A DNA stretch of 64,000 nt from Prauserella halophila. Its GTDB lineage: Bacteria; Actinomycetota; Actinomycetes; Mycobacteriales; Pseudonocardiaceae. The stretch covers positions 62,001 to 126,000 of the forward strand of contig NZ_JAMTCQ010000016.1 of the NCBI RefSeq assembly GCF_024171895.1. The letters are read 5' to 3'. A program made the position numbers and the translations under genes. The notes beneath the pieces are model-generated. The model worked only from the letters and a program-made list of their open reading frames with translations. It was not told the DNA's origin and did not search any database. Below, piece by piece: positions 1-64,000 of this stretch. Positions within the stretch are counted from its first letter, which is position 1; each line of letters starts with the position of its first letter.

Positions 1-2
1 CG

Positions 3-554
3 CGGGCGTTCGCGGTGGCCGACCACCAGGTCGCGCACGTCTACGTCGCCGACCCTGCCGACGTCGCGTCGGTCGCGAAGCTGTGCCAGGACCTGCCCGG
101 CGTGGACCTGGTGCTCGACCGCGGGGCGCAGGCGGACTACGGCATCGACCACGAGCGCGCGGGCGAGTTGGTGCTGGTGGCGGAGCAGGGCGCGTGGTTC
201 ACGTACTACTACTGGCTGGACGACGCGCGTGCGCCGGACTTCGCGCGCGGTGTCGACATCCACCGCAAGCCGGGCTACGACCCGGCCGAGCTGCTGCTCG
301 ACCCGGCCGACCGGATGGCGAAGGCACGGGCGCTGCTCGGGCTGGTGAAGAAGAAACTGGGACTGCGGTACACGATGAACGTCGTGCCGATGGACGGGCA
401 CTGGGTGAAGGGCACGCATGGACGGCTGCCCGACGACCCTGCCGATGGTCCGGTGTTGCTGTGCAGCGACTCGGGCACGCGCCGCGACCGCATCGCCGCC
501 GCGGACGTCCGGGATCTGGTGCTGGAGTTGGCCGGGGTGACGGAAGCGACGTGA
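3..554 (+). CDS. C-terminal part of an alkaline phosphatase / nucleotide pyrophosphatase family protein
   Basis: The reading frame is open from the window edge, so the start lies upstream and only about the last 183 codons are visible. The sequence (VADHQVAHVYV at the edge, then GELVLVAEQGAWFTYYYW and ending LVLELAGVTEAT) resembles the C-terminal half of type I phosphodiesterase / nucleotide pyrophosphatase-like proteins of the alkaline phosphatase superfamily. In these proteins this half completes the metal site with an Asp/His pair. The hydrophilic DHQVAHVYV stretch probably belongs to that part. The metal-binding N-terminal half is outside the window, so activity and substrate cannot be judged. 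The nearby GTG at 15 is unlikely to be the real start because the frame remains open before it. Confidence 0.6.
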   Translation, partial: RAFAVADHQVAHVYVADPADVASVAKLCQDLPGVDLVLDRGAQADYGIDHERAGELVLVAEQGAWFTYYYWLDDARAPDFARGVDIHRKPGYDPAELLLDPADRMAKARALLGLVKKKLGLRYTMNVVPMDGHWVKGTHGRLPDDPADGPVLLCSDSGTRRDRIAAADVRDLVLELAGVTEAT

Positions 555-670
555 CGAGACGGCTGCTGCCGGGTCGGCCGGGAAGTCGCAGACCCCGTGA
601 TCGGGAACTACGAAGGACGTAGCGAGCGGCATGGACAATGGCGACCATGTCGAGATGGTGGGGAGACCGG

Positions 671-1282
671 ATGTCGAGGATGGATCACGCCGGCGCGACC
701 GCGCACCGACGGCGAGAGCACGGCCAGTTCGCGGGTGAGTTCGTTCGCCACCCGGTCCGTGCCGGTGCCGTCATGGAGACGGCGACGGACTGTGCGGCCG
801 GTTTCCTCGACGAGGTGTGCGTGGCCGGTGCCCGCACGGTGGTCGAGCTCGGTGCGGGGTCCGGCGCGATCACCGCGGAGCTCGCGGCGCGATTGCCGGA
901 GTCGTCGCGGCTGCTGGCGGTGGAGGTCAGCCCGGCGTTGACGGCTCGGCTCCGGGACCGCTGCCCGGACGTGGATGTGGCCTGTGCGTCGGCGTTCGAC
1001 CTGCCGGATCTGGTACGTGCACGTGACCTGCCGCCGGTGGATCTCATCGTCTGTTCGGTTCCCTGGACGCTGATGGGGGAGCAGCGGGACCGCTTCCTGA
1101 GCACCGCGCGTGCGACGCTGACCGACGGTGGGACGTTCAGTACGTTGCTGGTGGCGCACCGGGCCCGGGAACGCGGCGAAGCGGCGACGTGGGTCGGGCG
1201 TCATTTCTCGGACGTCGGTGCAGGGCGCGTGTTGTGGGGGAATCTTCCGCCGTTGCGGGCGCTGCATTCCAGCGCCGCCTGA
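671..1282 (+). CDS. SAM-dependent methyltransferase, phospholipid N-methyltransferase-like
   Basis: This is a 203-residue class I methyltransferase. The SAM-binding motif I is clear (VVELGAGSGAIT), followed by the acidic loop LLAVEVSP and a motif IV-like VDLIVCSVPW. The preceding FVRHPVRAGAV segment and the short length match the PmtA-like phospholipid methyltransferase / rRNA dimethylase-like group. The substrate is not determinable. I chose the ATG at 671 because GGGGAG stands 6 bases before it; an in-frame ATG at 638 has no clear ribosome site. The gene converges on the hydrolase gene that follows. Family is confident, role is inference. Confidence 0.75.
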   Translation: MSRMDHAGATAHRRREHGQFAGEFVRHPVRAGAVMETATDCAAGFLDEVCVAGARTVVELGAGSGAITAELAARLPESSRLLAVEVSPALTARLRDRCPDVDVACASAFDLPDLVRARDLPPVDLIVCSVPWTLMGEQRDRFLSTARATLTDGGTFSTLLVAHRARERGEAATWVGRHFSDVGAGRVLWGNLPPLRALHSSAA

Positions 1283-1303
1283 CACCACGGCCAACGCCGT
1301 CTC

Positions 1304-1348
1304 GGCCCGTAGATGGCCGGTGAAACCCCCGGCAACGACTACCGGGCC
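1304..1348. terminator. possible bidirectional terminator
   Basis: GGCCCGTAG pairs with CTACCGGGCC with one bulge, between the convergent methyltransferase and hydrolase genes. There is no U-run, so this is only a candidate. Confidence 0.35.
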
Positions 1349-1377
1349 ACGGCAACGCCCCCGTCCCGGTTGCTCCT

Positions 1378-2439
1378 TCACACAGACGTGTTGAGCAGGG
1401 CGCCGAGGTGTTCGTCGATCTGCGGCATGTACGTGGGGGCGACGCCGAAGAGCCCGAGGTGACCGAGTACGTCGTCTAGCACGCGCAGCTCGCTGCCCTT
1501 GATGTGTTCCTGTTCGGCGCGGCAGTCGCGGACCGGGAAGAACATGTCCTCGTTGATCGGCATCACGAAAGTTCGTGCGTTGATGTTGCCGAGCGCGGCC
1601 GCCAGGTCGCCGTTGGTGTGCCGGGCAACGTCGCCGCGTTGCCACTTCCACGCCATGCACAACAGGTCATTCGGGTCCATGGTCGTGAAGTAGGGCTCGA
1701 GGAAGCCCGCCATGAACGCTTCCTTGGAATCGAACTCCAGCGCCCGCCAGACCTCCTGCTTCCAGAACTCGGTCGAGAGGCCGACGACCGCCCAGATGCC
1801 GGCGTGCCGCTTGAGTCCGTCCACGACGTCGGCGTTCGAGGAGTACTCACCACCGTTGAAGCCCGGGTCGGAGGTGATTGCCTCGCTGAGCGCCTTGCCG
1901 AACAGGAAATCGTGCGGCGTGGTCTGCGCGGTCCCGGCGATCGGTGCGGCGCGCTTGACCTTGTGGGGGAAGCGGACGGCCCACTCGTAGGTCTGCTGGG
2001 CACCCATCGAGCCGCCGACCACGAGCTGCAACGTTTCGATCCCGAAGTGCTCACGCAGCAGGCGTTCCTGGGCGACGACGTCGTCTCCGATACGTACGTG
2101 CGGGAACTTCGACATGGCGAGCTCGGCGTTGGCGAGCTCGGCGTTGTGTGGGCTGGTGGACAGTCCGTTGCCGATCTGGTCGACGCAGACGATGAAATAC
2201 CGGTCGGGGTTCAACGCGTGTTCGGATCCGACGTAGATGTCGCGCCAGATCTGATGGGTGCCGGAGTACCAGGTGGTGATGAGGATGGCGTTGTCCTTGG
2301 CCTCGTTCAGCTCTCCGAAGGTCGCCACCGCCAGCTGACAGTCCGGGATCGACCCACCCTCCTCCAGATCGAGCCGACCGATGCTGATCAGGTCGTAGTC
2401 GCCGTGGAACTCCTGGGTGTAATACGGGTTCTCGATCAT
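1378..2439 (-). CDS. alpha/beta hydrolase of the homoserine acetyltransferase (MetX) fold, probable esterase
   Basis: The 353-residue protein has the alpha/beta-hydrolase nucleophile elbow GGSMGAQ (Ser144), with Asp298 (in NEDMFFP) and His327 (in LGHLGLFG) as the likely rest of the triad. Overall it resembles MetX, but it sits with a Baeyer-Villiger monooxygenase and a catabolic activator rather than with methionine genes. I therefore infer that it hydrolyses the ester made by the monooxygenase or moves its acyl group. The start at ATG 2439 is fixed by AGGAGG about 6 bases upstream. It is divergent from the regulator gene, and the 17-bp site at 2540-2556 lies 101 bases before its start. A true homoserine acetyltransferase remains possible. 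Confidence 0.8.
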   Translation of the reverse strand: MIENPYYTQEFHGDYDLISIGRLDLEEGGSIPDCQLAVATFGELNEAKDNAILITTWYSGTHQIWRDIYVGSEHALNPDRYFIVCVDQIGNGLSTSPHNAELANAELAMSKFPHVRIGDDVVAQERLLREHFGIETLQLVVGGSMGAQQTYEWAVRFPHKVKRAAPIAGTAQTTPHDFLFGKALSEAITSDPGFNGGEYSSNADVVDGLKRHAGIWAVVGLSTEFWKQEVWRALEFDSKEAFMAGFLEPYFTTMDPNDLLCMAWKWQRGDVARHTNGDLAAALGNINARTFVMPINEDMFFPVRDCRAEQEHIKGSELRVLDDVLGHLGLFGVAPTYMPQIDEHLGALLNTSV

Positions 2440-2479
2440 CGTCTGGTCCTCCTCGTGCAGCTGGCTCTCCGGGGCGGTG

Positions 2480-2608
2480 GTGCGCAAATGGGCCTGACAC
2501 CGACGACTACCAGCCTGTGGGGGGTACCACGCTGCGGAGTGTCCGAAAATGGGACAGACGGGCCCCTGGTTTTGGATGCACCGTGTGTCGCAGGACACAA
2601 GGAGGTGT
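2480..2608 (+). promoter_or_regulatory. divergent promoter region with a second inverted repeat
   Basis: This region drives the hydrolase leftward and the regulator rightward. Besides the 17-bp operator it holds a perfect inverted repeat TGTGTC-GCAG-GACACA at about 2584-2599, directly before the ribosome site of the regulator gene (AAGGAGGTG). The repeat could be an autoregulatory site or a stem controlling regulator translation. I could not assign -10/-35 elements with confidence. Confidence 0.35.
2540..2556. promoter_or_regulatory. 17-bp operator, copy 1 (hydrolase / regulator intergenic region)
   Basis: TGTCCGAAAATGGGACA is an inverted repeat (TGTCC / GGACA, 7-base spacer) between the divergent hydrolase and activator genes. 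A 14-of-17 match, TGTCCCAAAATCGAACA, stands before the monooxygenase at 6199-6215. Two such sites in front of functionally linked genes next to a Fis-type activator are best read as its binding sites; this is inference. Confidence 0.65.
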
Positions 2609-2616
2609 GCTAAGCG

Positions 2617-4407
2617 ATGGGTGAGGTCCCGGACCGGAGCGCCCAGCTCGCCACTGCCCGTGTGGAGTTCGTGGCGAACGGCAACTCGGCGCCGTGCGAC
2701 CTGCCGAATCACGTCGCCGCGTCGTGGCGGCGCAGCGCCTCGTACGGGGTCTCGCCGGATGAGGTGTGCCCGGACTACTGGACCGATCTGGATTTCGGGT
2801 CCCGCCTGGTGCGCTGCGCGCAGCCGGTGATCGAACAGCTCGTGGACCAGCTCTCCGATATCCCCCTGGGGGTCGCGCTGACCGACGACAGGGCGCGGCT
2901 GCTCAGCCGCCGCGACAGCGATTCGTGGATCGGCCGGCGGTTGGACCGGGTGTACTTCGCGCAGGGCTTCGGCTACGCCGAGGGCACCGTCGGCACCAAC
3001 GGCGTGGGCACGGTGCTGGAGTTCGGCGACTCCGTGCACATCGTCGGCGCGGAGCATTTCGTGGACAGCCTGCAAAGCTTCGCGTGCGCCGGCGCGCCCG
3101 TTCGCAACCCGTTCACGGGGCGGGTCGAAGGCGTGCTGGACGTCAGCTGCCTCAGCCGGCACTCGACGCCGGTGATGCACTCGCTGGTCCGCTCGGCTGC
3201 GCAACGGATCGAGAACAACCTGCTGCTCGACCGCAATCAGACCCAGCAGGCGCTGTTCGAGGCCTATTCCCGCACGGACGCACACGGGCGGCAGGCGGTG
3301 CTGGCGGTCGGCCGGCGGACCGTCATGGCCAACTCGGCGATCCAAGCGCTGCTCGACCCGGCCGATCTGGACGCGGTGCAGGACCATGTGCGGTTCATGA
3401 TGTTTCGGCGCGCCACCGTGGACAACGGGATCGAACTGCCCTCGGGCCGACGGGTACGGCTGCGTGGTTCGACGGTGCAGGTCGGCACGGAGCTCGCGGG
3501 GATGGTCAGCGTGGTCTCCGTCTTCCGGGAGGCCGCCAGCTCTCCAACTACGGGACGTGCGCTCTCGAGTCAGCGAGTCGTCGGGGCACCGCGGTCTCGC
3601 GACGAGGAGAGTCGTTGTCCGGCCTGGCGCGAAGCAGCATCCACAGTAGACATTGCGGTGCGTGCGGCCGACCCGGTGCTCGTCCTCGGCGAACAGGGTT
3701 CTGGAAGACTCACCGTGCTGACCGACGTGCACCGCCTCGTACACGCCGGCGGACAGGTCGTCGTGCTGGAGGCCAGCGCGGTCGACGCGGCACCGGCTGA
3801 GGCGATCGCTCGGCTGACGGAGCCGGTGACCGAACCGACGCTGTGCGTTCTCCGCGACGTCGACCAGCTGTCCGCGCGGACCGTCGAGGCACTGGCGGCC
3901 GCGGTGCCGGAGTCTGGCGACGGACTTCGGACGCTCGCTGCGACGGCGTCGGGAACCATCGCTGAGCATGCCGCTCACGAGCGGCTGCTGAGCATGTTCA
4001 ACGCGTCGGCGACGGTACCGGCGCTGCGCCACCGGAGGGTCGATCTGCCGATGCTGGCGCGGTCGTTGCTGTCCGACCTGGCCGCACGCCGCGATGTTCG
4101 CCTCTCCGACGAGGCGCTGCGTTTGCTCGGCGGATACAGCTGGCCGGGCAACGTCCGGCAGCTGAAACAGGCCCTGTCCGAAGCGTTGGCCCGCCGTCCT
4201 GTCGGTGTGGTCGAGGCGCACGATCTGCCGGCTTTCTGTCAGAGCACACCGCGCAGTGCACTGCGTCCGGTCGACGAAACCGAGCGGGACATGATCATCG
4301 CGGCGTTGCGGGAGTCGGGCGGTAACCGGGTGGCGACCGCGACCGCCCTGGGCATCGCCCGCTCAACGCTCTACCGGAAGATTCGTCAGTACGGCATCAC
4401 GGCCTGA
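2617..4407 (+). CDS. GAF-domain, Fis-type HTH transcriptional activator (AcoR-like, degenerate AAA+)
   Basis: The 596-residue protein has the layout of AcoR/MimR-type activators: an N-terminal GAF-like sensor (about 50-210, with GFGYAEGTVGTNGVGTV), a weakly conserved middle, and a C-terminal Fis helix-turn-helix (last 41 residues, GGNRVATATALGIARSTLYRK). The AAA+ part is eroded. The Walker A position (about 356) reads GEQGSGR, with Arg for the usual Lys, and I see no GAFTGA loop for sigma-54 contact, although the C-terminal SWPGNVRQL element is kept. It therefore probably activates sigma-70-type promoters, as expected in actinomycetes. ATG 2617 follows AAGGAGGTG. It lies between its two likely targets. 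Confidence 0.85.
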   Translation: MGEVPDRSAQLATARVEFVANGNSAPCDLPNHVAASWRRSASYGVSPDEVCPDYWTDLDFGSRLVRCAQPVIEQLVDQLSDIPLGVALTDDRARLLSRRDSDSWIGRRLDRVYFAQGFGYAEGTVGTNGVGTVLEFGDSVHIVGAEHFVDSLQSFACAGAPVRNPFTGRVEGVLDVSCLSRHSTPVMHSLVRSAAQRIENNLLLDRNQTQQALFEAYSRTDAHGRQAVLAVGRRTVMANSAIQALLDPADLDAVQDHVRFMMFRRATVDNGIELPSGRRVRLRGSTVQVGTELAGMVSVVSVFREAASSPTTGRALSSQRVVGAPRSRDEESRCPAWREAASTVDIAVRAADPVLVLGEQGSGRLTVLTDVHRLVHAGGQVVVLEASAVDAAPAEAIARLTEPVTEPTLCVLRDVDQLSARTVEALAAAVPESGDGLRTLAATASGTIAEHAAHERLLSMFNASATVPALRHRRVDLPMLARSLLSDLAARRDVRLSDEALRLLGGYSWPGNVRQLKQALSEALARRPVGVVEAHDLPAFCQSTPRSALRPVDETERDMIIAALRESGGNRVATATALGIARSTLYRKIRQYGITA

Positions 4408-4429
4408 CGCCCGCACCTCCCGCTGGAAT

Positions 4430-4468
4430 CCGGTCGCCGGCAACGACGCCGGCGTTGCCGGCGACCGG
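4430..4468. terminator. strong bidirectional terminator
   Basis: A perfect 16-bp stem (4430-4445 with 4453-4468) with a 7-base loop fills the gap between the convergent activator and monooxygenase genes. Confidence 0.8.
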
Positions 4469-4473
4469 CAGCT

Positions 4474-6123
4474 TCAGGTCGTCCGGAAGGACGGGTAGCC
4501 CGCCTCGGCTTCCTCGCGGCACTTTCCCCGGTACGTGCCGACGCCGCCGATATAGGACAGCAGTCGGCGTGGCTTGCCGGGGACGTTGGAGCCCATGTAC
4601 CAGGAGTCCGTCTTGGGCACGAGCGTCGCGTTGGCCAGCTCGTCATGGTGCTCGACCCACGCGTCCTGGCCCTCCTTCGTCGGCTCGATGACCGACTTGC
4701 CCTGCTCGTGCAGCATCTTGATCGCTTCGCTGATCCACTCGGTCTGCTGCTGCAGACAAGTGGTCATGTTGCACAGCGCCGCGGACGGGGCGAGCGGCAC
4801 CGCGGTGGTGAGCATGTTCGGGTAGCCCTCGACCATCAGGCCCATCGTCGTGCGGATGTCGGTGTTCCAGTCCTCGGCCAGGCTGCGCCCGCCACGGCCG
4901 CGCACGTCGATGCGCTTGAGCGCGCCGGTGCCTGCGTCGAACCCGGTGGCCATGATGATCACATCCAGTTCGTGGACGGTGCCGTCGGCGAGCTCGAGGC
5001 CTTCCGGAACGACCTCGGTGATCTTGTTGTTCCGGACCGACACCGCCTCGACGTTGTCGCGGTGGTAGACCTCGAAGTAGTTGCGCTCCAGCGGCACCCG
5101 GTGGGTGCCGAACCCGTAGTCATCGGGGGCCGGCACCAGGATGTCGATCAGCCGCTGGTCCTTCAGCCGGTCGCACATCTTCTGCCGGACGAACTCGGAG
5201 ACCGCACGGCTGATGTCCTCGGAGAAGAAGATCTCGGCGAAGCTGGCCAGCCAAAGCTTGAGCGAGCCGTCGGCGTAGATCTCCTCGAGGATCTCGTTGC
5301 GCTGCTCAGGGGTGCATTCCTCCCAGGTGTACTCCCAGTCGTAGGCGAACCCGGCGAACGTGTGCGGAACGGTCTCCTTGATCTCCTGGAAACGCTCCTT
5401 GTAGGCGGCCTGGTCCTCGGGGGTGTACTTCGGGTTCTTCATCGGCAGCGTGTATTGCGGCGTGCGCGCGAAAACCGTGAGGTGCCCGACCTTGTCGGCG
5501 ATCGTCTGGATCACCTGGATTCCGGTGGCGCCGATGCCGATCACGCCGACCCGCTTGCCTTCGAGGCCCACGGGCTCCTTCGGCCAGCGGGACGTGTGGA
5601 AGATCGTGCCGTGGAAGGTGTCCTGGCCTTCGAAGACGTTCTGTTGGGGCGCGGAGAGCATGCCACCGCAGGTGATGAAGAACTGGGTGTCGATGACGTC
5701 GCCCCGGCTGGTCCGAATGGTCCAGCGGCCGCGATCCTCGTCGAAGTGGGCGCTGGTGACGCGGGTGGAGAACTGGATGTCCTTGGCCAGATCGAGCTTG
5801 TCGGTGACGTACTGCAGCCAGCTCTCGACTTCCGCCTGGCCGGGGAACTTCTCGCTCCAGCTCCATTCCTTGTACAGCTCCTCGGAGAAGAGGTACTGGT
5901 AGATGTAGCCCTCGCTGTCGAACCGGGCGCCGGGGTAGCGGTTCCAGTACCAGGTGCCGCCGACGCCGGTGCCCTCCTCGTACGCGCGTACCCGCAGGCC
6001 TTGTTCTCGCAGCTGGTACAGCTGATACAACCCGGCCACGCCGGCACCCATGACCACCGCGTCGAGCTCGAGATCTGTCCGGCTGTCACCAGCTTGGGGC
6101 GCGGTATCCGTCGTAGTCGTCAT
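4474..6123 (-). CDS. type I Baeyer-Villiger monooxygenase (FAD/NADPH)
   Basis: The 549-residue flavoprotein carries all hallmarks of type I Baeyer-Villiger monooxygenases: FAD Rossmann motif GAGVAG (26-31), GGTWYWNRYPGARFD (55-69), the family fingerprint FxGxxxHxxxWP (Phe170, Gly172, His176, Trp180, Pro181), NADPH Rossmann motif GIGATG (196-201) and the late DVIIMATGFD. Such enzymes insert oxygen next to a ketone carbonyl to give an ester or lactone; the ketone here is unknown. The full length and the cyclohexanone-monooxygenase-like motifs suggest an active enzyme. ATG 6123 has AAAGG upstream and the 17-bp operator 76 bases before it. The adjacent hydrolase could cleave the product. Confidence 0.93.
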   Translation of the reverse strand: MTTTTDTAPQAGDSRTDLELDAVVMGAGVAGLYQLYQLREQGLRVRAYEEGTGVGGTWYWNRYPGARFDSEGYIYQYLFSEELYKEWSWSEKFPGQAEVESWLQYVTDKLDLAKDIQFSTRVTSAHFDEDRGRWTIRTSRGDVIDTQFFITCGGMLSAPQQNVFEGQDTFHGTIFHTSRWPKEPVGLEGKRVGVIGIGATGIQVIQTIADKVGHLTVFARTPQYTLPMKNPKYTPEDQAAYKERFQEIKETVPHTFAGFAYDWEYTWEECTPEQRNEILEEIYADGSLKLWLASFAEIFFSEDISRAVSEFVRQKMCDRLKDQRLIDILVPAPDDYGFGTHRVPLERNYFEVYHRDNVEAVSVRNNKITEVVPEGLELADGTVHELDVIIMATGFDAGTGALKRIDVRGRGGRSLAEDWNTDIRTTMGLMVEGYPNMLTTAVPLAPSAALCNMTTCLQQQTEWISEAIKMLHEQGKSVIEPTKEGQDAWVEHHDELANATLVPKTDSWYMGSNVPGKPRRLLSYIGGVGTYRGKCREEAEAGYPSFRTT

Positions 6124-6198
6124 CGCGGAACGCCTTTCTGTGCCTCTGTGTTACCTGCCACCGGCACACAATCCTGAGCGCTGCTCAGACAGATTCCA

Positions 6199-6215
6199 TG
6201 TCCCAAAATCGAACA
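6199..6215. promoter_or_regulatory. 17-bp operator, copy 2 (monooxygenase promoter)
   Basis: TGTCCCAAAATCGAACA matches the site at 2540-2556 at 14 of 17 positions. It also overlaps a GTCCC / GGGAC inverted repeat that extends to about 6222. Its position 76 bases before the monooxygenase start fits an activator site. Confidence 0.65.
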
Positions 6216-6375
6216 TGGGACGGCGCGGATTTTCGGGTGCGGAGGGGCTCGATTCCGTGCCTCGCGGGAGCTTCGCGAGACAGGCGCTCCTGCCCGGAGC
6301 CATCGCAAGCTCGCTGCCCACGTCGCCAAGAGGGCGGGGCCACCGCGTTCGTGCTTGACCACCGGACGGTGCACG

Positions 6376-6435
6376 CTGAGATTTGTCCAGCCACGCGGCG
6401 CGGTCGAGTACCGGCTGCATCTGCCCGGGGGTCAT
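6376..6435 (-). pseudogene. truncated 5' end of a gene formerly coupled to tetR
   Basis: An ATG at 6435 overlaps the tetR stop codon (ATGA) and opens with a plausible protein start, MTPGQMQPVLDRAAWLDKS. The following codons lose any protein-like character as they run into the monooxygenase promoter region. I read this as the first 20 or so codons of a third operon gene whose rest was lost, perhaps when the ketone module arrived. The product cannot be named. Confidence 0.3.
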
Positions 6436-7112
6436 GACGGCGTCGTGGCCAGGGTGTGAATGCCGCCTTCGACGAAGTGGATCAGCGCGTGGTGGCGTTC
6501 GTCGATGTCGTGGGCGTGCATGCGGCCGTCGGTGAGGCTGTCGAGTTGCAGGTTGTTGGAGTAGGTGTGCAGGCTGGCGGCGACCAGGTGCAGGTAGGCG
6601 TCGTGGATGGCGGCTTCGCTGGCGGCGGGGAAGAGGGTGTGTAGGTGGGCGACGAAGTCGGCGGCGATGGCGTTGAAGTCCTCGACGATGAATCGGCCGA
6701 TGGGATGCCCGGAATTGGCGAGTTGGGCGATGAAGCGGAAGTAGTTGTCCCAGCCGGGGTGGCCCGCTCGCTGGCGCATGGGTTCGGTGAAGGCTTCGAT
6801 GAATGCACGCAAGCGCCGGGCTCGTGTCCCTCGGGCGGGCAGTGCGGCGAGGCGGGTGCGGCGGTCCTCGTTGAGAGGTTGAATACGGCGAGCAAGTACC
6901 GCGCGAAACAAGCCTTCTTTGCCGCCGAACTGCTCGCTGACTGCGGCCAGCCGGGTGCCGGCATGCTCGGTGATGTCGCGGACGCTGACACCGAAGTAGC
7001 CGCGGGCGGCGAACAGCTCCTCGGAACTGTCCAGCAGCCGGTCTCGCAGGGCGGCGCGGTTGGCCTCACGCGAGGTCGGTGCCCGTCGGCGATCGGGAGT
7101 GGGGCTGGTCAT
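6432..7112 (-). CDS. TetR/AcrR family transcriptional regulator
   Basis: This 226-residue regulator has an N-terminal TetR helix-turn-helix: ALRDRLLDSSEELFAARGYFGVSV, then RDITEHAGTRLAAVSEQFGGKEGLF, about residues 20-70. A helical C-terminal ligand domain follows, resembling the C-terminal domain of the CecR/YbiH-like group. Its start overlaps the stop of the broken hydrolase gene upstream, so the two were once an operon. Two identical-pattern palindromes at 7402-7456, just before that remnant and the divergent metallo-hydrolase, are the obvious binding sites. The likely role is repression of both transcripts; the inducer is unknown. Confidence 0.85.
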   Translation of the reverse strand: MTSPTPDRRRAPTSREANRAALRDRLLDSSEELFAARGYFGVSVRDITEHAGTRLAAVSEQFGGKEGLFRAVLARRIQPLNEDRRTRLAALPARGTRARRLRAFIEAFTEPMRQRAGHPGWDNYFRFIAQLANSGHPIGRFIVEDFNAIAADFVAHLHTLFPAASEAAIHDAYLHLVAASLHTYSNNLQLDSLTDGRMHAHDIDERHHALIHFVEGGIHTLATTPS

Positions 7113-7398
7113 GAGTCGATGATGGGGTGCTCGATGCTTCCGATTCCGTCGAGGGACAACAGCAGGGTGTCTCCCGGTCGCAGCCGGCGCCCGGTCTCCA
7201 TGCCGCTACCACCGGGCAGCGTACCGGTGCCGAGCAGTTCGCCGGGACGTAGATGTTCGCTTCGGGAGGCGTGAGCGACGACCTCGCCCAGAGTGTGGCA
7301 TGCCGGCGCTGGACACGGTGGCGACCGTGACCCCGTTGATGGTGACGATTCCGTGCAGATCGTCGGCTGGGCGTAGAACAGCGGCTCGGTCCTCTCAA
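7109..7398 (-). pseudogene. fumarylacetoacetate hydrolase family remnant (truncated and frameshifted)
   Basis: The C-terminal end is recognisable: LGEVVAHASRSEHLRPGELL, then GTGTLPGGSG and RPGDTLLLSLDGIGS, which is the conserved end of the FAH fold. Just upstream the frame changes: DDLHGIVTINGVTVATVSSAGMP continues the FAH sequence in another frame (codons near 7310-7380). Nothing FAH-like precedes this, because the operator region starts at once. About 90 of some 280 codons remain. The stop overlaps the tetR start, so the original arrangement was FAH-tetR. The apparent GTG start at 7417 lies inside an operator and is not real. Confidence 0.75.
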
Positions 7399-7401
7399 GG
7401 C

Positions 7402-7415
7402 GGAACAGTCGTTCC
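7402..7415. promoter_or_regulatory. TetR-type operator 1
   Basis: GGAACAGTCGTTCC, a palindrome with 5-base arms, is repeated 41 bases further on. It lies between the tetR transcription unit and the divergent metallo-hydrolase. Confidence 0.7.
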
Positions 7416-7442
7416 ACTTTAACGCAGGTCGATGCTACTGTC

Positions 7443-7456
7443 GGAACAGTTGTTCC
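7443..7456. promoter_or_regulatory. TetR-type operator 2
   Basis: GGAACAGTTGTTCC, extended to 6-base arms by flanking C/G, lies 20 bases before the metallo-hydrolase start. The centre-to-centre distance to operator 1 is 41 bases, about four helical turns, so both sites face the same side of the DNA. Confidence 0.7.
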
Positions 7457-7475
7457 GGCCAGGCAGGAGTTTCAC

Positions 7476-8225
7476 ATGCAGGAGGTCGCCGCCGACGTGT
7501 TCTGTGCCGAGGGCACGGCCGTCAATTGGGTGTTGCTGCGCGACGGAACGGAGCTGACGCTGATCGACGCGGGCTGGTCGGGCGACACCTCGGCGGTGGA
7601 GGACTCGGTCCGAGCCTTGGGGCGGCACCCCAGGGACGTCCAGGCGGTGCTGCTGACTCATGCCCATCCGGATCACATGGGGGCGATCAACCACTTTCAC
7701 GAGCGCTACGCCACACCGGTGTTCATGAGCAGTGCCGAAGTCACCCACGCCCGTGGCGGGCACCTCGAACAAGCCCGACCCGCAGACATCGTCAAACGCT
7801 GCTACCGGCCGTCCGCGTTGCGCTGGACCGCACGGATCATGGCTGCCGGCGCCCTGAAACCGGTAAGGATCCCGCACGCCCAGCCCTACCCGCGCGCAGG
7901 TGCACTCGACCTGCCCGGCACCCCGGTGCCGGTCGCCTGTGCGGGACACACCTCCGGTCACAGCGCCTTCCACCTGCCCGACAAAGGTGTCGTGATCACC
8001 GGTGATGCGCTGATCACCGGCCACCCCCTGTCACCAGTCAGCGGTCCTCAGCTTCTGCCGCCGTTCTTCGCCCACGCTCCAGCCGATGCCGAGGCCGCCC
8101 TGCAGACCTTGGCAGGCGTCGACGCCGAGGTGCTCATTCCCGGGCACGGGGTGCCATGGCGCGGAACCCCGGCCGTCGCCGCCGAGCAGGCGCGCCGCCG
8201 GGCGAGCATCACCAACACACTCTGA
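7476..8225 (+). CDS. metallo-beta-lactamase fold hydrolase
   Basis: The 249-residue protein contains the zinc motif THAHPDH (HxHxDH, about residues 63-69), then AGHTSGHS and GDALITGH for the remaining ligands, and a late PGHG, as in glyoxalase II / lactonase-like enzymes. The substrate is unknown. ATG 7476 has CAGGAG upstream. The promoter contains the two TetR-type operators, so it is probably controlled by the divergent tetR. Its former partner was an FAH-family hydrolase, which suggests a lost aromatic or keto-acid degradation step; this is inference. Confidence 0.85.
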   Translation: MQEVAADVFCAEGTAVNWVLLRDGTELTLIDAGWSGDTSAVEDSVRALGRHPRDVQAVLLTHAHPDHMGAINHFHERYATPVFMSSAEVTHARGGHLEQARPADIVKRCYRPSALRWTARIMAAGALKPVRIPHAQPYPRAGALDLPGTPVPVACAGHTSGHSAFHLPDKGVVITGDALITGHPLSPVSGPQLLPPFFAHAPADAEAALQTLAGVDAEVLIPGHGVPWRGTPAVAAEQARRRASITNTL

Positions 8226-8456
8226 GAGGAACCCGCAACCCGACACCGGCGGGTCACCGCGCTCGTCGACGAGCACGCACCATCCGGTGACCACAGCCGG
8301 GGCACGTTGGCGTCGACGGCCGGCGGCGACGTCGCGGCGGTATGGGCGTGAGTCCTTCGAAGTCAGCAGCCCAGAGTCGTTGGTTCTCGGGTGAACACAT
8401 TTGGGCGACTACAGGCAGAGCAAGACCATCGCCTCCCAATGCGCCTCCCAGCAACA
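8226..8456. other. non-coding stretch between the metallo-hydrolase and the tRNA cluster
   Basis: I see no credible gene here. Short frames on both strands lack ribosome sites and family resemblance. Confidence 0.5.
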
Positions 8457-8459
8457 GGA

Positions 8460-8494
8460 AAACCCCTGGCGGGGATGATCCCTGCCAGGGGTTT
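8460..8494 (-). terminator. rho-independent terminator of the tRNA cluster
   Basis: A perfect 11-bp stem (AAACCCCTGGC with GCCAGGGGTTT) lies just downstream of the last tRNA. On the minus strand it ends in a T-run. Confidence 0.88.
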
Positions 8495-8510
8495 GACCTG
8501 CTACTTCAGG

Positions 8511-8585
8511 TGGTGCGCGATACTGGGATCGAACCAGTGACCTCTACCGTGTCAAGGTAGCGCTCTCCCGCTGAGCTAATCGCGC
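8511..8585 (-). tRNA. tRNA-Val (GAC)
   Basis: The acceptor stem is GCGCGAT / ATCGCGC, the anticodon loop TTGACAC lies on stem CTACC/GGTAG, the T arm is standard and the 3' CCA is encoded. It is the last gene of a Gly-Cys-Val cluster. Confidence 0.95.
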
Positions 8586-8586
8586 G

Positions 8587-8658
8587 AGGCGGCGGCGGGA
8601 ATCGAACCCGCGTACAGGGCTTTGCAGGCCCTTGCCTGAACCACTCGGCCACGCCGCC
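8587..8658 (-). tRNA. tRNA-Cys (GCA)
   Basis: The acceptor stem is GGCGGCG / CGCCGCC and the anticodon loop CTGCAAA lies on an AGGGC/GCCCT stem. The CCA end is not encoded. Confidence 0.95.
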
Positions 8659-8709
8659 GCGGTTGTGAATCAGGCTCGCACCCGATTCAACTGCGGGTAG
8701 CCGCAGTCG

Positions 8710-8782
8710 AGCGGACGACGGGACTCGAACCCGCGACCCTCACCTTGGCAAGGTGATGCGCTACCAGCTGCGCTACGTCCGC
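8710..8782 (-). tRNA. tRNA-Gly (GCC)
   Basis: The acceptor stem is GCGGACG / CGTCCGC and the anticodon is GCC within CACCTTGCCAAGGTG. It is the first gene of the cluster; CCA is not encoded. Confidence 0.95.
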
Positions 8783-8933
8783 ATTTTCCCGGCTGGAAGT
8801 GACTCTCCGTGGAGGGTCGATTCCCCGGGGTTTCCCCCGTCGCCGTGGTGTGTGAAGAACTGTACTGGACGTCCACACGGCCGTTTGCACGGGGGTCACT
8901 TTGTGTCGTCGCCGGGCTCCGCAGGCGGCGTGA

Positions 8934-9359
8934 TCAGCCCAGATCGTTGGGGATCAGCCGCGTGAGTGCCTCGTCGACGTCGACCCAGAGGTTCTCGTTG
9001 CCCGGCAGCACGACGTCGTAGGTCCGGTCGAGGAAGTCGGCGAGCTCTTCGGCCGACGCTTCGAACATCGCGTGCCCGGACGGGGACGTCAGTTCGATGA
9101 GTACCGACTCGGGGTCCTCGGTCGACGGGCGGATGTGGACGTCACCGTCGCCGGCGTCGGCGAGCAGCCCGTCGGCGATGAGGTCGCGCGCGAAGACCCA
9201 CTCGACCCAGCCCGCGCGCCCGGTGCGGAAGGCGGCGACGACGGCGTACGGATCGGTCGTGTCGTAGCGCAGCTCCACCTTCACCGGAACGGGAGGCGTT
9301 TTCGGTGCCAGCAGGTCGAAGACCGCGTTGGACCGGAGCGTCACGTGATCGTTTCGCAT
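8934..9359 (-). CDS. ssgB: SsgA-like sporulation / cell division regulator (SsgB type)
   Basis: This 141-residue protein matches the SsgA-like family along its length: VPVKVELRYDTTDPYAVVAAF, then WVEWVFARDLIADGL, GDVHIRP and SPSGHAMFEA. In Streptomyces, SsgB marks the future septum and recruits FtsZ during sporulation, and it is the most conserved member in morphologically complex actinomycetes. It has no catalytic site and acts as a cytoplasmic scaffold. GAAGGG about 8 bases before ATG 9359 supports the start. It stands alone between tRNA genes. The symbol is based on length and closeness to SsgB rather than on SsgA context. Confidence 0.88.
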   Translation of the reverse strand: MRNDHVTLRSNAVFDLLAPKTPPVPVKVELRYDTTDPYAVVAAFRTGRAGWVEWVFARDLIADGLLADAGDGDVHIRPSTEDPESVLIELTSPSGHAMFEASAEELADFLDRTYDVVLPGNENLWVDVDEALTRLIPNDLG

Positions 9360-9769
9360 GGTCGTACCCTTCTACTCCCTTCCCGGCCGGTTCGGCCGAG
9401 GCTTGACGGTGAGACGCAGCCGAAGCCCAACTCGCTCGCCGTAATCGCCGAGACCACTCGGACGAGTTAAGCCGTGTTGTGCCCGTCACTTCCGGTCGTA
9501 CCCCGGCCGCGCTCCGGCGGCCGTACGGCGCGTGTGCGGCACACGCGCCGCCCATACTGGCGGGTTTACTGCGTCGGCGGTAGGACTCGACTCGGCCGTG
9601 TTGTCCACGACATACCGGGTCGTCGCCGGACAGGCGCCGGTTGCGGCCGTCCTGTCCAGGCGCTCCTACGGAGTGTTTCCGCGTGCATGCGCACCGTGTG
9701 GATTCAAGGACCACCCGTTTGTCGGCCCCCGAGCGGCGTCCGCTACAGTTGTCCGCACAACAACACAGG
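9360..9769. other. intergenic region between ssgB and tRNA-Val
   Basis: This 410-base stretch contains no credible gene. It must hold the ssgB promoter (leftward) and the tRNA-Val promoter (rightward). A TACAGT at 9744-9749 is a possible -10 box for the tRNA, but no good -35 pairs with it. Confidence 0.4.
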
Positions 9770-9841
9770 GCGCGATTAGCTCAGCGGGAGAGCGCTTCGT
9801 TCACACCGAAGAGGTCACTGGTTCGATCCCAGTATCGCGCA
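9770..9841 (+). tRNA. tRNA-Val (CAC)
   Basis: The acceptor stem is GCGCGAT / ATCGCGC and the anticodon loop TTCACAC lies on CTTCG/CGAAG. Outside the anticodon arm the sequence is the same as the tRNA-Val(GAC) at 8511-8585. CCA is not encoded (CCC follows). Confidence 0.95.
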
Positions 9842-9848
9842 CCCGATC

Positions 9849-9881
9849 GAAGGCGCATCCTGCTCGGCGGGGTGCGCCTTC
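9849..9881 (+). terminator. terminator of tRNA-Val (CAC)
   Basis: A perfect 9-bp stem GAAGGCGCA / TGCGCCTTC starts 8 bases after the tRNA. There is no long T-run. Confidence 0.75.
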
Positions 9882-9883
9882 GC

Positions 9884-9985
9884 TGTGTTTCCGGAGTGGA
9901 CCCTGCTTCGTGAGTGGACCCTGCGTTTCCAGTGTCGGCGCTGTGTTTCGGTGTCGGCACTGTGTTTCGGGGGTCGGCGGAGGGG
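9884..9985. repeat. degenerate short tandem repeats
   Basis: Imperfect copies of GTGGACCCTGC (two) and of GTGTCGGCRCTGTGTTTC (two or more) fill the space before the nitroreductase. There is no coding evidence. Confidence 0.6.
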
Positions 9986-10203
9986 TGGCACGTCGGACGG
10001 CTGTTGCTCGCCCGTTCGTCGTTGCCCTTCGCTGATTGTTGCGCCGTCAACGGTGCGCCTGTCGAGTTCGGGTCGTCGACCGAACGTGACGTGCGGCATA
10101 CGGCACATCGGGAAGTAGTCAAGGGCTCAACTATGTTGTGGTGAGTAGCGGCGACGCCGAACGACGTCGCACGATGACCCGACGACGATTGGGGACACCC
10201 ATC

Positions 10204-10815
10204 ATGACGACCAGTGCGACCACACCGGCGCTCGAGCTGTCTGCCGACGCGCAGGACCTGCTGTTCCGCGACGCCCGCACGGCCAACACGTTCAGCTCCG
10301 AGCCCGTCACCGACGAGCAGCTGCGCGCGATCTACGAGCTCGTCAAGTGGGCGCCGACGTCGATGAACAACCAGCCGCTGCGCGCACTCGTCGTCCGCAG
10401 TGACGACGCCAGGCAGCGCCTGGTCAAGCACCTGGCGGAAGGTAACCGTGCCAAGACCGGGACGGCTCCCGTCACCGTCGTGCTCGCCGCCGACGCGGAC
10501 TTCCACGAGAACCTGCCGACGGTCTTCCCGCACGCGCCGGGCGTGAAGAACCTGTTCGCCGACCCCGAGGGCCGCGAGCCGGTGGCGAAGCTGAACGCCT
10601 CGCTGCAGGTCGGCTACTTCATCCTCGGTGTCCGCGCCGCCGGCCTGGCCGCGGGCCCGATGACCGGCTTCGACGGGGCGGGTGTCGACGCCGAGTTCTT
10701 CGCCGACAAGCCGTGGAAGTCACTCGTCGTGGTGAACATCGGCAAGCCCGGTGAGGACGCGTGGCAGGAGCGGCTGCCGCGCCTCGCCTACGACGAGGTC
10801 GTCGCCGAGGCCTGA
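10204..10815 (+). CDS. nitroreductase family protein, malonic semialdehyde reductase (RutE)-like
   Basis: The 203-residue FMN-dependent nitroreductase-fold protein contains the family signatures [13 protein letters not shown] (about 55-67) and, near the end, [15 protein letters not shown]. It is closest to the RutE / malonic semialdehyde reductase branch, which uses NAD(P)H to reduce 3-oxopropanoate or related aldehydes. No other rut genes are near, so the substrate is open. ATG 10204 follows GGGGAC. The promoter at 10118-10134 contains a sequence resembling the operators near yceI/marR, which could place the gene under that regulator. Confidence 0.82.
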
Positions 10816-10871
10816 GGCCCACCGCCGAGGCGGCGGGCGGCGAACCGGCGGCCGAAGGCCGGTGGCTAGCA

Positions 10872-10899
10872 TTGACACACCAAGTACCTGTGTTAATGC
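10872..10899 (+). promoter_or_regulatory. candidate thrS promoter
   Basis: TTGACA (10872-10877) is a perfect -35 box and TAATGC 16 bases later is an acceptable -10 box, 18 bases before the thrS start. Confidence 0.45.
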
Positions 10900-10916
10900 G
10901 TTTCAAGGAGTTCACC

Positions 10917-12956
10917 GTGTCCCAGCCGTCGTTCGCCGCCTCCGAAGCCACCGAGCGCGTGGTGGTGCCGGCGGGCACTACGGCGGGTTCCGCGGTGCGC
11001 GAGGCGGGCCTGCCGAGCAAGGGCGCCGACGCTGTCGTCGTCGTCCGCGACGCCGACGGCGGGCTGCGCGATCTCGCCTGGGCGCCGGAGGCCGACGCCG
11101 AGGTCGAGCCCGTCGCCGCCGACACCGAGGACGGCCGCAGTGTCATCCGTCACTCGGCCGCCCACGTGCTCGCCCAGGCGGTCCAGCAGCAGTTCCCCGA
11201 TGCCAAGCTCGGCATCGGCCCGCCGGTCAAGGACGGCTTCTACTACGACTTCGCCGTCGACACCCCGTTCACGCCCGAGGACCTGCAGGCGCTCGAGAAG
11301 CGCATGAAGCAGATCATCAAGGGATCGCAGCAGTTCTCCCGCCGCGTCGTCGAGTCGATCGACGATGCGAAGGCCGAACTCGCCGACGAACCGTTCAAAC
11401 TCGAACTCGTCGACGTCAAGTCCGGCAAGGACACAGTGGACACCTCCGAGATCATGGAGGTCGGCGACGGCGAGCTGACGATCTACGACAACCTCGACCC
11501 GCGCAGCAAGGAGCGCGTGTGGGGCGATCTCTGCCGCGGGCCGCACGTGCCGACCACGAAGTTCATCCCGGCCTTCAAGCTCACCCGCAGCGCCGCGGTG
11601 TACTGGCGTGGTGACGACAACAATCCGCAGCTGCAGCGCATCTACGGCACCGCCTGGGAGTCGGCCGAGGCACAGGACGAGTACCTCGAGCGGATCGCCG
11701 AGGCCGAACGTCGGGACCACCGCAAACTCGGTGCCGAGCTCGACCTGTTCTCGTTCCCCGAGGAGATCGGCTCGGGCCTGCCGGTGTTTCACCCGAAGGG
11801 CGGGATCATCCGGCGCGAGCTGGAGAACTACTCGCGCCGCCGCCACGAGGACGCGGGCTACGAGTTCGTCAACAGCCCGCACATCACCAAGAGCGAGCTG
11901 TTCTTCACCTCGGGGCACCTGCCGTACTACGCCGACACGATGTTCCCGCCGATCCCGTTCGAGGGTGAGGACTACTACCTCAAGGCGATGAACTGCCCGA
12001 TGCACCACCTGGTGTTCCGCTCGCGCGGCCGCTCCTACCGCGAGCTGCCGCTGCGGTTCTTCGAGTTCGGTACGGTGTATCGCTACGAGAAGTCGGGTGT
12101 GGTGCACGGCCTGACGCGCGTGCGCGGGCTGACGATGGACGACTCGCACATCTACTGCACCAAGGAACAGGTGCCCGGCGAGCTGCGGTCGCTGCTGACG
12201 TTCGTGCTCGACCTGCTCGCCGACTACGGCCTCTCCGACTTCTACCTCGAACTGTCCACGCGCGGCGACGGCGACAAGTTCATCGGCGAGGAGTGGCAGT
12301 GGGAGGAAGCCACCGAGACGCTGCGTCAGGCGGCGCTGGACTCCGGCCTGGAGCTGGTTCCCGACCCCGGTGGTGCCGCCTACTACGGCCCGAAGATCTC
12401 CGTGCAGGCCAAGGACGCCATCGGGCGTAGCTGGCAGATGTCCACGATCCAGATGGACTTCAACCACCCCCGGCGGTTCGAGCTCGAGTACACCGCTCCC
12501 GACGGCAGCAAGCAGATGCCGGTGGTGATCCACCGCGCGCTGTTCGGTTCGATCGAGCGGTTCTTCGGCGTGCTCACCGAGCACTACGCCGGTGCGTTCC
12601 CGGCGTGGCTGTCGCCGGTGCAGGTCATGGGCATCCCGATCGCCGACGAGCACGTCGAGCACTTGCGCGGCGTCGAGGAAGCCTTGCGTGCCGAGGGAAT
12701 CCGGGTCGACATCGACACCAGCGACGACCGGATGCAGAAGAAGATCCGCAACCACACCACGCAGAAGGTGCCGTTCCTGCTGTTGGCCGGCGGCAAGGAC
12801 GTGGAGGCGGGTGCGGTGTCGTTCCGGTTCCGCGACGGCACTCAGGTCAACGGGGTTCCGATCGACCGTGCGGTGCAGGCGATCAGCGACTGGGTGGCCC
12901 GGCGCGAGAACACCTCACCGACGGCCGAGGCGCTGGAGGCCCTTGTTGGCCGGTGA
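10917..12956 (+). CDS. thrS: threonine-tRNA ligase
   Basis: The 679-residue enzyme has the full ThrRS layout: an N-terminal TGS domain (about 1-70), the editing/SAD domain with the [11 protein letters not shown] zinc motif (about 75-260), the class II catalytic core with motif 2 ([22 protein letters not shown]) and motif 3 ([11 protein letters not shown]), and a C-terminal anticodon-binding domain. It charges tRNA-Thr in the cytoplasm. GTG 10917 was chosen because AAGGAG lies 6 bases before it; the in-frame ATG at 10896 has no such site. It begins the thrS-HIT-pgsA-patA-pimA order known from mycobacteria. Confidence 0.97.
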
Positions 12957-13530
12957 CGGATCCGGCGGACACGACGCGGGTTGCGGTGCTGCCCGCGAAC
13001 CCGCACTCGAAGGTCAGGACGGTGTCGGGGTCCGGGACGAGCTGCAACGGCTCTGGACCCCGCACCGGATGGCCTACATCCAAGGCGAGAACAAGCCGTC
13101 GGACGACCATGCCCACGGCTGCCCGTTCTGCCGGATCACCGGCGTCGACGACGAGGAGGCGCTGATCCTCGCTCGCGGCTCCGTGGTGTACGCCGTGCTG
13201 AACCTCTACCCGTACAACCCGGGGCACCTCATGGTCGTGCCGTACCGGCACGTCGCCGACTACACCGAACTCACCGCCGACGAGACCCGCGAGCTCGCGG
13301 AGTTCACCCAGCACGCCATGAGGGTCATCCGGACCGTCTCGGCCGCCCACGGGTTCAACATCGGCATGAACCAGGGCGTGATCGCGGGAGCCGGCATCGC
13401 CGCACATCTGCACCAGCACGTGGTGCCGCGGTGGGGTGGCGACTCCAACTTCATGCCGGTCGTCGGCCAGACGAAGGTGCTGCCGCAACTGCTCGGCCAG
13501 ACCCGGCAGTTGCTCGCCGACGCCTGGTGA
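12946..13530 (+). CDS. HIT-family protein, AP4A phosphorylase-like
   Basis: The protein carries the histidine-triad motif HLHQHVV near the C-terminus and the conserved stretches [32 protein letters not shown] and [21 protein letters not shown]. These match mycobacterial Rv2613c, a diadenosine tetraphosphate phosphorylase that follows thrS. Because [10 protein letters not shown] is conserved, the start must lie before ATG 13071. I propose TTG 12946, which has GGAGG 6 bases upstream and overlaps the end of thrS. TTG 12943 is equally in frame. The start is uncertain, the function likely. Confidence 0.8.
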
Positions 13531-13630
13531 TCGGACCGCACGCGACGACGTTCCGGGGCGGAGGGCTCGCGTGAGACCGCGGTCGCGCGTCGTCGGGCAG
13601 TGACGGGCGCAGGACACGCGCGGTGGACAT

Positions 13631-13672
13631 GCGACGGGCTCGCCTGCTCGGTCGAGCAGGCGAGCCCGTCGC
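13631..13672. terminator. strong bidirectional terminator
   Basis: A perfect 19-bp stem (13631-13649 with 13654-13672) and a 4-base loop GGTC separate the convergent HIT and yceI genes. Confidence 0.9.
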
Positions 13673-13704
13673 TCACCGGACCCGGCGTTGCCGGGGTTCG
13701 GGAC

Positions 13705-14250
13705 TCAGTTGTCGAGGACGGCCTCGATGTCGAGCTCGATCTTCACCTTGTCGGCGACGACGGCGGTCGGCAACGAGGCAGCCACACCGAAGTCGCTGCG
13801 GCTGATCTCGGTCTTCGCTTCGATGCCGACGACCTTGCTGCCTTCGGCCATGCCGTCGCCGAACCCGCCGAGCTCGGCTTCGAGCGACACCGGCTTGGTC
13901 ACGCCGTGCAGGGTCAGTTCGCCGTCGATGACGTAGCCCTCACCGGCGGCGCGGATTCCGGTGGAGCGGAACGACAGCGTCGGGAACTGTTCCACGTCCA
14001 GGAACTCGTCGCTCTTGACGTGCGTGTCGCGCTGGTCGTTCTTCGTGTTGATGCTGGCGGCCCGGATGGTCGCCTCGACCGAGGAGCCGGTGATGTCGTC
14101 ACCGGTCACGATCGTGCCGTCGAAGTCCGTGAACTGGCCGCGGACCTTGGAGACTCCGAGGTGCCGGGTGATGAACGTGACCTCGGAGTGCACGGGGTCG
14201 ATGGTCCAGGTGCCCGCGATGTAGCCGGGGATCTGCGTCGCTGCGCTCAT
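13705..14250 (-). CDS. YceI-family lipid/isoprenoid-binding protein
   Basis: The 181-residue protein has the YceI pattern: WTIDPVHSEVTFITRHLGVSK at the N-terminus, FTDFDGTI, FPTLSFRSTGI and a final alpha/beta-rich lipocalin-like barrel. YceI proteins bind polyprenyl compounds; some are secreted. I see no signal peptide here, so it is probably cytoplasmic, as in many actinomycete members. ATG 14250 has GGAGG 9 bases upstream. It is divergent from a marR gene, and two palindromic operators lie between them, so MarR-type repression is likely. Confidence 0.87.
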   Translation of the reverse strand: MSAATQIPGYIAGTWTIDPVHSEVTFITRHLGVSKVRGQFTDFDGTIVTGDDITGSSVEATIRAASINTKNDQRDTHVKSDEFLDVEQFPTLSFRSTGIRAAGEGYVIDGELTLHGVTKPVSLEAELGGFGDGMAEGSKVVGIEAKTEISRSDFGVAASLPTAVVADKVKIELDIEAVLDN

Positions 14251-14393
14251 GGGTGGTGTCCTCCACACGCGTGTTGCCTGTCGTTTGTCTGCGGTGCTCG
14301 ATGCGGATACCCGTGTTGCGGGTGTGCATCCGGAGCAGATCGCTCGAGCCCCTCGGGTTCCCCGGTGTCGCGACCCGCGCCCGGGAACTCCTT

Positions 14394-14407
14394 GTTGAGC
14401 GCTCAAC
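14394..14407. promoter_or_regulatory. MarR-type operator 1
   Basis: GTTGAGCGCTCAAC is a perfect 14-base palindrome in the yceI / marR intergenic region. Confidence 0.75.
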
Positions 14408-14427
14408 TATAACTGTACTGCATGGTG

Positions 14428-14441
14428 GTTGAGTGTTCAAC
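14428..14441. promoter_or_regulatory. MarR-type operator 2
   Basis: GTTGAGTGTTCAAC repeats operator 1 at 12 of 14 positions, 34 bases away and just before the marR start. Confidence 0.75.
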
Positions 14442-14459
14442 CAGAGTAGGATGGCTCCT

Positions 14460-14999
14460 ATGGACGAACCGCGATGGCTGAGCGACGACGAGCAGCGCGT
14501 GTGGCGCGCCTTCCGGGAGGCCGTCGGCATGCTCAACGCGCACACGGAGACCCAGCTTCAGCATGAAGCCGGGATGCCGCAGGCATACTACGAAGTGCTG
14601 GTCCAGCTCTCGGAATCACCGGACCGTGTGATGCGGATGAGTGATCTCGCCATCGCCACGCGGTCCTCGCGCAGCAGGCTCTCACATGCCGTCACGAAGA
14701 TGGAGGAGAAGGGCTGGGTGCGGCGCGAGGCCTGCCCGACCGACAAGCGGGGCGCGTTCGCCCACCTGACGCCGACGGGATTCGAGGCCATCGCGGCCGC
14801 TGCGCCGGGGCACGTCGAGGCCGTCCGTGCCGCGGTGTTCGACCAGTTGACCGCCGAGCAGGTCCGGATGCTCGGCGAGATCAGCGAGACGATCCGGGAC
14901 GGGCTCGCACCGCGGTGCACCGAGGTCGAACGTCGCCTCGCCGTCGAGGACGCGGACGCGACGGCCGGTGACGGTGACGACACCGGCAGGGCCGCATAG
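14460..14999 (+). CDS. MarR family transcriptional regulator
   Basis: The 179-residue protein has a winged helix of the MarR type: MRMSDLAIATRSSRSRLSHAV as the recognition region, then MEEKGWVRREACPTDKRGAFAHLTPTG with the conserved wing Asp-x-Arg. Acidic residues dominate the tail. ATG 14460 was chosen with AGG 9 bases upstream; ATG 14451 is also in frame. The two palindromes upstream suggest that it represses itself and the divergent yceI. The pair is inserted between HIT and pgsA relative to the usual order. Confidence 0.88.
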   Translation: MDEPRWLSDDEQRVWRAFREAVGMLNAHTETQLQHEAGMPQAYYEVLVQLSESPDRVMRMSDLAIATRSSRSRLSHAVTKMEEKGWVRREACPTDKRGAFAHLTPTGFEAIAAAAPGHVEAVRAAVFDQLTAEQVRMLGEISETIRDGLAPRCTEVERRLAVEDADATAGDGDDTGRAA

Positions 15000-15204
15000 G
15001 TCCGGACCAGCGTCCTCGACGGCGCTGCCGCAGTCCCACCGGGTATCCGTTCCCGCGGCCGGAGCGCGAAGTCGATAGGGTTGCCGGCGGTACGCCGGGC
15101 CGTCGGCGGTCACTCGATGATGTGACGTCCGGCAGACGGCCACCGTCCCCGACCGCCAGACCGACCGACGTCCCCGGACCGACCTGCACGCCTCGTAGGA
15201 CCAG

Positions 15205-15813
15205 ATGCTCAATATCTTCGCGCGCGCCTCGGTATCACGCGTCACCGATCCGATCGGTGCGGCGCTGGTGCGCGCCGGGCTCACGCCCAATGCCATGACG
15301 CTCATCGGCACCGCCGGTGCGCTCGGCTGCGCGCTGGTGTTCCTCCCGTCCGGAATGCTGCTGTGGGGTACGTTCACGGTCTGCGGGTTCGTCATGCTGG
15401 ACCTGCTCGACGGCGCAATGGCGCGGGCCCGCGGCAGCACGCCGTTCGGTGCCGTGCTCGATGCCACGTGCGACCGGCTGGTCGACGGTGCGCTGTTCGC
15501 GGCCATCGCGTGGTGGGCGATGGCCGCCGGGCACGAGCGCATCGCCGTGGCTGCACTGATCTCGCTGGTGCTCGCGCAGGTGATCTCGTACGTCAAGGCA
15601 CGCGCCGAGGCGTCCGGGTTCACCTCGGCCGACGGTGGACTCATCGAGCGCGCCGAGCGGTTGATCATCGCGCTCGCCGGCACCGGCCTGCAGGGATTCG
15701 GGGTGCCGTTCGCCGTCGAACTGTCGCAATGGCTGCTCGTGGCGTTGTCGGCGATCACGCTGGTCCAGCGGCTCGTCAGGGTGGCCCGTTCGGCCGCGGC
15801 GGGATGCTCGTGA
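15205..15813 (+). CDS. pgsA: phosphatidylinositol phosphate synthase (CDP-alcohol phosphatidyltransferase)
   Basis: The 202-residue membrane protein contains the complete CDP-alcohol phosphatidyltransferase signature DGxxARxxxxxxxxGxxxDxxxD (LLDGAMARARGSTPFGAVLD, followed by TCDR) at about residues 70-94 and several membrane segments. By its position next to patA and pimA it is the actinobacterial PIP synthase, which joins CDP-diacylglycerol and inositol phosphate in the plasma membrane as the first step to phosphatidylinositol mannosides. It overlaps patA by ten bases, so the two are translated together. It starts the pgsA-patA-pimA operon; the 205 bases before it show no gene. Confidence 0.93.
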   Translation: MLNIFARASVSRVTDPIGAALVRAGLTPNAMTLIGTAGALGCALVFLPSGMLLWGTFTVCGFVMLDLLDGAMARARGSTPFGAVLDATCDRLVDGALFAAIAWWAMAAGHERIAVAALISLVLAQVISYVKARAEASGFTSADGGLIERAERLIIALAGTGLQGFGVPFAVELSQWLLVALSAITLVQRLVRVARSAAAGCS

Positions 15814-16733
15814 CGGGCCTCGCAGGACGCCTCGCCGACGCGGGCTTCGCCACGGGCTGGCGACTGGTTCCGAAACTGCCGAAGGCGGTGGCGGGCCTGG
15901 CGTTCTGGGGCGCCGCCGACCTCGCCGCGCGTCGCGGCGGCGACAGTGCCCGACAGCTGCGCGCGAATCTGCGCCGCGTCGTCCCGCAGGCGGGAGAGAC
16001 CGAGCTGGACGAGCTGACGCGCCGCGCGATGCACTCGTACGCGCGTTACTGGCACGAAGCGTTCCGGCTCCCGTCGGCCGACCCTGCGACGGTGCTGGGC
16101 GAGGTCGACATCAGCGGCACCGAGTACCTCGAGGCCGCCCTGGCCGCGGGAAACGGCGCCGTCGTCGCCCTGCCGCACACCGGCAACTGGGACGTCGCCG
16201 GGCTGTGGGCGGTGCAGCAGATCGGCGAGCTCACGACGGTCGCGGAACGCCTCGAACCGGAGTCGTTGTACCGCCGGTTCGTCGAGTACCGCGAATCGCT
16301 GGGCTTCGAGGTCATTCCGGCCGACGGCAGCGTGTCGTTCCGGCTGTTGTTGCAGCGGCTGCGCGAGAACCGGGTCGTCTGCCTCGTCGGCGACCGGGAC
16401 CTGACGAACACGGGAACCCCGGTGACCTTCTTCGGCGAACCGGCGCGGTTTCCGGCAGGCCCGGCCCGGCTGGCCGCCAGCACCGGTGCGGCACTGCTGC
16501 CCGTCGGTTCCTGGTACACCGACGACGGCTGGGGCCTGCGTATCCACCCCCGCATCCGGGTGGCCAACCGGGGAGAGGCGCCTGCCGCGACCCAGGCGCT
16601 CGCCGACGTGTTCGCGGGCGACATCGCCGCACACCCCACCGACTGGCACATGCTGCAGCCGTTCTGGCCCGCGGACCGTGACGCGGCCGCCGACGGGACC
16701 GCAGGCGAGGAATCCGCAGCGGACGAGGGGTGA
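15804..16733 (+). CDS. patA: phosphatidylinositol mannoside acyltransferase
   Basis: The 309-residue protein belongs to the LpxL/HtrB-like acyltransferases. The catalytic HxxxxD motif is HTGNWD (about residues 115-120), followed by the conserved LVGDRDL and GTPVTFFG. In mycobacteria the enzyme adds palmitate to the mannose of PIM1/PIM2 at the cytoplasmic face of the membrane. The start is either ATG 15804 or GTG 15810, both inside the end of pgsA; I chose the ATG. The stop overlaps the ribosome site region of pimA. The symbol follows from synteny and family together. Confidence 0.9.
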   Translation: MLVTGLAGRLADAGFATGWRLVPKLPKAVAGLAFWGAADLAARRGGDSARQLRANLRRVVPQAGETELDELTRRAMHSYARYWHEAFRLPSADPATVLGEVDISGTEYLEAALAAGNGAVVALPHTGNWDVAGLWAVQQIGELTTVAERLEPESLYRRFVEYRESLGFEVIPADGSVSFRLLLQRLRENRVVCLVGDRDLTNTGTPVTFFGEPARFPAGPARLAASTGAALLPVGSWYTDDGWGLRIHPRIRVANRGEAPAATQALADVFAGDIAAHPTDWHMLQPFWPADRDAAADGTAGEESAADEG

Positions 16734-16738
16734 CCGGC

Positions 16739-17881
16739 ATGCGGATCGGGATCGTCTGCCCCTATTCGTTCGACGTGCCCGGCGGTGTGCAGGGGCACGT
16801 CGTCGACCTCGCGAAGGCGCTCCGCAGCCGCGGGCACGAGGTGTCCGTGCTGGCACCCGCGGACGAGGACGCGGACCTGCCGGAGTTCGTCCATCCGGCA
16901 GGCCGTTCGCTGGCCATCCCGTACAACGGCTCGATCGCGCGGCTGCAGTTCGGGCCCGTGTCCTACGCCCGGGTGCGGCGGTGGCTACGGGACAACCGGT
17001 TCGATGTGCTGCACCTGCACGAGCCCGCCGCGCCGAGCCTGTCGTTGCTGGCGTTGAAGGTCGCCGACGGGCCGATCGTGGCGACGTTCCACACCTCGAC
17101 GCCGCGTTCGCGCACCCTGTCGGCGTTCCAGCCGGTGCTGCGGCCGCTGCTGGAGAAGATCACCGCGCGCATCGCCGTGTCGGCACTCGCGCGGCGGGTG
17201 CAGGTCGAGCACCTGGGCGGTGACGCCGTGGAGATCCCGAACGGCGTCGATGTGCCGTGGTTCGCCGAGGCGAGTCCGCTGGAGGGCTACCCCCGCGCGG
17301 GCGGCACCGTCGGATTCGTCGGCCGCTACACCGAACCGCGCAAGGGAATGGGCGTGCTGCTGGAGGCGCTGCGCGACGTCGTCGCCGAGCTGCCCGACGT
17401 GCGACTGCTCGTGGCGGGCCGGGGCGAGGCCGACACGCTGCGCCGGCAGGCCGGTCCGGAGCTGACGGAGCACCTGGAGTTGCTCGGGCAGGTCGACGAG
17501 GAAACCAAGGCACGGGCACTGCGCAGTGTCGACGTCTACTGCGCGCCCAACACGGGCGGGGAGAGCTTCGGCATGATCCTCACCGAGGCGATGGCCGCGG
17601 GTACTCCGGTACTGGCCAGTGACCTCGACTCGTTCCGGCGGGTCCTCGACGACGGCCGCGCCGGGGTGCTGATGCCGACCGGAGACTCGGAGGCGCTGGG
17701 CAGCGCGTTGCGGGAGCTGCTGACCGACACCGGCAGGCGGGCACGGCTGGCCGCCGCGGGGACCGAGCGGGTCGCGCTGTACGACTGGCGCACGGTCGTC
17801 ACCCAGGTGCAGCGTGTCTACGAGACCGCCATCGCCGCCGACCCGCGCAAGGTCGGTCCGGATCGGGATGCGGGCGCATGA
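16739..17881 (+). CDS. pimA: phosphatidylinositol alpha-mannosyltransferase
   Basis: This 380-residue GT4/GT-B glycosyltransferase opens with MRIGIVCPYSFDVPGGVQGH, nearly the same as mycobacterial PimA, and keeps LHLHEPAAPSLS, the IPNGVDV sugar-nucleotide region and GGESFGMILTEAMAAG (the E-x7-E motif). PimA moves mannose from GDP-mannose to phosphatidylinositol, the committed step to phosphatidylinositol mannosides. ATG 16739 aligns with the mycobacterial start and has GAGGGGTGA 6 bases upstream; GTG 16730 is an alternative. The stop overlaps the next gene by four bases. Confidence 0.94.
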   Translation: MRIGIVCPYSFDVPGGVQGHVVDLAKALRSRGHEVSVLAPADEDADLPEFVHPAGRSLAIPYNGSIARLQFGPVSYARVRRWLRDNRFDVLHLHEPAAPSLSLLALKVADGPIVATFHTSTPRSRTLSAFQPVLRPLLEKITARIAVSALARRVQVEHLGGDAVEIPNGVDVPWFAEASPLEGYPRAGGTVGFVGRYTEPRKGMGVLLEALRDVVAELPDVRLLVAGRGEADTLRRQAGPELTEHLELLGQVDEETKARALRSVDVYCAPNTGGESFGMILTEAMAAGTPVLASDLDSFRRVLDDGRAGVLMPTGDSEALGSALRELLTDTGRRARLAAAGTERVALYDWRTVVTQVQRVYETAIAADPRKVGPDRDAGA

Positions 17882-18405
17882 CCCTGTTCGTGGTGGCGGC
17901 GCTCGCCGTGCTCGTGGTCGCAGTCGGGCTCTATCTGCTGGCGACGGCGAACCGCCTCGACCGCCTGCATGTGCGCATGGACGCGGGCTGGGTGGCACTC
18001 GACGCGGCGCTGGCCCGCCGCGCGGTCGTCGCGAGGACCGTGGCGGTCTCGGCTCCGGCCGGTGCACTCGGGCGGCTCGCTGCCGAGGAACTCGTCGCCG
18101 GGGCGCGTACCGCCGAGCGTGCGCCGTGGGCCGAGCGAGAGCACGCCGAGAACGAGCTCACCCGCCTGCTCGGCGAACTCGACCGGTCCGTGCTGCCGGC
18201 TCCGCTCGCCGAGGAACTCGCCGATGCCGAGCACCGCATGGTGATCGCGCGCCGGGTCCACAACGACGCGGTGCGTGACACGCTCGCACTGCGCAGGCGG
18301 CGCAAGGTGCGCTACTTCAAGCTGGCCGGCACCGCGCCGCAGCCCGAATACTTCGACATCGCCGAACCCGAACCGGTGGCCGCGCCGCCGCCGCAGGACT
18401 CCTGA
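17878..18405 (+). CDS. small membrane protein with LemA-like features
   Basis: The 175-residue protein has one N-terminal membrane segment (about 2-22) and then helices resembling LemA proteins: RMDAGWVALDAALARRAVV (compare the LemA pattern in which a VDNAW-like segment precedes a repeat of Arg and Leu) and AEHRMVIARRVHNDAVRDT near the end. LemA function is unknown. The start overlaps pimA by four bases, and the gene sits at the position of mycobacterial Rv2609c, suggesting a role linked to PIM biosynthesis or the envelope. The LemA assignment is by pattern and not certain. Confidence 0.6.
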   Translation: MTLFVVAALAVLVVAVGLYLLATANRLDRLHVRMDAGWVALDAALARRAVVARTVAVSAPAGALGRLAAEELVAGARTAERAPWAEREHAENELTRLLGELDRSVLPAPLAEELADAEHRMVIARRVHNDAVRDTLALRRRRKVRYFKLAGTAPQPEYFDIAEPEPVAAPPPQDS

Positions 18406-18432
18406 TCCCGCGGCGGCTGTCACACTGACGGC

Positions 18433-19014
18433 ATGGCAACGACACCGGGAACTCCGGACACCTCCGAGAAGCCGGATCCCGACGCGGGAGCGGGGACCGG
18501 AACCGACTCGACCACCGAGGCGGCTGCGTGCGACGTCGCCCACGGTGAGCGCGACGCGGGCCGCGACACCCGCACCCTGATCGCGGTGTTCGCCACTCCG
18601 GTCGCCGACTACCTGCTGCGCTACGCCGCGGACGCCGGTTTCCGAGCACTGCTCGTGGAACCGGACGCCAAGCGGGTCGCCGACGCGCCCACGGCGATAC
18701 CGGACCTGTCGGATGTTCCGGACACGGCCGACATCGTCGTCACCGATCATCACCGCGAGGAGCTCGGCGCGATGCTGCGGGATGCGCTCGCGCAGCAGGC
18801 CCGGTGGGTCGGGATCATGGGCAATCCCCGTCATGAGGGCCCGCACATCGCCGCGTTGCGGCAACTCGGCGTCGGCGACGACGACATCGCCCGGGTGCAC
18901 CGTCCGATCGGGCTGAACATCGGTTCCCGGACCCCGCCGGAGATCGCGATCGCGACCCTGGCCGGCTTGCTCGCCGACCGCAACGACCGTCCCGGCGGCT
19001 TCTCCTTCTCGTGA
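18433..19014 (+). CDS. XdhC-like Rossmann-domain protein
   Basis: The 193-residue protein starts with a 50-residue low-complexity, acidic segment. The rest matches the C-terminal Rossmann domain of XdhC/CoxI: ADIVVTDHHREEL, then WVGIMGNPRHEGPHIAALRQLG and the family end RPIGLNIGSRTPPEIAIATLAG. XdhC proteins insert or protect molybdenum cofactor in xanthine-dehydrogenase-type enzymes. The N-terminal XdhC domain is missing and no molybdenum hydroxylase is near, so the role is unclear. It converges on the EF-G-like gene with a gap of only six bases. Confidence 0.8.
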   Translation: MATTPGTPDTSEKPDPDAGAGTGTDSTTEAAACDVAHGERDAGRDTRTLIAVFATPVADYLLRYAADAGFRALLVEPDAKRVADAPTAIPDLSDVPDTADIVVTDHHREELGAMLRDALAQQARWVGIMGNPRHEGPHIAALRQLGVGDDDIARVHRPIGLNIGSRTPPEIAIATLAGLLADRNDRPGGFSFS

Positions 19015-19020
19015 CCCTCG

Positions 19021-21144
19021 TCAGTGCGCCGCCACCGCGTGGTCGGGCGCCGGGTCGTAGCGCGCGTGGTGGCGGGTGAAACTCGCGGTGCCGGACGTGA
19101 TGGAGCGCAGGTCGACGGCGTAGCGGAGCAGACCCGTGGCCGGCACTTCGGCGCGGACCACCGTCGTGCCGACCGCAGGCGCCTCGGTGCCCAGGACGCG
19201 GCCCCGGCGGGACGAGAGATCGCCCAGGACTGCGCCGAGGTAGGTGTCCGGTAGCCGGACCTCGACCTCGTCGAGCGGTTCGAGGGCCGTCAATCCTGCG
19301 GTGGCGGCGTCCTTCACCGCGAGCGCGCCCGCGGTCTGGAATGCGGCGTCGGAGGAGTCGACGCTGTGGGCCTTGCCGTCGACGAGCGTGACGCGCACAT
19401 CGACGATCGGGGGCCCGTCGGCGATGCCGGTCGCGAGCTGCGCCCGCGCCCCCTTCTCGACGCTGGGAATGAACTGGTGCGGTACGACGCCGCCGACGAC
19501 GCGATCGGCGAATTCGACGCCTGTGCCGCGGGGGAGCGGCTCGACCTCGATGTCGCACACCGCGTACTGGCCGTGCCCGCCGGACTGTTTGACGTGCTTG
19601 CCGTGGCCGGTCGCCGCGCGGGTGAACGTGGCTCGCAGCGGGATCCGCACCGGTTCGGTGGTCACGTCGGCGCCGCCGTCGCAGAGCCGTGCCAGCACCA
19701 CGTCGGCGTGCGCTTCGCCGGTGCACCAGACGACGAGCTGGCCCGTCTCGGCGTTGCGTTCGAGGCGGAGGGTCGGATCGGCGGCGACGAGCCTGCCGAG
19801 GTTGCGTGCCAGTGCATCCTCGTCGCTGCGGTTCGCGGCGACGACGGCCATCGGTAGCTGCGGTTCGGGCATCTCCCACGGCGCGATGAGCAGTGGATCG
19901 TCCGGCGTGGACAGTGTGTCGCCCGTTTCGGCCGAGGAGATCTTGGTCAGCGCGCAGAGATCACCCGCGACCGCGTACGGGAGCTGCCGGAGCGTGGCAC
20001 CGTACGGGCTGTAGAGGTGGGTGACCCGTTCGTCCTCGTCGTGGTCGGCGTGCCCGCGGTCGGCCATGCCGTGCCCGGAGACATGCACGGTGCGGTCGGG
20101 CTGGAGCTTGCCGGAGAACACCCGCGCGAGCGAGACCCGGCCGACGAACGAGTCCACGGTGGTGCGGATGATCTCGGCGGCCAGCGGGCCCTCCGGGTCG
20201 GGCGCCAGGCGGGGGTGCGGGATGCCCTCGGGTGAGGCGGCGAGCGGGACGGCACGTTCCAGCGGCGACGGGCAGGCGGCCGCGATGCCGTCGAGCACTT
20301 CGGCGAGTCCGAGCCCCGTGTCGGCGCACACCGGGATCACGGGGTGGAACGCGGCGCGCGACACGGCGGTTTCGAGGTCGGCGATGAGCGTGTCCTCCGC
20401 GATGTCGTCACCGGCCAGGTAGCGGTCCATGAGCGATTCGTCCTCGCTCTCGGCGATGATCCCTTCGATGAGTTCGCCTCGTGCCGTGGCGAGATGGTCG
20501 AGGTCCGCGGGGTCGGGGTCACCGATGACCGGCGGGTGTCCCGCTGCGTAGTCGTAGCGCCGTCCGGTGATGAGGCCGATGAGCGCCGTGCCGTCCCTGG
20601 CCGGCAGATAGAGCGGCAGTACGCCCTCGCCGAACGCGTCCGCGCAGGCGGCGATCTCGCCGTCGACGTCGGCCCGGGCGTGGTCGAGCCGGGAGACCAG
20701 GACGGCGCGTGGCATCCCGACCCGGGCGCACTCCTGCCACAGCGCGACCGTCGCGGCGTCCACGCCGTGACCGGCGGAGACGACGAACAGCGCGGCGTCG
20801 GCGGCCCGCAACCCGGCGCGCAGCTCGCCGACGAAGTCGACGTATCCGGGGGTGTCGATCAGGTTGATCTTGACGTCGCCGTGTGCGGCGGTGCGGTGGA
20901 GCAGGGGCGCGACCGCCAGGCCGACGGACCGCTGCTGGCGGAGTGCCACCGGGTCGTGATCGAACACGGTCCCGGCGTCGCCGGATGCCGCGCGACCGCC
21001 CGACCCCGCTACGGCGAACAGTGCCTCGGCCAGCGTCGTCTTGCCTGCGCCGGACGGACCGACCAGCGCGACGTTGCGCAGCCGCGCCGGGTCGTCCACC
21101 GCCCCGGCGCCCGCGTCGCCCCCTTTGCTCTGCTTGTCGGTCAT
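19021..21144 (-). CDS. fusA2: elongation factor G-like protein EF-G2
   Basis: The 707-residue GTPase has the G1 loop GPSGAGKTT, a G3 region DTPGYVDFV and then [15 protein letters not shown], where the canonical NKxD is replaced by SRLD. EF-G-like domains II to V follow. It corresponds to the second EF-G of actinomycetes (FusA2), which lacks clear translocation activity in the tested mycobacterial case. ATG 21144 was chosen for GAGGAG upstream; an in-frame start at 21171 is weaker. It converges on the XdhC-like gene and is divergent from pdxS. The changed G4 motif suggests altered nucleotide use. Confidence 0.87.
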
Positions 21145-21230
21145 CGCGGTCTCCTCGCAGCTCGCCGGCACCTGTGCGTTCGATCACACACCCGACGGAC
21201 GTCATCGGCAAGGCGAGGGTGCGGGCCGGA

Positions 21231-21280
21231 GCGAGTGGCCTTCCGAGAACAGCGGGAAATGGCCACTCGCGGAAGGCCAC
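21231..21280. repeat. overlapping inverted repeats upstream of pdxS
   Basis: Two perfect stems share bases and cannot form together: GCGAGTGGCC (21231-21240) with GGCCACTCGC (21261-21270), and GTGGCCTTCCG (21235-21245) with CGGAAGGCCAC (21270-21280). They lie 50 bases before the pdxS start. Confidence 0.7.
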
Positions 21281-21330
21281 ATGCGGCCTATTCTGAGGAC
21301 GTACCACCCGATCAGACGAAAGGTCCTCCC

Positions 21331-22248
21331 GTGTCGACGTCGAAGTCCGCTGCCCAGCCGTCCGGTCCCGAGATCGGCACCGCCCGCGTCAAGCGCGGTA
21401 TGGCGGAGATGCTGAAAGGCGGCGTGATCATGGATGTCGTCACGCCGGAGCAGGCGAAGATCGCCGAGGACGCCGGTGCCGTCGCCGTGATGGCACTCGA
21501 GCGCGTGCCCGCCGATATCCGTGCCCAGGGCGGTGTTGCGCGGATGAGCGATCCGGACCTGATCGACGGCATCGTCGACGCGGTGTCGATCCCCGTGATG
21601 GCGAAGGCGCGGATCGGGCACCTCGTCGAGGCGCAGGTGCTGCAGTCGCTCGGCGTCGACTACGTCGACGAGTCCGAAGTGCTCACCCCCGCCGACTACG
21701 CCAACCACATCGACAAGTGGGCGTTCACGGTGCCGTTCGTGTGCGGTGCGACGAACCTCGGCGAGGCGCTGCGGCGGATCACCGAGGGGGCGGCGATGAT
21801 CCGGTCCAAGGGCGAGGCGGGCACGGGCGACGTGTCGAACGCGACCACGCACATGCGGCAGATCCGTGCCGAGCTGCGGAAGCTGGCGGCGCTGCCGGAG
21901 GACGAGCTGTACGTCGCGGCGAAGGAATGGCAGGCGCCGTACGAGCTGGTGCGGGAGGTCGCGGCGACCAGGAAGCTTCCGGTCGTGCTGTTCACCGCGG
22001 GCGGCGTCGCGACGCCCGCCGACGCGGCGATGATGATGCAGCTCGGCGCCGAGGGCGTGTTCGTCGGCTCGGGCATCTTCAAGTCGGGGAATCCGGCCGA
22101 GCGTGCCGAGGCGATCGTCAAGGCGACGACCTTCCACGACGACCCCGACATGCTGGCGAAGGTCTCCCGCGGACTGGGCGATGCGATGGTCGGCATCAAC
22201 GTCGACGACGTCCCCGAACCGCACCGCCTCGCCGAACGCGGCTGGTGA
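21331..22248 (+). CDS. pdxS: pyridoxal 5'-phosphate synthase subunit PdxS
   Basis: The 305-residue (beta/alpha)8 protein keeps the invariant elements of Pdx[19 protein letters not shown], the Schiff-base lysine in [10 protein letters not shown] (Lys92), [15 protein letters not shown], and the phosphate site [19 protein letters not shown]. With PdxT it makes PLP from ribose 5-phosphate, glyceraldehyde 3-phosphate and ammonia. GTG 21331 has GAAAGG upstream. The last 39 bases are repeated exactly at 23818-23856, and pdxT, normally close by, is 4.7 kb away. The gene itself is intact. Confidence 0.97.
22210..22248. repeat. 39-bp direct repeat, left copy (3' end of pdxS)
   Basis: It covers the last 13 codons of pdxS including the stop codon and is identical to 23818-23856. 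It is the likely left attachment site. Confidence 0.9.
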
Positions 22249-22434
22249 GGTGTCCTGGTGGGGGCGCATTGTCGCTCTCGCCGGGAACTTCGCGTTCGCG
22301 TCTGCCGGCGACGAGAGTGGTTCGAGCTGACGGTCCAGGGTGAGGGGACGTCGGCAGTTAGGTGCAGACGGAGCGATGGCCGGATCGCGTTGCGAGCATG
22401 TAGCTGAGCGCGGTCACCTCGACGGGTGGCACTG

Positions 22435-23247
22435 TCAGTTGCGGTTCAATCCGTGCCTGCGTGTGTCGAGGGCGAGCTTGAAGTGGCTCTCGGTTGCGTC
22501 GATCTCGCGGGTGGGAGTCGCGGGATCGAACACGCGCAGCAGGGAGAAGCGGAAGCTGGTTGGCCTGACGTTGCGCAGCTCGACGTTGCCGCCGTGGCCG
22601 TTGGTCACGTAGGCGTTCCAGCGTTGGCGGATGCTCTCCGCGCCCTCGGCCTTGCCAACGTATTGGCGGCCGTCACGGGTGTCCGTGATTAGGTAGACGC
22701 CGGTAACCGATGCCAGCGCGGTGCGCCAGGAGGCGTAGCGGTGGTCACGCATCACGGCCTGGAGCTGGACGTAGTCGAGCACGAGCTGGTCGAAGCCTGG
22801 GAATGGGATCGGCTCCGCGTCGGCGATCTCCATGACTGGGTAGTCGGCGGCTGTCGTGGCGTTGATGCGCCAAGCGCGCGGCGATCTCCAGCCGATCACC
22901 AGCCGGTTTCGCAGGTCCGCCAGTTGCTCGGATCGAGTCAGGTCAAAGGTGCGGAGCGTCCCGTCGTTCGATGTCTCGCCGCGGTTCTCCAGCACCGACC
23001 AGAGCCTGGCCCTGTCACCGCCTTCCCGGATGAAGATGAGCCACAGGCGGGGAGGGGCGGCCGGGAAAACGCGTGGCTTCGCGGACTGCTGGCTGGTGTA
23101 GCGCAGGATCTCATCATCGGTGGAGTCCGCGTGGAGGCCGGGCAAGCCGCTGTCCTCGTGCTCGCGCACGTAGGCATGGCGGATTACATGGGCGTCGGCA
23201 GGATCGATACCTGCACTGTGCAGAATCGGACCGAATGTGAGTCCCAT
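22435..23247 (-). CDS. GIY-YIG nuclease-domain protein with unknown N-terminal domain
   Basis: The 270-residue protein ends in a GIY-YIG domain (181-270): TGVYLI (GVY 183-185), QYVGKAEG (YVG 196-198), IRQRW with Arg206 and Arg209, Glu253 in ATESHF as the metal ligand, and a terminal Asn. The first 180 residues contain an alpha/beta stretch (APPRLWLIFIREGG...) that I cannot name. GIY-YIG enzymes cut DNA in homing, repair, restriction and defence; this fusion type is typed only as a GIY-YIG family protein. ATG 23247 has GAAGGAGAG upstream. It is the only intact gene between the 39-bp repeats. Confidence 0.8.
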   Translation of the reverse strand: MGLTFGPILHSAGIDPADAHVIRHAYVREHEDSGLPGLHADSTDDEILRYTSQQSAKPRVFPAAPPRLWLIFIREGGDRARLWSVLENRGETSNDGTLRTFDLTRSEQLADLRNRLVIGWRSPRAWRINATTAADYPVMEIADAEPIPFPGFDQLVLDYVQLQAVMRDHRYASWRTALASVTGVYLITDTRDGRQYVGKAEGAESIRQRWNAYVTNGHGGNVELRNVRPTSFRFSLLRVFDPATPTREIDATESHFKLALDTRRHGLNRN

Positions 23248-23433
23248 TTTCGCGTCGTCTCTCCTTCAGGTCTCTCGCGAGAACAAGTCCCGTGATTTCC
23301 TCTCGGGTGGCGACATGCGCCGGAGCGTGGGCCCCCCGCACCTCGGCGCGCTGCTGTGACAGGTCGGTGTTCGTCGTACGACCACTGAGGAACTCGGGCA
23401 ACGCGAATGGGTCGAGTGCGAGTTGTCTGCCCG

Positions 23434-23654
23434 TCAGCGCAGTTCTTCGCGGTCTTCACGGATGACCGCGACGAGGGTTTCGCGAGGAATGCCGCCGTGC
23501 TCGCGGCGGCGCGGTCCAAGAGCTCCGATACGGACGGCCCGGATCGCGCGAACTCGGCGTGCTGGCGATCGAAATACGTCTGCAGGTCGAAGGTGTCGGT
23601 CCTGGGCGCTGACGGACCTTCTGGTGTGTGGTCGCGCCATGCGTTGTCGGTCAT
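23434..23654 (-). pseudogene. frameshifted small gene, about 73 codons
   Basis: From ATG 23654 a protein-like frame runs MTDNAWRDHTPEGPSAPRTD ... PSVSELLDRAA, then loses sense. In the next frame it continues sensibly as REHGGIPRETLVAVIREDRE and stops at 23434. One inserted or deleted base near 23505-23515, in a GCC-GCC-GCG run, explains the break. The short size and the basic/acidic helical end look antitoxin-like, but I recognise no family. A sequencing slip in the GC run is possible. Confidence 0.5.
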
Positions 23655-23817
23655 GTCGCAAGGTTAGCGTCGACCACCGACGATTCTCGCGATTCGCGCG
23701 CGGCCTGCGCGTGGTCGGGCGGCCAGGTGCTTTCCGGCGCACCACCGACGGTACTTCGGAGGCTAGAAGTTCCGGGGATGCGAGTTCTGAGGTGCGTACT
23801 CGTTGCCGAAATTCCGG

Positions 23818-23856
23818 GTCCCCGAACCGCACCGCCTCGCCGAACGCGGCTGGTGA
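23818..23856. repeat. 39-bp direct repeat, right copy
   Basis: It is identical over 39 bases to the 3' end of pdxS (22210-22248), and the base before it differs. It is the likely right attachment site. The sequence after it can form a terminator that would have served pdxS before the insertion. Confidence 0.9.
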
Positions 23857-23863
23857 CGGCAAC

Positions 23864-23908
23864 GCCCGGCGGCAGAAGGCCGAGTGTTCGGCTCATCCGT
23901 CGCCGGGC
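23864..23908 (+). terminator. hairpin just after the right repeat, possible original pdxS terminator
   Basis: GCCCGGCGGC pairs with GTCGCCGGGC (one G-T pair), with a nested GCCGA/TCGGC stem. It lies 8 bases after the duplicated pdxS stop codon. Confidence 0.45.
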
Positions 23909-23935
23909 TGCGTCGTGCGTGCCGCGCGGCGCGGG

Positions 23936-24263
23936 CTACTCTTCGTCGGCGACGGCCTTCATCGCCTTCCAGCCGTGAGTGACGCCGCCGCCGGCGCGCA
24001 GGGCGGCGGCGACCATGACCGCTTCGGCGACCGCGGCTTTGGGTGCTCCGGCCTTGACCGCGCTTGGCGTGGTCCTCGATGCAGTACGCGCACTGGGTGG
24101 TCACCGCGACCCCGACCGCGATCATCTCCCGGATGGCCAGGTCGAGGTTTCCCGGGTTCTTGTCGAACACGGCTTTGTCGAACCCGAAGAAGGCCGAGAC
24201 CACGTCCGGCGCGGCCTCCTTGATGTCGGCCAGGAACGCGGCTTCCTCGTGGTGAGAGTGCAT
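23936..24263 (-). pseudogene. carboxymuconolactone decarboxylase / AhpD-like gene with one frameshift
   Basis: From ATG 24263 the sequence is a clear AhpD-like peroxidatic domain: FFGFDKAVFDKNPGNLD, then MIAVGVAVTTQCAYCIEDHAK with the redox pair Cys58/Cys61 and His65. Right after DHAKR (near 24060) the frame breaks. In the next frame the family sequence resumes as AVKAGAPKAAVAEAVMVAA ... GWKAMKAVADEE and stops at 23936. Restoring one base in the GCGC run would give about 109 residues. The product as read is a truncated oxidoreductase with a foreign tail. A sequencing slip cannot be excluded. Confidence 0.78.
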
Positions 24264-24317
24264 CTGCGGTTTCTTTCGTGTGCCCTGTTCGTCCGGAATC
24301 CCGGCTCCTCACGCTCA

Positions 24318-24352
24318 ACCCGACGCATAGGGGGTATCCCTACGCGTTGGGT
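24318..24352. promoter_or_regulatory. imperfect inverted repeat before the AhpD-like gene
   Basis: The 15-base arms (24318-24332 with 24338-24352) pair with two G-T mismatches. The core TAGGGGGTATCCCTA resembles the G-rich GGGGTAT half-sites of CsoR/CstR-type operators. It lies 55 bases before the AhpD-like start, so it is a plausible operator; no CsoR gene is in the window. Confidence 0.4.
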
Positions 24353-24635
24353 CGCTCGATCGGGAAACGCGGGAGGTTCTGCGCAGGCTGTTGCCGAGGT
24401 GCTGGCCGAGTTCGACGGGGTTCGCGCCGGTGGCGTGCCGCGTGAGGATCACGGCCAGTGCTCTGAAACGACGATCCGCCGATTCGGAGCAATCACCGTC
24501 TCGGAACGAGTGGCGAGGAACTGGCCGGGGTGACCGTGACGTCGATCGTCGAAGCGGCCGTCACGCCGGAGTAGTGGGGGCACCGAATGACCGATACGAC
24601 CGAACGGATTCCGGAGGCGATCGCGCAGGAGCTTC
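24353..24635. other. gene-poor, decayed stretch
   Basis: I see no intact gene here. Short protein-like pieces appear in different frames (for example VAEVLAEFDGVRAGGVP rightward and RHATGANPVELGQHLGNSLR leftward) without a start or continuation. A tiny frame MTDTTERIPEAIAQELLSGG starts at 24587 and stops at once. Confidence 0.4.
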
Positions 24636-24669
24636 TTTCCGGAGGGTGCTGATTTCCGGAGGGCGCTGA
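24636..24669 (+). repeat. 17-bp tandem duplication
   Basis: TTTCCGGAGGGYGCTGA occurs twice back to back (24636-24652 and 24653-24669, one mismatch). The length is not a multiple of three, so it would break any frame across it. Confidence 0.7.
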
Positions 24670-24678
24670 ACGAGGCTC

Positions 24679-24910
24679 TCCAGCGAGGATGCCGACGAGG
24701 TTGTCGCCGATCTGGCGGCATTCCCCGTGGCGCTCGCCGCATCGCGGGCTGATACCGCGTGTGTGGGAACTCCGGCACTCGATCACGCCGTACGACGCCG
24801 CGTATGTTGCGCTTGCTGAGCAGCTCGATATTCCGTTGCTCACCACCGATGCCAGGCTCGCCGGATCCAACGGGCACAGCGCCGAGATCGAGTTGTATCC
24901 CGTGTCCTGA
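24679..24910 (+). pseudogene. VapC (PIN-domain) toxin remnant
   Basis: The end is a clear PIN-domain C-terminus: RVWELRHSITPYDAAYVALA, then EQLDIPLLTTDARLAGS and a closing AEIELYPVS. The Asp of YDAAY and the Asp of TTDARL are PIN acidic positions. Upstream, DADEVVADLAAFPV continues the family pattern but in another frame, so at least one frameshift is present, and the first third including the first catalytic Asp is missing. A VapB-like FRRALNEALQRG stretch just before it may be what is left of the antitoxin. No function is expected. Confidence 0.65.
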
Positions 24911-24937
24911 CCTGGTGGCAGGTGCCGCGTCGCGCGC

Positions 24938-25633
24938 TCAGGTGTGTTCGGAGACGAGGACCGCGGTCGTGCCGTGCTCGAGCGCCTCGAACACGTGCGG
25001 CAGGTCGCCGGGGTAGGCGATGTAGTCGCCGGGTGCGAGTTCGGTCGGATCGTCGCTCGGCCCCACCATGACGCGTCCGGCGCTCAGTACGACGTGCTCG
25101 ACGACGCCGGGCATGTGCGGATCCGATTCGCGGGCCGAGCCCGGCTCCGCCGTGATCAGGTACAGGTCGCGGCGCGCGTTCGGCGGGCAGGTCGAGAGCA
25201 CGGTCGCCAGGTAGTCGGCGCGGTCGGCCGCGAACCGCGGCCCCTCACCCGCCCGCACGAGCTGCACCTGCGGCCGCGCGGGCTGGACGAGCAGTGCGAA
25301 CGGCACGTCGAGCGCCACGCTCAGTGCCCACAGCGTTTCGACACTCGGGTTGCCGGCAGCGGATTCGAGCTGCGACAGCGTCGACTTCGCGACGCCGGCG
25401 CGGCGCGCGAGCTCGGTCAGCGACATGCCGGCCCGCTGTCGTTCCCGCCGGAGCGCGGAGGCGATGTGCGCCAACGGCCCCGTGGTCTCGGCAGCCGTTC
25501 CGGCCACCCCTGTGCCCTCGGAAGCGGCGGCGCCCGACGCTGTAGTACCCGACGCCGGGACATCCGACGCCGGGGTGGCCTGTGACGCTGTGTCGGCGCG
25601 GCGGTTGTGCTGCACGGGGCCGGTCTCCGTCAT
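24938..25633 (-). CDS. XRE-type HTH regulator with C-terminal cupin domain
   Basis: The 231-residue protein has a 55-residue low-complexity Ala/Thr/Gly-rich start, a lambda-repressor-type HTH (MSLTELARRAGVAKSTLSQL, about 70-90) and a cupin ligand domain (about 140-231, with DPHMPGVVEHVVLSAG and PGDYIAYPGDLPHVFEAL). Such HTH-cupin proteins sense small molecules, often amino acids or their derivatives. It is divergent from azlCD, with two GTTCG-N6-CGAAC sites between, so control of branched-chain amino acid export is likely. ATG 25633 was used; the low-complexity start could be trimmed by a later start. Confidence 0.87.
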   Translation of the reverse strand: MTETGPVQHNRRADTASQATPASDVPASGTTASGAAASEGTGVAGTAAETTGPLAHIASALRRERQRAGMSLTELARRAGVAKSTLSQLESAAGNPSVETLWALSVALDVPFALLVQPARPQVQLVRAGEGPRFAADRADYLATVLSTCPPNARRDLYLITAEPGSARESDPHMPGVVEHVVLSAGRVMVGPSDDPTELAPGDYIAYPGDLPHVFEALEHGTTAVLVSEHT

Positions 25634-25656
25634 GTGTTCGCTCCATCGGTCCGAAT

Positions 25657-25672
25657 GTTCGTATTGACGAAC
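25657..25672. promoter_or_regulatory. XRE operator 1
   Basis: GTTCG-TATTGA-CGAAC is an inverted repeat in the space between the XRE gene and azlC. Confidence 0.65.
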
Positions 25673-25700
25673 GATGGGTGGTTGTTCACTGTGTCAGGTA

Positions 25701-26438
25701 ATGCGTTCGATATGGCGAACACTAACAAGCCGGCTCGAATCCGGCCTGCTGCGCGACATCGCGCTCGTCTGCGCCGCCGACGGCCTCGTCGGCGCCTCGT
25801 TCGGTGCGATCGCGGTCGGCTCGGGCTTTCCACTGTGGTTGCCGATGCTCATGTCCCTGGTCGTGTTCGCGGGCGCGGCGCAGTTCATGTTCGTCGGCCT
25901 GATCGCCGCGGGCGGCAACCCGATCGCCGCGGTCCTCGCCGGACTGCTGGTCAACGCCCGGCACCTGCCGTTCGGATTCGCCGTCGGCGACGTCTTCGGC
26001 CGTGGGCTCGTGCGGCGCGCGGCCGGCGCCCATCTGATGATCGACGAGACGGTCGCCTTCGCGCTGGCGCAGCGGGATGCCGATCGGCGCCGGGCCGCCT
26101 TCTGGGCGTGCGGCATCGCTCTGTTCGTCTGCTGGAACGTCGGGGTCGTGGCGGGTGCCTTCGGTGGCACGGTCATCTCCGACACGGATGCCTTCGGGCT
26201 CGACGCCGCCTTCCCCGCGGTGCTGCTGGCACTGGTGCTGCCGTCGCTGAAGGACCGGTCCACGCGGCTCGCCGCCGCCGTGGGGGTGGTCGTCGCACTG
26301 GTCACGTCGCCGTGGCTGCCCGCGGGCGTGCCCGTGCTGCTGGCGCTCGCCGGTGTGCTCGTGGCCCTCGGCGCCGCGCCGGACGGCCCACGTGATCCGG
26401 CGTCCACGTCGCGGTCCCGGTCGGAGGAGGCCACATGA
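25701..26438 (+). CDS. azlC: AzlC family branched-chain amino acid exporter, large subunit
   Basis: The 245-residue membrane protein matches AzlC (YgaZ-like): GASFGAIAVGSGFPLWLPML, FAGAAQFMFVGLIAAGG, then LVNARHLPFGFAVGD and DETVAFALAQ, with about six to eight membrane segments. With AzlD it exports valine, leucine, isoleucine or analogues. ATG 25701 is preferred, though its ribosome site is weak and operator 2 overlaps the start; ATG 25674 is an in-frame alternative. The stop overlaps azlD by four bases. The divergent XRE-cupin gene probably regulates the pair. Confidence 0.9.
   Translation: MRSIWRTLTSRLESGLLRDIALVCAADGLVGASFGAIAVGSGFPLWLPMLMSLVVFAGAAQFMFVGLIAAGGNPIAAVLAGLLVNARHLPFGFAVGDVFGRGLVRRAAGAHLMIDETVAFALAQRDADRRRAAFWACGIALFVCWNVGVVAGAFGGTVISDTDAFGLDAAFPAVLLALVLPSLKDRSTRLAAAVGVVVALVTSPWLPAGVPVLLALAGVLVALGAAPDGPRDPASTSRSRSEEAT
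25705..25720. promoter_or_regulatory. XRE operator 2, overlapping the azlC start
   Basis: GTTCG-ATATGG-CGAAC has the same arms and spacing as operator 1, 48 bases away. A protein bound here would block early transcription or translation of azlC. Confidence 0.65.
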
Positions 26439-26758
26439 CCAGCCCGCTCGTGCTCGTCGTCGCCACGGTCGTGCTGGGAGCCGGCACGTTCGCGTTCCGC
26501 GCCGCGGGCCCCGCGCTGCGCAGCCGGGTCACGCTGTCCGATCGCGCCGAACACCTCATGGCCACGGCCGCGGTCGTACTGCTGGCGGCTCTCGTCGCGA
26601 CGTCCGCGCTGCTGGAGGACGGCGGTTTCGCGGGCGTGGCGCGGCCCGCCGGGGTCGCCGTCGGCGGCGTCCTCGCGTGGCGGAAGGCGCCGTTCGTGGT
26701 CGTCGTCCTCGCCGCCGCGGCCACCGCCGCCGGGCTTCGCCTGCTGGGTGTGCCGTGA
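26435..26758 (+). CDS. azlD: AzlD family branched-chain amino acid exporter, small subunit
   Basis: The 107-residue protein has about four membrane helices and matches AzlD by the segments GAGTFAFRAAGPALR and KAPFVVVVLAAA. It is the obligate partner of AzlC, its start overlaps azlC in ATGA, and its size is normal for the family. No other genes follow in the transcript before a repeat-rich gap and pdxT. Confidence 0.9.
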   Translation: MTSPLVLVVATVVLGAGTFAFRAAGPALRSRVTLSDRAEHLMATAAVVLLAALVATSALLEDGGFAGVARPAGVAVGGVLAWRKAPFVVVVLAAAATAAGLRLLGVP

Positions 26759-26879
26759 AGCCGTGCGCGGGAGCGCGGCCCGCCCGCAGCGATGGTCCTG
26801 CCTGCTTGACGACCGGGGTGGGTATCCTGGACGAACCGGCCCGCAGCGCGTGAGCTGCCGTGTCTCGACCGGCACGTGT

Positions 26880-26970
26880 GCGGCCTGCGGCTGCCGGCCC
26901 ACGGTGTTTCCGGCCGGTGGCGTTTCCGGCCCACAGTGCCCGGCCCGGAGGGTTTCGGGCCCGGAGTGTT
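26880..26970. repeat. degenerate GC-rich repeats upstream of pdxT
   Basis: Imperfect copies of a 15-20 base unit built on GGCCCACRGTG and GTTTCCGGCC fill the space before the pdxT ribosome site. There is no coding evidence. Confidence 0.55.
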
Positions 26971-26986
26971 CGGAGGATGGACCCAC

Positions 26987-27622
26987 GTGACCACCCGCCC
27001 GACGATCGGTGTGCTCGCCCTGCAGGGCGATGTACGTGAACACGCCGCCGCGCTCGAGCGCGCCAGTGCCACGGCGGTGCCGGTGCGCAGGCCGGAGGAA
27101 CTGGCGCGCGTCGACGGGCTCGTCCTGCCGGGCGGCGAGTCGACCACGATGTCGCGGCTGCTGGTCACCTTCGGGTTGCTCGAGCCGATCCGCGAGCGAC
27201 TGGCCGCGGGGATGCCCGCGTACGGTTCGTGTGCCGGCATGATCCTGCTGGCCCGTACCGTCCTCGACGGCAGGCCCGACCAGGAGCAGCTCGGCGCACT
27301 CGACGTCGTCGTGCGGCGCAACGCGTTCGGCAGGCAGGTCGATTCGTTCGAGGCCGACCTCGCGGTCGCCGGCACCGGGGGCGAACCGGTGCATGCCGTG
27401 TTCATTCGCGCGCCGTGGGTCGAGAAGGCGGGCGAGGACGTGGAGGTGCTGGCCAGAGTGCCGCACACCGCCGAGGAGCCGGACGCGGCGGATAGGATCG
27501 TCGCGGTCCGTCAGGGCAGGGTGCTGGCGACGGCGTTCCATCCCGAACTCACCGGGGACGACCGGTTGCACCGGCTGTTCGTGGGCCTCGCGGAAGAAGA
27601 TGTAGATCTGGAGGAGAGATGA
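26987..27622 (+). CDS. pdxT: pyridoxal 5'-phosphate synthase glutaminase subunit PdxT
   Basis: The 211-residue class I glutaminase keeps [11 protein letters not shown] at the N-terminus, LPGGEST (oxyanion region), the catalytic Cys82 in AYGSCAGM and the His-Glu pair in ATAFHPEL near the end. It releases ammonia from glutamine for PdxS. GTG 26987 has GGAGG 10 bases upstream; the frame is open further upstream but runs through repeats. The stop overlaps yebC in ATGA. It is separated from pdxS by the 4.7-kb accessory segment, so the two are now transcribed apart. Confidence 0.95.
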
Positions 27623-28371
27623 GCGGCCACTCCAAGTGGGCCACCACCAAGCACAAGAAGGCCGCCCTCGACGCCAAGCGTGGCAAGCTGTTCGCGAAGC
27701 TGATCAAGAACATCGAGGTCGCTGCGCGTACGGGCGGGGGCGACCCGGACGCGAACCCGACGCTGTTCGACGCCATCCAGAAGGCGAAGAAGAACTCGGT
27801 CCCCGCCGACAACGTCGAGCGCGCACGCAAGCGCGGCGCCGGTGAGGAGGCCGGCGGCGCGGACTGGCAGGAGATCACCTACGAGGGTTACGGCTCCAGC
27901 GGTGTCGCCGTGCTCATCGAGTGCCTCACCGACAACAAGAACCGCGCCGCGGGCGAGGTGCGCACCGCGCTCAGCCGCAACGGCGGATCCCTGGCCGACC
28001 CCGGCTCGGTGGCCTACCTGTTCACCCGCAAGGGCATCGTGCTCATGAACAAGGGCGACAGGTCCGAGGACGACGTGCTCATGGCGGTGCTGGACGCGGG
28101 TGCCGAGGAGGTCAACGACCTCGGTGAGAGCTTCGAGATCGTGTCCGAGCCGGGCGACCTCGTGGCGGTGCGCACGGCGGTGCAGGACGCAGGCTACGAC
28201 TACGAGTCGGCCGAGCTGAGCTTCCAGCCGTCGGTGAACGTGCCGCTCGACGTCGAGGGCGCCAAGAAGGTGTTCAAGCTGATCGACGCGCTCGAGGACT
28301 GCGACGACGTGCAGAACGTCTACACCAACTTCGACGTCTCCGACGAGGTGATGGCCGAGGCGACCGCCTGA
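27619..28371 (+). CDS. YebC/PmpR family protein
   Basis: The 250-residue protein begins [20 protein letters not shown], the family signature, and continues with [19 protein letters not shown] and [15 protein letters not shown]. Members of the family act as DNA-binding regulators, and recent work links several to translation of proline-rich stretches on the ribosome. Length and order are typical. It is translationally coupled to pdxT and followed by two hairpins that end the transcript. Confidence 0.95.
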
Positions 28372-28374
28372 CCG

Positions 28375-28394
28375 GCACTCCGTTCGCGGAGTGC
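28375..28394 (+). terminator. hairpin after yebC
   Basis: GCACTCCG-TTCG-CGGAGTGC is a perfect 8-bp stem with a UUCG tetraloop. Confidence 0.7.
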
Positions 28395-28421
28395 GCGTGG
28401 CCGGTGGCGGTCGCCGGTCGT

Positions 28422-28468
28422 GACAGCGCCCGGTGGTGCAGGTGATGCCTGTGCCACCGGGCGCTGTC
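28422..28468 (+). terminator. second, longer hairpin after yebC
   Basis: A perfect 15-bp stem (28422-28436 with 28454-28468) with a 17-base loop makes a tandem terminator with the preceding hairpin. Confidence 0.7.
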
Positions 28469-28561
28469 GTTGTGCGGGGATGCGTGGCCGTCTTCGTCGG
28501 CGCGCGATCGTGCGGCGCGGGTGCTGGGATCCGGTCGGGATCATGCGGCAGAATGCACGCC

Positions 28562-29089
28562 GTGAGTGTCGAGACGCCGGATTCCGCGAACGCCGCAGAC
28601 CCCGACGACGAACTGCGGGAGTGGATCGTCGCCGAGGCCGAGCGGCGGGGTAACGCGGTGATCAGTGTGGCGGCCGACGAGCACGGCGCGGGCTACGCGT
28701 TCACCGTGTGCGCATGGGCGATGCACGGCGTACCCGAGGCGGTCGTGGTCGGTCTGCCGCCGGAACTGGCGCCGGTGCTGCTCGATGCCTACGTCGACCG
28801 GGCGGCCACGGGCGAGGAGTTCCGCTGCGGCGAGCTGTACCACGACTTCTTCGACGGCCTGCCGGTCACGTTCGAACGGGTCGACCCCGGGCACTATCCG
28901 GAGTTCTTCGGCAGCGCGTTCGTGGTCTACCCCGAGGGTGATTTCCCTGCGGTCCAGCTCGTCGTGCCGACTCCGGACGGGCACTGGCCGTGGGCGGACG
29001 CGGCACCCGAGGGGTTCGCGTCGTGGCAGCCCGTCCTGACCGCGAGTGGAAAGCCGGAGAGCTGGACTCCCGGCCTCGACGGTCCCTGA
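28562..29089 (+). CDS. DUF4262-like hypothetical protein
   Basis: The 175-residue protein shows the DUF4262 pattern: NAVISVAADEHGAGYAFTVC, HGVPEAVVVGLPPELAPVLL, then YPEFFGSAFVVYPEGDFPA and PVLQLVVP-like strands with PDGHWPWA. The function is unknown. I chose GTG 28562 because CAGAAT, 7 bases upstream, could be the -10 box of a leaderless transcript; ATG 28553 is also in frame. It stands between yebC and ruvC and is probably transcribed alone. Confidence 0.72.
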   Translation: MSVETPDSANAADPDDELREWIVAEAERRGNAVISVAADEHGAGYAFTVCAWAMHGVPEAVVVGLPPELAPVLLDAYVDRAATGEEFRCGELYHDFFDGLPVTFERVDPGHYPEFFGSAFVVYPEGDFPAVQLVVPTPDGHWPWADAAPEGFASWQPVLTASGKPESWTPGLDGP

Positions 29090-29191
29090 ACGCCCGCGGC
29101 GCGCGGATCCGGCGCGCCTGCCGCTCCGGTCGCGCCGTGCCCGGTAATCTGACGGCATCGAACGGATGTTCCCGAAGTTGGGGGAGGACAG

Positions 29192-29827
29192 GTGCGCGTG
29201 CTCGGTGTGGATCCCGGGCTGACCCGGTGCGGTCTCGGCGTGGTCGACGGTGGGCTCGGTCGGTCGGTGACGTGCGTGGCCGTCGACGTGGTGCGCACGT
29301 CCGCGGACACGGAGCTGGCGGCGCGCCTGCTGCGCATTTCCGACGCGGTCGAGCACTGGCTGGACGTCCACCGGCCCGAGGCGGTCGCCGTCGAGCGCGT
29401 GTTCAGTCAGCACAACGTCCGCACGGTGATGGGCACGGCACAGGCGGGCGGTGTGGTCGCGCTGAACGCAGCCCGCCGCGGGCTGCCCGTCGTGTTCCAC
29501 ACCCCGAGCGAGGTGAAGGCTGCCGTCACCGGATCGGGCAGGGCCGACAAGGCTCAGGTCACGGGCATGGTGACGCGCGTGCTCAAGCTCGAGTCGCAGC
29601 CCAAGCCCGCCGACGCCGCGGACGCGCTGGCCCTGGCGATCTGCCACCTGTGGCGGGAGCCGATGCGTGAACGCCTGGCCGAGGCGGAGGCGAAGGCCGC
29701 GCAGGTGGCGCGCGCCCACAAGGCGAAGCTCGCCGCCGCGGCGAAGGACAGGGACGCCGCGGCGAAGGACAAGGAGGCCCGGCGGACCGGGAACGGCACG
29801 AACAGCGGAAGGGACACGCGCCGGTGA
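29192..29827 (+). CDS. ruvC: crossover junction endodeoxyribonuclease RuvC
   Basis: The 211-residue resolvase starts [18 protein letters not shown] with catalytic Asp7, then [20 protein letters not shown] (catalytic Glu) and the C-terminal [12 protein letters not shown] aspartates. It cuts Holliday junctions after RuvAB branch migration. The extra 35-residue Lys/Ala-rich C-terminal tail is longer than in E. coli RuvC and is of the kind seen in actinomycetes. GTG 29192 follows a GGGGGAGGA site. It overlaps ruvA by four bases. Confidence 0.96.
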
Positions 29828-30423
29828 TCTCCTCGGTGAAAGGTGAGGTCCTGTCGATCGGCCTCGACCACGTCGTCGTCGAGGTGGGCGGGGTCGGCCT
29901 CGCGGTACAGGCCACGCCCGCGACGCTGGCCACGGTCCGCCGCGGCGAGCAGGCCCGGCTCGCGACGTCGCTGGTGGTGCGTGAGGATTCGCTGACCCTG
30001 TTCGGGTTCGCCGACACGGAAGCACGCGACCTCTTCGGTCTACTGCAGACCGTGTCGGGCATCGGCCCACGGCTGGCGCTGGCCGCGCTGGCGGTGCTGG
30101 ACCCGGATCAGCTCCGCACCGCGCTGGCAGACGGCAACATCACGACGCTGACGCAGGTGCCGGGGATCGGCCGCAAGGGTGCCGAACGGCTCACACTCGA
30201 ACTGCGCGACAAGGTCCTCGCGGCCGAGGCGGACGACGGGGGAGCCGGTGCCCGGCCCGATGCCGGAGCGGCGCGCGCCGAGGTCGTCGAGGCGCTCACC
30301 GGGCTCGGGTTCGCGCAGAAGCAGGCCGAACAGGCGGTGGAGAAGGTCGCGGCCGACAACGCCACCACGGACACCTCCGGCCTGTTGCGCGCCGCGCTCA
30401 CCACCCTCGGCACGAAACGCTGA
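29824..30423 (+). CDS. ruvA: Holliday junction branch migration protein RuvA
   Basis: This 199-residue protein has the OB-fold N-terminal domain ([20 protein letters not shown]), two helix-hairpin-helix motifs ([17 protein letters not shown] and [15 protein letters not shown]), and the C-terminal RuvB-contact domain ([17 protein letters not shown]). RuvA binds the four-way junction and loads RuvB. GTG 29824 overlaps the stop of ruvC, and ruvB follows 24 bases later, so the three form one operon. Confidence 0.96.
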
Positions 30424-30447
30424 CCGGCTGCCATGCACGATGAGGAC

Positions 30448-31548
30448 ATGACCGATTTCGGCGACGCGGGCCTCGAGGCCGGTCCGGCGGAGGGATCCGC
30501 CGACGCCGCGGCCGAGGCGGCGCTCTCGGCGTTCCCGCAGGTGGGCGATCGTGAGGTCGAGACGGCACTGCGGCCGAAACAGCTCGGCGACTTCGTCGGC
30601 CAGCCGCGGGTGCGTGAACAGCTCGAGCTCGTGCTCGAGAGCGCCCGGAAGCGTGGCGTACCGCCGGACCATGTGCTGCTGTCCGGCCCTCCGGGCCTGG
30701 GCAAGACGAGCCTGGCGATGATCGTCGCCGCCGAACTGGGCGCGGCGATCCGCGTCACCTCCGGTCCGGCACTGGAGCGGGCGGGCGACCTGGCCGCGAT
30801 GCTGTCGAACCTCGCCGAGGGCGACGTGCTGTTCATCGACGAGATCCATCGCATCGCCCGGCCCGCCGAGGAGATGCTGTATCTGGCGATGGAGGACTTC
30901 CGGGTCGACGTCGTCGTCGGCAAGGGGCCGGGCGCGACGAGCATCCCGCTCGATGTCGCGCCGTTCACCCTGGTCGGCGCGACCACCCGATCGGGTGCGC
31001 TCACCGGCCCGTTGCGGGACCGGTTCGGGTTCACCGGGCAGATGGAGTTCTACAGCCCCGGCGAACTCGGCCACGTGGTCGAGCGGTCGGCCGCGCTGCT
31101 GAACATCACGATCGACGACGCGGGCCGCGCCGAGATCGCGCACCGGTCCCGGGGCACGCCGCGGATCGCCAACCGGCTGCTGCGCCGGGTCCGCGACTAC
31201 GCGGAGGTCCGCGCCGACGGCCGGGCGACGCTGCCGGTGGTGCGGGCCGCGCTCGAGGTGTACGACGTCGACGAGCTCGGTCTCGACCGGCTCGACCGCG
31301 AAGTGCTCGGCGCGCTCGTGCGTTCCTTCGGCGGTGGCCCGGTCGGGGTCTCGACGCTCGCTGTGGCGGTCGGGGAGGAGCCCACGACCGTCGAAGAGGT
31401 CTGTGAGCCCTATCTCGTACGTGCGGGTATGCTCGCCCGTACCCCACGTGGCCGCGTCGCTACGGCGGCCGCCTGGGAGCACCTCGGCCTGGCGCCGCCG
31501 CCGGATGCGGCTGGGGTTGACGCCGGCGCGCCGACCCTGTTCGACTGA
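30448..31548 (+). CDS. ruvB: Holliday junction branch migration ATPase RuvB
   Basis: The AAA+ motor keeps Walker A GPPGLGKT, Walker B LFIDEIHR, sensor GATTRSGAL and the arginine finger region TGPLRDRFG, followed by the winged helix ([16 protein letters not shown]). It pumps DNA through the RuvA-bound junction. I chose ATG 30448 (366 residues) because GAGG stands just before it; ATG 30433 is also in frame. The first 35 residues form an acidic Ala/Glu/Gly segment. Last gene of the ruvCAB operon. Confidence 0.96.
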
Positions 31549-31575
31549 AACGTTGCCGGGGTGCGGTGGCAGGGG

Positions 31576-31593
31576 GCCGCCCTTTCGGGCGGC
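31576..31593 (+). terminator. short hairpin between ruvB and yajC
   Basis: GCCGCCC-TTTC-GGGCGGC is a perfect 7-bp stem 27 bases after ruvB, without a T-run. Confidence 0.55.
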
Positions 31594-31678
31594 ATGACCT
31601 GGCACACTCGAGAGAGCACATCCAGACAAACGTGGACGTACCGCCTGTGGCGGAGAGACGTCCGGCGAATGGAGAACC

Positions 31679-32095
31679 ATGGAAGGCCTTTTGCTGCCGC
31701 TCCTGCTCATGCTCGTGCTCGCGGTCCCGCTGATCATGGGCACGCGTAAGCAGAAGAAGGCTGCGGCGCAGCAGCAGGAGCTGCAGAACAGCCTTGCTCC
31801 CGGGGACCGTGTGATGACCACGTCCGGTCTCTACGCGACGGTCGCGGACACGGCCGACGAGAGCACGATCGACCTCGAGATCGCCGACGGCGTCGTGACG
31901 ACCTGGCTGCGTCAGGCCATTCGCGAGCGGATCGACCCGATGGCCGCCGACGAGGACGAGGACTCCGACGAGGAGACCGCCGACGAGTCCGCCGAGTCCG
32001 TCGAGGAGCCGGTCACGGCCACCGCGGAGTCGGCGTCCGAATCCGATTCGGCCTCCACGCCCCAGGTCGCGGAGCCGCTCGAGCACAAGAAGTAA
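31679..32095 (+). CDS. yajC: Sec translocase accessory subunit YajC
   Basis: The 138-residue protein has one N-terminal membrane segment (about 2-20, LLLPLLLMLVLAVPLIMGTR), the basic KQKKAAAQQQELQNSLAPGD region typical of YajC, and the GLYATVADTADEST strand. A long acidic tail (about 95-138, rich in Glu, Ser, Ala) exceeds the family core. YajC joins SecDF at the SecYEG translocon. ATG 31679 follows GGAG. The gene leads secD and secF by 210 bases. Confidence 0.93.
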   Translation: MEGLLLPLLLMLVLAVPLIMGTRKQKKAAAQQQELQNSLAPGDRVMTTSGLYATVADTADESTIDLEIADGVVTTWLRQAIRERIDPMAADEDEDSDEETADESAESVEEPVTATAESASESDSASTPQVAEPLEHKK

Positions 32096-32305
32096 GGCAG
32101 CGAGCCTGCGACGTCCGTCGGTTCTTCACCGGATCGGCGGGATGAATTCGCGGCTTTGCACGCAGCGTTCACGCAGCGCCGAGTAGTGTCTCGGTGCTGC
32201 GTGCGTTCGCGTTGAATCGCCCCCCATCGGTGGACCGACGCGGAGCGCTGCGTACTTTCCGGACTCATCGCAAGCCGCTGAATACCTTCGAGGAGAACCA
32301 CCGAC

Positions 32306-34030
32306 GTGGCACCACCGGCCGGGACGATCCGCCCGGGACGCTATCTGAGCTTTTTCGTCCTCATCATCGTTGCGCTCTATTCACTGGTGTTCCTCACCGG
32401 TGACGGGGAGCCGACACCGAAGCTGGGGATCGATCTTCAGGGCGGTACCCGGGTCACCTTGACCGCACGCACTCCCGACGGTCAGGAGCCGTCGCAGGAA
32501 CAGCTCGACCAGGCTCGTCAGATCATCGAGACCCGTGTCAACGGGATCGGTGTCAGCGGCGCCGAGGTGGTGCTCGACGGCACCAACGTCGTCATCACGG
32601 TTCCCGGCGAGGAGGGTGAGCAGGCCAAGAACCTCGGCCGCACCGCCAAGCTCGGCTTCCGCACGGTGATCAACGCCCAGCCGGTACAGCAGGGCCAGCA
32701 AGGGCAGCAGGGCCAACAGGGGGAGCAGGGCCAGGACGGCCAGGACCAGGGCCAGCAGAACGGCCAGGACGGCCAGGACCAGCAGGACGGCCAGGGCGAT
32801 TCCCCGGATGCCGAAGGCAGCCCGCAGGGCGGCGGCGGCAGTCAGCCGCAGTCCGACGAGGAGATCGCCCGCGAGATTCGCGAGGCCCAGCAGGTCCGGC
32901 AGAATCCGGCGCTCGACCCCGGCCGGAATCCGCAGCAGGGCGCGTCCCAGCAGGCCATGCAGCTGCAGCAGCAGGCGATGGCGGGCCTGACGTGTTCGGC
33001 CAACGACCCGCTGGTCGGTAACGACGACCCGGAGCGGCCGCTCGTCACGTGCAACGAGGAGGGCACCGAGAAGTACGTGCTGAGCCCGGTGTTCCTCGAG
33101 GGCACCCAGGTGGACGACGCCTCGGCCCAGTTCGACCCGCAGCAGGGCTGGCTGGTCAACCTGCAGTTCAAGAGCGAAGGGCGGGACACCTGGGCGGACT
33201 ACACCGCGCAGAACACCGGCGCCAACGCTGCGTTCGTGCTCGACACCCGGGTGGTGTCGGCCCCGACGATCAACGAGCCGATCCCCAACGGCCGCACCCA
33301 GATCAGCGGCGACTTCACCGACGCGGAGGCGCAGAACCTCGCCGACATCCTCAAGTACGGTTCGCTGCCACTGTCGTTCGAGTCGTCCGACGCCACGACG
33401 GTGTCGCCGACGCTCGGCCTCGCCTCGCTCGAAGCGGGGCTGATCGCCGGCGCGATCGGTATCGCGCTCGTGTTCGTCTACTGCCTGCTCTACTACCGCA
33501 TGCTCGGCGTACTGACCGTGCTGTCACTCGCGTTGTCGGCGACGATCGTCTACGGCGTATTGGTGCTGCTCGGCCGCTGGATCGGGTTCACGCTCGACCT
33601 CGCAGGCGTCGCCGGTTTCATCATCGCCATCGGTGTCACCGCGGACTCGTTCGTCGTCTACTTCGAACGGCTCAAGGACGAGATGCGTGACGGCAAGACG
33701 TTCCGGTCGGCGACTCCACGAGCGTGGGTCCGGGCGCGGCGCACGATCCTCGCCTCCGACGCGATCATGTTCCTGTGCGCGGGGGTGCTGTACGCCTTGG
33801 CCGTCGGCGAGGTCCGCGGGTTCGCGTTCACGCTCGGTATGTCCACCGTGCTCGACCTGATCGTGGTGTTCCTCGTGACGCACCCGCTGGTCGCGATGGT
33901 GTCGCGGTCGAAGAAGCTGTCCAGCCCGAAGCTGTCCGGTCTCGGCACCGTGCAGCGGCTCGGTGGTCAGCGGCGCGGCGGCGTCCACATCAGCCAGGCG
34001 AAGGCCGCGACGAACACGAAGGGGGCCTGA
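32306..34030 (+). CDS. secD: protein translocase subunit SecD, with Gln/Gly-rich insertion
   Basis: The 574-residue RND-family protein shows the SecD features: GIDLQGGTRVTL near residue 40, the P1 domain, NGRTQISGDFTDAEAQNLA, and six membrane segments ending in TADSFVVYFERLKDE and GMSTVLDLIVVF. SecDF uses the proton gradient to pull proteins across the membrane. A stretch of about 60 residues (126-183) made of Gln, Gly and Asp repeats lies inside the periplasmic P1 domain. GTG 32306 follows GAGGAG. secF starts two bases after the stop. Confidence 0.95.
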   Translation: MAPPAGTIRPGRYLSFFVLIIVALYSLVFLTGDGEPTPKLGIDLQGGTRVTLTARTPDGQEPSQEQLDQARQIIETRVNGIGVSGAEVVLDGTNVVITVPGEEGEQAKNLGRTAKLGFRTVINAQPVQQGQQGQQGQQGEQGQDGQDQGQQNGQDGQDQQDGQGDSPDAEGSPQGGGGSQPQSDEEIAREIREAQQVRQNPALDPGRNPQQGASQQAMQLQQQAMAGLTCSANDPLVGNDDPERPLVTCNEEGTEKYVLSPVFLEGTQVDDASAQFDPQQGWLVNLQFKSEGRDTWADYTAQNTGANAAFVLDTRVVSAPTINEPIPNGRTQISGDFTDAEAQNLADILKYGSLPLSFESSDATTVSPTLGLASLEAGLIAGAIGIALVFVYCLLYYRMLGVLTVLSLALSATIVYGVLVLLGRWIGFTLDLAGVAGFIIAIGVTADSFVVYFERLKDEMRDGKTFRSATPRAWVRARRTILASDAIMFLCAGVLYALAVGEVRGFAFTLGMSTVLDLIVVFLVTHPLVAMVSRSKKLSSPKLSGLGTVQRLGGQRRGGVHISQAKAATNTKGA

Positions 34031-34031
34031 C

Positions 34032-35417
34032 GTGTCCGGCAACGACAGTGCCAACACCGGCAACACCGCCGACGCCGTCGGCACCACGGCCGCCGAGACG
34101 GAGGGCTCGCCGAGCGCGAAGTCGTCGGTGTTCCAGCGTCTCTACACCGGCACCGGTGCGTTCGACATCGTCGGCCACCGCCGCCGCTGGTTCGTGGCCT
34201 TCGCGCTGCTGATCCTGGTGTGCGTGGGCTCGCTCGGGATCAAGGGCTTCAACCTGGGGATCGAGTTCGAGGGCGGCACGCAGATCCAGATGCCCGCCCA
34301 GGGCGAGGCCGGGCCGATCGACGAGGACGCGGCCAAGGACGTGGTCAGCGACGCGACCGGTGTCTCGGCCTCGGAGGCGCAGGTCGTCGGTGTCGGAGAC
34401 GCGGCCGCCATCCAGGTGCGGCTGAGCTCGCTGGACTCGGGTCAGGTCGTCGACGCCAAGCGGGCGCTGTTCGACGAGTTCCGGCCGCTGGCGGCGAACG
34501 GCCAGCCCAGCGGGTCGGTGATCAGCGACAGTGCGGTGAGCGCGTCGTGGGGCGGGGAGATCTCCAAGCAGGCCCTCATCGCCCTGGCCGTGTTCCTGGT
34601 GCTGGTGACGGTCTTTTTGATCATCTACTTCGAGAAGTGGATGGCCGTCGCGGCGATCATCACGTTGGCGCACGACATCGTCGTGACGGCGGGCGTGTAT
34701 TCGGTGGTCGGCTTCGAGGTGACGCCGGCGACCGTGATCGGTCTGCTGACGATCCTCGGATTCTCGCTGTACGACACGGTCGTGGTGTTCGACAAGGTCA
34801 AGGAGAACACCCGCGGGCTGCTCAACCTGACCAGGCGCACCTATGCCGAGGCCGCGAACCTGGCGCTGAACCAGACCCTGATGCGGTCGATCAACACGTC
34901 GGTCATCGCGCTGCTGCCCGTGCTCGGCCTGATGGTGATCGGCTACCTCCTGCTGGGCACCGGCACGCTGCAGGACTTGGCGCTGGTACAGCTGACCGGC
35001 ATGCTCGCCGGCGTCGTCTCGTCGGTGCTGCTGGCCACGCCGCTGCTCGTGACGTTCAAGATGCGTGAGCCGAAGTACCGCGAACAGGCCGAGCGGGTGG
35101 CCGAGCGCCGTGCCGAACGGACACGTGCCGCCCGGGCCGAGGGCGCGGGCGAGGGCGTGAATCCGGACGACGACTTCGACCCGGGCGACGACACGCAGCT
35201 CGAGACCGAGCTGCGTAAGGAGAAGGCGGTCGCCGCTGCGGCGTCCGTGCCCGCTCGCACCCCGAAGGCCCGTGATCGGAGCCGTGGCGGGGACCAGCGG
35301 CCGCGCCGGTCGGGCACGCCGACCGGCAAGAGCACCCCGACCGGTAAGGGGACCCCATCAGGAAAGAGCACGCCGTCGGGCAAGGGGACTCCTACCGGAA
35401 AGAGGAAACGGTCATGA
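34032..35417 (+). CDS. secF: protein translocase subunit SecF, with repeat-rich tail
   Basis: The 461-residue partner of SecD has LGIEFEGGTQIQMP, the VVFDKVKENTRG loop, LTRRTYAEAANLALNQTLMRSINTS and six membrane segments. The C-terminal 120 residues are an extra charged tail that ends in about five copies of TP-T/S-GK-S/G (430-461), very basic. GTG 34032 starts two bases after secD stops, and the stop overlaps apt in ATGA, so secD-secF-apt is one transcript. The role of the tail is unknown; it faces the cytoplasm. Confidence 0.95.
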   Translation: MSGNDSANTGNTADAVGTTAAETEGSPSAKSSVFQRLYTGTGAFDIVGHRRRWFVAFALLILVCVGSLGIKGFNLGIEFEGGTQIQMPAQGEAGPIDEDAAKDVVSDATGVSASEAQVVGVGDAAAIQVRLSSLDSGQVVDAKRALFDEFRPLAANGQPSGSVISDSAVSASWGGEISKQALIALAVFLVLVTVFLIIYFEKWMAVAAIITLAHDIVVTAGVYSVVGFEVTPATVIGLLTILGFSLYDTVVVFDKVKENTRGLLNLTRRTYAEAANLALNQTLMRSINTSVIALLPVLGLMVIGYLLLGTGTLQDLALVQLTGMLAGVVSSVLLATPLLVTFKMREPKYREQAERVAERRAERTRAARAEGAGEGVNPDDDFDPGDDTQLETELRKEKAVAAAASVPARTPKARDRSRGGDQRPRRSGTPTGKSTPTGKGTPSGKSTPSGKGTPTGKRKRS

Positions 35418-35929
35418 ACCTCGACGAAGCGCTCGGCCTGATCTCCGAGCTGCCGGACTTTCCGGAACCGGGCGTGGTGTTCCGCGATCTGACACCGGTG
35501 TTCGGCGATCCGAAGGCGTTCGCCACCGTGATCGACGCGCTGGCCGAGGCGGTCGGCGATGTGGACCAGCTGGCGGCGGTGGAGGCTCGCGGATTCGTGC
35601 TCGCCGCGGCGGTCGCCTACGCCAAGGGCGTCGGCGTGACGCTCGTGCGCAAGGCGGGCAAGTTGCCGTCCGTCGGAGGCAGCGTCGACTACGAGCTCGA
35701 ATACGGCACCGCGACGCTCGAACTGCCCGCCGACGCGATCCGGCCGGGCGAGCGGGTCGCGATCGTCGACGACATCCTCGCCACCGGCGGCACGGTCGCC
35801 GCCACCTGCTCGCTGCTCGCCGAAGCCGGCGCGGAGGTGCGTTCGGTGGCGGTGGTGCTCGAACTCGCCTCCCTCGGCGGTCGCGACCTGCTCGGTGATG
35901 TGCCGTTGCACGTACTGAAGTCCGTATGA
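35414..35929 (+). CDS. apt: adenine phosphoribosyltransferase
   Basis: The 171-residue enzyme has the adenine-specific VEARGFVLAAAVAYAKGVG, the flexible lid region LVRKAGKLPS and the PRPP-binding loop VAIVDDILATGGT. It makes AMP from adenine and PRPP, in the cytoplasm. It overlaps secF in ATGA and is followed by a strong terminator and then rel, an arrangement also seen in mycobacteria. Length and active site are normal. Confidence 0.96.
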   Translation: MNLDEALGLISELPDFPEPGVVFRDLTPVFGDPKAFATVIDALAEAVGDVDQLAAVEARGFVLAAAVAYAKGVGVTLVRKAGKLPSVGGSVDYELEYGTATLELPADAIRPGERVAIVDDILATGGTVAATCSLLAEAGAEVRSVAVVLELASLGGRDLLGDVPLHVLKSV

Positions 35930-35934
35930 GGCGC

Positions 35935-35980
35935 GCCGGATCCCACCCGGCCCTCCGGTGGTGGCGGGGTGGGATCCGGC
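35935..35980 (+). terminator. terminator after apt
   Basis: A perfect 14-bp stem (35935-35948 with 35967-35980) ends the yajC-secDF-apt transcript. Confidence 0.85.
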
Positions 35981-36088
35981 ACGCAGCCTGCCGGTGAAGC
36001 GGCTGTGAACGGCGCCGCGTGGAGGGTGTCGCCCGGGGGTCTACCCTGAGGGGACAGGCACCCGACGCGCGATGAGCTGGAGGTACGG

Positions 36089-38590
36089 GTGAGCCAAGAG
36101 CTCGATTCCGTGGCAGCCCGGTCGGACGACGGCGACGACCCCGCGCGTACGCAGGGCGCATCCGCAACGTCCACAGGCGAGGGCACGTCCGGTGCGGACG
36201 CGCAGCAGAGTACGCAGGCCGAACGGGACACACCGCAGCCGAACGCCGGGCACACGCCGTCGGAGACCGGCGGTGAGCAGTCCGAGTCCGGCGCCGCCTC
36301 CCGTACGTCCGCGCACCCTGCCGCCACGCGAGCTCCCTCACCGACGCGGCGGGTCCGTGCGCGGCTCGCGCGGCGGATCACCGCGCAGCGGGCCGCGCCG
36401 GTCAAACAGGTACTCGAGCCGCTGGCCGCGATCCACCGGGAACTGCACCCGAGCGCCGACCTGGGGCTGCTGCAGCGTGCCTACGACGTCGCCGAGCACC
36501 TGCACCGCGACCAGCGCCGCAAATCCGGCGACCCGTACATCACGCATCCGCTGGCCGTGGCCACGATCCTGGCCGAGCTCGGCATGGACACCACGACGCT
36601 CGTCGCGGCGCTGCTGCACGACACCGTCGAGGACACCGGGTATTCCCTCGAGCAGCTCGGCACCGACTTCGGCGACAAGGTCGCCCAGCTCGTCGACGGC
36701 GTCACCAAGCTCGACAAGGTCAAACTCGGCACGGCAGCAGAGGCCGAGACGATCCGCAAGATGGTCATCGCGATGGCTCGCGATCCGCGGGTGCTGGTGG
36801 TCAAGCTGGCCGACCGGCTGCACAACATGCGCACGATGCGGTTCCTGCCGCCGGAGAAGCAGTCCCGCAAGGCGAAGGAGACGCTCGAGGTCCTCGCCCC
36901 GCTGGCCCACCGGCTGGGCATGTCGACGGTGAAGTGGGAACTCGAGGACCTGGCGTTCGCGATCCTGCAGCCGAAGAAGTACGACGAGATCGTGCGACTG
37001 GTCGCCGACCGGGCCCCGTCCCGCGACACGTACCTGCGGGGGGTCATCGGCGAGCTGAACTCACACCTCGACGCCTCCCGAGTGGCGGCGAAGGTCGAGG
37101 GCAGGCCGAAGCACTACTACTCGATCCACCAGAAGATGATCGTCCGCGGCCGCGAGCTCGACGACATCCACGACCTGGTGGGCGTGCGGATCATGGTCGA
37201 CGACGTCCGGGACTGCTACGCGGCCATGGGTGTGGTGCACGCGCTGTGGCAGCCCATGCCGGGCCGGTTCAAGGACTACATCGCCCAGCCGCGCTTCGGC
37301 GTGTACCAGTCGCTGCACACCACGGTGATCGGCCCGGACGGCAAGCCCCTCGAGGTGCAGATCCGCACCCACGAGATGCACCGCACCGCCGAATACGGCA
37401 TCGCGGCGCACTGGCGGTACAAGGAGACCAAGGGCACGCACGGCGGCGGTTCGGGCAACACCGTCGACGTCGACGAGATGGCGTGGATGCGCCAGCTGCT
37501 CGACTGGCAGCGCGAGGCCGCCGATCCGGGCGAGTTCCTCGAATCGCTGCGGTACGACCTCGCCACCCGGGAGATCTTCGTGTTCACGCCGAAGGGCGAC
37601 GTGATCACGCTGCCCGTCGGCTCGACGCCCGTCGACTTCGCCTACGCCGTCCACACCGAGGTCGGCCACCGCTGTATCGGCGCGCGGGTCAACGGCCGGC
37701 TCGTCGCACTGGAGCGCAAGCTCGAGAACGGTGAGGTCGTCGAAATCTTCACGTCGAAGGCGGAAGGTGCCGGGCCGAGCCGGGACTGGCTGCAGTTCGC
37801 CGGGGCGCCGAAGGCGCGCGCGAAGATCCGCCAGTGGTTCGCCAAGGAGCGCCGCGACGAGGCCGTCGAAACGGGCAAGGAGGCGATCACCAAGGAGGTC
37901 CGCAAGGTCGGGCTTCCGATCCAGCGCCTGGTGTCGGCCGATTCGATGAGTGCGGTTGCGAAGGAACTGCGCTACAACGACATCAGCGCGCTGTACGCCG
38001 CGGTGGGGGAGAGGCACACCAGTGCCCAGCACGTGGTGCAGCGGCTCACGGCCCTCATCGGCGGCGTCGAGGAGGCGGAGGAGGAACTCGCCGAACGGGC
38101 GACACCGTCCACGGTCACGCGGCGCCGTGGTTCCGGCGACGTCGGCGTGGTCGTGCCGGGCGCGAGCGACGTGTGGACCAAACTCGCCCGCTGCTGCACC
38201 CCGGTGCCGGGCGACGAGATCCTCGGCTTCGTCACCCGCGGCGGTGGGGTGAGCGTGCACCGCACCGACTGCACCAACGCCGACGATCTGCGCAGCCAGC
38301 CCGAGCGGCTGGTCGACGTCGACTGGGCTCCGTCGGAGTCGTCGGTGTTCCTCGTGGCGATCCAGGTCGAGGCACTCGACCGGCACCGCCTGCTGTCGGA
38401 CGTGACGAAGGTGCTCGCCGACGAGAAGGTGAACATCCTGTCCGCGTCGGTCACCACGTCGAACGACCGGGTGGCCGTCAGCAAGTTCACGTTCGAGATG
38501 GGCGACCCGAAGCACCTCGGGCACGTGCTCAAGGTCGTGCGCAACGTCGAGGGCGTCTACGACGTGTACCGGGTCACGTCGGCCGCCTGA
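36089..38590 (+). CDS. relA: bifunctional (p)ppGpp synthetase / hydrolase Rel
   Basis: The 833-residue protein has a 90-residue variable start, the HD hydrolase domain ([26 protein letters not shown]), the synthetase domain ([40 protein letters not shown]), a TGS domain ([15 protein letters not shown]), the helical and zinc-finger parts ([17 protein letters not shown]) and a C-terminal ACT domain. It makes and degrades (p)ppGpp on stalled ribosomes. Both halves keep their catalytic residues, so it is bifunctional. GTG 36089 has GGAGG upstream. The N-terminal extension is low-complexity and longer than in mycobacterial Rel. Confidence 0.97.
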
Positions 38591-38620
38591 ACCGGGCCCC
38601 GGCTTCTAGCCTTACCGTCC

Positions 38621-39394
38621 ATGACCGACGGAATCGAGCTCACCCGCGACGGGGACGTCGCTCGCCTGACGCTGGCCAGGCCGGCCAAGATGAACGCGAT
38701 CAGCTACGAGATGTGGTCGGCGATTCCCGGCCTCGTCGCCGACGTCGAGGCCGACGCGGCGGTGAAGGTGCTGGTGCTGGCGGGGGAGGGCGAGCACTTC
38801 TCGGCGGGTGCCGACATCGGGGAGTTCCGGGACCTGCGGTCGACCCCGGAGGGGGTCGCGACGTACGACAAGGCCGTGGACGCGGCCGTCGACGCACTGG
38901 CGGGGATGTCCAAGCCGAGCATCGCGATGATCCGGGGCAACTGCATCGGTGGCGGCTGTCAGCTGTCGGTGGCCTGCGATATGCGGTTCGCGGAGCCGGA
39001 GGCCCGATTCGGCATCACCCCCGCCAAGCTCGGCATCGTCTACCACTTCGAATCCACCCGGCTGCTGACCGAGCTCGTGGGACCTGCGCAGGCGCGCTAT
39101 CTGTTGTTGTCGGGCAACCTCGTCGGCGCGTCGCGCGCCCGCGAGATCGGCCTCGTCACCGACGTGTTCGACGACCTGGAGGCGCAGACCGGGGAGTTCG
39201 CGGCGACGCTGTGCTCGCGGTCGCAGACGTCCGTGCGCGGCATGAACCGCATCATCGGCAAGATCGCCGCGGGCACGACCGAGCCGGATGCCGAGATCGA
39301 TGCGCTACGGGACGAGGCAGCCCGCGGTGAGGACTACGCCGAGGGCGTGGCCGCCTTCCTCGAACGCCGCAGGCCCCGGTTCACGTACCGGTGA
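38621..39394 (+). CDS. enoyl-CoA hydratase/isomerase family protein
   Basis: The 257-residue crotonase-fold protein has the oxyanion-hole pairs GEHFSAGADIGEF and IRGNCIGGGCQLSVACDMRFA, then FGITPAKLGIVYHFESTRLL. The usual catalytic Glu of the hydratase pair after GGG is replaced (GGGCQLSVACD), so the reaction may differ from simple hydration. ATG 38621 starts 30 bases after rel. It converges on the cyclophilin gene. The substrate is unknown. Confidence 0.85.
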   Translation: MTDGIELTRDGDVARLTLARPAKMNAISYEMWSAIPGLVADVEADAAVKVLVLAGEGEHFSAGADIGEFRDLRSTPEGVATYDKAVDAAVDALAGMSKPSIAMIRGNCIGGGCQLSVACDMRFAEPEARFGITPAKLGIVYHFESTRLLTELVGPAQARYLLLSGNLVGASRAREIGLVTDVFDDLEAQTGEFAATLCSRSQTSVRGMNRIIGKIAAGTTEPDAEIDALRDEAARGEDYAEGVAAFLERRRPRFTYR

Positions 39395-39502
39395 GAGCCG
39401 GCCGCGATCGCGCTCCCGGCGCTCTGTAACCCGGTTCCCCGTAACCCGGTGCCCTGTGGATCCTGCGCGTGTGGACCCGGAGCCGGTGTCAGGAGGCGAC
39501 GT

Positions 39503-39535
39503 GTCTCCCCGGGAACGATGTGTCCCCGGGGAGAC
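39503..39535. terminator. bidirectional terminator
   Basis: A perfect 11-bp stem (GTCTCCCCGGG with CCCGGGGAGAC) lies between the convergent crotonase and cyclophilin genes. Confidence 0.75.
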
Positions 39536-39538
39536 GGC

Positions 39539-39595
39539 CACTGCGACGCGGTGACACTGCGACGACACTGCGACGCGGTGACACTGCGACGCGGT
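39539..39595. repeat. 16-bp tandem repeats
   Basis: CACTGCGACGCGGTGA occurs twice, with a shortened CACTGCGACGA copy between and a partial copy after, directly at the 3' end of the cyclophilin gene. A related CACTGCGAGACGGTCA is the last codons of that gene, so the repeat may have grown out of it. Confidence 0.7.
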
Positions 39596-39603
39596 CGGCA
39601 CCG

Positions 39604-40473
39604 TCACTGCGAGACGGTCACGTCGGTGAAGCGGACCTCGGTGTTCGGCTTGCCACCACCGGGGGAGGGGTCCAGCGATCCGTCGTGACCGGCCTTCGCG
39701 ACCTCGTCCAGGACCTTCAGGCCCTCGTCGGAGATGGTGCCGAACACGGTGTAATCCGGCGGCAGCGCCGATGCCTCGCCGTAGACCATGAAGAACTGGC
39801 TGCCGTTGGTGTCGGGACCGGCGTTGGCCATGGCGAGGATGCCGCGGCCGTAGGTCAGCTCGTCGAACGTCTCGTCGGCGAACGTGTAGCCCGGACCGCC
39901 CGCGCCCTGCCCGGTCGGGTCGCCGCACTGCAGCATCTGCAGGCCCTGCGTGCCGAGGCGGTGGCACGTGGTGTCGGTGAAGTAGTCCTGCTCGGCGAGG
40001 TGTTCGAAACTGTTGACCGCACACGGGGCGAGGGACCGGTCGAGCGTGACCGGGATGTCGCCCGCGGTGGAGGACAGCGTCATCTCGACCGTGCCCTGGG
40101 ACGAGATGCCCTGCCCGTTCGGCGGGTCCACCTGCTTGGCGGCCTCGCCGCCCTCGGGGTACTCGCAGTCCGTCGGGTTCGGCAGTGGTTCGCTGCGTTC
40201 GGCAGGCTCGACACGCTGGTCGGGAATGGAGATCTCCTCCGACGGCCCCTCTTCCGATGGTGCCGCGCTCGAACTCGGTTCGCCCTGAGCGTTCGCGGCG
40301 CCCTCGTCGTCCTGACCGGTCAGAACCACGATGAGGCCGGCGGCCAGGACGACGACGCCGACGGCCGCCCCGATGCCGATGATCTTGCGTCGCTTCGCGC
40401 GTTCGGCCCTGCGAGCGAGCTGCCGTTCCAGCTTGCGCTTCGCTGCCTCCCGGCGCTGCTGGTTGGTCCCCAC
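39604..40473 (-). CDS. membrane-anchored cyclophilin-type peptidyl-prolyl isomerase
   Basis: The 289-residue protein has a basic start (TNQQRREAAKRKLERQLARR), one membrane segment (about 32-52), an acidic Ser/Glu/Pro linker and a cyclophilin domain (about 125-289) with TTCHRLGTQGLQMLQCGDP, GGPGYTFADE, GILAMANAGPDTNGSQFFM and DYTVFGTI. It matches mycobacterial Rv2582 (PpiB) in order and layout. The domain is outside the membrane and folds exported proteins. GTG 40473 was preferred for AGGAGG just upstream and alignment to Rv2582; GTG 40494 is in frame. Confidence 0.93.
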   Translation of the reverse strand: MGTNQQRREAAKRKLERQLARRAERAKRRKIIGIGAAVGVVVLAAGLIVVLTGQDDEGAANAQGEPSSSAAPSEEGPSEEISIPDQRVEPAERSEPLPNPTDCEYPEGGEAAKQVDPPNGQGISSQGTVEMTLSSTAGDIPVTLDRSLAPCAVNSFEHLAEQDYFTDTTCHRLGTQGLQMLQCGDPTGQGAGGPGYTFADETFDELTYGRGILAMANAGPDTNGSQFFMVYGEASALPPDYTVFGTISDEGLKVLDEVAKAGHDGSLDPSPGGGKPNTEVRFTDVTVSQ

Positions 40474-40586
40474 CTGGCCTCCTCGTTCACCCACGTGTTG
40501 GCTGGCGGCAGTCTATGGGCACGGTCTGTAAGACCCCAGTACAGGGGCCGCTAGGCTGGAGGAGTCGCGGCTGTGGAGGTGAGAAC

Positions 40587-41360
40587 GTGCTGGTCGCAGG
40601 TTTCCCGGCCGGGACGTTCCAGGCGAACTGCTATCTGCTCGCGCCCGCCCCGGGCGGCCCGGGGGTGATCGTCGACCCCGGCGAGGACGCGATCGCATCA
40701 CTCGACGGGACGGTCGCCGAGCACGGACTGACGCCCGTGGCGATCCTGGCCACGCACGGCCATCCGGATCATGTCCACGCGGCCGCCGAGGCCGCTCGCA
40801 CCTATGACATTCCCGTGTGGATCCGGCCGGAGGATCATCCGCTGCTGCGGAGGCCGTGGCGCGGTCTGAACCACGACCTCGCGGCCGGACTCGGTGCCCG
40901 GCCGTGGCCCGAACCCCACACGGTGCGGGAACTGCCGGACCGCACCGGTGACTCGCACCCGGTGCTGGAGCTGGCCGGGTTGCGGATCGAGGTCCTGCAC
41001 ACGCCCGGCCACACCGCGGGTTCGGTCGTGTTCCGGCTCGCGACCGGCGAAGGCGGGCAGATCGCACTCACCGGGGACACGGTGATGGCGGGGTCGGCGG
41101 GCCGCAGCGATCTGCCCGGTGGAGATCCCGTGGCGTTGCGGCGGTCGCTGGCGATGCTGTCGGCGGTCCTCGACGACGACACGGTTCTGCTGCCGGGGCA
41201 CGGCCCGAGTACGACCATGGGACAGGAGAAGTCGGGGAACCCGTGGCTGACGGCGCCGGGCGACGGTGGCACCGCCGAGGCCGGCGGTGCCGACGACCGG
41301 GCCGGCGTGACGCCCGGAGCGGGACGCGGACCAGCAGAGGCCGGAGAGAGGCGATCATGA
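40587..41360 (+). CDS. metallo-beta-lactamase fold hydrolase, glyoxalase II-like
   Basis: The 257-residue protein has LATHGHPDHVHAA (HxHxDH zinc motif), HTPGHTAGSVVF, LTGDTVMAGSAGRSDLPGGD and LLPGHGPSTTMGQEKSGNPWL, the pattern of glyoxalase II-like hydrolases and of mycobacterial Rv2581c, which has the same position. An extra 35-residue Gly/Ala/Asp-rich tail follows the family end. The thioester substrate is not known. GTG 40587 has GGAGGTGA upstream. The stop overlaps the next gene. Confidence 0.9.
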   Translation: MLVAGFPAGTFQANCYLLAPAPGGPGVIVDPGEDAIASLDGTVAEHGLTPVAILATHGHPDHVHAAAEAARTYDIPVWIRPEDHPLLRRPWRGLNHDLAAGLGARPWPEPHTVRELPDRTGDSHPVLELAGLRIEVLHTPGHTAGSVVFRLATGEGGQIALTGDTVMAGSAGRSDLPGGDPVALRRSLAMLSAVLDDDTVLLPGHGPSTTMGQEKSGNPWLTAPGDGGTAEAGGADDRAGVTPGAGRGPAEAGERRS

Positions 41361-42133
41361 GTGAACCGGAGCCGACGGACCCGGAACTTCCGGACCCGGA
41401 ACCGCCGGGCGCGGCGGACGGCCGGCGTGACGCGGGAACCGGCGACGACGGCGCAGCACCGGGCCCCGGGCAGTCCGCCGAGGGCGGTACGGCCGGGCGC
41501 GCGCCGGAACCGGAGCGGATCGTCCTCTACGGCCAGGACGCGAAGCTCCGGCGTAAGCGAGCCGCCGCCGGTCTCGCGGGCGTGGTGCTGTTCGCCGCGG
41601 CGTTCGGCGGCGTGGCGGGCCTGATCGGCGGACCCGGCCCCGGCCTGGTCGTCGCCGGGATCGTCGCCGCGGCACTGGGATTCGTCGTGGTCTCCAACGC
41701 GCGGCGGCAGGTCTGGCTCGAGGGCCGGACCGTGATCATGCGCAGCTGGGGCAGCCGCCGCGTCGACCTGGTCACCGCTCCGCGGATCGAGCTCCTGCTC
41801 AGCGACGTACGCGGCTCGCGCACCGTCAGCCTGCTCGTGACGTCCGAGTCGAACAAGGCCGTGAAGATCGATCTCGCGATCTATGCCGGAACCGGTGGCC
41901 GTGAGCTCGGCATCCTGGCGTTGCGCAGGCTCGCCGACGCACTCGCCGACAACATCGAAGCCAACGGCCTCGTCTTCTCCGAGCTGCTCGTCGCGCAGCT
42001 GCGGGCCGAGGCGCGCGGTGACGCGGCGGCGGAACGGCCGCTGTATCGCATCGGCTCGCTCGCACCGCAGGGCAAACTCGCCCAGCGGTTCACGATGGAG
42101 GCCGTGAGCCGGTTCGTGGCGTCGCTGGATTGA
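41357..42133 (+). CDS. membrane protein of unknown function
   Basis: I do not recognise this 258-residue protein. It has a 55-residue low-complexity Pro/Glu/Gly start, two adjacent membrane helices (about 72-115: GLAGVVLFAAAFGGVAGLIGG and LVVAGIVAAALGFVVVSN) and a soluble C-terminal half with beta strands (QVWLEGRTVIMRSWGSRRV, then VSLLVTSESNKAVKIDL), which recalls bacterial PH-like domains. ATG 41357 overlaps the metallo-hydrolase stop. Its end overlaps the convergent YibE/F gene by 44 bases. hisS, expected near here in the mycobacterial order, is absent from the window. Confidence 0.7.
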   Translation: MSEPEPTDPELPDPEPPGAADGRRDAGTGDDGAAPGPGQSAEGGTAGRAPEPERIVLYGQDAKLRRKRAAAGLAGVVLFAAAFGGVAGLIGGPGPGLVVAGIVAAALGFVVVSNARRQVWLEGRTVIMRSWGSRRVDLVTAPRIELLLSDVRGSRTVSLLVTSESNKAVKIDLAIYAGTGGRELGILALRRLADALADNIEANGLVFSELLVAQLRAEARGDAAAERPLYRIGSLAPQGKLAQRFTMEAVSRFVASLD

Positions 42134-43673
42134 CCCGCTCCGCCGCCGCGGACTCGTCGCCTGCGGCGGCCGGACGTCCCGCAGGGGCGGCACGGTTCCC
42201 CTCCCGTGCGGTGTTCTCCTTCCCGGCGGCGTTCTGCTCCCGGACGGTGTTCTCGCCCCCGGTGGCGTTGTGCTCCCGGACTACGATGAGTGCTGCGAGG
42301 AGCGTCGTCACGGGCACGGCCGCGATGATCCCGATACTGCCGGCGAGGGTGCGCACGATCTCGGCGGCCAGTTCCTGTGAGGTCAGGACCGGGCCCAGCC
42401 CGACGTCGGACAGCGACGCCAGCAGCAGGGCAGGCAGCGCGGCGCCGGCGTAGGCCATCACCAGCGTGTTGACGGCCGAGCCGACGTGGGCACGTCCGAT
42501 CCGCAGCGCCGCGCCGTACAGTTGCCGCCACGACTGGCGCGGGTTCGCCCGGTGCAACTCCCACACGGCGCTCGCCTGCGTGACCGTGACGTCGTCGAGC
42601 ACGCCGAGTGCACCGATGACGATCCCCGCCAGCAACAGCCCCCGTGCGTCGATGCCGTGCCCGAGTGACCCGATCAGCGTCGAGGTGCCCTCGTCCAGGC
42701 CGGTCAGGCGCGCCGCGCCCGCGAACACCGTGGCGAGCAGGCCGATGAGCGCCAGGCTCACCATCGTCCCGAGCACCGCCGCCGACGTGCGCGCCGAGAA
42801 GCCGTGCGTCGTGTACAGCGCGACGAACATGATCAGTCCGGCACCGGCGATCGCGACGAGCAGTGGGTCGGCCCCGTGCAGGATCGACGGCAGCACGAAC
42901 AGCCCGATGATCGCGGCGGTGGCGGCCAGCGCGCCGAGCGCCGCAGCGCCGCGCCACCGGCCCAGCACCACGACGGCGAGTGCGAACAGGCCTGCCAGCA
43001 GCACGAGCGGCAGACCACGTTGGAAGTCCCGCACCTGGTAGGAGGACCCGGCCTGCGGGTCGGCGCCGGTGTAGGACAGCACGACGGCATCGCCCGCGGC
43101 GAACCGCGGGTTGCCCTCGCCCGCGGGCAGGTTCTGCGTGATCGTGCGGCCCTCGGCGGGCCCGTCGGTGAGCACGATCTCGACCGTCTGGCACCGCGCG
43201 CCGTCGCCGGGGTCACCGGGGTCACCGGGGTCACCGACCTGCACCTGGCCCGCCGACAGGCACGGCCCGAGCTCCGAGGAGGCCACGTCGCCGCGGACGG
43301 GATCGCCCACCGAGTGCCCGGTGACCTCCGGCTGTCCCCACGGATACAGCAGTACGACGGCGGCCAGTGCGGCGAGTGCGAACGGGGCGAGCAGCGACGC
43401 CAGCAGGAGCCGCACCCGGCGCGACGCCGGTGCCGCAGGCTCGTGTCCGTGTCCGTGTCCGTGTCCGTGTCCGTGTCCGTGTCCGTGCGCCGGTGCGGGT
43501 GCGGGTGTCTGCCCGCGGCGACGATGCCGCTGCGGTGGTGGCTCGCCGGGACCCGCGGTCACGTCCCGGGGGTGCGGTCTCCGGGCACGGTGGCCGGTCG
43601 CGGGTTCTTCGTGGGGCGGGACCGGTTCGGGCAGGACCGGCCCGGTGTCGTCGTCCGAGAAGTCGCGGGGCAC
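42090..43673 (-). CDS. YibE/F-like multipass membrane protein with His-Gly tract
   Basis: The 527-residue protein has a basic, Pro-rich start, a run of about eight His-Gly pairs (residues 62-77), one membrane segment, a beta-rich external domain (about 130-220) and a YibE/F-like membrane half with about seven helices and conserved ALGVLDDVTVTQASAVWEL and GRAHVGSAVNTLVMAYAGAALP. YibE/F function is unsettled. The His-Gly tract suggests metal binding on the cytoplasmic side. GTG 43673 was chosen for CCAGGA upstream. The last 60 residues are low-complexity. Confidence 0.8.
   Translation of the reverse strand: MPRDFSDDDTGPVLPEPVPPHEEPATGHRARRPHPRDVTAGPGEPPPQRHRRRGQTPAPAPAHGHGHGHGHGHGHGHEPAAPASRRVRLLLASLLAPFALAALAAVVLLYPWGQPEVTGHSVGDPVRGDVASSELGPCLSAGQVQVGDPGDPGDPGDGARCQTVEIVLTDGPAEGRTITQNLPAGEGNPRFAAGDAVVLSYTGADPQAGSSYQVRDFQRGLPLVLLAGLFALAVVVLGRWRGAAALGALAATAAIIGLFVLPSILHGADPLLVAIAGAGLIMFVALYTTHGFSARTSAAVLGTMVSLALIGLLATVFAGAARLTGLDEGTSTLIGSLGHGIDARGLLLAGIVIGALGVLDDVTVTQASAVWELHRANPRQSWRQLYGAALRIGRAHVGSAVNTLVMAYAGAALPALLLASLSDVGLGPVLTSQELAAEIVRTLAGSIGIIAAVPVTTLLAALIVVREHNATGGENTVREQNAAGKENTAREGNRAAPAGRPAAAGDESAAAERVNPATPRTGSRPPS
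43443..43484 (-). repeat. hexanucleotide tandem repeat (GTGTCC)7
   Basis: Seven perfect units in the YibE/F gene encode alternating Gly-His. Because the unit is six bases, copy-number change keeps the frame. Confidence 0.95.
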
Positions 43674-44054
43674 GGGGACATCCTGGCGGGCGGGCGTGGC
43701 CGGGCGGACGCCAGGGCTCCGTGCCGAAATTCCGTACGAATGTCCCGGTGTACCGGACGGGAAGCGTGGTGCGGCGGCAGTCGACGGCCGCGCGGTGAGT
43801 GCCGACGTCCGCACCGGAAGGCGCGGTGCCGATCGGGTGCCGGTGTCGATCGGGCGCCGATGCCGATCGGGTGTACGGGTCGGTCCGGCCCCGGATGTCG
43901 ATGAGGTGCGCGGGGCCGGCCGGACGCGGGCGGAAAACCGGGTGCGGGCGGAAACCTGGTGCCGATCCGGTGCGGGCGGTTCGTTAACCTGGGCCGTCGG
44001 CGGTACCGCCGATCGACCCGACCCGCGTTTTCGCTTCCGAGAGGACCCTGCGCA
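43674..44054. other. repeat-rich divergent intergenic region
   Basis: This 381-base gap between the YibE/F gene and aspS holds degenerate copies of CCGATCGGGTGCCGGTG-like units and two copies of GCGGGCGGAAA near 43927-43947. Promoters for both genes must lie here. I see no gene. Confidence 0.5.
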
Positions 44055-45848
44055 GTGCTTCGCACTCACGACGCCGGCACCCTGCGTGCCGAGCACGTTG
44101 GCCAGACCGTCACCCTGACCGGCTGGGTGGCCAGGCGGCGCGATCACGGTGGGGTGATCTTCGTCGATCTGCGGGACGCGAGCGGCGTCGCCCAGGTCGT
44201 GTTCCGTGAGGGCGAGATGGCCGACCGCGCGCACAACCTGCGGTCCGAGTACTGCGTCGAGGTCACCGGCGAGGTGTCGACGCGCCCCGAGGGCAACGAG
44301 AACCCGGAGATCGCCACGGGCGGCATCGAGGTCTATGTCAACGACCTCGAGGTGCTGTCGGAGGCCGCGCCGCTGCCGTTCCCGGTGGACGAGCGGCTCG
44401 AGGTCGGCGAGGAGGTGCGGCTCAAGCACCGGTACCTCGACCTGCGCCGTGACGGTCAGGCCCGCAACATGCGCCTGCGCAGCGACGTCAACCGCGTCGC
44501 GCGGAACGTGCTGCACGACGAGGACTTCGTCGAGGTCGAGACGCCCACGATGACGCGGTCCACGCCCGAGGGCGCCCGCGACTTCCTCGTGCCCGCACGG
44601 TTGCGGCCGGGATCCTGGTACGCGCTGCCGCAGTCGCCCCAGCTGTTCAAGCAGCTCCTGATGGTCGGCGGGCTCGAGCGCTACTACCAGATCGCACGGT
44701 GCTACCGCGACGAGGACTTCCGCGCCGACCGGCAGCCCGAGTTCACCCAGCTCGACATCGAGATGAGCTTCGTCGAGCAGGACGACGTGATCGCGCTCGG
44801 CGAGAAGATCATCGGGCAGCTGTGGACGCTGATCGACGTCGAGCTGCCGGCGACGTTCCGCCGGATGAGCTATGCCGAAGCGATGGCCAAGTACGGCTCG
44901 GACAAGCCCGACCTGCGGTTCGGCCTCGAGCTGACCGAGCTGACCGAGTTCTTCGCGAACACCCCGTTCCGGGTGTTCCAGGCGCCCTATGTCGGCGCGG
45001 TCGTCATGCCCGGTGGGGCCGACCAGCCGCGGCGCACGCTCGACGCCTGGCAGGACTGGGCCAAGCAGCGCGGGCACAAGGGCCTCGCGTACGTGCTGGT
45101 CGGCGACGACGGAACGCTGTCCGGTCCGGTCGCGAAGAACATCTCCGAGGACGAGAAGGCCGGTCTGGCCGACGCCGTCGGGGCGAACCCCGGCGACTGC
45201 ATCTTCTTCGCCGCGGGCCCGCCGAACAGCGCACGGGCCCTGCTCGGCGCCGCGCGCGGCGAGGTCGCCGAGAGCCTCGGCCTGATCGACGAGAACGCCT
45301 GGTCGTTCGTGTGGATCGTCGACGCCCCGATGTTCGAGGCCGCCGACGAGACCGACGACGTCACGGTCGGCACCGGACAGTGGGCGGCCCTGCACCACGC
45401 CTTCACCTCGCCGAAGCCCGAATGGGTCGACACGTTCGACAGCGACCCCGGCAATGCGCTGGCCTACGCCTACGACCTCGTCTGCAACGGCAACGAGATC
45501 GGCGGGGGCTCCATCCGTATCCACCGCGGGGACGTGCAGAAGCGCGTGTTCGAGGTCATGGGCATCTCGGCGGAGGATGCGCAGGAGAAGTTCGGCTTCC
45601 TGCTGGACGCGTTCCAGTACGGACCGCCGCCGCACGGCGGTATCGCGTTCGGCTGGGACCGCATCGTGATGTTGCTGGCCGGTGCCGACTCGCTGCGCGA
45701 CGTCATCGCGTTCCCGAAGACCGGCGGCGGGTTCGACCCGCTGACCAGCGCGCCCGCGCCGATCACGGCCCAGCAGCGGAAGGAGGCGGGCGTCGACGCG
45801 AAGCCCGCTTCACCCGCACAGGGCGGGGACCAGCGGTCCGCCCGGTAG
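44055..45848 (+). CDS. aspS: aspartate-tRNA ligase
   Basis: The 597-residue class IIb synthetase has the OB-fold anticodon domain ([18 protein letters not shown]), motif 1 and flipping loop region ([15 protein letters not shown]), motif 2 ([18 protein letters not shown]), the bacterial GAD insertion domain, and motif 3 ([28 protein letters not shown]). It charges tRNA-Asp and, in actinomycetes that use GatCAB, usually tRNA-Asn as well. GTG 44055 has AGAGGA upstream. A terminator follows 21 bases after the stop. Confidence 0.97.
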
Positions 45849-45869
45849 CAGAGCCCGGGACCGCGAGCG

Positions 45870-45896
45870 GCTGCCGGAGCCGGGTGCTCCGGCAGC
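45870..45896 (+). terminator. terminator after aspS
   Basis: GCTGCCGGAGC-CGGGT-GCTCCGGCAGC is a perfect 11-bp stem. Confidence 0.85.
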
Positions 45897-46032
45897 GGCG
45901 ACGCGGGCGAACTCCGCGGCCGTTCGCGACGCCGCGCCGCGTACCACGCATGGCCGAATGTCGCCGTGTGGTGCGGATTGCGGTTCCCGGATTGTGGTCA
46001 CTGTTCCCGTCGCACTAGTAGGGTCGGAGCCA

Positions 46033-47328
46033 ATGACTGTGGATACCCCTCCTGCCGACGACTCGACCGTCGGTGCGGGAGCGGACTCTCCCTCCAGCGA
46101 TGCCGCCGTGGCCGCGGTGGACGCTGCCGAGGCGGTTCTCGCGCAGCGTTTCGGCAGCACGATCTCGCTGGTCGATGCCGAGGACCTCGCCGGCAGCGGC
46201 CCCGCCACCGTGGTGCGTGCCAGAGTGGCGTCGTCGCCGTTCTCGCTGCCTCGCACGCTCGTCATCAAGCACTATCCGGACGAGCCCGTCGACGGCGAGG
46301 ACGACGCGTTCGCCCGTGAGGCCGCCAGCTATCAGCTGTTCACCGCGTTGTCGGCCGACGACCGCACGTGTCCGGAGATCCTCGCGCACAGTGCCGACCA
46401 CCGGCTGCTCGTGATCGACGATCTCGGCCGTGCGCCGACCCTGCAGGACAAGCTGGGCGGATCCGACGCCCGTGCGGCGGAAACGGCCCTGCTGTCGTGG
46501 GCACGGTCGCTGGGGCGGATGCACTTCAACACGGCCAATCGCGAGGCCGACTTCAATGCCCTGCTGCGCAGGCTCGGCCAGTCCGGACCGGGTGCGGGGC
46601 AGCCCGAGCAGTCCGCGCCGTCCGCGTTCGACCCGGCCGAGGTGGCGGCCGAGGCGCCGGCGCTCCTGAAGGAGGAGCTCGGCATCGAGACGCCACCCGC
46701 GGTCGTCGCGGCCGCGGAGCGCGCCGCGGAGCAGGCCCGTTCGGCGGCGTTCCGCGCGTTCAGTCCGGTGGATCTGTGGCCGGACAACAACCTCGTGACC
46801 AGCGACGGGATCCGATTCCTCGACTTCGAGCGGGGACGCGTGCGCAGCGCGCTGGTCGACGCGGCGCACATGCTGGTGCCGTTCGTGTCGGGCCCGGAGC
46901 CGCTGGCCCTGCCGGCAGGCGTCAGCGAGGCGATGATCACGTCGTGGCGGGCCGAGGTGACCGACCTGTGGCCGTCACTGGCCGAGGAGGAGACGCTCGA
47001 TCGGTACCTGATCGACGCCGCGCAGCTGCTCGTGTGGCAGGCGACGTGCCGGTGGCTGCTCGCGCCCGCCGGTGCGTCCGGCGACGGCGAGGTCCCCGAC
47101 GACAACGCCGATCGGGACCGGATCCACCGGCGCGACCTCGGTGCCGGTGCCGCTGCCCGCGCGGCGGCGCTGGTCACCTGGTGGCGTGACCTCGCTGCGC
47201 ATGCGGACCGGGCAGGCGACCCTGCCGACGGGACGGAGGTCGCCGCGCACGCGCACGCCGTCGCCCGCGCGCTCGACCTGCGCTTCGGGCCGGACCTCGA
47301 ACTGCCGCTGTACCCGGCATTCCGCTGA
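46033..47328 (+). CDS. phosphotransferase (aminoglycoside kinase)-like protein
   Basis: The 431-residue protein has a kinase-like layout: an N-lobe with [10 protein letters not shown] (Lys of an ATP site) and [15 protein letters not shown] hinge, and a C-lobe with [25 protein letters not shown], where the Asn and the Asp of FLDFE fit the metal sites. The catalytic-loop Asp (usually HGD) appears as DLWPDN. The substrate is unknown; similar genes occur near aspS in actinomycetes. ATG 46033 was used. It may be transcribed with rarA, 73 bases downstream. Confidence 0.68.
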
Positions 47329-47401
47329 TCGGGCCGTACCCGGCCGGTGGCGACGACGCCTGCCCGTCCGGGCTGTCGGTACCGCCGATTACGGTCGGGG
47401 A

Positions 47402-48802
47402 GTGCAGCAAGACGAACTCTTCACGGTGAACGAGGACGTGGCGCCCCCACCGGTGTCCGACGCATCGCAGGCGGCTCCGCCGCCACCCGGTTCGCCGCTC
47501 GCCGTCCGGATGCGGCCCGCCTCGCTGGACGAAGTCGTCGGCCAACAGCACCTGCTCGGCGAAGGCGCTCCGCTGCGCAGGCTCGTCGAAGGTGCGGCGC
47601 CGGCGTCGGCGCTGCTCTACGGGCCGCCGGGGACGGGTAAGACGACACTCGCCAACCTCGTGTCCACGGCGACGGGGCGGCGGTTCGTGGCGCTGTCGGC
47701 GCTCTCGGCGGGTGTGAAGGAGGTCCGCGGGGTCATCGAGGAGGCCCGCAGGCGTCGCAAGTACAACGCCGAGGACACCGTGCTGTTCATCGACGAGGTC
47801 CACCGGTTCTCCAAGACCCAGCAGGATGCGCTGCTCGGCGCCGTCGAGGACCGCACCGTGCTGCTCGTGGCGGCCACCACGGAGAACCCGTCGTTCTCGG
47901 TCGTCTCGCCGTTGCTGTCGCGATCGCTGGTCCTGCAGTTGCGGCCGTTGACCGACGACGACGTCGGCGATCTCCTCGGCCGCGCGCTCAGCGACGAACG
48001 CGGTCTGGCGGGTCGGTTCGAGCTCACCGACGAGGCCCACGGCCACCTCGTGCGGCTCGCCTCGGGTGATGCCCGGCGCGCGCTGACCGCCCTCGAGGCC
48101 GCCGCCGACGCGGTGAGCGTCGCGGCGGCCCCCGGCGAGAGTGCCGTCATCGAGCTCGAGACGGTCGAGGCCACGGTCGACAAGGCCGCGGTGCGCTACG
48201 ACCGTGACGGCGACCAGCACTACGATGTCATCAGCGCGTTCATCAAATCGATCCGAGGTTCGGACGTCGACGCCGCCGTGCACTACCTGGCGCGCATGAT
48301 CGAGGCGGGGGAGGACCCGCGATTCATCGCCCGCCGCCTCGTCGTGCACGCCAGCGAGGACATCGGGATGGCCGACCCGACGGCGCTGCAGTCCGCGGTC
48401 TCGGCCGCCCACGCGGTGCAGTTCATCGGGATGCCCGAGGGCAGGCTCGCGCTGGCGCAGGCGACCGTGCACCTGGCGACCGCGCCGAAGTCCAACGCCG
48501 TCATCGCGGCCATCGACGGTGCGCTCGCCGACGTCCGCGCCGGTGGCGCGGGCACGGTGCCGCCGCACCTGCGGGACGGTCACTACGCCGGTGCGGCGAC
48601 GCTCGGGCATGCGCAGGGGTACCGCTACCCGCACGACGTGCCCGAGGGCGTGCTGTCCCAGCAGTACCCACCGGACGAGCTCGTGGGCCGTGACTACTAC
48701 GCGCCCACCCAGCACGGTACCGAGCGCACGCTGGCCGATCGCGTACCGCGCCTGCGGCGTACCGTCCGCGGCGAACGGGGGAACCCCGGCGACGGCCGGT
48801 GA
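47402..48802 (+). CDS. rarA: replication-associated recombination ATPase RarA
   Basis: The 466-residue AAA+ protein (MgsA/WRNIP1 family) has [17 protein letters not shown], Walker [11 protein letters not shown], Walker [13 protein letters not shown], the sensor [16 protein letters not shown] and the family C-terminal region [27 protein letters not shown], then [11 protein letters not shown]. RarA acts at stalled replication forks with single-strand binding protein. GTG 47402 was used. The 256 bases after it contain a 24-bp tandem repeat but no gene. Confidence 0.95.
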
Positions 48803-48819
48803 CGACCGGGGCCCGCCCA

Positions 48820-48915
48820 CCGTCACGGCGGACGAGCGCACTGCCGTGACGGCGGACAAGCGCACTGCCGTGACGGCGGGCGAAAGCACTGCCGTGACGG
48901 CGAACGACAGCACCG
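48820..48915. repeat. four 24-bp tandem repeats
   Basis: Four units of 24 bases built on CCGTGACGGCGGACRAGCGC lie 17 bases after rarA. The period is a multiple of three, and one forward frame reads an 8-residue repeat (AVTADKRT), but no start or ribosome site supports a gene. Confidence 0.85.
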
Positions 48916-49058
48916 TCGTGACCCCGCCCGGCGCACGGGTGCGACACGCTGGGTCACCGACAGGCAGGGCTGCCGGTCCCGGCGGGTGGGCGCACGGTAG
49001 CCTCACAGTCCCATCGACCCAAGGGACCGTCTCACCGATCCATGAATAGGGAGGGCAC

Positions 49059-49463
49059 GTGTCGGCAGGGCAGATCGCCGCACTGGTCGCCGCGGGCGCC
49101 TTCGTGCTGTTGGTGTTGTTCTTGGTGATCGCACTGGTCAAACTCGGCCGTACGCTCGACGAGGCCACAGTCGCGATCCGCAAGGCGCACGAGAACACCG
49201 ACCCGCTGTTGCACGGAGCCAGCGACACGATCACGCACGTCAATACCCAGCTGGAACGGGTCGACGGCATCACATCCAATGTGCAGACCGTGTCGGGCAA
49301 CGCGTCCGCGCTGTCGTCGGTGTTCACCGCGACGCTCGGCGGTCCGCTGGTGAAGACCGCGGCGTTGTCGTACGGCATGAGCAAGGCGATCAAGGCACGC
49401 CGCGCGGCGAAGGCCGAGAACGGCAAACACTCGCTCCGGCGTGGGAGGAAGAGCAAGCGATGA
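49059..49463 (+). CDS. DUF948 family membrane protein
   Basis: The 134-residue protein has one N-terminal membrane helix (about 5-28, LVAAGAFVLLVLFLVIALVK), then the helical DUF948 region (RTLDEATVAIRKAHENTDPLL, NTQLERVDGITSNVQTVSGNASALSSV) and a basic tail. Function unknown; members sit in the envelope. GTG 49059 was used. It overlaps the next gene in ATGA, and this pair is regularly found before alaS in actinomycetes, which suggests shared transcription. Confidence 0.87.
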   Translation: MSAGQIAALVAAGAFVLLVLFLVIALVKLGRTLDEATVAIRKAHENTDPLLHGASDTITHVNTQLERVDGITSNVQTVSGNASALSSVFTATLGGPLVKTAALSYGMSKAIKARRAAKAENGKHSLRRGRKSKR

Positions 49464-49885
49464 AACGCCTGTTCTGGCTCGGAGTCGGCGTGGCCGCGGG
49501 GGTCACGCTGTCCCGCAAGGCCAGTGAAACCGCTCGTCAAGCCACTCCGGTGGGAGTAGCCTCGAATATGGGTGACGCCGTGCGGGAACTCGCCGGCGCC
49601 ATCGGCGCATTCGGAGCCGACGTCCGCTCCGGCATGAGTGAGCGGGAGCAGGAGCTGAATCAGGTCGTGGACCGTCCGGTGACGCGGGTCCGGCCGCCGG
49701 AGCCCGGTAGGCCGGTACAGCAGGCGCGGGTGCCGTATCCGGCCCCGTACCCGGAGCCGGAGCCGCAGCCGGGCGCATCCGGACGGCCGCCGCGGCCCGA
49801 AGGCCGTCCTGCCCAGCAGAGGCGGGGCCAGGGCGGCGGGTCCACGGCCCAGCGCCGGACGCGAGCTCCGCGGGCGGAGGGCTGA
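49460..49885 (+). CDS. DUF6167-like hypothetical protein
   Basis: The 141-residue protein starts MKRLFWLGVGVAAGVTLSRK, a short hydrophobic segment followed by basic residues, then a helical part (about 30-60, NMGDAVRELAGAIGAFGADVR) and a Pro/Arg-rich disordered tail. It resembles the actinobacterial DUF6167 proteins that follow DUF948 genes. Function unknown. It overlaps the DUF948 gene and precedes alaS by 220 bases. Confidence 0.78.
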   Translation: MKRLFWLGVGVAAGVTLSRKASETARQATPVGVASNMGDAVRELAGAIGAFGADVRSGMSEREQELNQVVDRPVTRVRPPEPGRPVQQARVPYPAPYPEPEPQPGASGRPPRPEGRPAQQRRGQGGGSTAQRRTRAPRAEG

Positions 49886-50105
49886 AGCCGTCGGGCATCC
49901 CGCCCGTATGTGCACGCCTTCCGCCGCCCCCGGTCCGACGTCGTAGGCGGTCCACCGAACCGGATCGCCGACACCGGCGGTGCGGTTCCCCGACGGCGAC
50001 AGTTCCCGATGCGGACGCCACGGTTGGACAAGCCGGAACCGGCGAGCCCTCCCTGGTGTCTGCGCCGCCCCGGAACCCGCCGCCACACTCTGCGAGGAAG
50101 CTCCA

Positions 50106-52769
50106 GTGGAAACACACGAAATCAGCAAACGGTTCCTCGACCACTTCGAGAACTACGGCCACACGCGCGTTCCCAGCGCGTCACTGATCCTGGACGATCC
50201 GACGTTGCTGTTCGTCAACGCCGGCATGGTCCAGTTCAAGCCGTACTTCCTGGGCGAGGTCCCTCCGCCCTACCCCCGTGCGACCAGCGTGCAGAAGTGC
50301 GTGCGCACCGGCGACATCGACGAGGTCGGCAAGACCACCCGCCACAACACGTTCTTCCAGATGGCGGGCAACTTCTCGTTCGGTGACTACTTCAAGGAAG
50401 GCGCCATCGCGCGGGCCTGGGAGCTGCTGACGTCGTCGCAGGACGCAGGCGGCCTCGGGTTCGACCCGCAACGGCTGTGGGTGACCGTCTACGAGCACGA
50501 CGCCGAGGCCGCGGGCCTGTGGCGGGAGGTCACCGGCATCCCGTCCGAGCGGATCCAGGTGCGGGACGGCAAGGACAACTACTGGGACATGGGCGTGCCC
50601 GGTCCCGGCGGGCCCTGCTCCGAGATCTACTACGACCGCGGTCCGGAGTACGGCCGTGACGGTGGCCCCGTGGTCGACGAGGACCGGTACCTCGAGATCT
50701 GGAACCTCGTGTTCATGCAGGACATCCGCGGTGAGCAGAGCCCGAAGCTGGGGCACGCGCCGGTCGGGGAGCTCCCGCAGAAGAACATCGACACCGGCCT
50801 GGGCATCGAGCGGGTCGCGTTCCTGCTGCAGGGTGTCGACAACGTCTACGAGACCGACCTGGTGCGGCCGGTGATCGCGCGGGCCGAGGAGTTCTCCGGC
50901 CGCCGTTACGGTGCCGACCACACCGACGACGTGCGGTTCCGGGTCATCGCCGATCACGCCCGTTCCGGCGTGATGCTCATCGGCGACGGCGTCACACCCG
51001 GTAACGAGGCCCGCGGCTACGTGCTGCGCCGGCTGCTGCGCCGCATCATCCGTGCCGTGCGGCTGCTCGGCGTGCACGAACCGGTGCTGCCGGAGTTCGC
51101 GGCGGTCGTGCGGGACGCGATGTCGCCCTCGTACCCGGAGATCGCCCGCGACTTCGACCGCATCAGCGACGTCATGCGCCAGGAGGAGGAGACGTTCCTG
51201 GCGACGCTGACCAGCGGCTCGCGGATCTTCGATGTGGCGGCCGAGGAGACGAAGCGCTCCGGCGGGTCGATCCTGGCCGGCGACAAGGCGTTCCAGCTGC
51301 ACGACACCTACGGCTTCCCGATCGACCTGACCCTCGAGATGGCGGCCGAACAGGGCCTGTCGGTCGACGAGGACGGCTTCCGCACGCTCATGGAGGAGCA
51401 GCGCCAGCGGGCGAAGGCGGACGCGGCCTCGCGCAAGACCGGCCACGGTGACCTGTCGGTCTACCGGCGGCTGCTCGAACAGCACGGCGAGACGCAGTTC
51501 CTCGGGTACACGGACATGCAGGCCACGGCCACGGTCCTCGGCCTGCTCTCGGAGGGCCAGCCCGTGTCCGTCGTCGGCGAGGGGAGCAAGGTCGAGATCG
51601 TCCTCGACCGCACCCCGTTCTACGGTGAGAGCGGTGGTCAGATCGCCGACACCGGCGTGCTGGTGGGCCACGGCGTGGAGGTCGCGATCACCGACGTCCA
51701 GAAGCTCGTGCCCGGCCTGTTCGTGCATCGCGGGGAGATCACGGGGGGCGAACTGGCCCTCGACACCGAGCTGACGGCGTCGGTCGACGCGACGCGGCGC
51801 CGGTCTATCGCGCGTTCGCACTCGGCGACCCACCTCGTGCACTCGGCGGTTCGGGGTGCCTACGGCAAGCGCGCCGCGCAGGCCGGTTCGCTGAACTCGC
51901 CCGGCCGCATGCGGTTCGACTTCACCACGGCGGGTGCCGTGTCCTCGGACGTGCTGACCGAGGTCGAGGAGGAAGTCAACGACTACCTGCAGACGAACGT
52001 CGAGGTGTCGGCCTACACGACGACGAAGGACAAGGCGCTCGAACTCGGCGCGATCGCGCTGTTCGGCGAGAAGTACGGCAACGACGTGCGGGTGGTCGAC
52101 ATGGGCGACTACTCGCGCGAGCTGTGCGGCGGCACCCACGTCGACCGCATCGGTGAGCTGGGCCTGGTCAAGCTCGTCTCCGACGCGTCGATCGGTTCGG
52201 GGGTGCACCGCGTCGAGGCGCTCGTGGGCACCGACGCCCTGCGGCAGGTCCGGAAGGAGCAGCTGCTCGTGTCCCAGCTGGCCGGCACGCTGAAGGTGCC
52301 CGCCGAGCAGGTCCCGGAGCGGATCGAGGACGTGCTCTCGCGCCTGCGCAGTGCGGAGAAGGAGATCGAGCAGCTCAAGACGCAGCAGGTGCTCGGTTCG
52401 GCGGGCTCGCTGGCCGACGGCGCGGAGGACGTTGCCGGCGTCTCGCTGGTCGCGCAGAAGCTCGACGGCGGCATCGATGCGGCGGGCGTGCGTGCGCTCG
52501 CGGGCGAGGTGCGCAACCGCCTCGGCTCCCGGCCGGGTGTGGTGGCCCTGTTCGCCCCGTCGGAGGACGGCAAGGTCAGCTTCGTCGTCGCCACGACGGC
52601 GGCCGCCCGCGACAAGGGCTTCGCCGCGGGCACGCTCGTCCCGTCGTTCGCCGAGGCCGTCGGCGGCCGCGGCGGCGGCAAGCCGGACATGGCCCAGGGC
52701 GGCGGCAGCAACCCGGCCGGTATCGACCAGGCGATCGCCGCGTTGCGGAACGCCCTCGCGACCGGGTGA
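50106..52769 (+). CDS. alaS: alanine-tRNA ligase
   Basis: The 887-residue enzyme has the catalytic domain ([37 protein letters not shown]), the editing domain with zinc ligands [12 protein letters not shown] and [10 protein letters not shown], and the C-terminal C-Ala domain ([22 protein letters not shown]). It charges tRNA-Ala and clears Ser/Gly errors. GTG 50106 follows GAGGAAG; the frame is open earlier but without support. ruvX overlaps its stop. Confidence 0.97.
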
Positions 52770-53257
52770 GCGAGATGCAGCCGGACCGGCCCGGGGTCGA
52801 CGACCCCGGGCCCGGTCGGCGGCTCGCCGTGGATGTCGGTTCCGTCCGGGTCGGCGTGGCGCTGAGTGATCCCGGTCCCGTGTTGGCGACTCCGCTCGTT
52901 ACCCTGGCCCGGGACTCGGAGGGGAACAGCGACATCGGTGAGCTCGCCGGGCTCGCCGCCGAACACGATGTGGTCGAGGTGATCGTGGGACTCCCCAGGA
53001 CGTTGGCCGACCGGCACGGCTCCGCCGCCGAGATCGCGGGGGAGTACGCGCAGCGGCTCCGCGAACGGATCGCGCTTCCGGTGCGACTGGCCGACGAGCG
53101 GTTGACGACCGTGACCGCGAGCCGGATGTTGTCCCAGCGCGGTGTCAAGGGCAAGAAGCAGCGTGCGGTGGTGGACCAGGCCGCGGCCGTGGAGATCCTG
53201 CAGGCCTGGCTCGACGCGCGCAGCTCGGCGATCGCGAGGGGGACCGGACCGGCATGA
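52766..53257 (+). CDS. ruvX: RuvX/YqgF family nuclease
   Basis: The 163-residue RNase H-fold protein has [19 protein letters not shown] (first catalytic Asp), [35 protein letters not shown] (Glu) and [16 protein letters not shown] (last Asp). The family processes the 5' end of pre-16S rRNA and may resolve junctions. It overlaps alaS and mltG by four bases on each side, as in many actinomycetes. Confidence 0.93.
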
Positions 53258-55461
53258 CGAGCCCGTACGACGGACCCCCGCCGCGGGACCCGCGTGGTCC
53301 CCGTCCGCCCCGGCGCGGCGGCCCGGTGACCCCGCAGCCGGACGACGTCCCGCAGCCGGCGGCAGCGCAGCAGGGGGAGGCGGCGCGGCAGGAGGAGGTG
53401 CCGCGTCCGCCCGCGGCGCGCCGTCCTGCCGGTGCGCCGCCGCGCCGAGATCCGGCGCGGGACCAGGATCCACCTCCGGGTCCGCCGCCGCAACGGCCGC
53501 GACGGCAGCCACCGCCCGAGGGCGGACCCCGCCATTCGGCACCGGCTCCGCCACCCTCACCCCCGCCGCAGCCAACCTCACCGCCGTCGACCCCGCCGCC
53601 ACCGTCTCGTCGGTCCGAACCACCGCGGAGGCCCCGGGACGGTGCGCAGGCCCCGTCACCGGCCCGCGGCGATCGTTCGAGGCCGTCGAGGCCGCCCGCT
53701 CCCCCGGAGGCCGCTGCGGGCGAGGACGGGCCGTCCCCCGCACGCCATGCTCGGCATCCCGGTGGCGGGGAGCCGCCGCGCGCACCACGGTCCCGGCATG
53801 CTCGTGAGCACGACTCCGGCGCGGCGCGGCGCGGCGCCCCTCCCGGCCCGAATCGCGGCGTGTACCCGGACGAGAGCCCGACACAGGTCTTCGAGTTCGG
53901 CCTCCTCGACGAGGGAATCGGCGAGCGTGACGACGGCGGCCGTTACGGCGACACCGGTTCCGATGACACCGGATACGACGCGGCCGGTTACGAGGACGCC
54001 TACGGCGGCTACGGCGGCTACGGCGACGGCGGCGGAGGCCGGTTCGACGGCCCCGGTGACGGCCGCGACGCGTACTACGACGACGCCGCCGGGTACGACG
54101 CCGCCGGGTACTACGACGAGTACGGCTACGACGCCGACGGTTACGACGACGGTTACGACGACTACGACCGCGACGGCTATGACCGCGACGGCTATGACGA
54201 CTACGACCGCGACGGCTATGACGGCTATGACCGCGACGGCTTCGGCGACGACGGCTTCGACTACGACCGGGACGACGATGATCGCGCGGAACCGGCGCAC
54301 ATCTTCGGTGACGACGACGGCGACGAGCCGCCTCCGATCGAGCGGTGGCGCGGCGGTCGGGCGTTCCGGTGGGTCGCGGCGCTCGTCGTACTCGCACTCC
54401 TTGCGGGCGGTGCGTATTTCGGTGCGCGGGAACTGCTCGGCTTCGGCTACGACGATTACGAGGGCCGCGGCGACAGGGACGTCCTGCTGCACGTCGAACA
54501 GGGCGATTCCACGAGGGCGATCGCAGCCAAGCTCGACAAGCTCGACGCCGTGGCGTCCTCGGACGCATTCCTGAACGCGGCGGAGGACGATCAGCGGGTG
54601 CTGGCCGTCCAACCCGGCTACTACGTGGTCAAGACCAAGGCCTCGGGAGCGAACGCGGTCGAGACCCTCGTCGGCCCGGATGCCCGGGTCGGCCAGGCCG
54701 AGGTCCGCGCCGGAACCCGATTGGCGGACAGGGGCGGCGACAACCCCCGGCCGGGTGTGCTGAGCCTGCTGTCCGAGGCGTCGTGTGCCGACCTCAACGG
54801 CGAGAGCACGTGTGTGAGCGTCGAGGACCTGCGGGGCCAGCTCCGGTCGACGGACCTGACCGAGTTCGGCGTGCCCGAATGGGCGGCAACCCCGGCCCGG
54901 CAGAAGGCTCCCGAACACCGGCTCGAAGGTCTCGTCACGCCCGGAATCTACGACATCCGGCCCGGCTGGGACCCGCGCAGACTGCTGACCGAGGTCCTGA
55001 CGACCTCGGCGGCGCAACTGGAGGCCGCAGGTCTGCCGGACGCCGCGGAGGGCACGGGCCACTCGCCGTACGAGGTCCTGATCATCGCGTCGATCGTGCA
55101 GGTCGAAGGCGTGCAGGCCGACTTCGGCAAGATCGCCCGCGTGATCGAGAACCGGCTGCGCGAGGACATGGCACTCGAGATGGACTCGTCGATCAACTAC
55201 GCGCTGGCGAACCCGACCATCCGCACGAAACGCGAAGCGCGGAACGAGGACGGGCCGCACAACACCTACACCCGGAAGGGTCTGCCCGCCACGCCGCTCG
55301 GAGCGGCCAGCACGGAAGCGATCACCGCGGCCGAGTCCCCGAAGGAGGGGCCGTGGAAGTACTTCGTGCTGTGCGAGGAGAATGGCCTCTCGTGCTTCAG
55401 CGAGACGTATGCCCAGCACCAGCGGGAAGTCGAGGAAGCGCAGAACAAGGGGGTGTGGTGA
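53254..55461 (+). CDS. mltG: endolytic transglycosylase MltG with a long disordered N-terminus
   Basis: The 735-residue protein has a 370-residue cytoplasmic N-terminal region, one membrane helix (about 372-391, [18 protein letters not shown]) and the YceG domain. In the domain, [20 protein letters not shown] keeps the conserved Glu and is followed by [20 protein letters not shown] and [17 protein letters not shown]. MltG cuts nascent glycan strands and so ends their growth. The N-terminal part is Pro/Arg-rich (1-215), then a Tyr/Asp/Gly-rich run (228-349) with repeats such as DRDGYD. GTG-type overlaps couple it to ruvX and aroE. Confidence 0.93.
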
Positions 55462-56309
55462 GCGGGGCCGCACGCCGGGCGGCCGTGCTCGGCAGGCCCG
55501 TCGACCATTCACTCTCGCCCGTGCTGCACGGCGCCGCCTATCGCGCGCTGGATCTGCCCGGGTGGACGTACGAGCGCATCGACCTGGACGAAGCGGGGCT
55601 GCCTGCGTTCGTCGACGGTCTCGGCCCGGAGTGGGCGGGCCTGTCGGTGACGATGCCCGGCAAGCGGGCCGCGCTCACCCACGCCACCGAGGTCACGCCG
55701 CGGGCGCGTGCCGTGGGCGCGGCCAACACGCTCGTGCCCGGCGAGGACGGCTGGCGGGCCGACTGCACCGACGTCGACGGCGTCGCCGGCGCGCTGCGGT
55801 GCGCGGGTGGGTTCGCAGGCGGCGGCCGGGCCGTGGTGATCGGCGCCGGTGGCACGGCGGCGGCCGTTGTCGTGGCTGCGGCGGAGTTGAACGTGGCGTC
55901 GGTCGCGCTGGTCGTGCGGGAACCGGCCCGGGCCGCGGAGACGGCCGAGGCCGCGCGGCGGGTGGGGCTCGACGTGGAGGTGCTGCGGTGGTCGGACGCC
56001 GACCTCGTGGCGCTCGCCGCCGGGGCGGACCTGCTGGTCAGCACCGTGCCGTCGGAGGCGCTGACCGCCGACCTCGACGCCCTGGCCGGCGTGCCGTGCG
56101 TGCTCGACGTGATCTACGACCCGTGGCCGACGCCGTTGGCCGAGGCCGTCACGGCGCGGGGCGGCCGCATCGCGACCGGTCTGGACATGCTGTTGCACCA
56201 GGCATTCGGGCAGGTGGAGCAGTTCACCGGGCGCAGCGCACCCCGCGAAGCGATGCGCGACGCGTTGCGCGAGGCCACCGGTGGCGAGGTGCCACTGCCG
56301 CTCGACTGA
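55458..56309 (+). CDS. aroE: shikimate dehydrogenase
   Basis: The 283-residue enzyme has the shikimate-binding SLSPVLHGAAY, VTMPGK with catalytic Lys69, AANTLV (Asn90), DCTDVDG with catalytic Asp105, the nucleotide loop GAGGTAAA and the C-terminal GLDMLLHQAFGQVEQFTG. It reduces 3-dehydroshikimate with NADPH. GTG 55458 overlaps the mltG stop. In the mycobacterial order it follows mltG, as here. The stop region is tandemly duplicated over 19 bases. Confidence 0.95.
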   Translation: MSGAARRAAVLGRPVDHSLSPVLHGAAYRALDLPGWTYERIDLDEAGLPAFVDGLGPEWAGLSVTMPGKRAALTHATEVTPRARAVGAANTLVPGEDGWRADCTDVDGVAGALRCAGGFAGGGRAVVIGAGGTAAAVVVAAAELNVASVALVVREPARAAETAEAARRVGLDVEVLRWSDADLVALAAGADLLVSTVPSEALTADLDALAGVPCVLDVIYDPWPTPLAEAVTARGGRIATGLDMLLHQAFGQVEQFTGRSAPREAMRDALREATGGEVPLPLD

Positions 56310-56329
56310 GCCATTGCCGCTGGACTGAG
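56292..56329 (+). repeat. 19-bp tandem duplication across the aroE stop
   Basis: Bases 56292-56310 recur at 56311-56329 with two mismatches; both copies carry the terminal codons and a TGA. Confidence 0.75.
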
Positions 56330-56480
56330 CCGCGGCGCTCGCCTCCCACCGGCAGCGGGGTGCCGCCCACCGGAATGGTGGTGACGGTCCTCGGGTTGCC
56401 GGGTGGAAGGTCGTTTCCCGACGGACGCCCGGAGTTCACCCGTCACTCGTAAGGTGGGGCGCGACTTCCGGGAGGTAACC

Positions 56481-57698
56481 GTGCGTCGATCACGTTGGGT
56501 GTCAGGGTTCGTCGGTGTGGCCGCATCGGCAGGGCTGGTCGTGTCATCCGTGCCCGCGGCGGCCGATCCGGGTTCCGGCCGGGGTGGTCCGGAGGACGTG
56601 CGGTTCGCGACGTTCAACGCGTCGCTGAACCGTGCCGCCGAGGGCCGGCTGCTGCGCGACCTGTCCACCGGCGACGACGAGCAGGCGCGCAGGGTCGCCG
56701 AAGTCGTCCAGCGCAACCGGCCCGACGTGCTGCTGCTCAACGAGTTCGACCATGTCGAAGGCGGTGCCGCGGCCGACGCGTTCCGCGAGAACTACCTCGA
56801 GGTGGGCCAGCACGGTGCCGCGCCGATCGACTACCCGCACGCCTACACGGCGCCGGTCAACACCGGTGTGCCCACCGGTCTCGACCTCGACCGGGACGGC
56901 GAGACCGGCGGTCCCGGCGATGCGCACGGCTTCGGCGAGTTCCCGGGCCAGTACGGCATGCTGGTGCTGTCGAAGTATCCGATCGACACCGGCGCGGTGC
57001 GCACGTTCCAGGAGTTCCGCTGGAAAGACATGCCCGGCGCGGCGCTGCCCGACGATCCGGCCACCCCCGAGCCGGGCGACTGGTACTCCGACGAGGTCCT
57101 CGACGTGCTGCGGCTGTCGTCGAAGTCGCACTGGGACGTGCCGATCGACGTCGGCGGCCGCACCGTGCACTTCCTGACCGCCCACCCGACGCCGCCGAGC
57201 TTCGACGGTGAGGAGGACCGCAACGGCACCCGCAACCACGACGAGATCCGCTTCTGGGCGGACTACGTGGCGCCGGGCCGGGGCCGCTACATCTATGACG
57301 ACGCGGGCGGACGCGGCGGCCTGAAGCCGGGGGAGCGGTTCGTCGTCGCGGGTGACTACAACGCCGACCCGCACGACGGGGACAGCCTCGACGCCGCCGC
57401 CACGCAGCTGCTGGATGCGCCGCTCGTGCGCGACACCCGCCCTGCCAGCGAGGGTGCCGTCGTCGCCTCCGAGCAGCAGGGCGGCGCCAACGACGCGCAC
57501 GTCGGGCCTGCGCGACTCGACACCGCCGACTTCGGCGACGAGGCCCCCGGGAACCTGCGCGTCGACTACGTGCTGCCCTCCCGTGGCCTGCTGCCCCACG
57601 ACGACGGCGTGTTCTGGCCGGAACCGGGTACCGGCCTGGCGAGGCTCAACGATGCGTCCGACCATCACCTGGTGAGCGTCGACCTGTTGGTGCCCTGA
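56481..57698 (+). CDS. secreted endonuclease/exonuclease/phosphatase family protein
   Basis: The 405-residue protein has a signal peptide (about 1-30, basic start, VGVAASAGLVVSSVPAAA, cut after Ala). The mature part is an EEP-fold metallohydrolase: FATFNASLNR, VLLLNEFDHVE (metal Glu), FLTAHPTPPSFDG, VVAGDYNADPHDGD and a final DASDHHLVSVDL. The substrate could be DNA, a phosphoester or a lipid headgroup. GTG 56481 has GGAGG upstream. It is a single gene inserted between aroE and the later aroC in the conserved order. Confidence 0.88.
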   Translation: MRRSRWVSGFVGVAASAGLVVSSVPAAADPGSGRGGPEDVRFATFNASLNRAAEGRLLRDLSTGDDEQARRVAEVVQRNRPDVLLLNEFDHVEGGAAADAFRENYLEVGQHGAAPIDYPHAYTAPVNTGVPTGLDLDRDGETGGPGDAHGFGEFPGQYGMLVLSKYPIDTGAVRTFQEFRWKDMPGAALPDDPATPEPGDWYSDEVLDVLRLSSKSHWDVPIDVGGRTVHFLTAHPTPPSFDGEEDRNGTRNHDEIRFWADYVAPGRGRYIYDDAGGRGGLKPGERFVVAGDYNADPHDGDSLDAAATQLLDAPLVRDTRPASEGAVVASEQQGGANDAHVGPARLDTADFGDEAPGNLRVDYVLPSRGLLPHDDGVFWPEPGTGLARLNDASDHHLVSVDLLVP

Positions 57699-57730
57699 TC
57701 CCCCGGGAAAGCGGCCGGGGCGCCGCGCCA

Positions 57731-57757
57731 GGCCGGTCCCGATCGGTGCGACCGGCC
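57731..57757 (+). terminator. terminator after the EEP gene
   Basis: GGCCGGTC pairs perfectly with GACCGGCC (8 bp) across an 11-base loop. Confidence 0.6.
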
Positions 57758-57807
57758 GGCGGGTGCGCGTGACCCGGTGCCCAGCACGACAGGGTTAGTG
57801 TGTGGCC

Positions 57808-58755
57808 ATGAAGATCGCGATTCTCGACGACTATCAGGACATCGCGCGCGAGCTGGCCGACTGGGACTCGCTCGGCGCCGAGGTGGACGTACTCACCGAG
57901 CACATCGCCGATTCCGGCGCCCTGGTCGAGCGACTCGCCGGGTGCGAGGTCGTGGTCGCCATGCGTGAGCGCACCCAGCTGCCGGGAGACGTGCTGCGGC
58001 GGTTGCCGGAGCTGCGGCTGATCGTCAGCCTGGGTGGCTCGCGGAACCCGGCGATCGACCTGAAGGCCACCGCGGAACTCGGCATCGTCGTGTCGCACAC
58101 CGGCTACCTGCCGCACCCGACCGCCGAGCACACGTGGGCGCTGATCCTCGCCGCGATGCGCGGAATCCCGGACGAGACGCGCTCCGTACGCGAGGGCGGC
58201 TGGCAGACGTCGGTGGGACGCAGCCTGCAGGGCGCCACCCTGGGCGTCGTCGGCCTCGGCAGGCTCGGCGGCCGCATCGCGCGGATCGGCCAGGCGTTCG
58301 GGATGCGCACCCTCGCCTGGAGCGCCAACCTCACGCAGGAGAAGGCCGACGAGCACGACGTCCTCGCCGTCCCGAAGGAGCAGTTGCTGGCCGAATCCGA
58401 CGTCGTGACGATCCACCAGGTGCTCAGCTCCCGTACCCGCGGCCTGATCGGAGCGCCGGAGCTCGCGGCGATGAAGCCGGACGCGTGGTTGGTCAACACC
58501 TCGCGCGGCCCGATCATCGACGAGGCCGCGCTGCTCGACGCGCTGCACGAGCGGCGGATCGGCGGCGCCGCGCTCGACGTGTACGACACCGAGCCGCTGC
58601 CCGCCGATCATCCGCTGCGTACCGCTCCGAACACGGTGCTTACACCGCACATCGGCTACGTCGTGCGCGATCTGTACGAGGTGTTCTACCGGGACGCGGT
58701 CGCCGACATCGCCGCGTACCAGGTCGGTGAGCCGATCCGCGTGATGTCGCTGTAG
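57808..58755 (+). CDS. D-2-hydroxyacid dehydrogenase family protein
   Basis: The 315-residue NAD-dependent enzyme has the Rossmann motif GVVGLGRLGGRIA, the catalytic Arg/Glu regions (VTIHQVLSSRTRGLIG, ALDVYDTEPLPADHPLR) and His in LTPHIGYV. It belongs to the phosphoglycerate-dehydrogenase-like group without the ACT domain. The substrate is unknown. ATG 57808 was chosen; GTG 57802 is in frame. It converges on the serine hydrolase gene. Confidence 0.87.
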   Translation: MKIAILDDYQDIARELADWDSLGAEVDVLTEHIADSGALVERLAGCEVVVAMRERTQLPGDVLRRLPELRLIVSLGGSRNPAIDLKATAELGIVVSHTGYLPHPTAEHTWALILAAMRGIPDETRSVREGGWQTSVGRSLQGATLGVVGLGRLGGRIARIGQAFGMRTLAWSANLTQEKADEHDVLAVPKEQLLAESDVVTIHQVLSSRTRGLIGAPELAAMKPDAWLVNTSRGPIIDEAALLDALHERRIGGAALDVYDTEPLPADHPLRTAPNTVLTPHIGYVVRDLYEVFYRDAVADIAAYQVGEPIRVMSL

Positions 58756-58771
58756 CGCGGGGTTTCCGCGC
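58755..58771. terminator. short hairpin between convergent genes
   Basis: GCGCGG-GGTTT-CCGCGC is a perfect 6-bp stem that begins at the stop codon of the dehydrogenase gene. Confidence 0.5.
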
Positions 58772-58786
58772 TCGCCGGCGGCCGGG

Positions 58787-59596
58787 TCAGAGGTCGGCGA
58801 GCACCGCGTCGGTGAAGGGGGGCCAGGCTTCGACGGCCCACGGCCCGAAGTCCCGGTCGGTCAGCGCGAGGCACGCCACGCCCGCGTCCGGGTCGAGCCA
58901 CAGGAACGTGCCGGATTGCCCGAAGTGGCCGAACGTGCGCGGTGAGCTGGTCGCGCCCGTCCAGTGCGGGCTCTTGCCGTCGCGGATCTCGAAGCCGAGG
59001 CCCCAGTCGTTCGGCTTCTGGTGGCCCAGGCCGGGCAGCACGCCGTTGAGGCCGGGGAACTGCACCTGCGTCGCCTCGTCGAGGGTGGAGCGGGCGATGA
59101 GTTTCGGCTCGAACAGCTCGGCGGCGAACCGGATGAGGTCGTCCACGGTCGATTCCGCACCTGCGCCGGGGGAGCCGGTGAGCGCGGTCGACGTCATCCC
59201 GAGCGGCGTGAGCACGCCCTCGGTCAGGTACTCGCCGAACGGGATCCCGGAGTGCTCGGCCAGGGCGTCGGCGAGCTGTTCGTAACCGGAGCTGGAGTAG
59301 AGCCTGCGCTGTCCCGGCGGTGCCTGCACCTTGTGCTGGTCGAACGCCAGGCCCGCGGTGTGGGCCAGCAGGTGGCGGATCGTGGCGCCCTCCGGTCCGG
59401 CCGGGGTGTCGAGCTCGACGGCTCCCTCCTCGACGGCCACCAGCGCGGCGTAGGCGGTGAGCAGCTTCGTCACCGACGCGAGCGGGAACACCCGCGCCGT
59501 GTCGCCGTGGGTGCCGCGCACGGCTCCGTCGGCACCGACGACCGCCGTCGCCGCATGGGGAACCGGCCACTGTTCGATCAACCGCAGGCTGTCCAT
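58787..59596 (-). CDS. serine hydrolase (beta-lactamase / DD-peptidase fold)
   Basis: The 269-residue protein has the class C beta-lactamase-type motifs SVTK (Ser41, Lys44) and YSSSGYEQ (Tyr as general base), then GLGFEIRDGKSPHWTG and FGHFGQSGTFLW for the third motif. No signal peptide or membrane helix is visible, so it is probably a cytoplasmic esterase or peptidase of this fold. ATG 59596 was used, with weak ribosome-site support. The substrate is unknown. Confidence 0.85.
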   Translation of the reverse strand: MDSLRLIEQWPVPHAATAVVGADGAVRGTHGDTARVFPLASVTKLLTAYAALVAVEEGAVELDTPAGPEGATIRHLLAHTAGLAFDQHKVQAPPGQRRLYSSSGYEQLADALAEHSGIPFGEYLTEGVLTPLGMTSTALTGSPGAGAESTVDDLIRFAAELFEPKLIARSTLDEATQVQFPGLNGVLPGLGHQKPNDWGLGFEIRDGKSPHWTGATSSPRTFGHFGQSGTFLWLDPDAGVACLALTDRDFGPWAVEAWPPFTDAVLADL

Positions 59597-59671
59597 GCGC
59601 ACCACCCTAGGCAGCGGTGGCGGGCCAGGACGGGGAGGGTTCGGGTGCGCCTGCCGTCGTCCCGGTACGGA

Positions 59672-59707
59672 AGAACCCGGCGCCGGACCGGGCCGGCACC
59701 GGGTTCT
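59672..59707 (-). terminator. terminator after the PTS IIC gene
   Basis: A 15-bp stem with one G-T pair (59672-59686 with 59693-59707) and a 6-base loop lies 27 bases after the IIC stop. Confidence 0.8.
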
Positions 59708-59733
59708 CCGGTGTGCTGCGTGGGGCGGGAGCG

Positions 59734-61083
59734 TCAGGTGCTGGTGCCGCTCCCGGGGCCGCCGGAGCCTCCGGCACCGCCTGCGGACTCGGGGCCGGTC
59801 CGCGCCGCGCTGTCGGTGGCGGTCCCGGCGTCGGCAGTGGCCGGGTCCTTCTCCTCCTCGGCGCCGTCGGTGTCGTCGTCCTCGCGGCCCGGCGTGCGGA
59901 GGTTCCACTTGGTGATCACCCAGCGGAACACGACGTAGTAGATCGCCGCGTACACCAGGCCGAGCGGGATCAGCAACCACGCCTTGTTCGCCGCGGGAGC
60001 GGTCATGTTGAGCAGGAAGTCGATCCCGCCCGCGGAGAACGAGAAGCCCAGATGGATGTCGAGGGCGTTGACGAGCATCATCGACGTGCCGGTCAGCACT
60101 GCGTGGATCAGGTACAGCGGCCACGCCACGAACATGAACGCGAACTCGATCGGCTCGGTGATGCCGGTGAGGAAGGCGGTCAGGGCCGAGGAGAGCATCA
60201 CGCCGCCGACCAGCTTCTTCTGGCTCGGTTTGGCCGACTGCCAGATCGCGAAGGCCGCCGCGGGCAGGGCGAACATGAAGATCGGGAAGAAGCCCGTCAT
60301 GAACGCGCCGGCGGTCGGGTCACCGTCGAAGAAGTTGTTGATGTCGCCGCCCTCGAAAACGAACCACAGCGGCACGTTGAGCAGCTGGTGCAGGCCGACC
60401 GGGATCAACAGCCGGTTCAGCATGCCGTAGAGGCCGCCGCCGAGGACGGCGTCGCTGGTGGCGGCCTCACCGGCGGCCTGGATGCCGGCGTCGATGACCG
60501 GGAACGCCAGGCCGAACACCACGCCGAGCAGCAGCAGCGCGAACGAGTTGACGATCGGCACGAACCGGCGGCCGCCGAAGAACGCCAGGTACTGCGGCAG
60601 TTTCACCCGGTGGAACCGCTGCCACAGCACCGCCGTCACCAGGCCGACGACGATGCCGGAGAGCACGCTGTAGGGCCATTTGATCGGCTGGAGGAGCCAT
60701 TCGGTGTGTTCGACCAGGCCGTCGTCCGTCTGCTCGTAGTAGCCCTCGATCTCCTCGATCGGGGCGAACACCTGGATCACCTTGCTGAACACCACGAAGC
60801 CGACGGCGGCGGCCACACCCGTCGAGCCGTCGCCCTTGCGCGCGAAACCGACGGCGATACCGACCGCGAACAGCAGCGGCAGCCAGTCGAACAGTCCGCC
60901 ACCCGCGGCGACGAAGACGTCGGCGATGCCCGACGTGGCGTCCCAGCGGCCGAGCATGTCGGATTGGCCGAGCCGGTTCAGCAGGCCGGCCGCGGGCAGC
61001 GTGGCGATGGGCAGCATGAGGCTGCGCCCGAACCGCTGCAGACCGGCCAGGCCTCTGCGGTTGCCCTGCGCTCGATCGCTCAT
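59734..61083 (-). CDS. PTS sugar transporter subunit IIC, glucose / N-acetylglucosamine type
   Basis: The 449-residue membrane permease has the EIIC layout of the glucose/GlcNAc family: FGRSLMLPIATLPAAGLLNRLG, PQYLAFFGGRRFVPIVNSF, GLHQLLNVPLWFVFEG, MTGFFPIFMFALPAAAFAI and the signature GITEPIEFAFMFVAWPLYL, with about ten membrane segments. The last 60 residues are an acidic, disordered tail. IIB and IIA are encoded as separate proteins on the other strand. ATG 61083 has GAAGGGA upstream. A dre-like site in the shared promoter suggests GlcNAc and DasR control; the sugar is inferred. Confidence 0.92.
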   Translation of the reverse strand: MSDRAQGNRRGLAGLQRFGRSLMLPIATLPAAGLLNRLGQSDMLGRWDATSGIADVFVAAGGGLFDWLPLLFAVGIAVGFARKGDGSTGVAAAVGFVVFSKVIQVFAPIEEIEGYYEQTDDGLVEHTEWLLQPIKWPYSVLSGIVVGLVTAVLWQRFHRVKLPQYLAFFGGRRFVPIVNSFALLLLGVVFGLAFPVIDAGIQAAGEAATSDAVLGGGLYGMLNRLLIPVGLHQLLNVPLWFVFEGGDINNFFDGDPTAGAFMTGFFPIFMFALPAAAFAIWQSAKPSQKKLVGGVMLSSALTAFLTGITEPIEFAFMFVAWPLYLIHAVLTGTSMMLVNALDIHLGFSFSAGGIDFLLNMTAPAANKAWLLIPLGLVYAAIYYVVFRWVITKWNLRTPGREDDDTDGAEEEKDPATADAGTATDSAARTGPESAGGAGGSGGPGSGTST

Positions 61084-61248
61084 GAGCGTCCCTTCCGGTG
61101 GGTACGGGGTCGACGGGTGGCGTGTTGTCGGCCGGGTGGTGGCCGCGGCGCGCGGCCGACAAGGCGTGACCGGCAAGACTAGCGGGAATCGGGCGCTCAC
61201 CGTGGACTGTTCGCGATCCCCGCGCCGCCCCCGGTCCCGGTGATAGAT

Positions 61249-61264
61249 TCCGGTCTAGACCACT
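61249..61264. promoter_or_regulatory. dre-like operator (DasR-type)
   Basis: TCCGGTCTAGACCACT has the perfect core GGTCTAGACC (61252-61261) of DasR-responsive elements, which control GlcNAc uptake in streptomycetes. It lies between the divergent PTS genes. Confidence 0.75.
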
Positions 61265-61433
61265 CGGTCGGAACGGAGAATGCTCTGTCGCTCGACCGGG
61301 TGTCAACCCGCTACTGTTCGTTCTGACGCGGTGCTCGTACCGGCCGTGCGACACGGGTGCTGCGGGGCGCGTCCCGCGGGACGTCGCGACGGACCGGAGG
61401 CGGTGCGCGCGGACACGCCCAGCACAACTCGGC

Positions 61434-61494
61434 AGCACGAAGAACGCAGAACGCAGCAGAACGCAGAACAACGAAGAACGCAGCAGCACGAATC
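61434..61494 (+). repeat. purine-rich short repeats in the leader of the IIB gene
   Basis: Units of GAACGCAG and GAAGAACGCAG occur about five times in the 70 bases before the IIB ribosome site (GGGAGG). The run is much richer in A than its surroundings. Confidence 0.7.
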
Positions 61495-61506
61495 AGGGAG
61501 GCCGCG

Positions 61507-61743
61507 ATGGCGGACGACAGGCCGGGGCAGATCCTTGCGGCCCTGGGCGGCGCGGGCAACGTCGTCGAGATCGAAGGGTGCATCACGCGGTTGCGGTGCG
61601 AACTCGAGGACGGCTCGGTCGTCGACGAGGCGGCGCTGAAACAGGCGGGCGCGCACGGCGTGATGACGGCGGGTTCGGTCGTGCAGGTCGTGGTCGGTCC
61701 CGAGGCCGACGCGATCGCCGAGGACATTCAGGACCTGCTGTGA
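61507..61743 (+). CDS. PTS glucose-family subunit IIB
   Basis: The 78-residue protein matches the glucose-family IIB domain: ILAALGGAGNVVEIEGCITR with the phosphocysteine Cys25, then LRCELEDGSVVDEAALKQAG and GVMTAGSVVQVVVGPEAD. It takes phosphate from IIA and passes it to the sugar during transport. ATG 61507 has GGGAGG 7 bases upstream. It overlaps the IIA gene in GTGA. It is divergent from IIC, an unusual split of one transporter. Confidence 0.93.
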   Translation: MADDRPGQILAALGGAGNVVEIEGCITRLRCELEDGSVVDEAALKQAGAHGVMTAGSVVQVVVGPEADAIAEDIQDLL

Positions 61744-62204
61744 CGGGCGCGGCGCGCGTGGTGCGCAGCCCGGTCGGGGGCACCGTGACGGCGCTGGCCG
61801 ACGTGCCGGACCCGGTGTTCTCCCAGGCGATGGTCGGACCGGGGGTCGCGGTGGAGCCGCGCGACGGTCACGGCGAGGCGGTGGCGCCGATCGACGGCAC
61901 GCTGACCACGGTCCACGCGCACGCGTTCGTGATCGCGGGTGACGACGGAGCGGCCGTACTGGTGCACCTCGGCATCGACACCGTCAAGCAGCAGGGCGAG
62001 GGATTCACCCTGCGCGTCGCCAAGGGTGAGCGCGTGCGGGCCGGGCAGTCGGTGGTCGGCTGGGACCCGGCGGCGGTGCGGGCGGCGGGCTATGCGCCGA
62101 TCGTGCCCGTGATCGCCCTCGACGCGCAGCAGCAGGCCCTTCGGCCTGCCGGCGACGGCATCGCGCTCGATGCGGGTGACGAGCTGTTCGCGTGGAGCGA
62201 CTGA
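61740..62204 (+). CDS. PTS glucose-family subunit IIA
   Basis: The 154-residue protein has the Crr-like features SPVGGTVTALADVPDPVFSQ, AVAPIDGTLTTVHAHAF with His61 and VLVHLGIDTVKQQG with the phosphorylated His76. It receives phosphate from HPr. GTG 61740 overlaps the IIB stop, so the two are made together. No ptsI or ptsH gene is in the window. It is full length. Confidence 0.93.
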   Translation: MTGAARVVRSPVGGTVTALADVPDPVFSQAMVGPGVAVEPRDGHGEAVAPIDGTLTTVHAHAFVIAGDDGAAVLVHLGIDTVKQQGEGFTLRVAKGERVRAGQSVVGWDPAAVRAAGYAPIVPVIALDAQQQALRPAGDGIALDAGDELFAWSD

Positions 62205-62398
62205 CCGGCACCGTCACCGGCGGCACCGTCCGTCGGGATGCGAACGGGCGGAAGGCGAACGGGTTGGGGCGTGAACGGTCCCCTCGTGCCGGTGGAGGTC
62301 GCCCGCTCGAGTGGCATTCGCCGTCGGCGTGACAGCGGTGGTGCCCCTCGTGTCAGGACGGTTCGGTATCGCGGTCGCCGCGGCGCACGCTGACGGGC

Positions 62399-63283
62399 GT
62401 GTGGTGGCAACCGATGATCGTGCTCGCCGTCGGCACCGCCGGTGCGGCGGTCGCGTGGGCGGCGTGCCGGGTGTCGGCCCGTGCTGCGCGTCCCGCCGTC
62501 GTGCCGGCAGGCCGGTGTGCCGTGGTGACCGCGTGCGGCTGGGCCTGGCTCGGCTGGCGCTGGTCGGTGGGCGGCCTGCCCGCCTGGTGGCTGCCCGTGC
62601 CGTTGGCGGTGTTCGCCGTGGCGGCACCGCTGGCGGCGGCCGACCTGCGACACCGCAGGCTGCCGGACGTGCTCACCGCCGCGGCCGCAGTGGTCGTCGG
62701 CGTGGCCGTCGTGGTGAGCGCCATCACCCTGGACGCCATCACCCTGGACGCCGTCGCGGCTGGCGAGGGGGAGCCGGGGGCAGGGCTGGTGGTGCGGAGT
62801 GCCGCCGGGGCGCTCGCCTTCGCCGGGGCGCATGCGCTGGTGCGGGCGGTGTCCCCACGATCGCTGGGCGCGGGTGACGTCAAGCTGGCCGTCGGGCTCG
62901 GCGGCGCGGCGGGCGCGGTCGGCTGGCCGGCACTCGTGGTCGGCGCGGCTGCGGCGTCGCTCGTCACGCTCGCGGGTGCCTGCGTGCTGCAGTGGTCGAG
63001 GCAGTGGTCGAGGCAGTGGTCGAGGCGGTGGTCAAGGCAGTGGAGGTGCCGCGGGGCGACCGGCCGTGGCTCGCCGCACGGACGCCGCCCGCCCCACGGA
63101 CCCGGTCTGCCGCACGGCCCCGGCATGCTGTTCGGTGCCTGCCTGGTCGTGGCGTTTCCCGGCGCCGCGCTGGACGGTGAGGTGGAGGCGGCGGCCAGGG
63201 CGATCGCGGGCACCGGCATGAACACCGGCATGAGCGCCGGCACGGGCACTGGCATGGGCGCGGTCACGCATAGTCCCGGGTAG
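62399..63283 (+). CDS. prepilin peptidase (A24 family) with repeat insertion
   Basis: The 294-residue membrane protein has the two catalytic aspartates of type IV prepilin peptidases, in [12 protein letters not shown] and [14 protein letters not shown], and about seven membrane segments. It lacks the N-terminal methylase domain, as in TadV-like enzymes. An insertion of about 50 residues (198-245) consists of QWSR repeats and a GPHG-rich stretch, close to the membrane end. GTG 62399 was used, without a strong ribosome site. Mycobacteria also place such a gene between aroE and the aroC homologue. Confidence 0.85.
62990..63043 (+). repeat. 12-bp tandem repeats in the prepilin peptidase gene
   Basis: CAGTGGTCGAGG occurs three times exactly, then once with two changes and once in part. 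The period is a multiple of three, so the frame is kept. Confidence 0.92.
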
Positions 63284-63321
63284 CTGCCGGCACGTCGCTG
63301 CGGCGTGACAGGATCGACGAC

Positions 63322-64000
63322 GTGTTGCGCTGGATAACCGCAGGTGAGTCCCACGGCCCTGCCCTGTCCGCCATTCTCGAGGGCATGGTGGCCGGCGTCG
63401 AGGTGACGACGTCCGACGTCGGTGAACAACTCGCCCGGAGGAGACTCGGCTTCGGCCGCAGTCCGCGGATGGGGTTCGAGACCGACCAGATCGAATTCGT
63501 CGGCGGAGTCCGCCACGGCACGACCCAGGGCGGTCCGGTCGCCGTGCAGATCGACAACTCGGAGTGGCCGAAGTGGGAGAAGGTCATGGCGCCCGACCCC
63601 GTCGACCCGGCTTCGGTCGAGGGGCTCGCGCGGAACGAGGCGCTGACCCGGCCGCGTCCCGGCCACGCCGATCTGCCCGGGATGCAGAAGTACGGCTTCC
63701 CCGAGGCCCGGCCGGTGCTCGAACGCGCCAGTGCGCGTGAGACCGCTTCGCGTACGGCACTGGGCACCGTCGCACGGGCGTACCTTCGGCAGCTGCTCGG
63801 CGCCGAGGTGATCAGCCATGTCGTGTCCATCGGCGGTGCGGAGGCACCCGCCGGGCCGTTGCCGCAGCCCGGCGACCTCGCCGCGATCGACGAGAGCCCG
63901 GTGCGGGCGTTCGGCGAGGACGCGACCGAGACGATGATCGCCGAGGTCGACGCGGTGCGGAAGGCGGGTGACACCGTCGGTGGTGTCATCGAGGTGATCG
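63322..64000 (+). CDS. aroC: chorismate synthase (3' end beyond the window)
   Basis: The visible 226 residues are the N-terminal part of chorismate synthase: [20 protein letters not shown] with the conserved His, [45 protein letters not shown] and [17 protein letters not shown]. It turns 5-enolpyruvylshikimate 3-phosphate into chorismate with reduced FMN. GTG 63322 has AGGA upstream. With aroE upstream it extends the shikimate cluster, known as aroF in mycobacteria. The C-terminal part lies outside. Confidence 0.96.

Follow-up and report, generated by a model that had tools for sequence, protein, structure and literature searches.

A predicted Uzume defence gene in an integrase-less insertion between two copies of the pdxS 3' end in Prauserella halophila

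The pdxS 3' end is present twice

In Prauserella halophila, a second copy of the 3' end of the vitamin B6 gene pdxS lies 1.6 kb downstream of the gene itself, which raises the question of how the DNA between the two copies arrived there, and whether this gene end can act as an integration site. We addressed this in a window of 64,000 nucleotides (the whole stretch of DNA analysed, part of a genome of 5.05 Mb in 16 contigs), for which the initial annotation had proposed an integrase-less mini element with a GIY-YIG gene and a perfect 39-bp repeat of the pdxS end, the footprint of site-specific integration. The features on which the argument rests are given below, by position in the window.

21331-22248, + strand: pdxS, with the insertion site at its 3' end and the frame intact up to the stop codon at 22248
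22210-22248, + strand: left copy of the 39-bp repeat, with which the functional pdxS gene ends (exact match to 23818-23856)
22249-22300, + strand: terminator-like hairpin inside the insertion, directly after the restored pdxS stop codon and without a T run (fold of 22240-22300)
22249-22434, no strand assigned: left inner flank, without a convincing relative (search of 386 family genomes)
22435-23247, - strand: uzuA, intact gene for a predicted GIY-YIG nuclease, Uzume defence gene (PADLOC PDLC03973 and Pfam GIY-YIG)
23434-23654, - strand: VapB-like antitoxin gene with a broken frame (identity to the gene after pdxS in congener G004)
23818-23856, + strand: right copy of the 39-bp repeat, originally the end of pdxS (pdxS-downstream DNA of congeners G005 and G006 aligns directly 3' of it)
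23857-23916, + strand: original pdxS terminator-like hairpin (fold, and a stretch common to G005 and G006)

The repeat is as perfect as had been claimed: the two copies are the same at 39/39 bases with a start-to-start spacing of 1,608, the repeat and the pdxS stop codon end on the same base, and the next base differs (G vs C). Similarity to pdxS starts abruptly at the second copy, as none was found in the DNA ahead of it. A pdxS orthologue is present in 59/60 genomes searched (own included), and the final 90 bases of the gene were searched for downstream of pdxS in 67 loci. These comprised 60 loci matching a degenerate pattern for the encoded pdxS end (which reaches only genomes with that end) together with G185, five congeners and the window, with G246 (28 kb) outside the set; 12 kb was read in 60 of the loci and 2.7-6.5 kb in the other seven, the downstream DNA of G107, G185 and the congeners being shorter than 12 kb. 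The window scored 39 and G185 scored 25, whereas the other 65 loci reached at most 15 on the same strand and 17 on the opposite strand, and a reversed-sequence control at most 16, from which it is clear that the 39-base repeat is not a chance match. Only the window and G185 had a second pdxS end that stood out, so such duplications are rare.

Single copies and an empty site in congeners

The empty site was predicted by joining the flanks of the insertion in silico, and was then aligned to the congeners. The alignment runs through the predicted junction in G005 (88% over 695 columns), as it does in G006 (89% over 310 columns). For G002, G003 and G004 the first alignment ends at the pdxS stop codon or at most 2 bases after it because their downstream regions differ. 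The pdxS-end pattern has one match per whole genome in G002-G006 (5/5 readable congeners); the sixth, G001, was set aside, as its last PdxS residues differ, the pattern has no match and its contig ends approximately 0.8 kb past the gene. No match to uzuA was found in any of the six congeners. The proposed check for empty sites with a single repeat copy in related genomes thus came out in favour of an insertion, with single copies in all five readable congeners and a contiguous empty junction in two, and relatives that lack the gene yet carry both copies, which would have spoken against it, were not found among the five.

The stretch between the repeats is a real insertion, with pdxS intact and no integrase gene between the copies. 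Its G+C content is 65.6%, versus 70.3% for the window and 69.7% for pdxS. The left inner flank (22249-22434) was searched in 386 family genomes including the six congeners, and only short matches were found: 54 genomes have a match at E<=0.01 (own included), and the best foreign one reaches 45.5 bits over query bases 25-81.

Both pdxS ends are followed by a potential terminator-like hairpin, although at both copies the z-scores vary with the borders chosen. After the first copy, the fold of 22240-22300 has an energy of -35.6 kcal/mol (z -4.34), and with the wider borders 22249-22330 the z-score is -1.46. The initial annotation had placed a terminator suited to pdxS to the right of the element, and there the fold of 23857-23916 reaches -37.2 kcal/mol (z -4.17, or -0.54 with borders 23850-23900) in a stretch that is common to G005 and G006; the second copy and this hairpin together (23818-23916) are 87% identical to G006 over 100 columns.

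The intact cargo gene belongs to the Uzume defence family

The protein encoded at 22435-23247 had been put forward as a possible mobility, defence or addiction factor, and of these its family points to defence. The UzuA protein (270 aa) matches the PADLOC profile PDLC03973 over its full length (residues 2-270 of 270, E 5e-94), while the Pfam GIY-YIG match is weak (residues 183-257, E 6.8e-5, 23.5 bits vs a cut-off of 22.6). Residues G183, Y185, Y196, G198, R209 and E253, which we take to be the GIY-YIG catalytic residues, are all present and invariant or nearly so among 34 sequences. The sole solved relative by sequence at E<=0.01 is the intron-associated endonuclease 1ln0 (E 0.0057, query residues 182-268). 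The predicted nuclease is therefore a member of a known defence family, and it may have anti-phage activity.

Excerpts of PMC10482375 and PMC12926258 place Uzume among defence systems of unknown mechanism, and one of these two also has it in a set of systems enriched in Actinobacteria. The gene in the window conforms to this family in its full-length profile match, its intact GIY-YIG residues, its single-gene organisation and its actinobacterial relatives; no difference was found at the protein level, and what sets it apart is the pdxS setting, which was not seen at 55 other uzuA loci. Another protein that combines a GIY-YIG nuclease with a second domain is CMoRE (PD-T4-3), a single-component type IV restriction enzyme according to an excerpt of PMC12923530, in which the GIY-YIG domain is N-terminal whereas that of UzuA is C-terminal; the likeness drawn here is one of domain description.

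The uzuA gene has a single match in its own genome and is found in 4 of the 100 nearest genomes (own included). The 55 loci from a scan of genome contigs are 70-88% identical and come from many actinobacterial genera, with one record labelled Acidobacteria, and none of them (0/55) has pdxS in the DNA of up to 6 kb read on each side of the gene. Among plasmids, 391/72,556 records match UzuA, 34 of them over at least 80% of the protein, with three Nocardioides or Pimelobacter plasmids at 76%. Viral contigs gave eight pattern matches for uzuA relatives, none of which was confirmed, and 3/50,697 phage records contain a match, which is partial. DNA similarity among uzuA loci ends within approximately 20 bp of the gene on both sides, as expected if it is cargo that moves between contexts, and the spread of uzuA looks horizontal.

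One of these loci (L012 851-7264, Nakamurella) has uzuA in a 6.3-kb islet flanked by two 43-bp copies of a tRNA-Lys end, one at 851 and one at 7181; the two other genes scanned between the repeats encode a DUF4011-helicase-nuclease and an IS3-type transposase piece, and no integrase was seen. At four other uzuA loci near a tRNA gene (L027, L032, L046 and L056), a repeat of the tRNA 3' end is absent within 8 kb on the 3' side. Separately, an Arthrobacter uzuA (L049 5598-6702) is broken by an apparent inversion, with the last approximately 41 codons lying upstream on the other strand; there is no exact inverted repeat of at least 9 bases between the stretches around the breakpoints.

A VapB-like remnant in a variable interval

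The small broken gene noted between the repeats could be identified as a frameshifted VapB-like antitoxin gene (23434-23654). It has 55% identity over 47 aa to the gene following pdxS in G004, with its opposite end in another frame and the upstream DNA also shared, and matches were found in 7/200 genomes (own included). A VapB relative stands right after pdxS, together with VapC, in both G004 and G006. In a survey of 76 loci from 74 distinct genomes (two genomes occurring twice), vapC and/or vapB are located at most 3.5 kb downstream of and convergent with pdxS in 9/74 genomes (one a partial match, one vapB alone), and vapBC has the same direction as pdxS in 2/74 (G004 and G006). In the insertion, vapB is convergent with pdxS and uzuA stands in the place of vapC. 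The segment 23550-23691 also matches DNA approximately 0.6-0.7 kb downstream of pdxS in G205 (L151), with 69% identity over 143 columns in the same orientation. A 59-column match (46.4 bits) links 23679-23736 with DNA close to the XRE gene in G006; it is no more than suggestive, with random-segment controls (at most 60 each) reaching 33.7 and 40.1 bits.

Pieces of another vapB (24390-24446) and of vapC (approximately 24731-24922) lie to the right of the insertion, out of their usual order. DNA matches suggested a single vapB split by inversion into halves inside and outside the insertion, and this was dropped: the inner copy keeps a VapB-like end in another frame, and is therefore taken as a separate, frameshifted gene. 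The region 24000-24922 holds an AhpD/CMD-like gene, with a broken frame when compared with G005 DNA, and after it the vapB/vapC remnants. It appears to be a decayed and rearranged part of the interval between pdxS and the XRE gene, an interval that is generally variable among relatives: where the XRE motif was found among the 67 loci, the pdxS-to-XRE distance ranges from approximately 430 to approximately 10,500 bases, mostly without a pdxS-end repeat.

Other insertions at the pdxS end

The pdxS-end pattern was matched in 187/390 family genomes, with two matches in four (the window's genome, G185, G246 and G320), and in 186/394 class genomes, with two matches in three besides the window's genome. 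G493, G794 and G804 were rejected as insertions, as their two pdxS ends belong to two pdxS reading frames, complete or at a contig edge. In G320 there is a fragment of approximately 150 bp of the pdxS end with terminator-like sequence (L107 9081-9233), on another contig than the full pdxS. The pattern had no matches in viral contigs.

The insertion in G185 (L095 2002-6477) has a spacing of 4,475 bp and encodes an asparagine synthase, a transglutaminase-like protein and a PCMT methyltransferase, which we read as a lasso-peptide-like gene set, while that in G246 (L096/L097, C1:615743-643808) has a spacing of 28,033 bp and contains NRPS/PKS-like genes, group II intron reverse transcriptases and transposase pieces. 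Among ten proteins scanned from the two insertions there was no tyrosine or serine recombinase. Their distal junctions have a common arm and core (GGSATCAACGT), and a search with the arm-plus-core pattern at up to 3 mismatches found only these two among the 390 family genomes. Both have a 21-bp motif, TCAAYYTTRGACCACGGSRTC, at both ends (exact in G185, with 1 and 2 mismatches in G246), which recurs approximately 97 bp after the proximal stop codon; at up to 2 mismatches there are two matches in each of these genomes and none elsewhere in either, and none in four other genomes tested, the window's genome included. In G185 the gene-side pdxS end has changed codons, as if it had been brought in.

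We take these two, from the features of their ends, as site-specific insertions of one class, in a genus other than that of the window. As they lie at the same gene end and share an end motif, pdxS can serve as an attachment gene; a literature search found no paper naming it as an integration site. The window's insertion has in common with them the gene end, the duplicated pdxS end and the lack of a recombinase among scanned proteins. The shared 21-bp motif, a junction 18 nt further upstream than the start of the window's repeat, and the codon-changed gene-side end of G185 are their own and are not seen in the window, the insertion of which, to judge from its ends, falls outside their class. 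A second genome with the same ends as the window's insertion was not found among the pattern-matched family (187/390) and class (186/394) genomes, and within this reach a larger integrase-bearing element with the same core, for which the proposed check was to look, did not turn up.

How the insertion may have arisen

The reading that we prefer, tentatively, is integration of an integrase-less element at a specific gene end. DNA with UzuA, a single-gene anti-phage system, and with a decayed gene for a VapB-like antitoxin would have entered the pdxS 3' end by recombination specific to that end, the incoming piece bringing its own copy of the last 39 pdxS bases and its own terminator-like hairpin, so that pdxS would have stayed whole and its original end would have been pushed 1.6 kb away. 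The recombinase would have been lost or never present, leaving an islet that could move only with an integrase supplied from elsewhere. In favour are the sharp gene-end repeat, the restored gene, the hairpin after its stop codon, the foreign cargo and the lower G+C content, as well as the precedents of G185 and G246 at the same gene end and of uzuA in the repeat-flanked Nakamurella islet. Against it, there is no recombinase between the copies, as the initial annotation had it, and none of the eight PF00589 hits of the genome (tyrosine recombinases, one with an internal stop) lies in the window; nor is there an end motif, since neither the best direct nor the best inverted match of the two inner ends reaches the 95% mark of shuffles (inverted, a best score of 8 vs 10). 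Also against it are the failure to find, within the reach of the pattern, another genome with these ends or a matching viral contig, and a repeat start that lies 18 nt 3' of the junction in G185 and G246. Furthermore, the 39 bases equal those of the host exactly, where congeners differ at 0 to 3 of these positions, and this counts against integration because a foreign element is expected to differ, as that of G185 does. The VapB-like remnant, finally, suggests DNA with an earlier linkage to pdxS.

The chief rival, which we regard as possible though doubtful, builds on this last point: the pdxS end of a related donor, with uzuA and vapB downstream of it, would have been imported by homologous recombination inside pdxS on one side and an illegitimate join 39 bases before the resident stop codon on the other, and the second copy would be the leftover tail of the resident pdxS and not an att site. 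Such import needs neither integrase nor end motif, equal 39-mers are natural with a close donor, and it fits the orientation of vapB in the insertion, which is that of the convergent vapBC of the family (9/74 genomes) with uzuA where vapC is expected, the match of 23550-23691 to the pdxS-downstream DNA of G205, and a rearrangement-prone neighbourhood with disordered vapB/vapC fragments and a pdxS-XRE distance of such range. It has to contend with the 0/55 uzuA loci with pdxS nearby, with a left inner flank that has no convincing relative even in the congeners, and with a similarity of pdxS to five congeners that does not drop near the gene end. We consider it improbable that a staggered break in pdxS was repaired by fill-in, with end joining or a transposase attaching the foreign DNA and the 39 bases being doubled. 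This would give the 39/39 identity for free without an integrase gene between the copies, but the block would stop at the final base of the stop codon by mere coincidence, target duplications are usually shorter than 39 bases, and for the transposase version there is no terminal inverted repeat above shuffles (as no transposase was recognised between the repeats either, the insertion does not present as a DNA transposon). Scarcely credible is an ordinary tandem duplication or assembly error at pdxS, for which the repeat itself speaks and nothing more, against the single copies in the congeners, the contiguous empty site in two of them and the absence of uzuA from all six.

Of the footprint of site-specific integration that was originally proposed, the insertion, the gene-end repeat and the empty site stand, whereas an origin by recombinase is a tentative reading, with no same-ended genome among those the pattern reaches, no end motif and a VapB remnant that also fits import. 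For the integration that we prefer, we infer the action of an integrase, which copy is element-derived and any present mobility. An excerpt of PMC5704250 describes a cis-mobilizable element (CIME) as one that has lost its integration and transfer genes and has kept attL and attR. The window's insertion resembles this in its flanking direct repeats at a gene end and in that no integration or transfer gene was seen (PF00589 search; only uzuA and the broken vapB recognised); the class is defined by an ICE or IME origin and by att function, while the insertion is likened to it by anatomy, from sequence alone. The best label for it is that of a small defence islet with CIME-like anatomy, located at an unusual gene end.

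Implications

A known but mechanistically uncharacterised defence gene is seen here moving as almost naked cargo, and the end of a vitamin B6 gene appears as an unusual insertion site, with biosynthetic genes inserted there in two relatives. It is conceivable, if unlikely, that in this actinomycete family the pdxS 3' end is an attachment site for several unrelated families of integrase-less elements moved in trans, for which UzuA, lasso-peptide and NRPS/PKS genes would be cargo that can be exchanged; the insertion in the window would be the smallest example, in effect one defence gene with its own att sites. If the 39-bp copies do not recombine, the locus would be a clean example of gene-end repeats mistaken for att sites, and if they do, it would offer a defence cassette of one gene together with a chromosomal attachment site that could be put to use. 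Although the protein belongs to a known family, its site in the genome is unusual, and the connection to the two biosynthetic insertions at the pdxS end is noteworthy.
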